Shown here: positions 1 to 44,598 of the stretch, piece by piece | Position numbering within the stretch: position 1 is the stretch's first letter | Layout of the letters: each line of letters opens with the position of its first letter | Origin: a virus | IMG/VR virus record: IMGVR_UViG_3300005613_000121 | Span: 1 to 44,598 of that record | DNA: 44,598 nucleotides | Strand: one strand, 5' to 3' | Notes under the pieces: generated by a model | The model's database searches: none | The model's input: the letters and a program-made list of their open reading frames with translations, nothing else | Told to the model about the DNA's origin: nothing | Program-made: the position numbers and the translations under genes

Positions 1-1701
1 CAATACACCCTGGCAGCCAATGTCTTCGGAGAAACAATGGCGCTGTACAGCGACTCGTATTACGGATCGAAACTGTACGAGCACGCCAGAGAGTGCTACG
101 TTCTTGAGTCAGTAGATAATGGCTCTCCAGATCCAGACACAGCATGTCAGGGCAATTGCACATACGAATGCAAGAACGAGAGATGGGTTCTTACCTCAGA
201 GTCCTGCTCTGGAGACTGCCGATGCCAAGTGGGGCCAGGGACCCCCTACGACGGGCCATGCACTGACGGAGACACAGCGGAAGACAGTACATGTGCCTCA
301 TGGCCAATGCGCAGGAGCCATATCAGGATCGGACAACTGCAGAATTCAGTGTATCAGATGCAGTTCCTGTCAGACCGGGACAGAGACACTCCTGGGTTAT
401 GTCGCTACATCTGCAGTTCAGGATCGTGGACTCTGGAGTATGATGGATCAATCATCGATGAATACACCTGCATGGATGCAGCTGACATCCCTGAGAGCAT
501 CTTTCCGTGTGAAGATGGTGACTCTGGTTGCTCCAGCGTATTGAAACTGCCGCCTGTCATTGACTTTGATAACCAGACACTGTTTTTCCCGACATCGACA
601 AGCACCACAGCAGCTCCTACATCTACAACTACAGCAGATCCATCGTGCCTGAATAAGCACTGTCTGGTAGGAAACATTACCGAGCCGTACCTGGCGTACT
701 CTGGCTGCCATTCGTGGTACGGACCTGACAGGCGATGCTACTGCGAATTCCCTGAACTCCAGCCAGATGGGACATGGGGAACAGTAGGCAGGGAAGTGAG
801 GGGCATCTTTACATTCGGCACCGGATACATCAGCCAGTGCAAGGCAGCTACGTGCTCCGGAAAGTGTTACTGGAGAGCAACAGAGAGAGGATGGTTGCGT
901 ATCAACGACAGCCCATGCGCCCCGTGGTGTGAATGTCCGATGCCAGATGAGCCTGCTGAGCTGTATCGAGATCAGTACGACGGATATTTCGTCACGGTTT
1001 GCGGTCAGGAAGTTTGCAAGCCCTGTGAAACTGGCTACTGCAAATGGGTTACCAGCCCAGATGACGGATCATGGAGCCTGGATTCAAACACATGCCCTTC
1101 TGACTGCAGCTGCAATCCTAATCCACCAACGGTTGCTCTTGATCTCGGCAACGCCTCAGATGGAACCCCAATCACTGCAGCTTACTATCGTAAGTGCTGC
1201 AGCAATACCATCACGTCTACCACAACAGTCAACCCGTCTACAACTACCCCAGTCCCAGCCCTGGCTGAAGGATGCACTGGTCAGTGCAGTTACATCTGCG
1301 AGCCTGGCGGGTGGAGAATTACCCACGAAGGGTGCTTTCCTCACGGACAGTGCATGTGCCCAGAACCGTCCACCGAGTGTGAGGATCACGTCTACGATAC
1401 AACTGAAACAGTGAATTGCGGCTCGACTACCACTACAACAACGACAACAACTACTCTGCCTCCCACAACAACCACTACTTCAACAACATCCACAACGACT
1501 ACTGAGCCTCCAACCACGACGACATCCACCACTACGAGCACGAGCACAACTTCAACAACTGAACCGCCTGACACAACAACCACAACCACCACCACAACAA
1601 CAACTGAACCGCCTGACACAACAACCACAACCACCACCACAACAACAACTGAGCCGCCTGAAACGACAACCACAACTACCACAACTACGTTACCGCCGTA
1701 G
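1..1701 (+). CDS. Cys-rich repeat surface protein with Thr-rich linkers (5' partial)
   Basis: The frame is open from base 1 without a stop, so the gene probably starts upstream; the first internal ATG is at 37. At least four copies of a small Cys module can be seen, of the form C-x3/4-C-x-Y/W ... W ... C-x3/5-C-x-C. Counting from the ATG at 37 they lie near residues 37-63, 273-300, 330-359 and 413-441. Low-complexity Thr/Pro stretches separate and follow them (about 187-200, 391-407, 462-554), and the C-terminus is almost pure Thr with TEPPDT punctuation. Such mucin-like linkers between disulfide modules are typical of exported or virion-surface proteins; the specific role is unknown. The final linker is encoded by a 45-bp tandem repeat. 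It is followed on the same strand by glycosyltransferase genes, so glycosylation of the Thr tract is possible but unproven. Confidence 0.7.
   Translation, partial: QYTLAANVFGETMALYSDSYYGSKLYEHARECYVLESVDNGSPDPDTACQGNCTYECKNERWVLTSESCSGDCRCQVGPGTPYDGPCTDGDTAEDSTCASWPMRRSHIRIGQLQNSVYQMQFLSDRDRDTPGLCRYICSSGSWTLEYDGSIIDEYTCMDAADIPESIFPCEDGDSGCSSVLKLPPVIDFDNQTLFFPTSTSTTAAPTSTTTADPSCLNKHCLVGNITEPYLAYSGCHSWYGPDRRCYCEFPELQPDGTWGTVGREVRGIFTFGTGYISQCKAATCSGKCYWRATERGWLRINDSPCAPWCECPMPDEPAELYRDQYDGYFVTVCGQEVCKPCETGYCKWVTSPDDGSWSLDSNTCPSDCSCNPNPPTVALDLGNASDGTPITAAYYRKCCSNTITSTTTVNPSTTTPVPALAEGCTGQCSYICEPGGWRITHEGCFPHGQCMCPEPSTECEDHVYDTTETVNCGSTTTTTTTTTTLPPTTTTTSTTSTTTTEPPTTTTSTTTSTSTTSTTEPPDTTTTTTTTTTTEPPDTTTTTTTTTTTEPPETTTTTTTTTLPP
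1561..1695 (+). repeat. 45-bp tandem repeat encoding Thr-rich linker
   Basis: A 45-bp unit beginning GAACCGCCTGACACAACAAC starts at 1561 and again, identically, at 1606; a diverged third copy begins at 1651. Each unit encodes a TEPPDT turn followed by a run of Thr. The array is in frame inside the surface-protein gene, so copy-number change would alter stalk length without a frameshift. Confidence 0.85.
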
Positions 1702-1765
1702 GGGTTGCGTTAGGCCAAATCAGGGGATAACCTGACGCCTCTGACACTCAATGAAGGGATTCGAA

Positions 1766-3559
1766 ATGTCTTTCTATTGCAAAGACCCTCAGAATAAGGG
1801 CCTCGGCGACTGGGTCGAGGGCCGCACACACACATTTGGATTGGACAAGCTGGCGAGCTGGTTCGCTAAGAGCGTCCTTGGCAGGCATAGCTGTGGCTGT
1901 CCCGAGCGTCGAAATCAGCTGAATTCCCTGTACCCCTGTGGTGTACCAAAGCTGACGATTGGAATTCCCACCTTCAATGATTACGAAGGGCTATGGGGCA
2001 CAGTCACAAGTATCGTAGAGCAGGCCGAGAGTGCAGGGCTCCTGGACGTTATTGAGATCCTGGTGATTGATCAGTCTCCAGATCCGGGCCCAAAGAATGG
2101 AGTCGTCCCTGATCCTCAGGCTGTAGAAGCCGGACTGAAGGGAAAAGCCTTCATCGAAGAGTGGATCAATGGGACCCAAGGTAAGCTGAAGGCTCGATAC
2201 ATCAAGTTCAATGAGGTACTCGGCACTACGATTGCAAAAACACTGGTGTTTCAGGCATCTCAGACCGAGTGGACTCTCTGTGTTGACTCTCATGTCACTC
2301 TGGTGGAGAACTCACTGGAGAATACCTACCGCTGGGTCTGTAAGAACAGGACCAATCGAGATCTATTCCACGGAGTTCTCGTTTACGACGGATTCAAAGG
2401 CGTAGCGACACATCTTGAGCCTGAATGGCGAGGACAGATGTGGGGGACATGGGCAACCGATGAGAGGGGTGAAAAGGTCTCGATGGAGCCCTTTGAAATT
2501 CCTGCCGCTGCCGGTTGGGCATTCATGTGCAGGACCGATGCATGGCTTGGGTACCATCCGCTAATGCGAGGCTTTGGCGGCGAAGAGACCTTCCTGCAGA
2601 AGCTGTGGCAGAAGTACGGACGTAAAGTCCATTGCCTTCCATGCCTGCGGGGAATTCACCGGTTTGGTCGCACGGCACAGATGGCTCCTGTTCGCGTTGA
2701 GGATAAGATCCGAAATGCAGCACTGGGACTGCAGATGCTGGGAGAGCCTCTGGATGAGATGCGAGACCATTTTGCCGTTCCTTTCGAAGACGAAAACGGG
2801 AACATGGTGAAGCATGCAGATGAGAATCTTGTCGACCTTGTCATCGCTGGAGCTGTTTCCGAGCACATGAACTTTGTTACCAGCACTGGAGTCGACATGC
2901 CGCTGAACGATCAGCAAATCCAACAGTCAGCTCCTGCCCCTCCGTCTCTCGAAGACCTGTATCAGCAGAAATGCTCAATCCCTTCAGATATCAACGAGCA
3001 TCTGCCTACACTGAGGAAGTATGCTGAGAGATGTAGCCATGTGACTGAGTTTGGAACACGAGCCGGAGTCAGTACTGTGGCTCTGCTTTCTGCTCATCCG
3101 GATGTTCTTCGTACCTGGGATAAACAACAACAGTGTCCGTGTAAGTCTCTGAAGGGGCTTGCCGGAAAGACAGATTTCGAAGCTTTGGAAGGTGACGTCC
3201 TGCAGATTGATCCAATTGAAGAAACAGATCTTCTCTTCATCGACACCTATCACAATTCGGAACAGCTGTCTCAGGAATTTCAGCTTCATGCTGATCGATC
3301 CCGCAAGTACATTATCCTGCATGACACGACGACTTTCTGGAACAACGGAGAGACATACGACGGAACTGCCAAAATGGGCCTGAAGTATGCCGTTGAGAAG
3401 CTACTGTCCACTCGCCCGGAATGGACAATTCTTGAGAGGTTCGAGAACAACAATGGGCTGCTGATTCTGGAAAGAAACGATGGACGATCGAAAACTGATC
3501 ATAATGGGACCAGGGAGATCCGGGACGTCGTTTCTTCTGAGGCTCTTGGCGGCTCTTGA
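1766..3559 (+). CDS. GT2 glycosyltransferase fused to a class I methyltransferase-like domain
   Basis: The start is taken at 1766 because AAGGGA lies a good distance upstream; an ATG at 1751 is in frame. The N-terminus has a G-L-G-D motif and a CGC cluster. From about residue 60 a GT-A family 2 domain begins (LTIGIPTFND), with a likely metal-binding element at TLCVDSHVTL and a later GFGGEETF stretch. From about residue 420 there is a Rossmann methyltransferase-like domain: TEFGTRAGVSTVALL as the SAM loop, DLLFIDTYHN and KYIILHDT, resembling the CmcI/Methyltransf_24 type. The fusion suggests transfer and then methylation of a sugar, which is inference. The last 80 nt overlap the next gene in the +1 phase, and residues after about LLILERN look like read-through of that overlap. 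Confidence 0.8.
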   Translation: MSFYCKDPQNKGLGDWVEGRTHTFGLDKLASWFAKSVLGRHSCGCPERRNQLNSLYPCGVPKLTIGIPTFNDYEGLWGTVTSIVEQAESAGLLDVIEILVIDQSPDPGPKNGVVPDPQAVEAGLKGKAFIEEWINGTQGKLKARYIKFNEVLGTTIAKTLVFQASQTEWTLCVDSHVTLVENSLENTYRWVCKNRTNRDLFHGVLVYDGFKGVATHLEPEWRGQMWGTWATDERGEKVSMEPFEIPAAAGWAFMCRTDAWLGYHPLMRGFGGEETFLQKLWQKYGRKVHCLPCLRGIHRFGRTAQMAPVRVEDKIRNAALGLQMLGEPLDEMRDHFAVPFEDENGNMVKHADENLVDLVIAGAVSEHMNFVTSTGVDMPLNDQQIQQSAPAPPSLEDLYQQKCSIPSDINEHLPTLRKYAERCSHVTEFGTRAGVSTVALLSAHPDVLRTWDKQQQCPCKSLKGLAGKTDFEALEGDVLQIDPIEETDLLFIDTYHNSEQLSQEFQLHADRSRKYIILHDTTTFWNNGETYDGTAKMGLKYAVEKLLSTRPEWTILERFENNNGLLILERNDGRSKTDHNGTREIRDVVSSEALGGS

Positions 3560-4169
3560 CATTGACTGTGGCGGGGCGGAAGAAGAATTCAATACCGCAA
3601 TCCGGGCTGGATGTGAATGGGCCAGTTATGAGAGAATGCAGGTCCGAGCATGGTGGAGACGTGCACCGAAGGCTATCAAGAGTCCGCATTTTTCCTTCCA
3701 GCTTGACAGGTTTATTTCACAGGGGATGAAAGTCGAGCATGTCTTTATTCCCGTAAGAGACCCAGAAGGAATAGCCCGTTCCAGAGTCGATACAGGACTT
3801 CCATGGGACGGTAAAACAGTTGAGCAGAATGTTCGAAAGTCCCGACTCGCTATCGGGTCTTCAGTGGCGTGCTGCCTCAAACACGAACTGCCTTTCACGT
3901 TGCTCCCATTCCCTGACTACGTGAAATGCCCAGTGCATCTGAAAGATGCATTTCGAAATGTACCGTCGCTACAGCACATCACCATGCATGGGCTGTGCGA
4001 TGTATTCTGGCCCCTCACTAAAGAACATGGGATGCTAGCCGATGCAGATGCCATTCGTCGTCGCGATCTGTCCGACAAAGGGACGACCACACCTCATCCC
4101 CAACGTGATAAGGATGTGGAAGGCCCAGACGTACCCCGACTCTCGTCGCCAGCTAATCATCTGGGATGA
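3480..4169 (+). CDS. Sulfotransferase-like P-loop protein
   Basis: A P-loop of the 5'-phosphosulfate-binding type, MGPGRSGTSFLLRLL, begins at about residue 9. VFIPVRDPEGIARSR near residue 90 resembles the 3'-phosphate-binding motif of PAPS-dependent sulfotransferases, in which the Arg-Asp-Pro sequence and a following Ser are typical. GGAAAG precedes the ATG at 3480. The gene overlaps the end of the upstream glycosyltransferase by 80 nt and the start of the next one by 128 nt, each in a +1 phase step. The C-terminal 40 or so residues are low-information sequence that may exist only because of the overlap. The likely role is sulfation of a glycan made by the flanking enzymes. Another P-loop kinase family is a less likely alternative. 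Confidence 0.72.
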   Translation: MDDRKLIIMGPGRSGTSFLLRLLAALDIDCGGAEEEFNTAIRAGCEWASYERMQVRAWWRRAPKAIKSPHFSFQLDRFISQGMKVEHVFIPVRDPEGIARSRVDTGLPWDGKTVEQNVRKSRLAIGSSVACCLKHELPFTLLPFPDYVKCPVHLKDAFRNVPSLQHITMHGLCDVFWPLTKEHGMLADADAIRRRDLSDKGTTTPHPQRDKDVEGPDVPRLSSPANHLG

Positions 4170-4884
4170 CCAACCAAACTTCCTCGATCATCAGGAAGAG
4201 AACTGGCAGATCAATTCCTTCCCTGCTGGGCACTTTGAACATATCACATGCAAATACCACAGCATGGTAGAGTATGCCCTGCAGGAGTTCAGGCCCGATT
4301 ACATCGCCATCTGGGAAGACGATGATATCTACCTGGATCACCATTTGGAGTATTCAGTCAACTGCGACCGCATCTGCAACAAGGGCGTCGTTCGTAACGA
4401 CCTGGTGTGGACCAATCACCCAGGAGGCCTTGGAGTCGCCAGGCTGTACATTACAGGTGCACCGTATCACGGAAGCTGGGTATTCACACCGAAAGCCTAT
4501 CGTAAGTGTGGAGGCTACAGCGAGAAGCCGATCGATAAATTCGACATCGATTTCTGCTCTCGATTGGCGTCGAATGGCTGCACCGGACTGTCCGGATACT
4601 TTCCTGCCCAGTTCGATCCCATGTGGAGAGGGGTGTTTCCCACGTATGTGTACCGATTTGGCACAACAGGTTACTCGAATGCGTCATCTATCGGGACGAA
4701 TTTCACAGATGGATACAATGCTGCACACGCAGACATGAACATCTACCCCATACCGCACGACCAATTCGACACAGAAACGCAGTTGCTTCGCGGATTACCT
4801 TCAGGTAGCATTCCTGAACATATTCTGACAGATCCAGAATCCATTACAAATGGCCTCGATCTGGACACTGACAGTCCTCCGTAA
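4042..4884 (+). CDS. GT2-like glycosyltransferase
   Basis: The protein opens directly with a GT-A fold signature (VVAICPTKGRPHLIPNVI), has a hydrophobic strand ending in LIIWDDQ, and carries YIAIWEDDDIYLDHH near residue 90, where the DDD is the expected nucleotide-sugar/metal motif. A further conserved-looking segment is YHGSWVFTPKAYRKCGGYS. The ATG at 4042 follows an in-frame TAG at 4036-4038, so no earlier start is possible; 4048 is an alternative. It overlaps the sulfotransferase gene. It is the third enzyme of what looks like a glycan-modification cassette downstream of the Thr-rich surface protein. Confidence 0.8.
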   Translation: MQMPFVVAICPTKGRPHLIPNVIRMWKAQTYPDSRRQLIIWDDQPNFLDHQEENWQINSFPAGHFEHITCKYHSMVEYALQEFRPDYIAIWEDDDIYLDHHLEYSVNCDRICNKGVVRNDLVWTNHPGGLGVARLYITGAPYHGSWVFTPKAYRKCGGYSEKPIDKFDIDFCSRLASNGCTGLSGYFPAQFDPMWRGVFPTYVYRFGTTGYSNASSIGTNFTDGYNAAHADMNIYPIPHDQFDTETQLLRGLPSGSIPEHILTDPESITNGLDLDTDSPP

Positions 4885-4903
4885 TATCCGCAGGAGTTGA
4901 CGA

Positions 4904-5338
4904 ATGTCTGCCCTCGTTTTCAATCAATTCAAATATGAATCTGCCAATCAGACTGTCAGCTGGACTTCAGATACCATGAAGGCAGCCCTGGTCATGACGA
5001 ATACTACGGCAGATACTGAGGAGGACACGACAGACGTTGCGTCCTTCACAACTCTTGATGAGTGTGACGGTGCCAGCTACGCCCGTCAGACTCTTGGCAC
5101 CAAGACTGTCACCAACGACACGACGAACGATCGTACCGTGTTGGATGCCGCAGACGTGACGTTCTCCTCGCTTGGTGCTGGAACCCGGGCCACTCAGGGC
5201 CTGCTGGTGATCCAGGACACGGGCTCAGATGCCACTTCCATTCCAGTGTGCTACATGCCTTTTACGTCGAACCAGACGCATAATGGTTCCGACTTCCCGG
5301 TCCAGTTTCCGTCGACCGGTATTCTGCTGCTTACATAA
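4904..5338 (+). CDS. Small virion-associated protein (predicted)
   Basis: This 144-residue protein is preceded by CAGGAG and starts at 4904. It is rich in Thr, Asp and small residues and looks all-beta, with a pattern like small phage structural proteins (TMKAALVMTN followed later by GLLVIQDTG and a hydrophobic GILLLT end). No signal peptide or membrane segment is seen. Its position at the head of a run of similar small plus-strand genes supports a virion role; the exact part is not known. Confidence 0.55.
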   Translation: MSALVFNQFKYESANQTVSWTSDTMKAALVMTNTTADTEEDTTDVASFTTLDECDGASYARQTLGTKTVTNDTTNDRTVLDAADVTFSSLGAGTRATQGLLVIQDTGSDATSIPVCYMPFTSNQTHNGSDFPVQFPSTGILLLT

Positions 5339-5377
5339 GCCTGAACAGGCAACTTTCCACGCCGGAGAACAGTCCGT

Positions 5378-5815
5378 ATGGCTACTGTGTTAAACAGATC
5401 GACGAAGGCCGTGTTGCGTTCCGTCAACACTCCCGAATACCCGGAATCTGGCTGGATTATCAATCCAGACTTGTCTGCCGTTGAGGGGTACGACGCCAAG
5501 TACTGGACACTGAATGGGGATGCTGTTGAACTGATGACTCAGGCGGAGCGTGACGCGGTTGACGCGGCGGAGCAAGCTGCAATTGACGCGGCGACAAAAG
5601 CGGCAGCTAAAGGGGCTGTCGACCAGACTAACGATCCGTCAACGCGTGTATTGATTGGCATGGCCAAGATCATCCAGGCGGAATTGCAAACCAACAAAGC
5701 AGCGATTCAGCAGATCGCAGACCATCTCGGCATCACGCTGAATGTTCCGCTGCGACCGTCTGCGTCAATCGACCAATACCGCGAAGTACTGAAAGGTCTG
5801 ATCGACAATGGCTAG
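5378..5815 (+). CDS. Small phage protein with Ala-rich helical middle
   Basis: CGGAGAA precedes the ATG at 5378. The first 50 residues look compact (PEYPESGWIINPDLSAV, then YWTLNGDAVELMT). They are followed by an Ala-rich helix (about residues 55-80) and a second helical region with QAELQTNKAAIQQIADHLG, ending in REVLKGLIDNG. This layout is common in small tail- or fibre-associated phage proteins, but no family is recognised with certainty. The stop codon overlaps the next gene by 8 nt, suggesting coupled translation. Confidence 0.55.
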   Translation: MATVLNRSTKAVLRSVNTPEYPESGWIINPDLSAVEGYDAKYWTLNGDAVELMTQAERDAVDAAEQAAIDAATKAAAKGAVDQTNDPSTRVLIGMAKIIQAELQTNKAAIQQIADHLGITLNVPLRPSASIDQYREVLKGLIDNG

Positions 5816-6332
5816 GACTTTTGAGCTTCATTTCAGCCCTGGCTCGTTCGTCCCTGACGGAGACGCCCAGCTTGTTGCTGGCGACAATCCGTGCGGCATT
5901 ACTGCCCATGAAGGACGCCCGGCGCTGTCGTACGACGACACGGATGAGGAAGCCGCTGTCAGTGTTGAGACGCAGATGCCGAACTCTTACGCGGCAGGCA
6001 CACTGAAGGCGGACATTCACTTCGATACTGCTTCGGACGCTACGAACGACGTGGCTTTTGATGTGTTTGTTGAAGCTAAAACGCCGGGTACTGATACGCT
6101 CGACATGGAATCGGCGGCAAGCTGGGATTCAGCGAACTCCGGCACAGCGTCAGTTGCCGGCACAACTGCCGGTGATCCGCAGGTGCTGACGATTACGCTG
6201 ACCAACAAAGACTCCGTTGCTGCTGGCGATCTGTTTCGCATTGGGCTCCGGCGAGATACCGATTCCGCGAATGATGATGTTGTGGGTGACGTTTTCGTGC
6301 GATCAGTGGTCGTGTACGAGGAGTCTGCTTGA
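5808..6332 (+). CDS. Predicted beta-sandwich virion protein
   Basis: This 174-residue protein starts inside the end of the previous gene (8-nt overlap). Alternating hydrophobic and Thr/Asp-rich strands (DVAFDVFVEAKTPG, QVLTITLTNKDSV, DLFRIGLRRDTDS, VFVRSVVVYEE) indicate a jelly-roll or beta-sandwich fold. There is no signal peptide. Its position among virion-like genes suggests a capsid-decorating, tail or fibre part. Confidence 0.55.
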   Translation: MARTFELHFSPGSFVPDGDAQLVAGDNPCGITAHEGRPALSYDDTDEEAAVSVETQMPNSYAAGTLKADIHFDTASDATNDVAFDVFVEAKTPGTDTLDMESAASWDSANSGTASVAGTTAGDPQVLTITLTNKDSVAAGDLFRIGLRRDTDSANDDVVGDVFVRSVVVYEESA

Positions 6333-7081
6333 TGGCTCGCGGTTTCGTCTCAACATCACAACAGTGGCTGTCAATGCCCGCGCCAGTCTCTGCTATGCCT
6401 TTGACTGTGGCAGCGAGGGGAAGGGTTCCGGTGGATAACGAATTTCACCAGTTGATCGAATTACATCAGGACGGTGCAACAGGGCATAAGTTTGAACTGG
6501 CGTTTGCTGGAACAAAGGGACGCGTACGTGTGGCTCCGGGAACGGGGAATGTTACCGCAACAACCGTCACGTCAATTTCAGCGAATACATGGTATAGCTT
6601 GGTGGGAGTGGCAACGAGTACCACCTCTCGCACGATTCATATGAGTGACGGAAATTCAGTAACGAATACCGACTCTGTCGGTGCACCAGAGGGAGTGGAC
6701 ATACTCCGAATAGGCAAGTACGGATGGAGCGGCCCCGGTAACGAGCATTATTCCGACGGGGACGAGGCTGAGGTGGCCATCTGGAATATTGCACTGACAT
6801 CTGCAGAAGCAGCATCTTACAACATCGGCGTGTCCCCGTCTTTGATCAGGCCTAGTAATCTTGTTTGCTACATTCCGTTCGGCGGTCTGAATGGCGAGCA
6901 CGATTATGACCTAGTCAGTGGCACTCAATTGACGGCCTACAACTCGCCGACTTGGACAGAGCAGCCGAGCAGTCTGATCTATCCGACTGCACCACAGTTG
7001 GTACTGCCGTCGTACGTTGAAGCTGGCGACGGCTCGCTCGCCACATCAGCATTCCAGCTCGGCATGTTCATAAACGACTAA
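6332..7081 (+). CDS. LamG/concanavalin-like lectin-fold protein
   Basis: The start is placed at the ATG at 6332, which shares bases with the upstream TGA; a TTG three bases earlier is the only longer option. The middle part carries a laminin-G-like pattern: WYSLVGVAT, a strand with IHMSDGN, ILRIGKYG, and the EAEVAIWNIALTSAEAASYN element typical of LamG domains just before the final strands. A second hydrophobic segment, NLVCYIPFGGLNGE, follows. LamG domains in phage commonly occur in receptor-binding or decorating proteins. The N-terminal 45 residues are poorly defined. Confidence 0.65.
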   Translation: MARGFVSTSQQWLSMPAPVSAMPLTVAARGRVPVDNEFHQLIELHQDGATGHKFELAFAGTKGRVRVAPGTGNVTATTVTSISANTWYSLVGVATSTTSRTIHMSDGNSVTNTDSVGAPEGVDILRIGKYGWSGPGNEHYSDGDEAEVAIWNIALTSAEAASYNIGVSPSLIRPSNLVCYIPFGGLNGEHDYDLVSGTQLTAYNSPTWTEQPSSLIYPTAPQLVLPSYVEAGDGSLATSAFQLGMFIND

Positions 7082-7090
7082 GGAGAAGGC

Positions 7091-7420
7091 ATGGCCTCTT
7101 TTTCTACACTGGCAACGGCCAATACGACTGGAACGAGCGAAACCACAATTGTGGCTGCTCAGGGCACTAAGAAGGCCATCAATATTACTCATTTGTCGTT
7201 CAGCAACACCGATACGACAAATGCCTGCAATGTCACCCTCAAATTCGGAGGTGTGACGAAGTGGGACGGCATTGTTGTTCCGGCTGGACTGGCCCATAAC
7301 TTCAGCTTCGAACGGCCTGTTCGACTGGACGCCAATGAAGCTCTTTCATTCCAGTCTGACGCCTCTGTCACCACTCTATATGCCAACGTGGCATATTATC
7401 TTGATCCAGACGCATCGTAA
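7091..7420 (+). CDS. Small predicted virion protein
   Basis: A strong AAGGAGAAGG ribosome-binding site precedes the ATG. The 109-residue protein is beta-rich (INITHLSFSNTD, CNVTLKFGGV, GLAHNFSFERPVRLD, SLSFQ-like strands) with no membrane segment. Similar small proteins with a target strand followed by a polar loop are frequent among phage head-tail and fibre accessories. The gene ends just before the hairpin at 7428-7464. Confidence 0.55.
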   Translation: MASFSTLATANTTGTSETTIVAAQGTKKAINITHLSFSNTDTTNACNVTLKFGGVTKWDGIVVPAGLAHNFSFERPVRLDANEALSFQSDASVTTLYANVAYYLDPDAS

Positions 7421-7427
7421 CTGAAAA

Positions 7428-7464
7428 GGCCCTGCCGGTAGCCATCACACTCACCGACAGGGCC
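7428..7464. terminator. Intergenic hairpin, possible terminator
   Basis: GGCCCTG (7428-7434) pairs with CAGGGCC (7458-7464), and CGGT (7436-7439) with ACCG (7453-7456), around a short loop. A run of four T follows only when read on the minus strand; on the plus strand the 3' flank has no T-run. It lies between two plus-strand genes, so it may attenuate transcription or stabilise mRNA rather than be a classic intrinsic terminator. Confidence 0.6.
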
Positions 7465-7559
7465 TACAGCCAATACACCTTTCTGGTCGTAAAAACGCAT
7501 CACCATTGGCCAAAGATTCCTTCCCCAGTTTCAAAAAAGGCCTGGAAAGTTGTATTTCG

Positions 7560-7856
7560 ATGGAATCCGCAACAGCCGGAGCACTCCATGAATGGGTTCA
7601 GCCTCTAATCCAGCTTGTTACGGCAGGTGGGTTTGGAGCGCTGGTTTGGTATCTGGTAGTCAAGCATATACCAGCTATCGAGGCCAGGCACAAGGAGGAG
7701 CGTCTCGAATGGATGAACTACATCGCCAAGAGAGACGAGAAGCTGGAAGACCTGACAAAAGAATTCATGGAAGCGACTCACGAGTATCAGGCAACAACAG
7801 ATCGCCTGAAGGATAAGATCGAAGATCTGGAACACACAGTCAGGACTTTGAAGTGA
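7560..7856 (+). CDS. Holin-like protein: one membrane helix plus coiled coil
   Basis: The start at ATG 7560 has GGAAAG upstream; a TTG at 7506 would add 18 residues and has no good ribosome-binding site. Residues about 14-38 form one membrane helix (LIQLVTAGGFGALVWYLVV), followed by a long charged coiled coil to the end. Small phage proteins with this layout are often listed as holin-like or spanin-like. Its stop is fused with the next gene's start region, which encodes another single-pass membrane protein, so the two probably act together at the inner membrane. Confidence 0.6.
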   Translation: MESATAGALHEWVQPLIQLVTAGGFGALVWYLVVKHIPAIEARHKEERLEWMNYIAKRDEKLEDLTKEFMEATHEYQATTDRLKDKIEDLEHTVRTLK

Positions 7857-7861
7857 ACGAT

Positions 7862-8440
7862 ATGTCTCCGCCGAGCAATACTAAAGATCCAAACCGGAGC
7901 CTGATGTCCGTATTGGCAGGATGCATCATTTTTTCGATGCTCGCCCTGTCTGCTGTGGGTATCATGCTGGTTTGGACCATGCATGTCCGACCGGCTGATG
8001 TCTACCGTGAGGCAAAGACTATCCAAGCTATGATCTCTGAGCTTCAGGACACTATGGACCAGAGAGACTCGGCGAAGGCTGAGGCAGAGCTAGTTATGGA
8101 TGCGATGGCCTCAACAGGCGAAGCTATTGCTGTCCTGGACAAAAATGGCCTGGTCCTCGCACGGTCTCCTGGTTCTGAAGAGATGTTTGGTGTTACCAAA
8201 TCAAATGCTCTTGGTTACAGCCCTGCATTCCTGATTCCTCCGGATATGCGAGAAGACCACAGGATGGCCTTTGGCGCACGGATGCGCCGAGATGGTGATC
8301 CGATCCAGAATACAGTCTTCTGCACAGCGCAAAAGCATGACGGAGAGAGAATCGACATCAAAATCGACGTCTGGGCTCTTCCGGGAAGAATCGCAGTGGC
8401 AATTTTCACTGAAGCAGGGGCCGTCAAGGCACAAGGATAG
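7862..8440 (+). CDS. Membrane-anchored PAS-domain protein
   Basis: Read from ATG 7862 (a GTG at 7853 is in frame). Residues about 15-39 are a membrane helix, about 45-75 a helical linker, and about 80-185 a PAS domain. The PAS fold is recognisable from EAIAVLDKNGLVLARSPGSE, MFGVTKSNALGYSPAFLIP, the later strands RIDIKIDVWAL and a final IAVAIFTEAG. No kinase, GGDEF or other output domain follows, so any signal would have to pass through the membrane part or a partner. Being coupled to the holin-like gene, a sensor or adaptor of that protein is the simplest guess, but this is inference. Confidence 0.7.
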   Translation: MSPPSNTKDPNRSLMSVLAGCIIFSMLALSAVGIMLVWTMHVRPADVYREAKTIQAMISELQDTMDQRDSAKAEAELVMDAMASTGEAIAVLDKNGLVLARSPGSEEMFGVTKSNALGYSPAFLIPPDMREDHRMAFGARMRRDGDPIQNTVFCTAQKHDGERIDIKIDVWALPGRIAVAIFTEAGAVKAQG

Positions 8441-8480
8441 ATGATGCAGCTTGCCGAAAGGCACTTCTAAAGGCTGACTG

Positions 8481-10586
8481 ATGGCTCAAAATGAAATCCA
8501 AACGCTCGATCTGTACGGAACTCCGACAGGCGGTACCTGCGACATCATCTTTGATGGCGAGTCTGCTTCTGGCATTGCGTACAATGCGTCTGCAGCAACC
8601 GTAGAGTCTGCATTAGAAGCACTGTCGAACATTGGAGCAGGCAATGTCTCGTGTTCTGGGGGGCCATGGCCGGGATCTACTATCACATGCGAGTTTGTCA
8701 GCTCTTTGGCTGAGACTGCACTCCCTGAGATGACGATTGACCCGTCTTCTCTTACGGGCGGCTCAATATCTGCAAGCATCTCTGAAACTACGCAAGGCGG
8801 CGACGATCTTGGAACTTCACTGAATGCGTACTGGCAGTTTGATGAAAGCTCCGGGAATTCCTTCATATCCGACTGGACTTGGAACCGTCTATCGGATGCT
8901 GTTGCGTCTTACGACTTTACAAGGCTGACTGGCGGAGGCGCCGGATCGGGAACCGGGGTGATTTTCGGTTCCCGAACGTGGTCGTCCGGAACCGCCAGCT
9001 ACGGTACCACCTCTGCACTTTTGGCCAAAGTGACGGCTGATTTCTCATTCTCCATCTGGCTCAAGATGGACACGCTGTCGAGTTTTGATGTCTTTACTGG
9101 TAATGTCTCCAGTGGCATTTTCAGTTTGAACTCATGGAGACTGTCGTACGTCCATGGAACAGGTTTCAGATTCAGCGTATACAATGATTCCGGCGTTGCA
9201 ACCAATCTTGACGCCTCTACGTTTGGGACGATCAGTACCGGAACCTGGTACCATGTCGTAGTCTCGTACGACGTTTCTTCGAAGTCCATGTCTGTGTATG
9301 TAGACGGGACTATTTCTGACACAACGACACTCTCTGGAACTGCCCAAACTGCAACAGGGTCAGACCAGTCAAGACTGGGCCAGTCTTTTGCTGCTGGAAC
9401 GGCAGAGTTAGACCAAGCTGGCCATTGGTCGAGAGTTCTTACGTCCAGCGATGTGTCGCGGCTGTACAATTCTGGAGCAGGCAGGCCCTACCCGTTACCC
9501 GGAGCGACCAATGAAGTCCAGACGCTTTCTATTTCCGGGACTCCGTCAACGGGGTCGCTTACTCTGACTTACGGAGGCCAGGACGGCACAGTCAATTATG
9601 ACGATACAGCTGGAGAGGTTGAATCGGCCCTGGAAAGCCTGTCATCAATAGGCAGCGGCAACGTGACAGGAGGGGGAGGCCCATTGCCTGGAACTCCCGT
9701 CACGCTTACTTTTACAGGTGATCTGGCTGGAACAGACATTGATCTCCCGAGCATCAATTATGATCTCCTTCTGTATAAGGTTGCCACTACTCAAGACGGC
9801 GCCCCAACCCCTACTCAAACAACCGCTGCATGGTCTAGCAACACACTGACTCCACATATCACTGGTGGCACATCAGCCTGGTCATCAGGAGACATCACTG
9901 CAACCGGCAATCCAGAACAGACAACCGCAGCATGGTCAACTGCCTCACTTCAGGCCCCGGGCGTATTTGACGCTGCTGCATCAGGATCATGGACTTCTGG
10001 CGTCGTGCTCGCCTCTGCTCCACAGCAGGCTTCCGCCTCCTGGTCGACTGGCACACCAATCCTTCCAGGAGTGTTTTCCGACTCCGCCAGGGCCAAATGG
10101 AAGACAGTTCAGTTTGCAGTTATCCCCACCGACACTGTCATGGCTTTCTGGTCCGCAGGTACTGTTTCCGCTGACCATAATCCTGTCAACGTGCCAACCG
10201 CAACATGGTCTTCGGACAATGCGATCCCTCGCGTTGCTGTAGACGCTTATGCATCTGCTGCGTGGAGTACTGGCGAACTGACAGTTGAGTTAACACTGGA
10301 TATTCCATCATCAACATGGGAACTGGCTGCAGATGCACTGTCTCCCGTCATGACGACGCCATCCGCTGCATGGACCTCTACGACTGCATCTCCCGTCCTG
10401 ATTGCATACCCGTCATATATTGGGTTTGCCACATTCAACCTGATTGACGAAGATCTGGAGATTCTCAATGTCGGCAATGAGGCAGTTCGGTCTCCAGACA
10501 TTACAGGTGGAACTCTGACGCAGCCTGCCATCACATCCGAATCGTTTACTGCTCCGGGCATCACGTCCGAAACTCTGGACTCATAG
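8481..10586 (+). CDS. Large LamG-containing fibre/virion protein with repeats
   Basis: This 701-residue protein starts at ATG 8481 after AAAGG. Two copies of an approximately 85-residue beta domain are visible, the first at about 1-100 (EIQTLDLYGTPTGG, later ALEALSNIGAGNV) and the second from about 345 (EVQTLSISGTPSTGS, ALESLSSIGSGNV). Between them is a LamG-type lectin domain (FSIWLKMDTL, WYHVVVSYD, SMSVYVDGT, WSRVLTSSDVSRLYN). From about 450 to 640 comes a string of Trp repeats of the AAWSS/ASWST kind. The C-terminus repeats PDITGGT / PAITSES / PGITSET. Such modular beta proteins are usually tail fibres or other adhesive virion parts. No chaperone or enzymatic motif is evident. Confidence 0.75.
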   Translation: MAQNEIQTLDLYGTPTGGTCDIIFDGESASGIAYNASAATVESALEALSNIGAGNVSCSGGPWPGSTITCEFVSSLAETALPEMTIDPSSLTGGSISASISETTQGGDDLGTSLNAYWQFDESSGNSFISDWTWNRLSDAVASYDFTRLTGGGAGSGTGVIFGSRTWSSGTASYGTTSALLAKVTADFSFSIWLKMDTLSSFDVFTGNVSSGIFSLNSWRLSYVHGTGFRFSVYNDSGVATNLDASTFGTISTGTWYHVVVSYDVSSKSMSVYVDGTISDTTTLSGTAQTATGSDQSRLGQSFAAGTAELDQAGHWSRVLTSSDVSRLYNSGAGRPYPLPGATNEVQTLSISGTPSTGSLTLTYGGQDGTVNYDDTAGEVESALESLSSIGSGNVTGGGGPLPGTPVTLTFTGDLAGTDIDLPSINYDLLLYKVATTQDGAPTPTQTTAAWSSNTLTPHITGGTSAWSSGDITATGNPEQTTAAWSTASLQAPGVFDAAASGSWTSGVVLASAPQQASASWSTGTPILPGVFSDSARAKWKTVQFAVIPTDTVMAFWSAGTVSADHNPVNVPTATWSSDNAIPRVAVDAYASAAWSTGELTVELTLDIPSSTWELAADALSPVMTTPSAAWTSTTASPVLIAYPSYIGFATFNLIDEDLEILNVGNEAVRSPDITGGTLTQPAITSESFTAPGITSETLDS

Positions 10587-10593
10587 GTGTAAC

Positions 10594-11205
10594 ATGCCGA
10601 CTATTCTCGAAGAGACAACTGCAAAATACACCGGTACGCTCACGGATCAGGATGGCAACGCGATCGCCGACACGGCATTGGACGCATTGCTCCTGACTGT
10701 CTACAACGCTGACGATGAAACAATCATCCGGACGACTCTCGATGCATTGAACACAAACGGCGTGACAATTGACGGAAGCGGCAACATCGAATGGATAATG
10801 GAGCCGTACGAGACAAAGATCAACGATCTAACAATCGATATCAATGATTCCGAAGCTCGCGTGGCACTGTTTGAGTACTATTACTCAGCGATCAGCTCCG
10901 GAACGATGTCTTCGAATCCGTTTACTACCACAGAGGACTCAAGCAGTGTATCGGTTTCGCATTCCGCACATGCATTGTCTGTGGACGATCATGTCGTATT
11001 TGTTAATGCGGATGACGTTGGCGGCCTGGAGATGGACGGCATTTGGCTCGTCGAGTCAATCACTGACCCGAACACCTACGTCATTCGGCACCGTACAGCT
11101 GCAACATCAAGCGAAACCGCTGGTGGAACTCCAGAGTTCTACTACAACGGAAAGTCTGCGAAGCATCAGTACAGATTCAATGTCAAGCGAGTTGATACTG
11201 TCTAG
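10594..11205 (+). CDS. Phage baseplate/fibre-type protein with inserted beta domain
   Basis: The start is at ATG 10594 after AGGTG. Residues 1-85 resemble small phage proteins beginning with ATYTGTL-like strands (AKYTGTLTDQDGNAIADTAL ... ITIDINDSE-like). A second domain at about 105-180 (SVSVSHSAHALSVDDHVVF, GIWLVESITDPNTYVIRH) matches the short domain that phage annotations often compare with the FCCH insert of E1-like enzymes. The last strand is HQYRFNVKRV. The product is most likely a virion component. Its stop codon shares the palindrome CTAG with the stop of the convergent gene 11202-11621. Confidence 0.6.
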   Translation: MPTILEETTAKYTGTLTDQDGNAIADTALDALLLTVYNADDETIIRTTLDALNTNGVTIDGSGNIEWIMEPYETKINDLTIDINDSEARVALFEYYYSAISSGTMSSNPFTTTEDSSSVSVSHSAHALSVDDHVVFVNADDVGGLEMDGIWLVESITDPNTYVIRHRTAATSSETAGGTPEFYYNGKSAKHQYRFNVKRVDTV

Positions 11206-11621
11206 TCGTCTGTCTTGATTTCATCCAACGAAACGCTCCCCATTCCAAACTCACCGCCAAGCTCCTGACGGAGCCTGTCTAGCGCTTCGTTCATCGGGCC
11301 ACTTTCACCAACTCGACTGTAGTCTACAGCTGATGCAAGCTTCTTGCCTTCGCACCACTTTTTCATGACGCCAACGGTCGTTGCGCAGGAAGATCCGTCT
11401 TCACGTTGATATGTGACGACATGCCCTTCCTGGGAAGTAATGCGTACTCGCTCTGTCTTCCCATCTCGGTAAATGGTGATCCAGTCCTTGCTATCTGGGA
11501 TCAGGCCGGACTCTACCAGTCGAGTAGCAATGAACTTGACGAATCCCGGCGGAACAGTCCCGCCACCGATTGTCTGGTACTCGCTGGCCCACTGTTGTAT
11601 TTTGTCGTGCAGGTTATCCAT
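11202..11621 (-). CDS. Conserved-looking hypothetical protein
   Basis: The start is placed at 11621, where the ATG overlaps the stop of the glycosyltransferase gene by 8 nt (ATGGATAA); the longer frame to 11702 would run far into that gene. The 139-residue protein begins with MDNLHDKIQQWASEY. It has a segment WITIYRDGKTERVRITSQEG that looks like a small beta hairpin, and ends in acidic EIKTDD. There are no membrane segments and no recognised family. It is the last gene of the minus-strand block and meets the plus-strand block tail to tail. Confidence 0.55.
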   Translation of the reverse strand: MDNLHDKIQQWASEYQTIGGGTVPPGFVKFIATRLVESGLIPDSKDWITIYRDGKTERVRITSQEGHVVTYQREDGSSCATTVGVMKKWCEGKKLASAVDYSRVGESGPMNEALDRLRQELGGEFGMGSVSLDEIKTDD

Positions 11622-12588
11622 CGCAGATTGCCTCCAGCCATCGTTTTGACATTTGCTTCCAGTACGGAACTCCCTTGTGGCATATTGTTGACAGGGATCC
11701 ATACTCCATCTTTGACATGTTCCTCAGTTCCAGAATCGACTGCATCATATGCAGGGCTACGGCTTCTTTTTGGTCCGGATGCCTGCATTCTGGAGAGACG
11801 TAGGTTGCGTAGTTTCTAGCGACACCTACAGGTGTTGACACAGTCGGCACTCCACATGCCATCGCTTCCAGGACAGGCAAGGGACCTCCCTCTGAGGCTG
11901 CCGTGCACAGGAACACGTCCAGGCTCCTGTACCAGTCTGCCATTCCCTCAGGAGACAGTGAGTCTGGATCAGTCGCTTTGTGGTCGTTCCATTCGAACTC
12001 GAATCCGTAGCTGTCGATATTGTTCAATGCCTGCATGACTTCGTGGAACAGGTCCTCGCCCTTATGTCTGCATCCCCGCTGACCAGCCCAGCCAATCCTC
12101 ATCTTCTGAGTTTCGCACGGCGACTGATCTTTGTTGCGAGCATGATTGTGTGGGTAGAAGATCTTGTGGTCTACAGCAGGCAGGCAAACGCTTGACTTGA
12201 TGCCGGATTCTTTCTGCAGGCTCTCGTTAAAGAAGATGACGTGATCTGCCCTTGGAAGCAGCTCGTCAGCTCGTTCTTTATTCCGCAGAGCAGTAGTCAG
12301 CGACGTGCAGTACCCGGCACTCTCAAGTATCGGGAATGGGTAACTGAACCCCTCATGGGCAACCACCACGCTATTCCTGATGGGCAGTTTGTAGGTTGCT
12401 TCAGTCCACGAAAACTGACAGACAGCGTCAAAGTCTGCGTGCCAGTCATCCCGCTGTTTGGTGCGGTAGAACTCAGAACTGTCAACAACTGTTACGCTGT
12501 AATCTTCAGGAGCGTATCTCTTAATTCCCGCTGCCATGTGCCCAAAGCACCATTTGTAGGAATCAACGATAAGCAAAACCCTCTTCAT
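11614..12588 (-). CDS. GT-B glycosyltransferase (family 4-like)
   Basis: The 324-residue protein starts at 12588 behind TAGGAG. The N-terminal half has a first strand MKRVLLIVDSYKW; the C-terminal half carries MRIGWAGQRGCRHKGEDLF and the donor-site signature EGGPLPVLEAMACGVPTVSTPVG, which is diagnostic of glycosyltransferase group 1. It would transfer a sugar from a nucleotide-sugar donor in the cytoplasm. It lies 4 nt before a 139-residue unknown gene and just downstream of a second GT-B gene. The 18-bp palindrome at 12607-12624 sits between the two glycosyltransferases. Confidence 0.85.
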   Translation of the reverse strand: MKRVLLIVDSYKWCFGHMAAGIKRYAPEDYSVTVVDSSEFYRTKQRDDWHADFDAVCQFSWTEATYKLPIRNSVVVAHEGFSYPFPILESAGYCTSLTTALRNKERADELLPRADHVIFFNESLQKESGIKSSVCLPAVDHKIFYPHNHARNKDQSPCETQKMRIGWAGQRGCRHKGEDLFHEVMQALNNIDSYGFEFEWNDHKATDPDSLSPEGMADWYRSLDVFLCTAASEGGPLPVLEAMACGVPTVSTPVGVARNYATYVSPECRHPDQKEAVALHMMQSILELRNMSKMEYGSLSTICHKGVPYWKQMSKRWLEAICDG

Positions 12589-12606
12589 TAGTGTACATCT
12601 CCTATG

Positions 12607-12624
12607 AGCGCCAAGCTTGGCGCT
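12607..12624. promoter_or_regulatory. 18-bp perfect palindrome, copy 1
   Basis: AGCGCCAAGCTTGGCGCT is a perfect inverted repeat. It lies 3 nt after the stop of one glycosyltransferase gene and 18 nt before the start of the next. The identical 18 bases occur once more at 44219-44236, also between two minus-strand genes. It could be a dimeric protein-binding site or an RNA hairpin. Confidence 0.7.
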
Positions 12625-12627
12625 ACT

Positions 12628-13629
12628 TCAGATTGCTTCCCACGTCCGATCCTGATAATCGAACGGCTTCACTTCCTGTTGCGTGGCGACCCTGTCCAGC
12701 AGGCGGTAGAACCATTTCTCAGGGCCAATCTCTGTTCCGTAGGCATAGTATCCTCGGATGGTTTCCTGTGCGTTTTGTCCGATACGGGACAGCCGGTCGG
12801 GATCTTCCAGCAGACTTTCGATTGCGTCCTGAAATGCCTCTGGATCCTTATCGACAACAATGCAGTTTTCTCCGTCGACACCGAACTCAGGAACATTTCC
12901 GATCCAGGTGGTGATTGGAGCGCACCCACACGCCATAGCCTCCATTAGAGATGACGGTCCTCCACCTTCTGTCCTGGACGCACAGAGATAGATCTTACTC
13001 CTGGAATACCACTCTCGCTGTTGCCCAACAGTAAAGATCGAATTTGCTTCGGCATTCAGGATTGGCCTGAATGAAGTCTTGCACTTCAGGCTTTCCTCAA
13101 GCGGAATTATTACGTCCTGGAACCCCTTGCCCTTGCGTGCCGATGTGCTCCCGCTCCATGCCACATCGATCGTTCGTTCGTCGTAGCTTCTTCCAGAGTC
13201 CCAGAATTCTACGTCAACCCCATTCGTAATGTAGCAGGTATTTTCATACCCACTCCCAATAGCCCATTCGTAACGATCCCTGTTGTTGCAAATCACGTAG
13301 TCTGAGACGGAGTAGCACGGCCCCCAGAACTGAGTGTTGGCGCTGGAGTCTTTATTGAACGATGAAACAATTGGCATCCTGGGAGGCAAGCATGTCCTGA
13401 CTGTCGTAGCACTCTGGTAATCCAGATTCAATGCCACATCGTACTGCATTTCAAACGGCTTGTGCCCATCAGTGCGAAACAGAGACTGCAGCTCGTAGAT
13501 ATTTATCCTGTCGACTGTCCAGCCGGACGGTGCGTACTTCTGCAGGGCATGCGTCCTGTTCGCATATGCCCATCGCACAATTCCATCTTCAGTTTCACGC
13601 TCAACATCATGAATCAGCAGTGCTCTCAC
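12628..13629 (-). CDS. GT-B glycosyltransferase (family 4-like)
   Basis: The start is taken at GTG 13629, which overlaps the upstream stop as GTGA and has AGAGG before it; this puts the first beta strand (RALLIHDVE) at the N-terminus. The central strand IDVAWSGSTSARKGKGFQDV and the signature EGGGPSSLMEAMACGCAPITT define the donor-binding half of a GT-B enzyme, followed by GENCIVVDKDPEAFQDAI. The family is the same as 11614-12588, but the two are only distantly similar. The pair is likely to add successive sugars to the same product. Confidence 0.85.
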   Translation of the reverse strand: MRALLIHDVERETEDGIVRWAYANRTHALQKYAPSGWTVDRINIYELQSLFRTDGHKPFEMQYDVALNLDYQSATTVRTCLPPRMPIVSSFNKDSSANTQFWGPCYSVSDYVICNNRDRYEWAIGSGYENTCYITNGVDVEFWDSGRSYDERTIDVAWSGSTSARKGKGFQDVIIPLEESLKCKTSFRPILNAEANSIFTVGQQREWYSRSKIYLCASRTEGGGPSSLMEAMACGCAPITTWIGNVPEFGVDGENCIVVDKDPEAFQDAIESLLEDPDRLSRIGQNAQETIRGYYAYGTEIGPEKWFYRLLDRVATQQEVKPFDYQDRTWEAI

Positions 13630-14366
13630 CAGAGGACCTCTTTGTACAATTGATAGATATGCTCGCACCGCTCAAGGTCAATTGCACAATGATCGACGAT
13701 GTCCTGCATGCGACCCTCAGCGTACGCTCTTGCTACAGCAGCACCTGTACCCAGAGGGTCGTCAGCGTCTCTCTGGAATCCAGTGGCGAGGCAGATATCT
13801 CGCAGCTTTCCGTCCCATCCACGTTTCGTCGCCATATCTACGAAGCCTTCGTAGTGATAGCGAGACCCTAGCTGTACTTCCCGGGATGGCTTTACTCCTC
13901 GCAGGGCAGAAGCAGCCAGCAGCACAGGGATATCGAAAGTTGCCAGTCTCCATCCGTAGGGCTTGTCATTGACGGAGTCCCATGTGTCCCACAGGTCTTT
14001 CAGTATCTGTTCTTCGGTTCCTGTGAATACAGTGTCTCCAAACCCGACAGCAATGACTTCACAGCATTCCGGGATCATCTTGACTGCATTAGGAATTGGA
14101 TCGTCGGCATACTTCTTGATCTCCTTCTGGAGCAGCTCTTGCACACCAGACCGGTTCTTATTCTCGCTTTCAATGACCTGCATCATCTTCAGGGTGACCA
14201 GGTCCGGTCTTGCCTCTTTGAGCATGGCTTCCACGGACTTCTGAGAGCCGAGAACATCAGTTGCCATGACGGGCTCTGTCCCCGGCTCTGGATTCCGATA
14301 GACTGTTCCAAGTCCCGTTCGAGAGTCTTCCCGGAAGATCGTTTCGATATCAATAAATGGCGGCAT
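13626..14366 (-). CDS. Predicted 3'-5' exonuclease, PolB-exo-like (DEDD fold)
   Basis: Start at 14366 behind GGGAG. The N-terminal DIET motif supplies the first Asp and Glu of a DnaQ-like active site. RLATFDIPVLLAASAL matches the second motif of the Predicted 3'-5' exonuclease related to PolB family, and DHCAIDLERCEHIYQLY near the end supplies the last acidic residue. The 246-residue length suits a stand-alone exonuclease domain. No polymerase domain is attached and no polymerase gene is in the window. It may act in proofreading, recombination or nucleotide salvage. Confidence 0.75.
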   Translation of the reverse strand: MPPFIDIETIFREDSRTGLGTVYRNPEPGTEPVMATDVLGSQKSVEAMLKEARPDLVTLKMMQVIESENKNRSGVQELLQKEIKKYADDPIPNAVKMIPECCEVIAVGFGDTVFTGTEEQILKDLWDTWDSVNDKPYGWRLATFDIPVLLAASALRGVKPSREVQLGSRYHYEGFVDMATKRGWDGKLRDICLATGFQRDADDPLGTGAAVARAYAEGRMQDIVDHCAIDLERCEHIYQLYKEVLW

Positions 14367-14374
14367 CGTCTCCC

Positions 14375-14959
14375 TCAGTCTGTAGTCCAGATTGCTTCCA
14401 GTCGACCACTTTTCTGGCTTGGAGGTCGGTACTTTTCATGCACACAGTTCAGTCCTGCGAACAGGTCATGAACCATCTGATAGCTCTCAAGTCTCCACAA
14501 ATGTGCCTTATCCTTTCCGGGCTCGGGCTCGATGGGTACAGAGACGTAGACCCACTGGTCCAGCCTGTCCAGTACATTTCCTAAGGCTTTCGGCCCATCG
14601 TAGAAATGCTCCATTGTGTCTCGCATGTACCAGTTGTATTTCTGGCCCTGTGAGAATTCAGGCAAGGAGTCCATTTCTTCCGCTGACGCTTCAAGGCACG
14701 TCAGGCCTTTGTCCCTGCAGGAGTCAGAGAACTTCGGAACCAATTCCAGTCCGATAGGATTGTGGGCTCCGATTTCAACCCATCTTTCCATTCCGAAGCC
14801 ATACTGAGGACCAATCTCAACAATCTGACCTAGTTCTATTCCAAGCTCACCCAGCTTGATTGAGCACATATCGACAGCTTCTCTGGCGCCGTTTCGTATG
14901 GCGTCTGAGCCAGAGTCGCACCAGCTTCTCTGCAACTCAACAATGTCCTCAATCTTCAT
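14375..14959 (-). CDS. SAM-dependent methyltransferase
   Basis: The start is set at ATG 14959, which has GAAGGG upstream and overlaps the preceding gene by 11 nt. QIVEIGPQYGFGMERWVEIG followed by PIGLELVPKF gives motif I and the acidic end of beta 2 of a class I methyltransferase; YMRDTMEHFYDGPKAL corresponds to the motif IV/post-motif region seen in methyltransferases acting on small molecules. The substrate is unknown. It is coupled to a second methyltransferase and close to the glycosyltransferases, so sugar methylation is plausible. Confidence 0.75.
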   Translation of the reverse strand: MKIEDIVELQRSWCDSGSDAIRNGAREAVDMCSIKLGELGIELGQIVEIGPQYGFGMERWVEIGAHNPIGLELVPKFSDSCRDKGLTCLEASAEEMDSLPEFSQGQKYNWYMRDTMEHFYDGPKALGNVLDRLDQWVYVSVPIEPEPGKDKAHLWRLESYQMVHDLFAGLNCVHEKYRPPSQKSGRLEAIWTTD

Positions 14960-15623
14960 CTTTGAACCCTTCGAACACGTGCTCTTCAATCCATCGACCG
15001 TATATTCCAGAATACCCAAACTTCTCCTGAAGCCACCGCTTCAAATCCCCATGGTTGGCTGAGCCGTTGGCATGTATGACTATCTTTCCATATGTCTGCA
15101 TGCACCGGGATAGAGATGATCCAAATGAAATCAGCTCTGGTAACGACAGGTTGAAGTTCCACGTCATGAGATCAGCTCGATGGTGCTTATCGTGAGGTAT
15201 CCCCTCCATGCAATGCGAGAACACCTGCTCTAGAGAGCCTCTCATATTGACGCAAGTGAATCGTGATTTTGGAAGAGCTTTGATCACATCTGTGGCAGAG
15301 CCATAGGCAACATTTACTCCATTCAGGATATGATTCCTGATGCCATAAGACACGTAATCGTCACCCATGCCTCCGGCCCCAATGGGAGTTTCAATCCCCA
15401 TTGCATCGTGCCCAAGAGAGCTTGCCAGTATCAGCGACTCGCCCGGTCCGCATCCAATATCCAGAAACGACTGCTTCTTAGGCTCGAAAAGCTCTGGGAA
15501 ACGCTTCTGGAAGTATTCCCGGTGGTCTTTGAGTCGCCGTCCCGGATTGATCTTGCTGCATAGCCATTCATTACGGCCAAGTAGATCATCTTGAAGTCGG
15601 CGTAGATAATCGAACTCGTCCAT
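14949..15623 (-). CDS. SAM-dependent methyltransferase
   Basis: GGAGCC precedes the ATG at 15623. The class I motif QSFLDIGCGPGESLILASSL is clear at about residues 50-70, with GIETPIGAGG after strand 2. The middle region has HRADLMTWNFNLSLPELISFG, and the C-terminus KIVIHANGSANHGDLKRWLQ. The protein is 224 residues long. It shares an 11-nt overlap with the next methyltransferase. DNA, protein or sugar substrates are all possible: no DPPY-type DNA adenine methylase motif and no cytosine PC motif are seen, which argues against a base methylase. Confidence 0.8.
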   Translation of the reverse strand: MDEFDYLRRLQDDLLGRNEWLCSKINPGRRLKDHREYFQKRFPELFEPKKQSFLDIGCGPGESLILASSLGHDAMGIETPIGAGGMGDDYVSYGIRNHILNGVNVAYGSATDVIKALPKSRFTCVNMRGSLEQVFSHCMEGIPHDKHHRADLMTWNFNLSLPELISFGSSLSRCMQTYGKIVIHANGSANHGDLKRWLQEKFGYSGIYGRWIEEHVFEGFKDED

Positions 15624-15631
15624 GGAGGCTC

Positions 15632-15967
15632 CTACACTTCACCTGAGTATCCGAGCATGCTCTCTTTGTTGGCTACCGCCATGTCCCATGTCAGTACGGT
15701 TTTAACCAGCCAGTAGCCTCTCCGTTTAGACAGGACGAAGGCCAGTTCAATTGGGTCCCGCCCATTGTGGTTGCATTCAGTTTTGATCAGCAGTTGATTT
15801 CCAATCTGACCGCCTACGATTACACCTTTTGACATGACCCCAAACGCAACACGGTCGATACCCTCAAAGTGTCCAATCTGTCCGCGTTGTCCAAGCTGCC
15901 ATCCGGCATGCCATGAAAGTACAATATCTTCCTTCAGCAAATCACTTACGGTGTCCGGCCATTTCAT
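15632..15967 (-). CDS. Hypothetical protein
   Basis: The start is probably ATG 15967 (MKWPDTVSDLL), which overlaps the Nudix gene by 26 nt in the +1 phase; 15988 is an in-frame alternative. The sequence has alternating strands (GVIVGGQIGNQLLIKTE, IELAFVLSKRRGYWLVKTVL) suggesting a small beta-rich fold. No family is recognised. It is co-directional with the Nudix hydrolase upstream and a methyltransferase downstream. Confidence 0.55.
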   Translation of the reverse strand: MKWPDTVSDLLKEDIVLSWHAGWQLGQRGQIGHFEGIDRVAFGVMSKGVIVGGQIGNQLLIKTECNHNGRDPIELAFVLSKRRGYWLVKTVLTWDMAVANKESMLGYSGEV

Positions 15968-16541
15968 TTTGCAGGGCCTTTCTGGCAATTTTTACTGCCA
16001 AACGATCAAATGCGATTTCAGACCACTCCTCAAGCTTATTGTCAAGAGACATCTGCATCAGTTCATCGTGGCTCAACCAGTCGAATTCCGAGATCTCCTC
16101 TGTAAGTTGAGGGTCATCCCGATCGACCGTCAGCAGGTAGACCACTCCGAGATGCACACGGTCTACCTCAGTCTCATGACACACAATGAATCCAGGCTGC
16201 GGTTCAGATTTGACAATCTGGGATTCTTTCAGATTGAGTTCTTCTTCAAGCTCTCGGATGCGGCCTGTTTCATAGTCGCCATCCTCTTTCTCGATATGTC
16301 CGCCGATTCCAATGGACCAGTTCCCATGCAGCCTTCCCTCAGATCCACTGCGAGGATAGGTTAGCACTTTGCCTTCCTGGGACATGATTACCATGTAGGG
16401 TATGACCTGCCGGAGAGCATCATTGTGCTCGGCATCTTCTTTCTCGTGCCAGATGGCGTTCTCCAGCACCTCGTTGAGCCTGCCAGACTCCATACAGATT
16501 CCGCGTAGTGTCTGGACAGGAACACACAGAATCTCTCTCAC
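15942..16541 (-). CDS. Nudix hydrolase
   Basis: Start at GTG 16541, overlapping the preceding stop as GTGA, with GGGA before it. The Nudix box is easily read: GIGGHIEKEDGDYETG followed by RELEEELNL, which provides the G-x5-E-x7-RE-x2-EE catalytic helix with a slightly longer loop. The N-terminal half carries PYMVIMSQEGKVLTYPR and GNWSIGIGGH, typical of Nudix beta strands. The enzyme would cleave a nucleoside diphosphate linked to another group in the cytoplasm. Nudix proteins in phage often cleanse nucleotides or act on nucleotide sugars; the latter would fit the glycosyltransferase neighbours. Confidence 0.85.
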   Translation of the reverse strand: MREILCVPVQTLRGICMESGRLNEVLENAIWHEKEDAEHNDALRQVIPYMVIMSQEGKVLTYPRSGSEGRLHGNWSIGIGGHIEKEDGDYETGRIRELEEELNLKESQIVKSEPQPGFIVCHETEVDRVHLGVVYLLTVDRDDPQLTEEISEFDWLSHDELMQMSLDNKLEEWSEIAFDRLAVKIARKALQNEMAGHRK

Positions 16542-16918
16542 GATTCAAATCCCATAAGTTGATCGATCGCACCATCGATGCAATCTCTGGCTATCGAAAG
16601 GTCTAGTTCACCATTGTTGAACTTCATGACCGACTCAACGATTGACATGGCTGCTTCCAGCTGGCCAGCCACGAGGTGGCGACCAACGTCAGTTGGCGAT
16701 CCATCTGACAGCTCAATAGAGCCGGGCTTGGAATACAGCAGCAGTTCTGTCAGTGCAACAGAAAGCGGCCTCTCAAACGACTGACAGATTTCAACCGTCT
16801 TTCCGTCGTCCTTTATCTCGGCCAGCCTTACCTCTTGATTGCTGGCTTTGTTTACCAGCGTAACGTGATGTGCGCTCTTTGAGCCCGCTGGGGGTGTATC
16901 CGGCATTTTCGTACTCAT
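16538..16918 (-). CDS. Hypothetical protein
   Basis: Read from ATG 16918 (a second ATG four codons later is possible). The first third overlaps the end of gene 16791-17288 by 128 nt in the +1 phase. The later part looks well formed: VALTELLLYSKPGSIELSDG, then VAGQLEAAMSIVESVMKFNNGELD and a helical end DCIDGAIDQLMG. No known family. It is translationally coupled to the Nudix gene. Confidence 0.55.
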   Translation of the reverse strand: MSTKMPDTPPAGSKSAHHVTLVNKASNQEVRLAEIKDDGKTVEICQSFERPLSVALTELLLYSKPGSIELSDGSPTDVGRHLVAGQLEAAMSIVESVMKFNNGELDLSIARDCIDGAIDQLMGFES

Positions 16919-17288
16919 CCATCAACAGGTCATGGATCTGCAGCAATGATTCCCGATTCAAGTGAGTCAGGTCTCCACGCTTGCAGAGTGCTTCGATCTT
17001 TTCTGCCAGACCCTGATTGAAGAATCGAGTTGTCACTCGCTCTGTCGGGTACAGCAGTTTTCCAGGCGGACCAAAGCCGCTTTCGAGATCGAACTCGAAT
17101 TCATTGATGTAGGCGTAACCATCTTCAACTTCAGACACCGGCCAGTAATAGACCGTGCTGAGATCTCGGTCGCCTACGTAAACCATATCTCCAGGGCGGA
17201 TTGTCTCCATCCACTCTGTGTACCACTGTGGGGCAGGCATGATATCCTCGATGCATTGCGTTTGCATGTTGCGATTTGAGGTAGTCAT
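16791..17288 (-). CDS. Hypothetical protein with predicted SH3-like strand region
   Basis: The start is placed at 17288, where AGGG lies 8 nt upstream. PGDMVYVGDRDLSTVYYWPV is an SH3-barrel-like opening that recalls the paralog family at 33-39 kb, and a helical region follows (LAEKIEALCKRGDL, LLQIHDLLMDEYENA). The last 40 residues are Lys/Arg-rich and lie in the 128-nt overlap with the next gene, so they may be a by-product of overprinting or a nucleic-acid-binding tail. The function is unknown. Confidence 0.55.
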   Translation of the reverse strand: MTTSNRNMQTQCIEDIMPAPQWYTEWMETIRPGDMVYVGDRDLSTVYYWPVSEVEDGYAYINEFEFDLESGFGPPGKLLYPTERVTTRFFNQGLAEKIEALCKRGDLTHLNRESLLQIHDLLMDEYENAGYTPSGLKERTSRYAGKQSQQSRGKAGRDKGRRKDG

Positions 17289-17331
17289 GGTAAGCCCTGT
17301 CCGCATTCAACTCAAGCTCTCTGTTAAAATG

Positions 17332-18954
17332 TCACTTCAATAGCTGCTGCGTAGGAACATCCCGAACTTTCAGGGACCATGTATACGTATCGCCAACAGG
17401 AGGATGCAGAGGAAGATTGACAATCTGCGATGTTGACGGATCAACAACAGCCAACCGTTTTCGTCCGTGCATATCCTTACTGATATGAGGGTGCAGGTGC
17501 GAATTCTTCTGCTTGAACCGGCTCCACAGCTGATTCCACGTCATTGAATGTGCGTTTTTCGAGTTGTAGCTGGGCCAGTACATTCCCTGCCACGCTTTGA
17601 CTGCATCTGATTGCTGACGCTTCTTCTTAATCGGGCACCCGTCCATACGCTTCAGTGTACCGTCCAACTGCACGACGGTACGGCTGCTCCGGACATGTGT
17701 ATGTCCACACTGGTGACATGTCGGCCCTGACAGCCGTACGTAATGGCATTTCGGGCAAGTGATGCCAGCCAGTTCGGTCTCGCCCTGCTCCATTCGGGAG
17801 ACACGCTCTTCTCGTATCTCTTTTGACGACAATCCTACCTGCCAGTCCCGATCCTCATTGATCGACCCGTGCCTCCACACATTTCCGCCATGATCATTCA
17901 TGCATGTGTGGTCCATTGAAGGGTGCGCTCTCTGCAATCTTCCTGCCGCCTGCAGGTACGTCTTTACGCTTCCGAACATGCAGGCAAGAGAGCAAAAATG
18001 TAGCTCGGGAAGATCCAAGCCCTCTGTCAAGACAAATCTATTACATAGCATCTTGATCTCACCGGCTCGAACACGGTCAAATAGGCTCTGCCGATTGTGA
18101 TTATTGGACGCCTCAACAATGGGAGCGCCAGACTTTTCGTCTCGGCCCAAATAGATCTGCTTGGCATCGATATGGGCCGCCGAAATGCCTGCTCCAAGAA
18201 ACTCGTCACAGAAATATTTTGACCCCTCTACGCTGGGACCAAACAATATCCCCGGCATCTGAAAGGGGTTGTTCTTGCGATAGTTTGAAAGCACCCGTCC
18301 AAATATGGTGGGTATGAGCATTCTCTGCTCAACATCCTTCTCAACGAACTCCCCGTTACTGGCCCTGCGAATTCCTTTTGAGTCAGGCTCGTCAGGAGCA
18401 AACTCCCAACATGGAAGATGTGCCCCAGTCGCCCTCAGTTCTGAGTTATTTGTAATGACTACCAGGTCGTCAAAGAGATGCCAAAGGTCAACAGGAGTCG
18501 CAGTGTACCCGACAACTGCTGCGCCTCTCCCAATATGATGATCAATGATTTTCTGGGTCGTAGATGCCGTGTACCCATGGGCCTCATCAATCAGCACTAG
18601 GTCTGCATCGTGAAGATTCCAGCGAGGATTCTTCTTCATGCAACGCGCAGCTTCAGTCTGCCACATTGATATTTGGACATTCTGATTCAGGTCAGGCTCG
18701 TGTCCCGATGCTCGAATGCCGTGGGCAATATTCTGCTTCTTCAAAACTTCAGATAACTGCGGGATCAGAACCGAACGGTGAGTGTAAAGAGAGACCCTCC
18801 AGCCTCTCTTTACTGCCTCCTGGATATCCATCGTTATGGAATATCCTTTTCCCGCTCCGGTTGGAGCAGTTGTACAGATTCGTTTTTGTCCAGAATCGAT
18901 CTTACTGAAGATCTCATTGTGTCCATTCTGCTGGTATGGACGCGGAGTAAGCAC
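17332..18954 (-). CDS. SF2 DEAH-box helicase with zinc ribbon
   Basis: The start is set at GTG 18954 (LTPRPYQQNG, the Q-motif-like opening), which has GAGG upstream; a TTG at 18990 is in frame. Helicase motifs in order are TAPTGAGKG (Walker A), LVLIDEAHGY (DEAH), VVGYTATP (motif III) and LQAAGRLQRAHP (motif VI). After motif VI comes a four-Cys zinc ribbon, CPKCHYVRLSGPTCHQCGH, which is less usual. Architecture and length resemble phage UvsW/RAD25-type branch-migration or replication-restart helicases. It is in the same strand block as ParB-like and Rad52-like genes, fitting a recombination role. Confidence 0.87.
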   Translation of the reverse strand: MLTPRPYQQNGHNEIFSKIDSGQKRICTTAPTGAGKGYSITMDIQEAVKRGWRVSLYTHRSVLIPQLSEVLKKQNIAHGIRASGHEPDLNQNVQISMWQTEAARCMKKNPRWNLHDADLVLIDEAHGYTASTTQKIIDHHIGRGAAVVGYTATPVDLWHLFDDLVVITNNSELRATGAHLPCWEFAPDEPDSKGIRRASNGEFVEKDVEQRMLIPTIFGRVLSNYRKNNPFQMPGILFGPSVEGSKYFCDEFLGAGISAAHIDAKQIYLGRDEKSGAPIVEASNNHNRQSLFDRVRAGEIKMLCNRFVLTEGLDLPELHFCSLACMFGSVKTYLQAAGRLQRAHPSMDHTCMNDHGGNVWRHGSINEDRDWQVGLSSKEIREERVSRMEQGETELAGITCPKCHYVRLSGPTCHQCGHTHVRSSRTVVQLDGTLKRMDGCPIKKKRQQSDAVKAWQGMYWPSYNSKNAHSMTWNQLWSRFKQKNSHLHPHISKDMHGRKRLAVVDPSTSQIVNLPLHPPVGDTYTWSLKVRDVPTQQLLK

Positions 18955-19066
18955 TGAGTCACCTCGCCATTCTAATTTGGATGTACACAATACACACAGC
19001 GATAAGGATGATGGAGAAAAGACGAATCAGCCATGCGTCAAGCTGACACGTGAGCTGAATCCGAAA

Positions 19067-19324
19067 TCATTCGTCAGCCTCTGAGGATCCCTCTGCATGG
19101 AATTCATCCCACAGCTTTTCTCGCAGGACGAGTTCAATATCGGATACCCCGACTATAAAACAAGTGCCATCTGGCCCTGATTGCTGCTCTTCAAACGCAG
19201 CCGGATCCGGAAACGCGCCCAGAAGGAGATCATCGCTGAGGCTCATCAGTACTTTATGTTTGCGGCACAACTCTACCATATCGCCAATGAAGTCGGCACA
19301 TCGATCCGCAACGTCTTCTTTCAT
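19067..19324 (-). CDS. Hypothetical small acidic protein
   Basis: An 85-residue protein starting at 19324, a few bases after the ParB-like gene. The N-terminal half is helical (VADRCADFIGDMVELCRKHKVLMSL). The second half has GTCFIVGVSDIELVLREKLWDEF, and the end is acidic (EGSSEADE). No membrane segment and no known family. The start is supported by spacing to the upstream stop rather than by a strong ribosome-binding site. Confidence 0.55.
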   Translation of the reverse strand: MKEDVADRCADFIGDMVELCRKHKVLMSLSDDLLLGAFPDPAAFEEQQSGPDGTCFIVGVSDIELVLREKLWDEFHAEGSSEADE

Positions 19325-19336
19325 TAGATATTCCTC

Positions 19337-20104
19337 TCACTCTCCGAGTAGTTCGGCATTTTCCCATTCCTGAACAACATCGCTGATATGATTGATGTTG
19401 TCCTTCAGTTCCTCTGACCATTTGTTGGGAGTGGTCTCATTCTCGATGTCTCCCACGGCACGAGACAGCTGCCCAATCAGCTTATGCACCTTCTGGAATC
19501 TTCCAGACATGCCCTGCGGACGACTTCGCGTTGGGCCATTCTGAAGAGTCTCTTTTAAGCGAGTCGTGTCTCCCGTTGCTGCAGCTTCTTTCACGACCTG
19601 TGCCGGAATATCGGACTCAAGGATCTCATCTTTGAGCCCTTCTTCCAGTTCATCGCAGGCATCTACGGCATCGGACAGGGCTTTAGCGTGCCTCACCTTG
19701 CTGGAGGACATGTTCTGCTCGTCAGCTACCGCAGCAGCACCTTTCGCTTCAGCCTGCTTACCAATCTGATAGGCCTGAATCAGCTTCTCATTGTTACGCC
19801 GGAATGCCTGGTGTCGCCTGATCCAGTCGACAACAACCTCTTCTGATTCTCCAGAAAGCTCAATGACCTCTGTCATCTTTGGAGGATCGTCGAAGATATC
19901 TGGACGTCGCCTGTAGATGTCCAGGCGGGTGTAGCCATCAACTACGATTGGTGTCCCCAGCTCATCCATGTGATACAGGATGGGCATCAGGCATTGCCGT
20001 GAAGACTCAATGAGAGATTCCAGCCCAGCAACCTCTGACTCCGTTGGCGGAGCCAGCGCTTCGCGGAAGACTTTTGACTCTACAAGACTTTCGATGCTAT
20101 TCAT
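19337..20104 (-). CDS. ParB/Spo0J-like protein
   Basis: GGAGG lies 8 nt before the ATG, which overlaps the Rad52-like gene by 8 nt. Near residue 50, PIVVDGYTRLDIYRRRP matches the GxxR-type motif of ParB N-terminal nuclease/CTPase domains (VDGxxR). It is followed by a helical region with WIRRHQAFRRNNEKLIQAYQ and AAAVADEQNMSSSKVRHAKAL, a helix-turn-helix-like stretch of the ParB type. The C-terminus is a long coiled helix. In phage such proteins act in DNA binding, segregation or transcription control. No ParA partner is seen, so partition is unlikely. Confidence 0.8.
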   Translation of the reverse strand: MNSIESLVESKVFREALAPPTESEVAGLESLIESSRQCLMPILYHMDELGTPIVVDGYTRLDIYRRRPDIFDDPPKMTEVIELSGESEEVVVDWIRRHQAFRRNNEKLIQAYQIGKQAEAKGAAAVADEQNMSSSKVRHAKALSDAVDACDELEEGLKDEILESDIPAQVVKEAAATGDTTRLKETLQNGPTRSRPQGMSGRFQKVHKLIGQLSRAVGDIENETTPNKWSEELKDNINHISDVVQEWENAELLGE

Positions 20105-21044
20105 TCAGGGAGTCCTCCACAGATTTGAGAAGCATGGTCAGCTGATCCATCTCGTTCTTGTCGATACTGCCATCGGCGAACTTCTGGCCAATGTATTCCT
20201 TAGCCATTCCAAGCCGATTAACGATCTCCATCCGGTCCTCTTCGCTCTGTGCCAGAGACGCTTTATTACGAAGGTCTGTCACTTTACCAACCAGCTTCTT
20301 CATTAGCTCGTTGGATTGAGGCGCAGAGATCTTTTCAGGCTCCGACAGCTTCTGGGCTGGCATTACCTCAGAAGAGGCTTTCAGTGGATACTTATCATCC
20401 ATCAGATGATACCACTGATCGCCTTCGTACCCTTCAGGCAGCATTTCCGGCGGAAGCAATGGCGGCAGCCACTTAACTTTGTTCCCGGCAATGTACTCAA
20501 CCTTTTTCGAGTACTGGCAACGGGCGTCTTTCATCTCGGCGAAGTTGCTATCAACTCCGTACAGATACCGTCCAATTCCCCATGGAACTCCGGCACGCTT
20601 CCATGCACTGGAGATGCCGCCTTTGTAAGGCTCGACGGCAGTTGTATCAGCGCCATCGTACCGAGACACCCATTCTCCGTTGATTTTGATCTGGATGCCA
20701 AGGTTGAAGCCCAGCAGACAGTTCTCCTGAGTGTCAAAAGCATTTTCGAGCACAGACAGGTCTGAGGATTTGTGACTGAAGCCTATATCCTCCTGCCCAG
20801 TCTTGTGGTTGTAGATCTTCCCTTTGTACAGGGTCAGGGTTCCGTAGACCGGAATCGGCTCTGTGTTCCGCCAGTTTTCCGGCCCGACAACTTCGTCCAG
20901 GCGATCAAACACGTCTCGTGCCGTCACATACACCAGTACCATCGCCCACGGATTGTTCCTGTCGCGGCTTTTTCGCTGGATTCTCCATTCCAGCTGATCC
21001 GGACGGAACGGCTTTCCCAGGTCTTTCAAATCAAAATCGGCCAT
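20097..21044 (-). CDS. Rad52/Rad22-type ssDNA annealing protein
   Basis: The start is at ATG 21044 with GGAGAAAA upstream. The N-terminal domain reads RPDQLEWRIQRKSR, WAMVLVYVTARDVFDRLDEV and PENWR, which is the beta-beta-beta-alpha core of Rad52/Rad22 (also DdrA and phage Redbeta relatives). GISSAWKRAGVPWGIGRYLY is the conserved helix that packs on the ssDNA groove. After about residue 200 a Pro-rich linker leads to a helical C-terminus. It would anneal complementary strands during phage recombination. Coupling to the ParB-like gene and proximity to an SF2 helicase agree with that. Confidence 0.87.
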   Translation of the reverse strand: MADFDLKDLGKPFRPDQLEWRIQRKSRDRNNPWAMVLVYVTARDVFDRLDEVVGPENWRNTEPIPVYGTLTLYKGKIYNHKTGQEDIGFSHKSSDLSVLENAFDTQENCLLGFNLGIQIKINGEWVSRYDGADTTAVEPYKGGISSAWKRAGVPWGIGRYLYGVDSNFAEMKDARCQYSKKVEYIAGNKVKWLPPLLPPEMLPEGYEGDQWYHLMDDKYPLKASSEVMPAQKLSEPEKISAPQSNELMKKLVGKVTDLRNKASLAQSEEDRMEIVNRLGMAKEYIGQKFADGSIDKNEMDQLTMLLKSVEDSLNE

Positions 21045-21062
21045 CAATTTTCTCCATTCTGG

Positions 21063-21995
21063 TCATTTTGCCCCCAGGGCATTCAATACGTTGTCAGCCC
21101 AATGCGACATTGTGAAGTTGTTTTCCCAGTTCTTGAGTGATCGCTTTGGCCCTGAACCGTTCGTAGCCAGTTCCGCCAGAGACAGCAGTTCCGGCTCAAG
21201 CTCTCTAGCGTACCCAGAATCAACGCACAGCTTGTTTGCACGATCCCGATCGATCCATTGCAGATACGGAACTCCAGCGAGAAACGGGCACAGGGGAGCG
21301 TCAGAGATGACTGTGCAGCCCGCAGCCAGTCCTTCGTGTATTTTCGCCAGAGGATACTTGTAGCGACTACTGCAGCAGATCAGGACCTTCACCTGAGACA
21401 GCCAGTCCATGTAGTCCTCGTACTGCCCCATCACATTCGTGATACGATAGCCCGGGTGAGGCCTGACGGTGCAAATTCCTGATTTTGCGAAACTTGTCCG
21501 AATTGGGTAGATCTCCCGGCTAATGACACCGCAGAGGCCAATGTCAATAGGACGGTCGCTGTAGGATCTGTTCCCATTTGGGTTCTCAGGAGCGCAGTGA
21601 TGGATCAGATGGCACCGTATTCCCATTCGGGATAGCTCGCTCAGCCACAGGGCGTAATCACCAGCATGGTGAAAGAAGACATCCGTTGCTTTTGCGGCCT
21701 CGATATCATCCAGCGTCTTCTTGCGATCGTTCGCCTCATTGAATATGCAGGCAACAGGACAATTAACATGCTCCAGGCCCATCACGTTTTCTGTCTTGTA
21801 GGCGATAATGGCGAGAGGATCGTGCTGCACCAGCCAGTCTCGCACATCGTTTGAGGCAGGCCAGTCTTCCCATCCGGGCCCAGTCACCCGCACAGAACAT
21901 CCTGCATGAGACAGGGACTCAACATACAGCCTGCGCCCAACGGACATCTTGCTCTCGTAGAGCTTCTTAGGCGTAACATACACAATGTCAGTCAT
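21063..21995 (-). CDS. GT-B glycosyltransferase (CgeB-like)
   Basis: The ATG at 21995 overlaps the preceding gene by 8 nt and has GGAG upstream. The first strand and helix are DIVYVTPKKLYESKMSVGRRLYVE. The C-terminal half has DIGLCGVISREIYPIRTSF, VRPHPGYRI and LAKIHEGLAAGCTVISDAPLCP, the donor-site region of GT-B enzymes of the CgeB/DUF3880 kind. It is cytoplasmic with no signal peptide. It stands apart from the two GT-B genes at 11.6-13.6 kb, but on the same strand. Confidence 0.75.
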   Translation of the reverse strand: MTDIVYVTPKKLYESKMSVGRRLYVESLSHAGCSVRVTGPGWEDWPASNDVRDWLVQHDPLAIIAYKTENVMGLEHVNCPVACIFNEANDRKKTLDDIEAAKATDVFFHHAGDYALWLSELSRMGIRCHLIHHCAPENPNGNRSYSDRPIDIGLCGVISREIYPIRTSFAKSGICTVRPHPGYRITNVMGQYEDYMDWLSQVKVLICCSSRYKYPLAKIHEGLAAGCTVISDAPLCPFLAGVPYLQWIDRDRANKLCVDSGYARELEPELLSLAELATNGSGPKRSLKNWENNFTMSHWADNVLNALGAK

Positions 21996-22317
21996 GTTCT
22001 ACTCCATCACAAAACTCGTAGAAGGACCCACCTATTGCATGCCTTCGCATCTGATATATCGGGCCGTTGGGCAACGAGTCAAAAACTCGACACAGACTTA
22101 CCCGGCCTTTTCCTTTCCGGCTATGCATAGAGACCAGGCAGGACAGTTCATCGCTCCGACATGCAGTAACACTAACTGGAGAATGCTCTGTCGAAAATTC
22201 TTCCGATTTCCCTACAGTCCCGTATGACCGCAAGTGCCAATTCAGGGCACTCTCAATGTCATTGCACTTGTACCCCACAACTGTCTCTGGTCGGGAATGG
22301 CGAATCTCAATCAGCAT
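21988..22317 (-). CDS. Hypothetical protein
   Basis: Start at 22317 (MLIEIRHSRPETVVGYKC) with GGGAG upstream and an 11-nt +1-phase overlap with the preceding gene. The 109-residue protein has an opening strand-turn-strand, a middle helix-like ESALNWHLRSYG and a basic stretch SRKGKGRVSLCRVF. No family recognised. The end overlaps the CgeB-like glycosyltransferase by 8 nt. Confidence 0.55.
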   Translation of the reverse strand: MLIEIRHSRPETVVGYKCNDIESALNWHLRSYGTVGKSEEFSTEHSPVSVTACRSDELSCLVSMHSRKGKGRVSLCRVFDSLPNGPIYQMRRHAIGGSFYEFCDGVEHD

Positions 22318-22627
22318 TGGCCATCTCCCGTGCTGCGGACATGCACAATCCGATATCATGCTGCTCAGCGACAGTCAGCTCACGTCCCATCAGAAGCGGA
22401 ATGACCATGTCTCCCAGTTGAAGGCAGGTGTTAAACGTCCTCTCCTCCTGCTCTTCGGTAAGTGGGTCTTTTCCAGCTTCCCGGTCCCGCTGGATGTTGT
22501 CTACGACTTTTCGAGTGGCAGCCCATGTGGACTTTAAGGCAGCCCATACTTTGCTTCTCTCGGGGTATCTTTCAGACATCCCATTTGGCCCAAGGTGCCA
22601 GTCCTCAAACGTCTCGTATCGAAACAT
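22307..22627 (-). CDS. Hypothetical helical protein
   Basis: The frame is open further upstream, but ATG 22627 (MFRYETFEDWHLG) has GGAGAC before it and gives a coherent 106-residue protein. It is helical and charged: KVWAALKSTWAATRKVVDNI, LTEEQEERTFNTCLQLGDMVIPLLMG, and a closing helix. No known family. It is the first gene of the minus-strand block; the 109 bp to the divergent protease gene must hold the promoters of both directions, but no clear consensus promoter could be read. Confidence 0.6.
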   Translation of the reverse strand: MFRYETFEDWHLGPNGMSERYPERSKVWAALKSTWAATRKVVDNIQRDREAGKDPLTEEQEERTFNTCLQLGDMVIPLLMGRELTVAEQHDIGLCMSAAREMANAD

Positions 22628-22736
22628 GCTGTCTCCATTTGAATTGAATTTGTCATTGTCAGGGCATTTGCCGGACGGTATCCTTTGACATGGCCGAAGG
22701 CAATAGCCGTGCCTGGAAATCTCAAGGATTCCTGAA

Positions 22737-24044
22737 ATGCGATATCTGTTTCTCGTTCTGTTCCTGCTCAGTGCGAGCGTATACGCTGAAGATCTTCCTG
22801 CTCTCAACGTAGATGTGGTTGGCGAATACGATTTCAGGAATTCTGAAACCGCGAAAGCTGTCATCAATACCGAGAATTGCTCCGGCACCATCATCGTTAA
22901 AGGCAAGGAACGATCCTACGGAGTTTCTGCTGCCCATTGCGGTGTTGTCGATGGGACATTCCAGTTCTGGACTCGTTCTGGAAAATCCGGACATGCCCGT
23001 TGGGTGGCGATTGATCGAGACTACGACCTCGGCCTCTTCGTCTGCTACACCAGGGACATCGACACTGTTGTCCCTGTGCTTGACCCGCTCCCTGACAGTC
23101 CTGTATGGCTGGCTGCAGGATATCCTGCAGACTCGAAAGGGACTCAGGAGCGAAAGAAGCTTCAGTTTACCGACGTGAAAGACATTCAGGATGCGACGAC
23201 GAAGCGGCAGGTCAAAGATCGTAGCGGTTTTCGTATCCTGGACGGGCACTTTGCTGGCGGTGACTCTGGAGGTGCTATTATTGCTGTTCGCTCTCAGGCT
23301 GGCATTGAGGGGCTTGTCGGAGTTATCTCTCATGGGAAAGACGATGAGTTTATCCGTGCCAGTTCCCATCGGAGCCTTGTGCGTTTTCTTCGCGATAATG
23401 ACGCTAAGATGGCTCCTGATTGCCGTGGACGATGGTGCTACGAGTGGACAGAGCCAGATCCCTCGGACAAAGTCCCGGATCAGGTTCCCCCGCCGCCCGA
23501 AGGTGGACTGCGTGGCCGTGGTCAGCATGATCTTCCTGTTTGGATCGACTCTGACAGGGAACGTGCTCAGATAATTGTCGACCTGATTGATCGCATCAAG
23601 AAGCTCGAAGAGCGTCCCGCTGGAGATACCGAACTCTCTGATCAGGTTAATGATGCGCTGTCCGACATGGATAAGAGATACGCAAAAAAGATTGAAGCGT
23701 TGGAGAAAAACATTGCAGAACTGAAAGATGCTCTTGAAAAGAGTAATCGTTTACTGCAAGATCTCAGTAATCGAAAACCGCAGCCTGGACCTGCCGGACC
23801 ACCGGGAAAAGACGGCACGGACGGAAAAGATGGGCTGCCCGGTACAGCAGGGCCAAAAGGCGATAAAGGCGATAAGGGTTCTGATGCCGTCGTCGATTAC
23901 AATGAACTCTACCGCGTTCTGATGGAGAAATTCCCTGACCGGAGAGTGATTCTTGTAAAAGACGGCACTGTCATTGACAGTGAATTGTACGGACCTGAAG
24001 ACCCCATTATTCTGGATGTGCGTAGCATCCTGAACAATAGGTAG
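22737..24044 (+). CDS. Secreted trypsin-like serine protease with coiled coil and collagen-like stalk
   Basis: AAGGA precedes the ATG. Residues 1-17 are a signal peptide (RYLFLVLFLLSASVYA). The chymotrypsin-fold domain at about 30-230 has the complete triad: H67 in VSAAHCG, D97 in RDYDLGLF, and S177 in GGDSGGAI. A Pro-rich linker follows (about 245-260), then a coiled coil (about 285-345) and a collagen-like Gly-X-Y tract (GPAGPPGKDGTDGKDGLPG onward, about 350-385). The C-terminal 50 residues look like a small trimer-type cap. This is an exported, probably trimeric, active protease. Substrate and location (virion, host surface or medium) cannot be read. It is followed by three small genes and then the terminase. 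Confidence 0.88.
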   Translation: MRYLFLVLFLLSASVYAEDLPALNVDVVGEYDFRNSETAKAVINTENCSGTIIVKGKERSYGVSAAHCGVVDGTFQFWTRSGKSGHARWVAIDRDYDLGLFVCYTRDIDTVVPVLDPLPDSPVWLAAGYPADSKGTQERKKLQFTDVKDIQDATTKRQVKDRSGFRILDGHFAGGDSGGAIIAVRSQAGIEGLVGVISHGKDDEFIRASSHRSLVRFLRDNDAKMAPDCRGRWCYEWTEPDPSDKVPDQVPPPPEGGLRGRGQHDLPVWIDSDRERAQIIVDLIDRIKKLEERPAGDTELSDQVNDALSDMDKRYAKKIEALEKNIAELKDALEKSNRLLQDLSNRKPQPGPAGPPGKDGTDGKDGLPGTAGPKGDKGDKGSDAVVDYNELYRVLMEKFPDRRVILVKDGTVIDSELYGPEDPIILDVRSILNNR

Positions 24045-24054
24045 TGAGAGAAAC

Positions 24055-24369
24055 ATGAGTGAAGCTGATCTCACTGCTAACGCTCCAGTTCATGGTGATG
24101 GAGCGGTTACAATCCTTCTTCCTGAAGAGGAACAACTGATGACGGCTCCTATTGATCTGCCGCCAAATGTTGCCGCACAGCTCCAACTGGAAAGTGTTGG
24201 CAACGTTCAGGCGAACAACCGCGATGGCCGTAACATTGCTACGGCTGCTCTTGGCGTTCTGCAGGCTGCTGCGGCTCGTAATTTTGACGAACTCGGCACG
24301 GTCGAATCTCGGGCTACCAGCGGAGTACTTGCAACACCGATTGCAGGGCCTACAACTCAGGTTGGCTAA
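24055..24369 (+). CDS. Small Ala-rich hypothetical protein
   Basis: A 104-residue protein starting 10 nt after the protease gene. It has a polar N-terminus, then [22 protein letters not shown] and an Ala-rich helix [20 protein letters not shown]. It ends in a Gly/Pro/Thr tail and is followed by a clear intrinsic terminator. There is a loose resemblance in composition and length to R-body RebB proteins, but not enough to call it one. Confidence 0.55.
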
Positions 24370-24389
24370 GCCTACCAAGTAAGCCATTG

Positions 24390-24424
24390 GGCCTGCAGGG
24401 CATCTTTGTTCTGCGGGCCTTTTT
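24390..24424 (+). terminator. Intrinsic terminator
   Basis: A 9-bp stem (24390-24398 with 24411-24419, one G-U pair) encloses a 12-nt loop and is followed by TTTTT. It closes the transcript of the protease and the small Ala-rich gene. Confidence 0.85.
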
Positions 24425-24438
24425 AATGAGAAAGCACA

Positions 24439-24741
24439 ATGAGCGACCAGCAAGGACATCCGCTTGAAGCATCTCTCCGCAAAATAATCACGGAGAATCA
24501 TAGATACAGAGACAATTCAAACCGACAGATGGCTGACATACTCAACGCTACACTGTCTGGAGATGAGGAGAAGTTCAATGAAGCCCTCAATGGAATCATT
24601 GAAGGACTTGCCACCGGAGGCAGTGAAGGCGACGATCGAACATTGGACGAAGATGGGGAAGCTGGAGCAGCTTGGAGGAGTGATCGGGCTGGAGAGCCTG
24701 AAGATGGAGTCGGAGCGCCAGATCCGGTCGAGAACGGCTGA
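24439..24741 (+). CDS. Hypothetical small protein, 3' half overlapping next gene
   Basis: Starts at ATG 24439 right after the terminator, with GAGAAAG upstream. Residues 1-60 are helical and protein-like (LEASLRKIITENHRYRD, QMADILNATLSGDEEKFNEAL). From about residue 47 the gene overlaps 24578-25102 by 164 nt in the +1 phase, and this part is a low-information Gly/Asp/Glu tail. Function unknown. Confidence 0.55.
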   Translation: MSDQQGHPLEASLRKIITENHRYRDNSNRQMADILNATLSGDEEKFNEALNGIIEGLATGGSEGDDRTLDEDGEAGAAWRSDRAGEPEDGVGAPDPVENG

Positions 24742-25102
24742 AGAGGCCAGAGTCTGTGAGCTTCTCGGATGGAAGCCTGACGCCGCGAGCACGCAGGAGA
24801 AAGACATGGGGAATATTGTGCTGGGAGACGTCAACCACCCAGCTCCAATTATCGTGCAGCAGCCTGCTCCAGCTGCACCCGCTCCGGTAGTTCCTGAGCC
24901 TGTTGTCAAAAAGGGGCTCAGTACAGTTGCCAGTATCCTTCTGGGAATGGCAATCCCTGGCTCTATGGGTGCCGGTGCGCTGCTGAATCACTTTCTGTCT
25001 GGCGATACTGCACCAGTTCCTGTTGTCGATCGGGACACCTCCGTCGAGCTTGGACTGAGCACTCTGAGAGACCTCAATCTTCCCGGTAATCCAGATCAGT
25101 AA
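24578..25102 (+). CDS. Hypothetical protein with Ala/Pro linker and a membrane-like segment
   Basis: ATG 24578 is preferred over 24563 because GAGGAG is well placed before it. The N-terminus is helical (MESLKDLPPEAVKATIEHW, then VCELLGWKPD), the middle is an Ala/Pro linker (PAPAAPAPVVPEPV), and next comes a hydrophobic stretch, VASILLGMAIPGSMGAGALL, that could cross the membrane. The C-terminus is short and polar. The final 29 nt overlap the convergent zinc-ribbon gene. Confidence 0.55.
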   Translation: MKPSMESLKDLPPEAVKATIEHWTKMGKLEQLGGVIGLESLKMESERQIRSRTAEEARVCELLGWKPDAASTQEKDMGNIVLGDVNHPAPIIVQQPAPAAPAPVVPEPVVKKGLSTVASILLGMAIPGSMGAGALLNHFLSGDTAPVPVVDRDTSVELGLSTLRDLNLPGNPDQ

Positions 25103-25292
25103 ACTCGTCTTCCAATTCATCTGAATCATGCCCAGTCGAATCCGGCTGGGCTTTTTTATTGATCCTTGACTTATTCATCTCATCCACAGGCATGTCGTCA
25201 TAACATTGACGGCACATATCCATGTTGACGCCAACCCCCATGTATACTCGATAATATGCAGCGTCTCCACACAAGTAGCACTGGACTGCCAT
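25074..25292 (-). CDS. Small zinc-ribbon protein
   Basis: The start is at 25292 with GGGAGAGAAC before the ATG. Two Cys pairs, CYLCG and CRQCY, flank a short beta stretch (AAYYRVYMGVGVNMDM), giving a treble-clef or rubredoxin-like zinc site in a 72-residue protein with an acidic tail. Small proteins of this type are frequent in phage. Its ATG overlaps the ATG of the divergent terminase gene within the palindrome CATG, and a plus-strand terminator lies inside its coding sequence. Confidence 0.7.
   Translation of the reverse strand: MAVQCYLCGDAAYYRVYMGVGVNMDMCRQCYDDMPVDEMNKSRINKKAQPDSTGHDSDELEDEFTDLDYRED
25130..25157 (+). terminator. Intrinsic terminator inside an opposite-strand gene
   Basis: GCCCAG (25130-25135) pairs with CTGGGC (25146-25151), followed by six T. 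It ends the plus-strand transcript of gene 24578-25102. The same bases code for the C-terminal part of the minus-strand zinc-ribbon gene. Confidence 0.88.
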
Positions 25293-27462
25293 GTTCTCTC
25301 CCGACCAGCTCAAAGCACTGCTGAATACATATCGTCTCAACAAATACGCCACTGCGTCCCAGATCTGCAAAAACACATCACTCAAAAAAGCAGATATCGA
25401 CATTCTCTACACGGACGGCTTTCTGGACAAGGAAGCTGATAAGTACCGGTACAACGACAGGACTGTTCTGGTTCTTGAACAGAACGGATTCACTCTGGAT
25501 GAAGTCGAGCAGGATCAGAAGCAGACAGTACGTCAGCCTACGAAGAAAGAAAAGGAGAAACTCGCCGAAGACCTGGATGTCAGCGTAGGAGAAATCAGTC
25601 TGCTCAACACGGTTGAGGGCCGTCGCCAGGTCAGGTACGCACTGGCCCTGAAGAAGCTTCAGAACGGTGATCCGTTTGACATGGTGAGGCTTCAGTGGCC
25701 GGAGCTTGTTATTCAGGATCCAATCCACCTCAAGTACTTCGCACAGTACTGCGAACGGACAGACAACCTGGATCTCCGCCTTGACGACCGGCAGATCGAC
25801 CTGATCCGCCATACATTCGATGATAGTATCACTCAGATTGGCATTAAAGGATCAACCTCGCCCGGAAAGGGCTTTGCCACAGCAATCGCAATCAACCTGT
25901 ATTACACATCCTTCCCGGATAGTCGTATCGTTTTACTTGGTCCTTCCGTTGCCCACTCCAAGAATGTCATGTTTGCGGAAGTGGCAACCTGGCGTAAGAA
26001 GATGCAGTATCCCGGTGCTGGTGAAATACTCTCACAAAGCATCAAAGATCCGAACGAAGAAAAACATACTCTCTACATTGCCAATCCTGAAACAGGGGAA
26101 GGTCTGTCTGGAGCACACGGTGCGCACGTCATGTATGTTTTTGACGAGTCAAGTTCAGTGGAGGAAGACCTGTTTATCAACTCGCAGAAGCAGGCTGCGA
26201 TTATCATCTGTATTTCCAACCCTCGTGTCCTGTCCGGTTGGTTCTACGACCTCTTTCCGCGTTCCAACCCCAACGATAACCAGACAATCTCAGATAAAGG
26301 TGTGCGGCGAAGGCTTATCACATTTGGGGGAAAGGACTGTATCAATGTAAAAGGGAAGCGACTCCATGTCCCGATTGCACCTGAAGGCGGAATTGAAATT
26401 GAGAACCTGAACGGTGAGAAGTACTTCGCTGCAGAGTACGACAAGATTCCTCTGGAGTGGAGGCCGCATGTTGAGGCTTTGATTCCTGGCCAGATGGACT
26501 ATCGGAAGTACACTCAGATCATGAGTAAGCCCAATCCAATTGAGCGAGCATGGTCTGGCGAAGGGCACTTTCCACCGGAAGATGCGGACCTGCAGGTAAT
26601 CCCACCTTCGTGGCTGAAGAAGCCCTGTGAGGAGTGGGGGAAGAACAAAGACTCTATTCGCGTTACGGCTTTCGGCCTCGACCTTGCTGCGTCTGAAGAC
26701 AAAGACTGGACTGTTCTGTCAGCTGGAGGCCCTGCAGGAGTCAAGGAGCTGTATAAATGCCGAAAGGCCAGTGCAGTCCAGATTCTGTCGTGGCTGAAGG
26801 GCGTGTTCAACCAGATCGGAATTGACCCCTTCTCCGACTACTACCCGATCGCCATCGACTGGCAGGGTGCTGGCGGTCACGTCATTGCCGACCTGCTTGA
26901 GGACAATGGAGCATCGATCGTTCGCGTTATTCCTCAGGGCTCTGCAGAGAACAGGCACCTGTATGTCAACAAGCGAGCTGAGACCTATGGCCAGCTGGGA
27001 GACAGGCTGAATCCAGATTCTGAGCACCTCGACACATTCATGATTCCTGACGACCAGGACCTTCGTGAAGAGCTTGTTGCACACGAGAAGATCTACGCCA
27101 ACGACATGATCCGGTACCGACTGACTCCCAAACAGAAGATCCGAACCGGAGCAGACTCAAAGATCCAAAGCCTGCGAGAGATTCTTGGCAGATCCCCGGA
27201 CTCCGCAGATGCTGTTACACTGTGCTACGAAGCAATCCTTCTCACCATCAACGATGGATTTGTCGCTGAGCAGTTCAATCCGTCAAAGATTGCAGTGACA
27301 GCAGAAGGCAACGAGAAGGACGGATATGCCGTTGGATTTGCTGACGGAAACACTCATGAGATGAATGAGCTTCCATTTGGCTCATCTGTTTCTCTCGTGG
27401 AAATGGAGCGTTCCTTCGAGGAGCAGCTCCGCAAGATCAGAACCTTCGAGGATATCTTCTAA
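25291..27462 (+). CDS. terL: Terminase large subunit (TerL) with N-terminal extension
   Basis: This 723-residue protein has an N-terminal extension (about 1-110) with a helix-turn-helix-like stretch, YATASQICKNTSLKKADIDI. The ATPase domain has a deviant Walker A, GSTSPGKGFATA (187-198), then RIVLLGPSV, and a Walker B MYVFDESSS (281-289). CISNPR at about 307-312 is the coupling-motif region. The C-terminal RNase H-like nuclease has D464 (FGLDLA), D523 (AIDWQGAGG) and D637/D640 (SPDSADA). It would package DNA into the prohead. No small subunit is recognised nearby. No clear ribosome-binding site precedes the ATG, which overlaps the ATG of the minus-strand gene. Confidence 0.9.
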   Translation: MFSPDQLKALLNTYRLNKYATASQICKNTSLKKADIDILYTDGFLDKEADKYRYNDRTVLVLEQNGFTLDEVEQDQKQTVRQPTKKEKEKLAEDLDVSVGEISLLNTVEGRRQVRYALALKKLQNGDPFDMVRLQWPELVIQDPIHLKYFAQYCERTDNLDLRLDDRQIDLIRHTFDDSITQIGIKGSTSPGKGFATAIAINLYYTSFPDSRIVLLGPSVAHSKNVMFAEVATWRKKMQYPGAGEILSQSIKDPNEEKHTLYIANPETGEGLSGAHGAHVMYVFDESSSVEEDLFINSQKQAAIIICISNPRVLSGWFYDLFPRSNPNDNQTISDKGVRRRLITFGGKDCINVKGKRLHVPIAPEGGIEIENLNGEKYFAAEYDKIPLEWRPHVEALIPGQMDYRKYTQIMSKPNPIERAWSGEGHFPPEDADLQVIPPSWLKKPCEEWGKNKDSIRVTAFGLDLAASEDKDWTVLSAGGPAGVKELYKCRKASAVQILSWLKGVFNQIGIDPFSDYYPIAIDWQGAGGHVIADLLEDNGASIVRVIPQGSAENRHLYVNKRAETYGQLGDRLNPDSEHLDTFMIPDDQDLREELVAHEKIYANDMIRYRLTPKQKIRTGADSKIQSLREILGRSPDSADAVTLCYEAILLTINDGFVAEQFNPSKIAVTAEGNEKDGYAVGFADGNTHEMNELPFGSSVSLVEMERSFEEQLRKIRTFEDIF

Positions 27463-27902
27463 TGTTTACACGACAAGGCGCAGTTACTCAGCGTAAAGGC
27501 TACTCAGTGCTTCTTTGTGCTCCCGATGCCTATTGGGATGCCACGCCGAAGGAGCGATCTGAGATGTGTAACGGCTGTGGAGTCAAAATCAAGAAGTGGC
27601 TTCCTGACTTTGTTCCTGACACGATGTGGGGTCTTGATATTAAAGACGCCTGTGATATCCATGACGTAGGATATGTCGTAGGCAAAACCCCCGAAGATAA
27701 AGATCAGGCGGACCGGGAGTTCCTGCACAATCTACTCAGGTTGATTGAGATGGCTCCATCTGGACGGTGGCTTCTTGTTGGCTCACTTCTAGGAATTCTT
27801 CGTCGTCGTCGCGCCCTGAAGTACTTTGAGGCGGTGTCGTTTCTGGGAGGTCCTGCGTTCTGGCATGGGAAGAATCTTCAGACCAATCAACCTGACGAAT
27901 AG
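27462..27902 (+). CDS. Phospholipase A2-like protein
   Basis: Starts at 27462, sharing one base with the TerL stop (TAATG). Around residues 62-75 it reads DACDIHDVGYVVG, which is the PLA2 catalytic motif C-x2-H-D with the His-Asp dyad and a following Tyr; CNGCG and DQADREF upstream and downstream correspond to the calcium-loop region and the helix carrying the second Asp. A hydrophobic segment (WLLVGSLLGIL) lies near residue 105. A similar motif is known from phage and from parvovirus capsid PLA2 domains. A lipid-cleaving role in entry or lysis is possible. The 3' end overlaps the convergent gene by 167 nt. Confidence 0.7.
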   Translation: MFTRQGAVTQRKGYSVLLCAPDAYWDATPKERSEMCNGCGVKIKKWLPDFVPDTMWGLDIKDACDIHDVGYVVGKTPEDKDQADREFLHNLLRLIEMAPSGRWLLVGSLLGILRRRRALKYFEAVSFLGGPAFWHGKNLQTNQPDE

Positions 27903-28245
27903 ACTCAATCGCCTCTGTCATGTCCCATCCCTCTTGAGCCTCCAGCTCTTTCATCTGCTCAACAAGCCCATCCATGTCGTCCGCGACGATCATCATCGCA
28001 CGGCTCTTTTGGGTCTTGCCCTTCGATGCCAGCCTGTGCGATGCCAGCCTGTGCGTGGCCAGCCTAAAGAAGAAGTACAGGTCTATTGCAATTGAGAGAG
28101 GCCACAGAAGAGTCAGAATGAAGAATTCGACGGGATGCCCTGCAAACGGGTCTTCAATCTGGAACACTCTTGCCGTAAAACAATGCAGGAGTCCGGCTAC
28201 CAACATCATTGCAACATAGAACGTTGCGTAGTCAAGAAATGACAT
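27736..28245 (-). CDS. Two-helix membrane protein with acidic tail
   Basis: AGAGG precedes the ATG at 28245. Two hydrophobic helices (FYVAMMLVAGLLHCFT and VEFFILTLLWPLSIAIDLYFFF) occupy the first 63 residues. Next comes a short repeat, ATHRLASHRLAS, encoded by a 15-bp tandem repeat, and then a helical and acidic cytoplasmic tail. The last 56 residues are encoded opposite the end of the PLA2-like gene. It is the last gene of the long minus-strand block. No known family; an accessory lysis or membrane protein is possible. Confidence 0.6.
   Translation of the reverse strand: MSFLDYATFYVAMMLVAGLLHCFTARVFQIEDPFAGHPVEFFILTLLWPLSIAIDLYFFFRLATHRLASHRLASKGKTQKSRAMMIVADDMDGLVEQMKELEAQEGWDMTEAIESIRQVDWSEDSSHARTQDLPETTPPQSTSGRDDDEEFLEVSQQEATVQMEPSQST
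28025..28065 (-). repeat. 15-bp tandem repeat
   Basis: GATGCCAGCCTGTGC occurs at 28025-28039 and 28040-28054, followed by a partial third copy with one change (to 28065). On the minus strand it encodes the HRLAS repeats just after the second membrane helix of gene 27736-28245. Confidence 0.85.
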
Positions 28246-28248
28246 TTT

Positions 28249-28899
28249 CTACCTCTTGCGGGTTGAGTTTGCGAACATGTGGTCATTTATACTGCCTACT
28301 CTGGCTTTCTCTTTCACCTTCGTTCCATGAGCGTAGTACGCGGTAACTGTGTGACAGAACTCATTCAGTTCCTGCCCTCTCGGGAACCCCTGGTTGTTCA
28401 GGGACTTGCGAACTCGGTACTCAGGAAGGTTCAGGTGTCGCGACGCCGTCAGAACTTTCGTCTTGCGGCATTTTTCCAGATACTGAACGACTTTGCGGTC
28501 CACTTCTTCAGCACTGATCGGTACTGGATCTTCATTGATCCAGTACCGAACAGTACCCTCAATGACATCCATTGCGATCTGTCCGTTAGCTTTTTCGATT
28601 GCCACCTTCAGTTTATCACTACGAATGCCGGCATCTTCATGAAGTTCCTGTTGTGAGCTGAACGGGTTTGCCTTCAGGTACTCAAGGACGTCCTCCAGTT
28701 CAGGATCGAGCCTCTCGGCTTCCATTGCTGGACAAAGACACTTGCGCATCAGATTATAGCACTCCAATGCAGTTCCATATGCGTCAGGGTGTGACCTTCC
28801 AGTTCTCTCTTCTACGGCAATCATTTGCTTGTGCAGCTCGCACACTCTGCCGTACTCATCCCATAGTGGATCTTCAGGGTCGAGCATTGATTCTCTCAT
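28249..28899 (-). CDS. Hypothetical protein with winged-helix-like repeats
   Basis: Read from ATG 28899; a GTG at 28914 is in frame but touches the intergenic hairpin. The 216-residue protein is helical. Two segments resemble winged-helix units: LEYLKANPFSSQQELHEDAGIRSDKLKVAI with a following AMDVIEGTVRYWI, and VVQYLEKCRKTKVLTASRHLNLPEYRVRKSL. This suggests DNA binding, perhaps regulation. The C-terminus is basic (STRKR). No recognised family. Confidence 0.6.
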   Translation of the reverse strand: MRESMLDPEDPLWDEYGRVCELHKQMIAVEERTGRSHPDAYGTALECYNLMRKCLCPAMEAERLDPELEDVLEYLKANPFSSQQELHEDAGIRSDKLKVAIEKANGQIAMDVIEGTVRYWINEDPVPISAEEVDRKVVQYLEKCRKTKVLTASRHLNLPEYRVRKSLNNQGFPRGQELNEFCHTVTAYYAHGTKVKEKARVGSINDHMFANSTRKR

Positions 28900-28914
28900 T
28901 TCAGTGAAACCCAC

Positions 28915-28972
28915 CCAGCAACCGGCTAACCTGGATAAACGGGTTGTGAAGCCCGAGCCAGCCGGTTGCTGG
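28915..28972 (-). other. Strong intergenic hairpin with 13-bp stem
   Basis: CCAGCAACCGGCT (28915-28927) is the exact reverse complement of 28960-28972. Between the arms a second small hairpin can form (CGGG with CCCG around an 8-nt loop on the minus strand). No T-run follows, so it is not a standard intrinsic terminator. It sits exactly between two minus-strand genes, 11 nt after one stop and just before the start of the next, and could control the downstream gene or protect mRNA ends. Confidence 0.7.
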
Positions 28973-28983
28973 AATAATGGACG

Positions 28984-29451
28984 CTACTCTTCCTCGTCAG
29001 AAAGCGTAACGTCGTCCAGTTCAGCTGCCTCATCCGAGAACCCATCCATGTCGTCTTCCAGGTCATCCGTTTCCGGATCATCCAGAAGATCTTCATTCTC
29101 TTCTTCAGCAACCTGTTCGGAACCTGCTGTCTCAATCTCGCCTTCTGTTACAGAACAGCTTTCCGTGCACTCTCCAGTACACAGAGAACAGGTCTCTCCA
29201 ACATCAGACTCAGCAGGACCGACCGCCATGTCTCCTGTATGGAAGACATTGGCCTGGAGTTCAGCAACCAGTTCACGGTTGCAATGAATCCAGTCTTCGC
29301 ACGCATTCGGGCCATCCGAATGGTACAGGCCGATCACCATGTACTCGTCAGGGTTCGCGTCAGGGAGCACGTCCCCGTTGCGATCCGTCAGTACAATGGA
29401 TTCACGGTTGGAGTAATTGCAAGACACAAATGCAATGTTCTCGTTCGTCAT
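28984..29451 (-). CDS. Hypothetical protein with Cys cluster and acidic tail
   Basis: Starts at 29451 with GTGAGAAG before the ATG. The first 80 residues look folded (ENIAFVSCNYSNRESIVL, DEYMVIGLYHSDG, DWIHCNRELVAELQANVFH). They are followed by a Cys cluster, CSLCTGECTESC, and a strongly acidic 55-residue tail. Acidic tails like this are seen in DNA mimics and in proteins binding SSB-type or basic partners, but nothing more specific can be said. It lies directly downstream of the SSB gene. Confidence 0.55.
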   Translation of the reverse strand: MTNENIAFVSCNYSNRESIVLTDRNGDVLPDANPDEYMVIGLYHSDGPNACEDWIHCNRELVAELQANVFHTGDMAVGPAESDVGETCSLCTGECTESCSVTEGEIETAGSEQVAEEENEDLLDDPETDDLEDDMDGFSDEAAELDDVTLSDEEE

Positions 29452-29463
29452 CTTCTCACTTTC

Positions 29464-29817
29464 TTAGAATGGGACTTCTTCTTCGGTGCCATAACCGATC
29501 TGTCGCACGTCAAGGTCATTGTAGTAATTGACCTTTCCGTTGTACTCGTTCTTACGACCCATCAGTTTCCCGCCGACAACGACAGTGCTTCCGACTGGAA
29601 TGTTGGCAATCGCCTGCGGGTCCACATTGTACGATGTGGCAACGCATTTGATGTGCTGTGTAAACGATCGCGAATTGCCGCTGCTCTCTGTCACGATATC
29701 GTGTTCGAGAATGAACGTGGCCTTATTGAAGGACCCGTTTCTGGTCGTGATCGTTTCAAGCTGTGCTGGTCCGGAGAGTTTTCCTCGCAGCATGAACATG
29801 TTTGTGGCATCAGGCAT
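29464..29817 (-). CDS. ssb: Single-stranded DNA-binding protein (SSB)
   Basis: GAGGAG precedes the ATG. The 117-residue protein is a single OB fold: MFMLRGKLSGPAQLE, a strand with FNKATFILEHDIV, FTQHIKCVATSYNV, VGSTVVVGGKLMGRKNEY and NYYNDLDVRQIGYG. It ends in an acidic tip EEEVPF, the hallmark of bacterial-type SSBs that recruit partner proteins. The tail linker is unusually short. It coats ssDNA during phage replication and recombination and would serve the Rad52-like and helicase products. Confidence 0.88.
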   Translation of the reverse strand: MPDATNMFMLRGKLSGPAQLETITTRNGSFNKATFILEHDIVTESSGNSRSFTQHIKCVATSYNVDPQAIANIPVGSTVVVGGKLMGRKNEYNGKVNYYNDLDVRQIGYGTEEEVPF

Positions 29818-29872
29818 GATGCAAACTCCTCAAGTGACTGCCGTTTCCGGCGAAAAATAGACAACTGAACGC

Positions 29873-30367
29873 TCAGTCGTCGCAGTGTTCTTCGTATTGC
29901 TTTACGTTATTGAGAGCAGAGAGAATGGATGCATTACACGGACAATCGCCCTGCTCTGGTGCCATTTGATCTTCCAGCTTTGTCGGGCCATCCTTGCCAT
30001 ACAGCGGCTTGTCTGTCCCGTCATCAGCCCATTCGTATGCGACAGCTCCGTCTGCCCCGAAAGGAGATGAGTCTGCAAGGATGACTACGTCATCGGCATG
30101 ATACTTATTGTCGTAGGTGCTTCTCTCTCCGGGAAGACCCAGATCACCAACTGTTCCGATGGCAATTCCAGTCAACATAGTGACCGGCTTATTGTGATCG
30201 TTGAATGGCTCTGCAATCTGCAGCGGAGTGTACTGGTCGATCTTTCCGGCATCCATCAGCTCCTCGATGGCAATCTTCAGCCCCCACAGCGTTTCCAGCT
30301 CGTAAATAGTGTTGTCATTTGATTCCGGCGATTGCCCGCTGGATTCCGTCTTCGATGTCGAAGTCAT
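29873..30367 (-). CDS. Hypothetical protein
   Basis: GAGGACGAG precedes the ATG at 30367, which overlaps the preceding gene by 53 nt in the +1 phase. The N-terminus is Ser-rich and disordered. The middle has a helix (LWGLKIAIEELMDAGKI) and mixed alpha/beta segments (VTMLTGIAIGTVGDLGLPG, DDVVILADSSPFGADGAVA), and the C-terminus is helical with a CPCN element and ends ECHCDD-like (EEHCDD). No family recognised. It is next to the SSB gene. Confidence 0.55.
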   Translation of the reverse strand: MTSTSKTESSGQSPESNDNTIYELETLWGLKIAIEELMDAGKIDQYTPLQIAEPFNDHNKPVTMLTGIAIGTVGDLGLPGERSTYDNKYHADDVVILADSSPFGADGAVAYEWADDGTDKPLYGKDGPTKLEDQMAPEQGDCPCNASILSALNNVKQYEEHCDD

Positions 30368-30713
30368 TGATCTCGTCCTCTGTGATGTACTCGTTCGCGT
30401 TAGGGTTGCGTACTCTCAACCACTTCTGCAAGTCAAAATGATCTGGATCTCGAAGTTTCTTCAAAGACAACTGGAAGATCTGGCTGTCCCGGTTCGAAAT
30501 CGCGATGGCGTCTGAGGCATGAGCTTCTTCGCAGATGTATAGGTAGTTGGCTCGGAACATACACTGCAGGTGTGGTGCCTGGCTTCGCCGGAGGATCTCA
30601 TGTATCTGTCCAATCTGCCATCGTTTTGCGTTCTTACTCGGGGAAACAATGGGTCTCCCAGTCATCATGCATTGAGGCGGCATCTCGTTTGCCCATGCTC
30701 GACGGTCCTCCAT
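30315..30713 (-). CDS. Possible HNH/zinc-type protein
   Basis: Start is uncertain: ATG 30713 (MEDRRAWANEMPPQ) is used because it shortens the overlap with the upstream gene to 80 nt; ATG 30785 is in frame. CMMTGRPIV followed by GQIHEILRRSQAP and later LYICEEAHAS gives a Cys ... His ... Cys/His arrangement reminiscent of HNH or NinG-type phage recombination nucleases, though the usual second Cys of a CxxC pair is missing. The C-terminal half is helical and acidic. The nuclease call is tentative. Confidence 0.45.
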   Translation of the reverse strand: MEDRRAWANEMPPQCMMTGRPIVSPSKNAKRWQIGQIHEILRRSQAPHLQCMFRANYLYICEEAHASDAIAISNRDSQIFQLSLKKLRDPDHFDLQKWLRVRNPNANEYITEDEINDFDIEDGIQRAIAGIK

Positions 30714-30990
30714 GAGGAGCTTCTTCTGCTTGCTGGCCAGCTTCAATTTCGACCACCTTTTCTCGCAACTGGTCTGACTCGGCATCTGATCGTCGCTGAG
30801 CTGCCGTGATTGACTCTAATTGTGCATCCAACTTCTTAGATTGGACATCTATCCTCTTAGACATCGTCCAGCTGTACGCCACGGTAATCAGCTGGATCAC
30901 ACCGAGAACAATAATGAGGATTGAAAGAATCAACTCTACCTGAGTCAGTGCTATCCCAGCAGTCTCGACTGCAACTTCAGGCTTAATCAT
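30634..30990 (-). CDS. Single-pass membrane protein with coiled coil
   Basis: The start at 30990 (MIKPEVAVETAG) has GGGAGAACAGGAA immediately upstream. Residues about 15-40 form one membrane helix (ELILSILIIVLGVIQLITVAY). A coiled coil follows (KRIDVQSKKLDAQLESITAAQRR... to about 90). This is the same overall plan as the holin-like gene at 7560 without visible sequence similarity. The tail lies in the overlap with the next gene. Function unknown; a lysis or membrane-tethering part is possible. Confidence 0.6.
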   Translation of the reverse strand: MIKPEVAVETAGIALTQVELILSILIIVLGVIQLITVAYSWTMSKRIDVQSKKLDAQLESITAAQRRSDAESDQLREKVVEIEAGQQAEEAPHGGPSSMGKRDAASMHDDWETHCFPE

Positions 30991-31077
30991 TTCCTGTTCT
31001 CCCATTGAAAGAAAAGGCGGCAGGGACCAGATTGAAAGTTCGAGGGCACGGACTCCCATACGGTATGCCGCCCTGTG

Positions 31078-31443
31078 TCATTTACCGAACGGGCCTCTGA
31101 GGCTGCCAATCTTCATAGAGTACGCCAAATCTCCGTCATTGTCGATGTACGCCGTGACGATACTGCTGGATGCGGGCTGTTTGGTTACTGCAACAGATTG
31201 ATACAGAGATAAGATCGCCTTGTAAACGCTTTCCAGGCTTGGCTCTCCATCAGCCGGATCGTACAGTCCGACAGCTACGATTGCCTTATGTACGTCCTTT
31301 GCCACCAGCATGATGGCTTCTTCTTCAGGAATATGATCGCTTGTCTTGAGTTTATTGCTCTTGACTGCGGAATCCTGATCCCTGTCGTTCTTCACGCCGA
31401 TTTGCTTCATGAACGCATTGTGCACTTCATTACGCATGACCAT
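31078..31443 (-). CDS. Hypothetical protein
   Basis: AGGA(G)-type ribosome-binding sequence GGAGGA lies 8 nt before ATG 31443, which overlaps the preceding gene by 14 nt. The 121-residue protein is mostly helical (RNEVHNAFMKQIGVK, EEEAIMLVAKDVHKAIVAVGLYD, LESVYKAILSLYQS) and ends in strands (SSIVTAYIDNDGDLAYSMKI). No membrane helix and no recognised family. Confidence 0.55.
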   Translation of the reverse strand: MVMRNEVHNAFMKQIGVKNDRDQDSAVKSNKLKTSDHIPEEEAIMLVAKDVHKAIVAVGLYDPADGEPSLESVYKAILSLYQSVAVTKQPASSSIVTAYIDNDGDLAYSMKIGSLRGPFGK

Positions 31444-31648
31444 CAAAAAGTCCTCCAACAGGCTCTTCACTCTCACCGCCAGTAGCGACTACGTCGTCGT
31501 TCTGGACAACCTTGTGTGCCTTTATCGGATTATTGCCAATAACTGCACCGCATTTTGAACACGTCACCCGCTCCCATCCTGGCCGGTCAGGTATAACACT
31601 TCTTTTCCACAGTTCTGGAAAAACGTGCGACTGGCACCTTTCTTTCAT
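31430..31648 (-). CDS. Small zinc-ribbon protein
   Basis: The start at 31648 forms an ATGA overlap with the SWIM-type gene. The 72-residue protein has one Cys-His element near the N-terminus (ERCQSHVFPELW) and CSKCGAVIG further on, with VIPDRPGWERVTC between them. This spacing suits a single zinc site. Similar short proteins with a PDRPGWERxTC segment are common in phage genomes. It may be a small DNA- or protein-binding accessory. Confidence 0.65.
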   Translation of the reverse strand: MKERCQSHVFPELWKRSVIPDRPGWERVTCSKCGAVIGNNPIKAHKVVQNDDVVATGGESEEPVGGLFDGHA

Positions 31649-32100
31649 GCTCCCGGAGCAATAGCCATTTTGCAGGACTTCCCCGTATTCAGCCATTCCT
31701 GGATACCCTTCATATGCTTGCAGAATCCGCCCTGATAGTCTGAAACTACGAACTCGTAATTCGGGCAATCGCAGGTTCGTTTTCTCAGGTGAGTCCAGTA
31801 CTGGTCACTGGTGTAAAGGTTCGTCACCAGGTACAGGCCCGGCTCTTCCGGGTCTTCCTCGATCTGATATGGGACAGGGATGTTATCAGAGTCCCTGATT
31901 CTTACTACTCCACTGCGACCTGTTGGGCCTGAATTCCCAGACTGATCGCTCTGTGGGAGTCCATCATGTGCTGTTCGGTCAGGTGAATTGAGTATTTGTC
32001 CGTCTCGCTGAACTTCCCGTCTGGATTCCTCAGCTTGATCAGATGCTTTCCGAACACCGCCTTCAGAACTGTCCTTCGCTGGTGATACGACGTGAAGCAT
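31645..32100 (-). CDS. SWIM-type zinc-finger protein; start uncertain
   Basis: The C-terminal half has a SWIM finger: RTCDCPNYEF followed by GGFCKHMKGIQEWL, the C-x-C-x(n)-C-x-H pattern. The only ATG in this frame is 32100, which gives a 196-nt overlap with the glycosyltransferase gene and a low-complexity first half. No GTG or TTG was found between that gene's stop (31905) and the start of the conserved part. The true start may therefore be 32100 or a rare codon near 31900. SWIM domains bind DNA or proteins, for example in recombination factors. Confidence 0.6.
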   Translation of the reverse strand: MLHVVSPAKDSSEGGVRKASDQAEESRREVQRDGQILNSPDRTAHDGLPQSDQSGNSGPTGRSGVVRIRDSDNIPVPYQIEEDPEEPGLYLVTNLYTSDQYWTHLRKRTCDCPNYEFVVSDYQGGFCKHMKGIQEWLNTGKSCKMAIAPGA

Positions 32101-32627
32101 CTGTCGGCCTTTCTGACCATGAGTTCGTTTTGGGTTCCACCAGTAGCTTCTTCGATGGCCAGGAAGGCCTCCTGGGCCCAGTCTTTATCGAACAGACTAC
32201 CGTAACCAAGATTCAGATACGGAAGCCCATGAGCGGCAACGTACTGATTGTTTTCCTGAGGTAGCTGGGCAACAATTTTCTGCCCGTCCCAGTGCTCCAG
32301 AAGTCTGTCCCATGCCGCATTTGTCAGCAGGTAGTCGTCGTCGCAGGTTGCGATGATATCCTTCTCGCAGGCCCTGAGTGCTCCAACGTACCTTCCCATG
32401 GTGTAGCAGTTCTTGTCTGCATAGCCAAGGCGATACGTCGATTTCTCGTCCGGCGCTTCGTCGATCAGCCATTTCTCAAGTTCTTTCGGATTCCCGGAAT
32501 TGTCCCAGATGTAGACTTCGCCGAACCCGTATCTCTCTGCCGCCTGAACAATCACAGGAATGTTCCAGGGGCGTTTGTAGCTGACGACGACAAAGCAAAC
32601 ATCTTCTGGCTTGATCAGTCCAGTCAT
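31905..32627 (-). CDS. GT2-like glycosyltransferase
   Basis: GGGAGG precedes the ATG at 32627. It opens with VCFVVVSYKRPWNIPVIVQA (GT-A beta 1/alpha 1), then EVYIWDNSGN, and has DIIATCDDDYLLTNAAWDRL near residue 95, where CDDD is the metal/nucleotide-sugar DxD motif. The C-terminal part carries QNELMVRKADRCFTSYHQRR. The 240-residue length is typical of a soluble family 2 domain. It lies alone among replication-type genes, away from the other glycosyltransferases. Confidence 0.82.
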   Translation of the reverse strand: MTGLIKPEDVCFVVVSYKRPWNIPVIVQAAERYGFGEVYIWDNSGNPKELEKWLIDEAPDEKSTYRLGYADKNCYTMGRYVGALRACEKDIIATCDDDYLLTNAAWDRLLEHWDGQKIVAQLPQENNQYVAAHGLPYLNLGYGSLFDKDWAQEAFLAIEEATGGTQNELMVRKADRCFTSYHQRRTVLKAVFGKHLIKLRNPDGKFSETDKYSIHLTEQHMMDSHRAISLGIQAQQVAVE

Positions 32628-32672
32628 TGGCTCTGCCTCCCTGGGTATTTTACTGCCCGAGAGGAAGGAGGG

Positions 32673-33167
32673 CTAGTCCGGAAAGATCGCCGATCCCTTC
32701 AAGGCCAGGACACATTCGCAGTCGTATCCGTACAGGCTGTGTTCAGTCACAAATCTCGTTTCCGCCTCTCCGTTCCCTGTCAGATACACGGCGTCAGCAA
32801 CGGTCTTCAGCTCTTCCCAGTCAATCCCATTGTACTTGCGGTACTGTTTCATGCGAGGGTCTTTTTCCTCCATCCATGGAAGTTGAGCACAATCCAGATA
32901 GGAGTCGATCACAAATATGCTTCCATGCAGTGTCCATCTGAAGGAGTTGTCTTCACTGATGCGCTGAAAGCCTGAGTTTTCGCACCATTCCTTCCATCCA
33001 CATTGGGCTTCAATCGGACTGCCCCAGAGGCCACCTCCAGGCTTGCAGAAAGCCTCCCGCCCTTCCCACACCTCTGCTTCGATGAACCTCCTGGGCAGGT
33101 ACTGGCTCCCGCACCCGTACGTTATGCACGGAATCGACATTGTCTGTATTGGAGATGTCATTTCCAT
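32673..33167 (-). CDS. Conserved-looking protein with KPGGGLW motif
   Basis: Read from ATG 33167 with GGGA upstream. Near residue 42 the motif CKPGGGLWGSPIE is followed by a WKEWCE helix, and later IFVIDSYLDCAQLPW, YNGIDWEELKTVADAVYLT and a closing YGYDCECVLAL. The pattern KPxGGLWxS...W..WC recurs in phage and bacterial proteins of unknown role, to my recollection; I cannot name a family. The first 158 nt overlap the small membrane-type gene 33010-33240. Confidence 0.55.
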   Translation of the reverse strand: MEMTSPIQTMSIPCITYGCGSQYLPRRFIEAEVWEGREAFCKPGGGLWGSPIEAQCGWKEWCENSGFQRISEDNSFRWTLHGSIFVIDSYLDCAQLPWMEEKDPRMKQYRKYNGIDWEELKTVADAVYLTGNGEAETRFVTEHSLYGYDCECVLALKGSAIFPD

Positions 33168-33240
33168 GTGCCATTCCCATCACAAGTAACAAGAACCCGC
33201 CGCAGGCAATCGCCTCGCAGAGCCTGTCTACGATTTTCAT
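33010..33240 (-). CDS. Small protein with one N-terminal membrane helix
   Basis: ATG 33240 forms an ATGA overlap with the upstream gene and has GGAGA before it. The first 25 residues (IVDRLCEAIACGGFLLLVMGMAHG) are a membrane helix or signal sequence. From about residue 25 the gene overlaps 32673-33167 by 158 nt in the +1 phase, and the remaining sequence is basic and poorly defined. The ribosome-binding site and hydrophobic start make it likely to be expressed; the extent of a functional C-terminus is unclear. Confidence 0.45.
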   Translation of the reverse strand: MKIVDRLCEAIACGGFLLLVMGMAHGNDISNTDNVDSVHNVRVREPVPAQEVHRSRGVGRAGGFLQAWRWPLGQSD

Positions 33241-33710
33241 ATCTTCTCCGGAAGAAGATTCATGAGATTTCTGACGATCCTCTCTTTGATGCACGATTGG
33301 CCCAATGCAAACTTGGCAATTTCAGCAACTGTTCTTTCTGTCTCCTCGCCCAATGCACTGAAGCTCTCTGACTCAGAGTCCAAAGCCAGGTCGACTGCCT
33401 TTCGGATAATCTCTTCCCGGGGAATCTCAGGTGCAAGCCTCAAATCCATTAAGCCCTGTTCTTCTTTAGTCAGAGACGAGTACCAGTTGGTGACTCTGCC
33501 CCTGTTGTTCTTGTTGTAGCAAAATGAGAAAGTTATAAAATCGTCCTGATGAACCCCTCTCTTTTCGCACCACGATAAAAGCTCGGGGATGGCGTTAGTA
33601 GCGTCATATGTTTGCGAATATATCTCGTTCCCTTCAATCTCATCTACAACAACAGTGACGCCACATTTAGTGTTCAGTACGTCGCCTACTTTAATCTTGC
33701 TCAAGTCCAT
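33237..33710 (-). CDS. Paralog family member 1 (SH3-like N-terminus, helical C-terminus)
   Basis: Start at 33710 with GGAGATC upstream and a 20-nt overlap with the next paralog. The N-terminus DLSKIKVGDVLNTKCGVTVVVDEI matches the family opening (x-VGK-x-Y-x4-G-x-L-x-x-V). The end has PREEIIRKAVDLALDSES and TVAEIAKFALGQS, matching the family's C-terminal helices. The middle is divergent. Family relatives in this window are at 33691, 34879, 35352, 35846, 36910 and 38977. Function unknown; an SH3-like nucleic-acid- or protein-binding barrel is an inference. Confidence 0.6.
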   Translation of the reverse strand: MDLSKIKVGDVLNTKCGVTVVVDEIEGNEIYSQTYDATNAIPELLSWCEKRGVHQDDFITFSFCYNKNNRGRVTNWYSSLTKEEQGLMDLRLAPEIPREEIIRKAVDLALDSESESFSALGEETERTVAEIAKFALGQSCIKERIVRNLMNLLPEKI

Positions 33711-34209
33711 TGCAGATCTCCTGTGCGTATTTAACGGCATCGAATTGCTTCATCGTCGCGACGACCTGGTCGAGGAACGGCTCCAGTCGGTACGTTGCTG
33801 CTTTCTGTGCAGGACCTATTAGTCGCACACTCCTGGCGTCTTTTTCTGGCGCGAGTGCATTCAGGCTGAATTCGAGAGATTTTCGCAGTATTTGCTCTGG
33901 CGTTGCATTGTGCGAAGCGCTTGGAATGCCTTCAGGCCCAGGAGCCTCGATATCTGTTAGCTTAAGCGGCAGCCTGTATTTATCGTCAAACTCTGACCCG
34001 ACAAACTCACCATTGATACTATAGCTCCACAGGCCATCAGCGAGAGAGACATTCCATACGCTCTGCACCCATTTATCGAGACGGGCGAATTCGTCACGAT
34101 CGCATTGGCCAACGTGAAGATGGGCGGACAGGCTCCATCCATCTACAATCTCCGCAACCAAACCGCAGTTGGTCATGTAGTATTTGCCGTCTTCCCATTT
34201 TTCAGTCAT
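33691..34209 (-). CDS. Paralog family member 2
   Basis: AAGGAA precedes ATG 34209. The opening KWEDGKYYMTNCGLVAEIVD fits the family N-terminus. EQILRKSLEFSLNALAPE and LEPFLDQVVATMKQF near the end fit its C-terminal helices. A roughly 60-residue middle region (HLHVGQCDRDEFARLDKWVQ and on) is not shared with the others. It directly follows the RNase HI gene and overlaps family member 1 by 20 nt. Confidence 0.55.
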   Translation of the reverse strand: MTEKWEDGKYYMTNCGLVAEIVDGWSLSAHLHVGQCDRDEFARLDKWVQSVWNVSLADGLWSYSINGEFVGSEFDDKYRLPLKLTDIEAPGPEGIPSASHNATPEQILRKSLEFSLNALAPEKDARSVRLIGPAQKAATYRLEPFLDQVVATMKQFDAVKYAQEICNGLEQD

Positions 34210-34217
34210 GATATTCC

Positions 34218-34877
34218 TTAGCAGTTTTGAGATTCGTCTGATGCTATTCGATCGCAGAATTCATTCATCGGATCGCCGTTGTGGCCTCTGACCCAGAGGA
34301 ACGAGACAGAGTCGTGGAATCGAGTGAGTTCCATGACTCTCTTCCACAGTTCAGGATTCTTGACAGGGTTTCCGTGGACTGAACGCTTCCAGTTATTCGT
34401 TTCCCATTTGTACATCCACGACTGGGACCCTTTCACGCAGTATTGGCTGTCTGACACAATGGTCAGGTTTGTTGGCGTGCTGAAATGCTCCATCGCCTCA
34501 ACAATAGCAGTAAGCTCCATGCGATTGTTGGTTGTATCGGCGGTTCGACCTTTGCCATGGATGATGTGCCCATCTTTGTCGTGATAGGCCCATGCCCATC
34601 CTCCGCATCCATTGTGCCTGCACGACCCGTCCGTGTAGACAACCGTTGAGTGTCCAGCTTTTTCGCGTTTGGGTTGTACAGCCTTTTTCCGACCGCTTCT
34701 GCTGATACCTTTGCCGACCTGCCCGCGCTTCTTCTTGCTTCCTCGGGCCCCTGACTTCTTGACAGGCTTGCGCACTTCAACATCGATATCCCTGCCGCAG
34801 TTTCCACACTCTCCGTGGTCGGCCTCGTCTCCTGAAACTCGCTGATAGCAGTACGGGCATCGCAGTCCTGTTGCCAT
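34218..34877 (-). CDS. rnhA: Ribonuclease HI with N-terminal zinc ribbon and basic linker
   Basis: The start is taken at 34877 (MATGLRCPYCYQ). Residues 7-28 form a four-Cys zinc ribbon (CPYC, CGNC), and 34-75 are a Lys/Arg-rich linker. The RNase H fold begins at about 78: D83 (YTDGSCRHNG), E121 (NNRMELTAI), D143 (VSDSQYCVKG), then H199 (WVRGHNGDP) and D209 (FCDRIA) complete the catalytic set. It degrades RNA in RNA-DNA hybrids, for example primers or R-loops. The zinc ribbon plus basic linker probably adds hybrid or DNA binding. A longer start at 34916 is possible but unsupported. Confidence 0.9.
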   Translation of the reverse strand: MATGLRCPYCYQRVSGDEADHGECGNCGRDIDVEVRKPVKKSGARGSKKKRGQVGKGISRSGRKKAVQPKREKAGHSTVVYTDGSCRHNGCGGWAWAYHDKDGHIIHGKGRTADTTNNRMELTAIVEAMEHFSTPTNLTIVSDSQYCVKGSQSWMYKWETNNWKRSVHGNPVKNPELWKRVMELTRFHDSVSFLWVRGHNGDPMNEFCDRIASDESQNC

Positions 34878-34878
34878 G

Positions 34879-35349
34879 TTATTTCCCCAGGATACATCGA
34901 GACAAAGAGGGTTCATTAACGATGAAGTTGCAGATCTTGTCTGTCACCTCTGACACGCTACCTGTCGCATGCAGGGTATCGTCCTGCACGTGCATAGCAC
35001 TCAAGAGCGACATCTCCACTGCTTTCTTCAATACATCCATCTCTGTGACGCCAGTAGGCGTGGAGTCAAATCCAGCCAGAGACATCTCTTCAGGAGTAAT
35101 ATTGTACTTTTCGATCTCCTCCGGACCCGGCCTTACTGGAACAGGATCAAGATTAGCCCTGGGAACATCATCTTCGTTATCGCCGAAATACCCCTCAGCA
35201 GTGTAATTTCTACTATGTCGTCTGTCCCAGAGTGACACTGCTACAATAGGCTGCCGTATATTGCCATGACGATGTGGACTGTCTGTGTCTGTAACTCTAT
35301 ACAAGTCTCCGTCATTGTTACGGTAGAACTTATGCAATTCCAACTTCAT
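34879..35349 (-). CDS. Paralog family member 3
   Basis: ATG 35349 has AAGGGG 8 nt upstream; GTG 35355 overlapping the previous stop is an alternative. The opening KLELHKFYRNNDGDLYRVTD is the family signature. The middle, GYFGDNEDDVPRANLDPV and EEIEKYNI, is matched closely by GHYGEEQDDYPRSNLSPF and EEIAEFNL in member 7, showing true common descent. The C-terminus has DVLKKAVEMSLLSAM and VTDKICNFIVNE. It lies 1 nt from RNase HI. Confidence 0.62.
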   Translation of the reverse strand: MKLELHKFYRNNDGDLYRVTDTDSPHRHGNIRQPIVAVSLWDRRHSRNYTAEGYFGDNEDDVPRANLDPVPVRPGPEEIEKYNITPEEMSLAGFDSTPTGVTEMDVLKKAVEMSLLSAMHVQDDTLHATGSVSEVTDKICNFIVNEPSLSRCILGK

Positions 35350-35351
35350 TG

Positions 35352-35849
35352 TCACGCCCCTTCCATAACAGCGTCCAGAGCTTCGTTATTGAGTATAGAC
35401 ATCACCGTATCGGCGAATTCCCCTGGGATATCCACTCCCAATTTCTCCGCAGAAAGCCTGATGGCCATCTCCAGAATGTCTTTCCTGTTGACGTTCGTCT
35501 GCAGTTTGAACCCGGCACCTTCTACCGGATTACCTTTCTCGTCACATTCCATTACTAATTGCATTTTACACAGAGGCCCCCTGCTTTTGGGCAATGTATG
35601 GTGCCCGTCTGAAAAGTGACGCCATACATCTCCAATGTATTCGTTATGTTCATTGTCTTCTGGTGTCTGTACACACTCTACTCTATGAGTTCTACTGAAG
35701 CCATCCCCGCCATTTTCAAGCCGCTCTATCACTTTGTATATTCCGCCCCGTCGATCGAGGTACACTTTTCCAACCTCGATTTTCCAGTTGGGGCCCGGCT
35801 CATATGTTCTGAGCCGTTCTCTGAATTCCTCGGTCATATTCTGCGTCAT
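35352..35849 (-). CDS. Paralog family member 4
   Basis: ATG 35849 overlaps the previous stop as ATGA. After a 20-residue helical leader the family opening appears (KIEVGKVYLDRRGGIYKVIER). The middle includes EYIGDVWRHFSDGHHTLPKS, and the end RKDILEMAIRLSAEKLG and EFADTVMSILNNEAL fits the C-terminal helices. It is coupled to family members 3 and 5 on either side. Confidence 0.62.
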   Translation of the reverse strand: MTQNMTEEFRERLRTYEPGPNWKIEVGKVYLDRRGGIYKVIERLENGGDGFSRTHRVECVQTPEDNEHNEYIGDVWRHFSDGHHTLPKSRGPLCKMQLVMECDEKGNPVEGAGFKLQTNVNRKDILEMAIRLSAEKLGVDIPGEFADTVMSILNNEALDAVMEGA

Positions 35850-36250
35850 TTCAATTTCGCCTCAATTTCCTGTGCAGTATTGGAATCCATTATCGACACG
35901 CATTCATGTGCCAGCATTCTTAGAAACACTGCGTCAGCAGGAACGTCCGGCATTGCTATCTTCTTCCATGCCAGCTGAAGGCACATGGCCAGCTTGTGGT
36001 CAAGCGTAACAGAAGGTGAAGGACTTTGGTTGCCGACCACTGAAACCAGATCGTAAGAGGTTCCACTGCTTAACGAATTCCATAACGACCCATCTTCTTT
36101 GTACTCATATAGGCAATTTAGCTTGTTGGAACGAGGATCATCAGACAGCTCAATGCACCGTGCGTCGAAGCGTCCAGTATCTGAGATACCTGTCACTCGA
36201 AACAGCGACCCAGTCCCATCCTTGTACACTTTACCGACTTCAAGTTTCAT
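35846..36250 (-). CDS. Paralog family member 5
   Basis: The start is set at ATG 36250, which shares a base with the preceding stop (TAATG) and puts the family opening MKLEVGKVYKDGTGSLFRVT at the very N-terminus. The C-terminal helices are LAMCLQLAWKKIAMPDV and ADAVFLRMLAHECVSIM. It is shorter than the others, with a compact middle. The frame stays open to 36325 upstream, but that part is in another gene. Confidence 0.62.
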   Translation of the reverse strand: MKLEVGKVYKDGTGSLFRVTGISDTGRFDARCIELSDDPRSNKLNCLYEYKEDGSLWNSLSSGTSYDLVSVVGNQSPSPSVTLDHKLAMCLQLAWKKIAMPDVPADAVFLRMLAHECVSIMDSNTAQEIEAKLK

Positions 36251-36465
36251 TATGCCTCCGGGAACAGATGCTCCTGCAGTGATCGAAAATCGCCCTTCGA
36301 GAACTCTTCCTTCGAGAATGAGCACAGCCTCAACAGGCTTCCATAATCTGCGTCGTGCAGGCTGCGAAGGATGAGGCGTCGGCTAATCGACGTGTCCTCC
36401 AGGTTCGCTTCCTGCAAGAGCTTTCCGATCCTGTCTCCACTGGTGTCTGACTTCTCGAATGACAT
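36250..36465 (-). CDS. Small hypothetical helical protein
   Basis: Read from ATG 36465 (MSFEKSDTSGDRIGKLLQEA), giving 71 residues; a start at 36498 is possible. It is helical throughout (SRRLILRSLHDADYGSLLRL, FRSLQEHLF). It overlaps the preceding gene by 83 nt in the +1 phase and abuts paralog 5. No family recognised. Confidence 0.5.
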   Translation of the reverse strand: MSFEKSDTSGDRIGKLLQEANLEDTSISRRLILRSLHDADYGSLLRLCSFSKEEFSKGDFRSLQEHLFPEA

Positions 36466-36913
36466 GTGTTTCTTTCCCTGTGTATTCGGGGCTTCCATTC
36501 AATGCGATTGAGCGCCAATCAGCACAAATCTGATCAGCTTCCGACTCTGTAACATGGAACAGATTCACCAGATAGTCAATATTTCGGCCATGACAGACAA
36601 TCGACAGTTCTTCTATGAGAGCTTCAGTAAGAGTTTCGATTCCTCCCAGCATTGACACACACAGTGCAAGATAATCGTACGCCGGGTGTTTTCCAGACTT
36701 GTACAATGTTGCTATCGGGGCTTTTTTCATCTCGCTGTTGGTAAGTGGATTCCGGTCATTATCTATTATCTGGATGTGAAGAGTCTTCTCTTTCTCATCG
36801 TACTGCCAGTTTCCTGCCCACTTATATGGCGTCGCGTTGAACAGCTCGATCCTGTCAAACGGAAAGTCCGACGACACTGTTCCGGTAAACTTCTCTCCAG
36901 CCCGTACTGTCAT
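36383..36913 (-). CDS. Hypothetical protein
   Basis: ATG 36913 overlaps the stop of paralog 6 as ATGA. The first 50 residues are beta-rich (GEKFTGTVSSDFPFDRIELF, KTLHIQIIDNDR). The rest is helical (DYLALCVSMLGGIETLTEALI, IDYLVNLFHVTESEADQICADW). The last 25 residues lie in the overlap with 36250-36465. It does not carry the paralog-family opening, though it sits between members 5 and 6. Function unknown. Confidence 0.55.
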   Translation of the reverse strand: MTVRAGEKFTGTVSSDFPFDRIELFNATPYKWAGNWQYDEKEKTLHIQIIDNDRNPLTNSEMKKAPIATLYKSGKHPAYDYLALCVSMLGGIETLTEALIEELSIVCHGRNIDYLVNLFHVTESEADQICADWRSIALNGSPEYTGKETHVIREVRHQWRQDRKALAGSEPGGHVD

Positions 36914-37308
36914 GAGATCACCTTTTCTTTGAGCGTAATTTCATGAGTGCCTTGAAGCAGTGATATACACATCTCTGCTGTTTCCTCGGCACCCTCTGGT
37001 CCAGTCACACTGCTGATGGCCAGCTCTAATGCCTTCTTCAGATACTGGGACTCTGGAAGAGGCGGAACTGGCCCAGTGTACTCCTCTTTAATGGCGAAAC
37101 CTTCGCCGTGGTCATTGCAAAATGACCCATCAGGTGCATGACGGAACTTTGCGCCTGCCGTCGATCCCCCTGGTTCTTTGGGGTTTCTACAGTAAACAGT
37201 CTCCATTACCAGCGGGGTGTCACCGGCTTCAATATCAATCAGCTTCACGATTGTGCCAAAGTAGTCGACATACATTTTGCCGACTTCAAAGTTAATCTTC
37301 TGTGCCAT
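36910..37308 (-). CDS. Paralog family member 6
   Basis: GGAGGA lies 8 nt before ATG 37308, which overlaps the end of the Bcs1-like gene by 17 nt. The opening NFEVGKMYVDYFGTIVKLID is the family signature. SQYLKKALELAISSVTGPEG and ETAEMCISLLQG are the C-terminal helices. The middle holds a CRNPKEPGGS segment. It is translated in tandem with the AAA ATPase, which is the clearest functional link any family member has. Confidence 0.62.
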   Translation of the reverse strand: MAQKINFEVGKMYVDYFGTIVKLIDIEAGDTPLVMETVYCRNPKEPGGSTAGAKFRHAPDGSFCNDHGEGFAIKEEYTGPVPPLPESQYLKKALELAISSVTGPEGAEETAEMCISLLQGTHEITLKEKVIS

Positions 37309-38581
37309 TGCTCAGTCCTCCGGTAAGTGGTTTTTGCAGTTCCTGCACGAGAACATCAGGCTGCGACAGGTTCTGCAGTGCCATTCCCTGGAACTGGGCA
37401 GGGGTGACGCCCTCGGCTATTTCCCATTCGGGGTCCAACCTGAAGTCTGGCCAGAATCGATTGAACATCTCGTGAGCCGTTTCATTTGTCAGGCATCCCA
37501 TTTCGACAACGATGTCGCACCGCCCAGGCCGACGCAAGGCCGGATCGAGGTGATCGAGGTGATTGGTCGTCATTATCAGGATTCGTCCATGCGAGGCAAC
37601 AACTCCGTCAATCGCGTTCAGGAGCCCGGATAAGGTCAGTGTTTCTTTCCTGTCTTTGTCGCTCCCGTCCTCACGGCTCTCAGCAGCTTCGAATGTGTCA
37701 ATATCCTCAATCAGGACGACTGATTCACTGTCCAATTCGGATAATGCAGTCAGCAAAGAGGAGTCGGTCATTCCTGCAAGGCTCAGGATGTGAAGCTTCT
37801 TCTTGAAGTGGCTGCACAGGGCCAGTGCCATAGAAGACTTACCAGTACCTGGGACTCCGTGGATCGCGATCCCCATGCGGTAGGGAATTCCGCATGTCTG
37901 GTACCAGTCTTTTCGACTGACGAAGTTCTCGATGGAGTTGATGAGCTTTTGTTTGACCTCGTCAATCGCCACCACAGTGTCCATATGCCGAACCGGCTGC
38001 CTCTTTGCATCACCCCATCCGAAGTGGCTGTATCTAATAATGGAGATGCTCTCGTCGTCAGTGTGGCTATCGTCCAGCTGTTCCAGGAGCCTTCTCAGCT
38101 TGCCCTGTCGGAACCCCAGAGTCTTGATCTCGATGTACTCTTTGACGCTGGTTCCATCCCCTTTTCCGTCTCTCTCATAACGGGACATCCTGTAGGGCCA
38201 GCCGCGATGCCAGAAGGTGAAGGAGCCATATCCAGGAGATATGGTCACCTCTTCTTCGTCGTAGCGCCCGTTATTGGCCCTCAGTGTTCGGGCTTTCTCT
38301 GAGTATCCCTTCTGGTGGAACCACTTCATTGCGTGGAAGAACAGCGGACAGTCGTTATTGATATTGACTGTTACGGTCAGGTATCGATTCAGGAGCCGCA
38401 GAATGTCATTGGGTACGCTGCGCGCCCAGTAGGACAAAACGCCCAGTACCCAGACACCAATGACGCCCCCTACGACCGGATTATCCTTCGTCCACGATGT
38501 GAATTCTTTTGCAAACAGCTGGATGTCTTCGGTAGGCAGTGAGTCCAGCATTGACTTAGCCGATTCCAGTATTTCGTTCAT
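37292..38581 (-). CDS. Bcs1-like AAA+ ATPase
   Basis: This 429-residue protein has an N-terminal membrane helix (about 36-54, VVGGVIGVWVLGVLSYW), then a Bcs1-specific-type domain (about 60-200) containing YLTVTVNINN, a beta-rich GSFTFWHRGWPYRMSRYERD and YIEIKTLGFRQGKLRRLLEQ. The AAA module has GVPGTGKSS (242-250, Walker A), SVVLIEDIDTF (287-297, Walker B), IMTTNHLDHLDPALRRPGRCD (sensor 1 and arginine fingers, about 336-356, read in two parts). The order is the same as in mitochondrial Bcs1, a translocase of a folded Fe-S protein. The phage role is unknown; it would be anchored in the host inner membrane. Confidence 0.85.
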   Translation of the reverse strand: MNEILESAKSMLDSLPTEDIQLFAKEFTSWTKDNPVVGGVIGVWVLGVLSYWARSVPNDILRLLNRYLTVTVNINNDCPLFFHAMKWFHQKGYSEKARTLRANNGRYDEEEVTISPGYGSFTFWHRGWPYRMSRYERDGKGDGTSVKEYIEIKTLGFRQGKLRRLLEQLDDSHTDDESISIIRYSHFGWGDAKRQPVRHMDTVVAIDEVKQKLINSIENFVSRKDWYQTCGIPYRMGIAIHGVPGTGKSSMALALCSHFKKKLHILSLAGMTDSSLLTALSELDSESVVLIEDIDTFEAAESREDGSDKDRKETLTLSGLLNAIDGVVASHGRILIMTTNHLDHLDPALRRPGRCDIVVEMGCLTNETAHEMFNRFWPDFRLDPEWEIAEGVTPAQFQGMALQNLSQPDVLVQELQKPLTGGLSNGTED

Positions 38582-38597
38582 TGAATTCTCCGGTTCG

Positions 38598-38614
38598 CGT
38601 TGGGGTTATTTATC
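38598..38614 (-). repeat. 17-bp leader repeat, copy 1
   Basis: CGTTGGGGTTATTTATC is identical here and at 38969-38985. On the minus strand each copy covers the end of a gene (GATAAATAA includes the stop codon) and the beginning of the leader of the next gene. Confidence 0.8.
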
Positions 38615-38953
38615 GTCCAGTGCCATTTCTGCGGCCTCAATCAAGTGCATTCCAAAAACCTGATTGCCATCTCGCACAACAACATCTGCGAGCCACCGCA
38701 TAGATCCTGTTTCTTTCAGCCTCATGATCCACTGAGCCTCCGGCAGCGACATCTTCTCGTCCGGCCATGTCAATCGCAGCATTCCGAACAGCCCTGCGAA
38801 CCCTTCTGGAAGCTCACCGGCAGCATGCTTCTTCTCCCACTCGGGACAGGTATCCATCTCTGGGAGAAGAGAAAAGGCACGCTCTGGGGTCAAAGACGAA
38901 GGCCGATTTGCGATCGCTTCGTCTTCATTCTCAAACGGTTCATACTGTGTCAT
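38606..38953 (-). CDS. Hypothetical protein
   Basis: AAGGAT precedes ATG 38953. The 115-residue protein has an acidic N-terminus (YEPFENEDEAIANR), a middle with WEKKHAAGELPEGFAGLFG and a helical C-terminal half (EAQWIMRLKETGSMRWLADV, HLIEAAEMALDD). No membrane segments, and no clear link to the paralog family except its location. Function unknown. Confidence 0.55.
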   Translation of the reverse strand: MTQYEPFENEDEAIANRPSSLTPERAFSLLPEMDTCPEWEKKHAAGELPEGFAGLFGMLRLTWPDEKMSLPEAQWIMRLKETGSMRWLADVVVRDGNQVFGMHLIEAAEMALDDK

Positions 38954-38968
38954 GTAACTTATCCTTCA

Positions 38969-38985
38969 CGTTGGGGTTATTTATC
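38969..38985 (-). repeat. 17-bp leader repeat, copy 2
   Basis: Second exact copy of CGTTGGGGTTATTTATC, overlapping the stop codon of paralog 7 and the leader of gene 38606-38953. A related TTAACCCC...TGAAGGAG leader lies before the gene starting at 44153. Confidence 0.8.
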
Positions 38986-39579
38986 CAGATTGTTGCCTAC
39001 GATCATTTCCGAGAGCACGCTGGCAAATTCATCAGGATTGTTGGGATCGTACTTAGGCAGGCACAGCTTCACGGCAGTTGTGACCTGCTGTACTCGACTG
39101 GCCACCGGAGACTCATCTGCCAAGTTGAATTCCGCAATCTCTTCTGCTGTCGGCGAGACTTCAAATGGGCTCAGGTTTGACCTTGGATAATCATCCTGTT
39201 CTTCCCCATAGTGCCCTTTGGAGGAAAACCACGTGTCTGGGAGTCCGGGTTGCCCATGACTGTACCTGGTCCCTATGATGGCATTTTTCGTTGACTCAGA
39301 TCCGAATCCAGTGACTTTGACAAGAACTCCTGAGCCCGTTCTGTAGTACTTACCAACCTGAAATCCTGCCTGGTTTTTCGTGGTCTCACCTGCAGTCGCC
39401 TCTTGAGTCTCAGGCTCCAGCTCATTCTCTCTGAGACACCAGTCCGCTTTGCCATTTGTGCATCTGTAATCACCGACCCCTGCATTGCATTTGACAATCG
39501 TCACTACCTCTCCTACGGAAAACCCGTGTCCATACTTCCGGGCTGTGACGCGGACTCTATTTCCAACTGGGTACTTCAT
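38977..39579 (-). CDS. Paralog family member 7, with an extra N-terminal barrel
   Basis: ATG 39579 overlaps the previous stop as ATGA. Residues 1-55 are an additional KOW/SH3-like segment (VGNRVRVTARKYGHGFSVGE, VVTIVKC). The family opening comes only at about residue 73 (GFQVGKYYRTGSGVLVKVTG), followed by the middle shared with member 3 (GHYGEEQDDYPRSNLSPF) and C-terminal helices (QQVTTAVKLCLPKYD, EFASVLSEMIVGNN). The doubled barrel supports an SH3/KOW-type nature for the family. Confidence 0.62.
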   Translation of the reverse strand: MKYPVGNRVRVTARKYGHGFSVGEVVTIVKCNAGVGDYRCTNGKADWCLRENELEPETQEATAGETTKNQAGFQVGKYYRTGSGVLVKVTGFGSESTKNAIIGTRYSHGQPGLPDTWFSSKGHYGEEQDDYPRSNLSPFEVSPTAEEIAEFNLADESPVASRVQQVTTAVKLCLPKYDPNNPDEFASVLSEMIVGNNLDK

Positions 39580-39845
39580 GGGTTATCCCCTTGCGAACAG
39601 GTGCGTTGCAGTCCGACTTTCTGTGCTGCTGTACGTGCTTTTTCTCCACGTATCATTCCAGCCTGATGCCCTTCACAGTCCTCACAGACATTTCGGAGCT
39701 TGATTTCACTATGATTGTCCATTCTGAGGTCCGACTTTCGGACTCGAATAGGTGCTCCGCATCCGAAACAGAAGTCTCGATACAGCTTGGAGTTCTTGAT
39801 CTTCTCACCACGCTTCTCCATCACACGCTCTCCTAAGCGTTTCAT
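39576..39845 (-). CDS. Small zinc-ribbon basic protein
   Basis: Start at 39845, 4 nt after the preceding stop. The 89-residue protein is basic and has two Cys pairs, CFGCG and CEDC, separated by a charged stretch (RVRKSDLRMDNHSEIKLRNV), the layout of a treble-clef zinc site. It probably binds nucleic acid. A second ATG nine codons in is possible. Confidence 0.6.
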   Translation of the reverse strand: MKRLGERVMEKRGEKIKNSKLYRDFCFGCGAPIRVRKSDLRMDNHSEIKLRNVCEDCEGHQAGMIRGEKARTAAQKVGLQRTCSQGDNP

Positions 39846-39848
39846 TGA

Positions 39849-40250
39849 TCAGCTCCCAGTACAGAACTCATAAACAGGAACGCCCTCGTTGCAGCTTTCT
39901 CCCAGGTGCCCATCAAGAGTGACGCCTTCAAGGAAGCAATGATGGAGATCTTTGACTGAGTGCATTGCGTCGTTGAACAGAGCACATAGCTCCAGCCAGG
40001 TTGGATTCTCAAGAACGCCTGACGTCCAGTGTCTCGACTCCTCTCCGCCCCAGCCAGTGTTTCTGCCGAGGTACACGATGCACTTTCCTTCGATGGCGAT
40101 CTCATCCAGATTATCCACTGGAAGGTCATCGGCTGTCGGATACGCAGAGTAGACCATCACACAGGGATTATCACTGTACTGCTCCACGTACTGTTCAGCT
40201 TTAGACATAATGACATCTAGCTTCTCCACATACTCGATCTCAGAACTCAT
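39849..40250 (-). CDS. Hypothetical protein
   Basis: Read from ATG 40250 (MSSEIEYVEKLD); ATG 40262 is in frame. The 133-residue protein shows alternating strands and helices (NPCVMVYSAYPTADD, KCIVYLGRNTG, TWLELCALFNDAMHSVKDL) and a closing strand VPVYEFCTGS. It is acidic and soluble. No known family. Confidence 0.55.
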   Translation of the reverse strand: MSSEIEYVEKLDVIMSKAEQYVEQYSDNPCVMVYSAYPTADDLPVDNLDEIAIEGKCIVYLGRNTGWGGEESRHWTSGVLENPTWLELCALFNDAMHSVKDLHHCFLEGVTLDGHLGESCNEGVPVYEFCTGS

Positions 40251-40289
40251 CTCAATCTCCATTTCTACGGGTGGGTACGCACCGGGTCC

Positions 40290-40874
40290 CTAAAGATCAC
40301 CAATACGAACTAAGGCATCACGTCGATAGCATTTCGGGCATCGCGATGGCTTTTTCTTACGATTTCTATGCTTAACCGATTGCTGACAATGGCTGCATCG
40401 GTATCTGCCCTCTTTCGGGCACTTCTTGCGCTTTTTCTTCACCTGAGGTTTCTCTGCCCGACGAGGCTTCGGCTTCTTTGGGGTCTTGGATGTGAAAGCA
40501 GAAAACTTCCTCGACACAATGAGCCTGGAGTAATCTTTGAGGTTGGATCGGCAGATTGTCGCCAAAGCCTCATTCGCTCCTGTCAGAGGCCTCTTCTCCC
40601 CAGAGGAGTAAAACTCAGCAGAGTGATGACATGCCTGGCATACAGGAACAAGGCACTCAAGAGTCCTGCCTTCCAGGGTGTTCCGGTCGTAAGCAGTGTG
40701 ATGAACCTGGTCAGCAGGCCTGGAACAGGCCACGCACTCTGGACTACCGAAGAGGACAAGACTCCTTATCCTGGACCAAAGCGCTGAGGACAGGTACTCC
40801 TTGTAGTCTGAGTACCCCATTTGTCTGAGGTTATAGTTCCTGCCAGCGTAGGTGTATTCTACTGGAGTCTGCAT
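40290..40874 (-). CDS. HNH endonuclease with C-terminal zinc ribbon
   Basis: The start is placed at ATG 40874, just after the stop of the paralogous HNH gene. CVACSRPADQVHHTAYD and LVPVCQACHHSAEF form the HNH/zinc core (Cys pairs plus the catalytic His). A basic linker leads to CSHCQQSV and CPKCYRR, a second zinc ribbon. Tandem similarity to the next gene upstream indicates duplication. Such enzymes in phage are packaging-associated or free-standing homing nucleases; its position near tRNA-like sequences suits a mobile type, but that is inference. Confidence 0.8.
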   Translation of the reverse strand: MQTPVEYTYAGRNYNLRQMGYSDYKEYLSSALWSRIRSLVLFGSPECVACSRPADQVHHTAYDRNTLEGRTLECLVPVCQACHHSAEFYSSGEKRPLTGANEALATICRSNLKDYSRLIVSRKFSAFTSKTPKKPKPRRAEKPQVKKKRKKCPKEGRYRCSHCQQSVKHRNRKKKPSRCPKCYRRDALVRIGDL

Positions 40875-40878
40875 GGAA

Positions 40879-41490
40879 TTACCGAACAGCCTTGCCAAGA
40901 ATCATTCGTATCGTGTTCATTGGAAGATCATACTTGCGAGACAGTTTTCGCATGGACATCCCGTGTCTTCCGGGGCCGAACTGCTTGTTGATCGCACGGC
41001 GAACTGATCTTGTCGTCCTGTTGAATGCTGACCGGGCTTCCTCTTGCCTCTCATACTTTCGACGTTCGCGACCCTCTCTTCTCTCTGAGGGCCCCTGAAT
41101 CCCGAGCTTACGGTTTGCCTGGAGCTTATGCGACCTGACTTCGTCAGGAAACTCCGCAGACTCATGGCACGATCTACAAACAGGATGGAGGTGCGTAAGG
41201 TCCGATCCAACCAGGGTTCTCATGTCGTATGAAGCATGGTGTATCTGGGTAGCGTATGCCTGACATGAGATGCAGGTTCGCCCTTTCTCTTCAAAAGCCA
41301 TTTCGCGAACTACAGGCCAGATATCGCCGTTCGGGTAATGCCAGTAGGACTCATATCCCAGAGACTTCAGGCTCTTATTGCGCTCCTCATAGCCATGCTT
41401 ACTGATAGTGTCCTGCTTAGGTCTACGCTTAGTCTTTCTTCTTATGCCCTTTCTTGTACAGACGATGCTCTTACTCTTGTACTTAGCCAC
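40879..41490 (-). CDS. HNH endonuclease with C-terminal helix-turn-helix
   Basis: CISCQAYATQIHHASYD and LHPVCRSCHESAEF are the HNH core, parallel to the neighbouring gene. The N-terminal 30 residues are strongly basic. The C-terminus MSMRKLSRKYDLPMNTIRMIL is a helix-turn-helix, giving a DNA-recognition module that the sister gene replaced with a zinc ribbon. Both look intact. The gene lies right at the edge of the tRNA/non-coding region. Confidence 0.8.
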   Translation of the reverse strand: MAKYKSKSIVCTRKGIRRKTKRRPKQDTISKHGYEERNKSLKSLGYESYWHYPNGDIWPVVREMAFEEKGRTCISCQAYATQIHHASYDMRTLVGSDLTHLHPVCRSCHESAEFPDEVRSHKLQANRKLGIQGPSERREGRERRKYERQEEARSAFNRTTRSVRRAINKQFGPGRHGMSMRKLSRKYDLPMNTIRMILGKAVR

Positions 41491-41612
41491 AGCGCGCCAA
41501 TCCTTCGGATGGTGAACGTTGTATGTAGGCCCCCCAGCCCCCCACGAGAAACGTGAGAGAACTGAAGGGTCTCGTGCTTACTTCGGCATGGAGCCACGCA
41601 GCACGTTTCGGC

Positions 41613-41650
41613 CTGCCAGGTCTTTTGTAGCTTATGAGCGCCCCTGGCAG
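41613..41650. other. Stem-loop A in non-coding segment
   Basis: CTGCCAGG (41613-41620) pairs perfectly with CCTGGCAG (41643-41650). It is the first of three strong stem-loops in the gene-free stretch 41491-41820. Strand of transcription is not known; neighbouring genes run on the minus strand. Confidence 0.6.
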
Positions 41651-41682
41651 TTTAACCCCCAGACGCTCGCTAATGTCTCATT

Positions 41683-41707
41683 GGCTCCAGAATCGCTTCT
41701 GAGAGCC
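41683..41707. other. Stem-loop B in non-coding segment
   Basis: GGCTC/GAGCC and CAGAA/TTCTG stack into a 10-bp stem with one bulged base and the four-base loop TCGC. It is compact and likely stable. Confidence 0.6.
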
Positions 41708-41767
41708 GTTCTCTTTCAGGACGACGTCCAGGTCGTATTCCCGGGTCACGTCGCCACGTGTCGCTCT

Positions 41768-41806
41768 GAGGCTGCTTGTCTAAACTCCAGACGACTCTGC
41801 AGCCTC
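41768..41806. other. Stem-loop C in non-coding segment
   Basis: GAGGCTGC (41768-41775) pairs with GCAGCCTC (41799-41806), and an inner GTCT/AGAC helix closes a 7-nt loop. It lies 15 nt from the T-arm-like series. Confidence 0.6.
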
Positions 41807-41820
41807 GTGTCTGGTAGTAA

Positions 41821-41940
41821 ATGGGAAGCCCAAGAGTCGAACTTGGGTGATGCGGGATATCTCCCTATTGGCCACCCCATGTGCAAGAGGGATTCGAACC
41901 CTGCCACCGTCCACGGCGAGACGGAATTGAACCGTCAACA
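41821..41940 (-). other. Three T-arm-like units, possible truncated or degenerate tRNAs
   Basis: On the minus strand three sequences look like tRNA T-arms: GACGG-TTCAATT-CCGTC (41936-41920), AGGG-TTCGAAT-CCCT (41902-41888) and CCAAG-TTCGACT-CTTGG (41846-41830). With the T-arm of the tRNA at 41960-42030, the spacing between successive units is only 47, 33 and 57 nt, too short for normal tRNAs. The last unit has a partial acceptor pairing (GGGG near 41878 with CCC near 41825) and would form an approximately 57-nt RNA lacking one arm. No complete anticodon arm can be assigned. Confidence 0.45.
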
Positions 41941-41959
41941 TCTCCGATCTTCCCAGATT

Positions 41960-42030
41960 TGCCCCTGCCGGACTTGAACCTGCATCTCCAGGTCTCCGAC
42001 CTGGTATCCTGCCAATTAGACGAAGGGGCT
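41960..42030 (-). tRNA. tRNA-like gene, isotype uncertain
   Basis: The minus strand folds as a cloverleaf: acceptor AGCCCCT with AGGGGCA (first pair A-A mismatched), D-arm GTCTAATTGGCAGGAT with conserved A14 and G18-G19, anticodon stem CCAGG/CCTGG, short variable loop AGAT, and T-arm GCAGG-TTCAAGT-CCGGC with one mismatch. The anticodon loop is TCGGAGA, giving GGA at 34-36 with C instead of U at position 33. GGA would be serine, but the short variable loop is not that of tRNA-Ser, so the identity is doubtful. The 3' CCA is not encoded. It may be a diverged or inactive tRNA. Confidence 0.6.
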
Positions 42031-42086
42031 TCCACTACTCTCGGTCTGTCCCGTGCGTAGCCTGTGTCAAGCGTCTCTCCGCTTTG

Positions 42087-42173
42087 TCAAGACCCCACTG
42101 TCCCGTCTGGCTGCCCGAGGAGTTCTTCTGGAATCCACCCAGCCGGGCTATTCGGGTCTCCAAGTGATGCCAT
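42087..42173 (-). CDS. Small 28-residue ORF
   Basis: ATG 42173 is preceded by GAGGAGCAGCACA, the same Shine-Dalgarno and spacer as the neighbouring gene at 42354. It encodes ASLGDPNSPAGWIPEELLG and a few more residues, ending in TGA at 42087. The start overlaps the end of gene 42148-42354 by 26 nt in the +1 phase. The ribosome-binding site is the main support; a product this short could also be a leader peptide. Confidence 0.45.
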   Translation of the reverse strand: MASLGDPNSPAGWIPEELLGQPDGTVGS

Positions 42174-42354
42174 TGTGCTGCTCCTCTGTGAGTTCTCGGT
42201 AGTCCTTGGGCTCGTAGTTCTGTCTGTCCATCAGAGTCATCTCAGAGCAGTCGCAGGTGTAACGCGTACCGTCTTCACGTTCGATGATTGGCTGCTGGAA
42301 GTCCCCGTCGAGGAATCCGACGACCTGATCTTGATCGGATTTACGGAACGTCAT
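42148..42354 (-). CDS. Small hypothetical protein
   Basis: GGAGCAGCACA precedes ATG 42354. The 68-residue protein has a compact look (DQVVGFLDGDFQQPIIERED, TRYTCDCSEMTL) and ends in ELTEEQHNGITWRPE. There is one CxC pair but no full zinc site. Two hairpins (42375-42407 and 42451-42550) lie upstream on the same strand. Function unknown. Confidence 0.55.
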   Translation of the reverse strand: MTFRKSDQDQVVGFLDGDFQQPIIEREDGTRYTCDCSEMTLMDRQNYEPKDYRELTEEQHNGITWRPE

Positions 42355-42374
42355 TGTGCTGCTCCAAAAGAAAT

Positions 42375-42407
42375 CCCCTGCCGTACACAGAACGTGCGCG
42401 ACAGGGG
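42375..42407 (-). terminator. Leader hairpin followed by T-rich tract
   Basis: On the minus strand CCCCTG (42407-42402) pairs with CAGGGG (42380-42375), with further pairing inside the loop region, and ATTTCTTTT follows. It lies 20 nt upstream of ATG 42354, so it may act as an attenuator of gene 42148-42354. Confidence 0.55.
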
Positions 42408-42444
42408 CGTGGAAATGTCAGGTTGCGTATTACGTCCGGGCATG

Positions 42445-42550
42445 AAAAAAGCCCTGAAGTTTGGGCCAGTGCCGGTCAAGGCGGGATGTCATACTCTTAC
42501 GAGTGTGAAAAAGAGAGACATCCAAACTTAACTGGCCCTGACTTCAGGGC
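42445..42550 (-). ncRNA. Long structured RNA / composite terminator
   Basis: Three nested helices: 42451-42460 with 42541-42550 (10 bp, GCCCTGAAGT/ACTTCAGGGC), 42463-42470 with 42531-42538 (8 bp, GGGCCAGT/ACTGGCCC), and 42484-42490 with 42517-42523 (7 bp, GGATGTC/GACATCC). Inside, 42490-42496 pairs with 42501-42507 around the loop TTAC. On the minus strand the structure ends in six T (42450-42445). An alternative 8-bp helix, AAGTTTGG (42457-42464) with CCAAACTT (42522-42529), excludes the outer two helices. It has no coding capacity. It lies between denV and a small gene. Confidence 0.7.
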
Positions 42551-42655
42551 TCTCGATCACACTCTTGTGGCATCCAAGGGTGACTAGACCTCAGATGGCG
42601 TGAATCTTCCGTTCCTACTGGGGGATTGTCAAGAGATTTCGGCGGGAAAATCTTC

Positions 42656-43036
42656 TTAGGCTGGAATTTTCTCAATCAACTCAAATCCTTTGGACTTGAT
42701 CCTGGTCTCCACCATCAGCCGATCGACGTATGCGGGTTCCCATTCGCCCATCAGCTCCTCGGGATGCCCGTCAAAAGACGACGTCTTGTCGGTAACGTTG
42801 TATTTTCGCTTCCGGCATTCCTCTAAGAGTCTGATGTACCGGTCTCTCAGGTAGCCGAGCTTGTCGTAGAAGAAACGTACATGCCCCTCTCCGAGAGAGA
42901 ATCGATCGGGCAGGTTGTTCAGGTTGGCCTTTCCAGATCTGATCGCGTTGGGGATGCGGGTTATCTCGCGTTGCTCAGCGATCAGCAGCTTTCCCGGTAG
43001 TTCCTCTGGGTCAATTCCTACGTTGATTCGTGTCAT
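42656..43036 (-). CDS. denV: Pyrimidine-dimer DNA glycosylase/AP lyase (T4 endonuclease V type)
   Basis: The N-terminus MTRIN, then LIAEQREITRIPNAIRSGKA and LGEGHVRFFYDKLGYLR follow T4 endonuclease V residue by residue, including the catalytic Thr directly after the initiator Met and the catalytic Glu (E24 here). RLLEECRKRKYNV also matches. At 126 residues it is close to the 138 of T4; the C-terminus after about residue 90 is more divergent. The enzyme excises UV-induced pyrimidine dimers and cuts the abasic strand. The ATG is at 43036, just after a possible small ORF. Confidence 0.92.
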   Translation of the reverse strand: MTRINVGIDPEELPGKLLIAEQREITRIPNAIRSGKANLNNLPDRFSLGEGHVRFFYDKLGYLRDRYIRLLEECRKRKYNVTDKTSSFDGHPEELMGEWEPAYVDRLMVETRIKSKGFELIEKIPA

Positions 43037-43037
43037 T

Positions 43038-43154
43038 CTATTCCTTCAGGTCGATTCCAAGTGCCGCACAGAGATGTCGGATGTCGCCGCGTGTTCGCAC
43101 TTTTGTGTCCATTGATCGAACCCGTGCGGAGAACACAGAAGGCTGATCCGACAC
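43038..43154 (-). CDS. Possible 38-residue ORF upstream of denV
   Basis: Reading from GTG 43154 gives SDQPSVFSARVRSMDTK followed by VRTRGDIRHLCAALGIDLKE and a TAG one base before the denV ATG. ATG 43112 would give 24 residues. The sequence is basic and looks like a short helix-turn-helix, and it is better formed than random. No strong ribosome-binding site is seen. If not coding, the 161-nt gap 43037-43197 has no other feature. Confidence 0.4.
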   Translation of the reverse strand: MSDQPSVFSARVRSMDTKVRTRGDIRHLCAALGIDLKE

Positions 43155-43197
43155 GATGCGTTGACTATGCTTCCGGGGAGTTTTCGCGGCTTTCGTC

Positions 43198-43458
43198 TCA
43201 CAGTCCGTACTCCTCTCGAAAGGCTTCGCGAATCTCTATGTTCCTGTGCTTCTTTGTGAGATAGCTGGTGTATTCCTTCTTGTACGTAAGGCAGTCGTCC
43301 CACTCCTCAACAGCAGTAGCGAGAGCAGCTTTCAGGCGATCGACCTCGTCCAGCAGAGAGAGGATTGCCCTTGCTGAAGGGATTGGGCCGCCGCCGACTG
43401 TCCGCATAGCCTCTTCGCGATAACGGAGTCGGATTTCTTTCAGTTCCTCGTCAGTCAT
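43198..43458 (-). CDS. Hypothetical small helical protein
   Basis: ATG 43458 (MTDEELKEIRLRYREEAMRT) is used; 43485 is in frame. The 86-residue protein has the layout of a widespread phage/bacterial type: a short N-terminal helix, a Gly/Pro loop (GGGPIPSARAILSLLDEVDRL) and a coiled coil (KAALATAVEEWDD). The C-terminus is charged. No function can be given. Confidence 0.55.
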   Translation of the reverse strand: MTDEELKEIRLRYREEAMRTVGGGPIPSARAILSLLDEVDRLKAALATAVEEWDDCLTYKKEYTSYLTKKHRNIEIREAFREEYGL

Positions 43459-43494
43459 TGTCCCGTCCCTTTGGTTCAGTACCATGTGAGATCA

Positions 43495-43521
43495 GCCCGG
43501 CAACCGACTTGGCTACCGGGC
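43495..43521. other. Intergenic hairpin
   Basis: GCCCGG (43495-43500) pairs with CCGGGC (43516-43521) around a 15-nt loop. It lies between two minus-strand genes without a T-run. The stretch CCGGTAGCCA on its minus strand also occurs in the hairpin at 7428-7464 (plus strand). Confidence 0.55.
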
Positions 43522-43535
43522 CCAGGATGTGAAGG

Positions 43536-44153
43536 TTATGGCTTGCAGAACTGGATTGTGACGCCGTCAGGATGGCTGTTGGAGCGGCACTTCAGTCCGT
43601 TCCGTTTAGCCTTCAGGTAGCAGGACACCATGAAACTGTCGGTCAGTGTTCGGTAGTGCTTGCCCTTCTTGAGGCGATGGGATTCACCGTCCATCCATTT
43701 GTCCCACGGGTATCCACCAATCGGACGTCGACGCTTGTTGAACTTTGGGAAGTGCGGGCTGTATTCCGCAATCATCTGAACGTCGTGTCCAGTCGAGTGC
43801 AGCTTGTCTACCCGCTTCTTAGAGCGATTCGCCCGTTTGTGCTCTTTTTCCAGTCTGTCGACGATCTTAGTCGACTCGCTGGCGGATGCGTCTGCTCCAG
43901 ATTTGCCCGGAACATCGACCTGCGTTGTCTCGAACTGAACATAGAGTCCACTGCAATTCTTCTCGGTCTTCGCAGCAATGCCTTCCTGCCGGGCATACTG
44001 ATAGACCTCTTCTTCGAACTCGGCCAGATCGCTGTCAAAGTCCACTCCACGCTCCATGTAGCGCTGCTTCCCATCTGCCCATGCATGCCATGGGTACCTC
44101 GAAGCCTGTGAGGTTTCGAAATCATGTTCTTTCTCAGTTACTACGCGAGCCAT
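43536..44153 (-). CDS. Hypothetical protein with duplicated domain
   Basis: ATG 44153 (MARVVTEKEHDF) follows GAAGGAG. Two copies of an approximately 55-residue domain are visible: the first starts RYPWHAWADGKQRYMERG and ends in YVQFE; the second starts GYPWDKWMDGESHRLKKG and ends in VTIQFC. Each has a W-x2-W-x-DG opening, an aromatic/acidic middle and a Y-x-(A/L)-x-(R/K) helix. The linker between them is charged and basic. The domain resembles short repeats in other phage proteins but cannot be named. A DNA-binding role is plausible from the basic linker. Confidence 0.6.
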   Translation of the reverse strand: MARVVTEKEHDFETSQASRYPWHAWADGKQRYMERGVDFDSDLAEFEEEVYQYARQEGIAAKTEKNCSGLYVQFETTQVDVPGKSGADASASESTKIVDRLEKEHKRANRSKKRVDKLHSTGHDVQMIAEYSPHFPKFNKRRRPIGGYPWDKWMDGESHRLKKGKHYRTLTDSFMVSCYLKAKRNGLKCRSNSHPDGVTIQFCKP

Positions 44154-44181
44154 TTCATGCTCCTTCAAAAAGGGGTTAAGA

Positions 44182-44210
44182 AGGGCAATCCAGACAAATT
44201 GGACAACCCT
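44182..44210. other. Leader hairpin
   Basis: AGGG (44182-44185) pairs with CCCT (44207-44210) and TCCA (44189-44192) with TGGA (44200-44203). It sits in the 5' leader of the gene that starts at 44153, next to the palindrome copy at 44219. Confidence 0.5.
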
Positions 44211-44218
44211 GAATCAGT

Positions 44219-44236
44219 AGCGCCAAGCTTGGCGCT
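44219..44236. promoter_or_regulatory. 18-bp perfect palindrome, copy 2
   Basis: Identical to 12607-12624. Here it lies 4 nt beyond the stop of the gene at 44241-44588 and about 65 nt upstream of the next start. Confidence 0.7.
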
Positions 44237-44240
44237 CTCT

Positions 44241-44588
44241 TTATGAGCTGCTGTACATCTTAGTGACGCGGTCGAATTGTGACTTCCAATCCCACTCATC
44301 AAGAATGAAGCATGTGAACTCAGCGTGGGTCAGCTTCATTGTTTCGGCGACTTCCCATTCGGCAATGCCGATCGCAGCGTCATACTCTTTCGAGTAGTTG
44401 CGGGGGGCTTCAAGGTTGAGGTAGAGGTTGTCCAGAAGACAGACTCTTCCGAAGACACCAGCGATTTCCTCTTTTGGGGTGTCTTCAAGCAGAGCCAGCT
44501 TTTCAGTCTGGGCCCGCTCCAGCTTCTTGGCGGCTTTGGCAAACTCCTCCTCGATTTTCTCCCTGACATTCTCTTTGAAGCCCGCCAT
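44241..44588 (-). CDS. Hypothetical protein
   Basis: Starts at ATG 44588 close to the window end; a longer protein starting outside cannot be excluded. The N-terminal 40 residues are a charged helix (VREKIEEEFAKAAKKLERAQ). The rest is mixed, with CLLDNLYLNLEAPRNYSKEY and EAETMKLTHAEFTC-like helices (the real segment is WEVAETMKLTHAEFTCFIL), ending in YSSS. Soluble; no family recognised. Confidence 0.5.
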   Translation of the reverse strand: MAGFKENVREKIEEEFAKAAKKLERAQTEKLALLEDTPKEEIAGVFGRVCLLDNLYLNLEAPRNYSKEYDAAIGIAEWEVAETMKLTHAEFTCFILDEWDWKSQFDRVTKMYSSS

Positions 44589-44598
44589 GGCCTGTTCG

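Follow-up and report, generated by a model that had tools for sequence, protein, structure and literature searches.

In EBPR siphovirus 2, the protein gp25 begins with the same N-terminal domain as several of the small proteins described here (tblastn 1e-5, with a consensus query), but runs on into a dATP/dGTP diphosphohydrolase domain (2.9e-36), whereas the proteins of the present locus end in a short helical tail. The gp25 gene (locus L215, 4001–4675) adjoins ThyX. Four PHROGs that are annotated without a function (phrog_22518, phrog_23578, phrog_285 and phrog_4317) match this domain in other carriers with E values from 1e-6 to 0.0075, and none of them matches a protein of the locus directly. 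The first hairpin of DUF4222 (PF13973) is found in one of these outside carriers (1.8e-4) and, weakly, in the consensus of the locus (0.05); as the match covers residues 5–28 only and the consensus reaches 13.6 bits against a curated cut-off of 27, we rejected DUF4222 as the identity of the family. Two further small phage proteins bear comparison with respect to fold: YorP of Bacillus phage SPbeta (PDB 2heq), discussed below, and, likened by analogy only, MotB of T4, an early protein whose N-terminal domain is predicted to be KOW/SH3-like (PMC7827196).

The window analysed here is an entire IMG/VR virus record (IMGVR_UViG_3300005613_000121; 44,598 bases), which may be a fragment of the virus. 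Its minus-strand block at 33.2–39.6 kb consists of seven small genes, designated M1 to M7, together with genes for an RNase HI (34218–34880; PF00075, 6e-38; the listed open reading frame runs to 34916) and a BCS1-like AAA ATPase (37292–38581; BCS1_N 7e-18, AAA 4e-19, phrog_7485 1e-98), both of which the initial annotation had named correctly. All seven open frames are present on the minus strand, and a simple pattern test detected a Shine-Dalgarno-like sequence upstream of each; better starts are ATG 33710 for M1, ATG 35349 for M3 and ATG 36250 for M5.

The virus has only distant relatives. A megablast search of the window against 50,697 phage records gave no match, relatives of the ATPase are remote (about 30% identity), and the terminase large subunit (25291–27462, plus strand) found a single weak tblastn match in the same 50,697 records, with no relatives confirmed in viral contigs. 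Searches for relatives with single proteins (P0003, P0008, P0007 and the terminase) returned nothing useful, and no ortholog set of the seven members was found in the phage-record and single-protein searches. Elsewhere on the minus strand, a gene at 42656–43036 matches phrog_1183, an endonuclease V/N-glycosylase UV repair enzyme (2e-29), the small protein encoded at 31645–32100 has a SWIM zinc finger (1.5e-4, over the Pfam cut-off), and an adjacent gene pair at 40290–41490, perhaps another diverged pair, has weak matches of the HNH endonuclease or terminase-small-subunit type. The spacer sequence AATAACCCCAACG(C/T)GAA occurs in exactly two copies, both on the minus strand, one before the ATPase gene (38594–38610) and the other before the gene upstream of it (38965–38981); as many matches at three or fewer mismatches were seen in none of 100 shuffles.

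As judged by sequence comparison, the seven genes are a paralog family, present as distantly related copies in one gene block. Pairwise similarity among the members is weak, with just 17–27% identity to M3, and pairwise comparison is by itself insufficient to reveal the family; the exception is the pair M3 and M7 (phmmer 3e-11 in the seven-sequence set), which the initial annotation had rightly singled out as closer to each other than other pairs. However, the similarity extends past this pair. When leave-one-out profiles were scored against 10,500 shuffled sequences and all 629 six-frame open reading frames (about 11,000 sequences), they recovered M4 (5e-6), M7 (3e-5), M3 (6e-5), M5 (1e-4), M6 (4e-4) and M2 (4e-3), with the best non-member at 0.3–1, and missed M1.

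A second control, which avoids the weakness of shuffles, used 52 real proteins of the window as background and 20,000 random seven-protein sets. Mean member-to-member scores exceeded those of all 20,000 sets, whether computed for the N-terminal 30 residues, the middle region, the C-terminal 60 residues or the full length. All seven members scored above every one of the 52 non-members on full-length and N-terminal scores, and five of the seven did so on the C-terminal 60 residues; the N-terminal test is favoured, as all member segments were begun at the motif, while the C-terminal 60 residues are independent of that choice. The weakest member is M1 (157 aa; 33237–33710), whose support comes only from this comparison with real window proteins, where its full-length, N-terminal and C-terminal scores are all higher than those of the 52 non-members.

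The N-terminal motif ascribed to all seven members holds for six of them: a pattern of this kind matched these six and no other among the 629 open reading frames, but M3 (ELHKFY) departs from it. Similarly, the proposed likeness of the C-terminal helices is real, in that it surpasses all random sets, yet weak, since it sets apart only five of the seven members and the profile alone is not significant for most of them. Searches of Pfam and PHROGs gave chance-level matches only, except for phrog_10201 at the N-terminus of M7, and detected no catalytic domain in any member. A literature search retrieved nothing on this family, and a match of the family profile to dynein intermediate chain in a PDB sequence search (0.06) was rejected as chance.

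Beyond the window, sequence comparison indicates that five of the members, M3 to M7, carry a widespread phage domain that is without a Pfam family of its own (consensus MKLEVGKKYKTRNGEKVEIV...YTEDGKYY...DLIEEW). A DNA pattern for MK-x-EVGK-x-Y identified 115 stretches in viral contigs, where one or two would be expected by chance according to our own estimate, which assumes about 5e10 bases in the collection; many of these stretches encode short proteins, or fusions, that start with a recognisable domain. The initial annotation had proposed looking for the family in other phages, and the domain is indeed present there: a profile grown from outside sequences alone comprised 100 domains from 82 viral loci (consensus MKLEVGKKYKTRNGEKVEIVKDENDSTYPFIGEDDNGESASYTEDGKYYSGEESDYDLIEEW), and the remaining open reading frames of the window scored against it at shuffle level. 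A separate search with 18 outside sequences matched exactly M3 to M7 in the window.

Among the members, M5 (134 aa; 35846–36250) matches the wider domain best; it scored 1e-8 over the full domain with the 100-domain profile and 1e-9 with the 18 sequences; its domain (36032–36250) is followed by three predicted helices at about 35852–36004. M4 (165 aa; 35352–35849) gave 1e-4 and 1e-5 with the two profiles, respectively, M3 (156 aa from ATG 35349; 34879–35349) 6e-6 and 1e-4, M6 (132 aa; 36910–37308) 5e-4 and 0.010, and M7 (200 aa; 38977–39579) 0.015 and 0.0036. Neither of the two other members matched the 100-domain profile significantly: M2 (172 aa; 33691–34209) was borderline for the wider domain at 0.55, and M1 was not listed. 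Because the outside set was picked by motif, the first nine positions of these matches agree by construction. Once the profile had been cut back by its first ten positions, M5 still ranked first of about 11,000 sequences at 0.019 and M3 sixth at 0.76, while all other members were lost, and a small motif-stripped set failed to connect the wider domain with the middle region.

Carriers of the domain in GenBank include, besides EBPR siphovirus 2, Escherichia phage 2G7b, Synechococcus phage S-CBWM1 and phages of Paracoccus, Lentibacter and Stenotrophomonas; where annotated, the domain protein is called hypothetical. Such an abundance of the domain in phages would fit a history of separate acquisitions, each copy coming from this pool and not from duplication in place, as would the low identity of the members to M3 and a domain tree in which no window clade is resolved. 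We nevertheless consider this history unlikely. Similarity among the members in the middle and C-terminal regions is greater than in any of the random sets, and the helical tail, which matched none of the 91 outside carriers, looks special to this phage lineage on sequence comparison. Furthermore, a tree keeping the six tested members together was not rejected (p-AU 0.535), and the tree resolves neither a window clade nor the absence of one. We thus infer an origin of the seven genes by local duplication.

Multiple copies of the domain are found in other phages as well. Among 50 virus records, chosen in nearly every case for the presence of the motif, 45 matched, and 13 of these 45 hold at least two copies. 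One 42-kb record (G049) contains ten copies, partly in adjacent small genes and partly in a tandem chain of four within one 271-residue protein; these lie within a stretch of about 8 kb (locus L212, 4410–5225 and 11107–12318). In gp51 of Synechococcus phage S-CBWM1 (locus L216, 4974–5876), a 300-residue protein, three tandem copies can be made out by eye. Arrays of diverged copies are thus no peculiarity of this virus.

Anti-defence or host-takeover roles are common among the small accessory genes of phages, and the presence of seven strongly diverged small copies in a single strand block had suggested an arms race or multi-target binding, in which each copy would block a different host factor and the set would be kept diverse. 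To us this appears improbable, although no more so than recruitment of the copies one by one: no member matches a known defence or anti-defence family in Pfam or PHROGs, the fusion of the same domain to nucleotide enzymes in other phages (see below) indicates another role, and, given the arrays elsewhere, it is simpler to suppose that a common module was duplicated in the ordinary way.

The initial annotation had described the members as a beta domain followed by helices and had assigned the former to an SH3/KOW-like barrel. The first of these statements agrees with an AlphaFold2 model of M5, built from 51 aligned sequences (mean pLDDT 81.5, with about 90 over residues 1–30), which has five strands (residues 8–11, 16–22, 28–33, 47–50 and 68–71) followed by three helices. 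When this model was compared with predicted viral proteins using Foldseek, three phage proteins matched at E < 0.001, the two best of which, with 70 and 84 residues, gave TM scores on the target of 0.80 and 0.65. Against the PDB, there was no match at 0.001 (best E 0.083), and at this non-significant level the matches include KOW, Tudor and SH3 proteins (RfaH, RapA, intersectin and TDRD2), but also avidins. An SH3/KOW/Tudor-like barrel is therefore the likely class of the modelled domain and is to be read as a class only: the five strands of the model speak for the assignment, and the PDB comparison falls short of confirming it.

M7 differs from the other members in its layout, with an extra N-terminal SH3-like domain (about 39412–39579) preceding the family domain (about 39187–39360) and the helices. 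The extra barrel-like domain had already been noted in the initial annotation, and we recovered it as a match of residues 1–56 to phrog_10201 (1.7e-11). The model of M7, built from seven sequences, is of low confidence; its top PDB match is YorP (Foldseek E 8e-3), a likeness that we would assign to the extra N-terminal domain.

We also considered whether the family has a special link to the BCS1-like ATPase, as the translational linkage of M6 to the ATPase gene had suggested. Phage BCS1 has been proposed, from a comparison of jumbo phages, to help in membrane-proximal virion assembly (PMC7824862). If the seven proteins were substrate adaptors of this ATPase, M6 being made together with it, the adjacency of the two genes, which overlap by 17 bases, would be explained, and M5 has a weak fold resemblance to HspQ, a Lon specificity factor, albeit at chance level (E 1.9). 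However, overlaps occur between at least six pairs of neighbouring genes in the block, which makes that of M6 with the ATPase gene an ordinary one, and five members sit farther from the ATPase gene. Nor do copies of the family accompany similar ATPases elsewhere: none of 89 loci encoding BCS1-like or related AAA proteins has a copy of the family or domain within 8 kb, and among 50 whole records examined for this link, only two contained any match at E ≤ 0.1. In one of the two, the match is a frame of about 550–560 residues (locus L092, 409–2061) lying about 46 kb from the BCS1-like ATPase, in which by eye an SH3-like stretch precedes the domain, an order like that in M7. The suggested link is thus not supported; in the loci compared here, the BCS1-like ATPase is outside the usual context of the family, and we regard the adaptor explanation as very improbable, far more so than an arms race.

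A different set of partners is suggested by the fusions in which the domain occurs. Elsewhere it is joined to dATP/dGTP diphosphohydrolase (dGTP_diPhyd_N, as in gp25), MazG, DUF6378, DUF3310 and an AAA_33 P-loop domain, the last in the ten-copy record (locus L212, 5232–5927). DUF3310 is presumably related to the gene 1.7 nucleotide kinase of T7. Such fusions are few (four of the 45 scanned carriers, and gp25), but most of them point one way, to a module that would bind either the enzymes of nucleotide or DNA metabolism or what these enzymes act on.

We thus favour, with about even confidence, a reading in which all seven genes derive from a widespread phage domain as local copies that have diverged strongly, their products acting as non-catalytic binding modules, probably for partners in nucleotide or DNA metabolism. 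The unit would be a five-stranded barrel-like domain of about 62 residues, joined here to a C-terminal helical tail. Docking would involve both the SH3/KOW/Tudor-like barrel and the tail, and divergence in loops and tails may have directed the copies to different partners, which would most likely be enzymes that work in DNA or nucleotide metabolism, or the substrates of those enzymes. Such partners could be enzymes of the phage or of its host, or defences of the host. The seven copies would then be free-standing counterparts of the domain that is found fused in other phages. Of this proposal, the family membership, the wider domain and the arrays and fusions elsewhere are directly shown and the succession of strands and helices is predicted, while the barrel class, the binding role, the kind of partner and the local origin are inferred.

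More tentatively, and with much less confidence than in the reading just given, the domain may serve phages as a general docking module by which dNTP-processing and DNA enzymes are recruited or regulated. It would do so as their fusion partner or in free arrays, where each copy would act on a different step of infection; the array of the window, which has a helical tail of its own, would be an expanded, unfused version. What seemed an isolated cluster of paralogs is now joined to a domain that is widespread in phages, is without a Pfam family of its own and is split among several PHROGs. A testable hint of its role comes from the MazG-type, dATP/dGTP diphosphohydrolase and P-loop domains to which it is fused elsewhere, and with its multi-copy arrays it is well suited to the question of what leads phages to retain many diverged versions of a single small fold.
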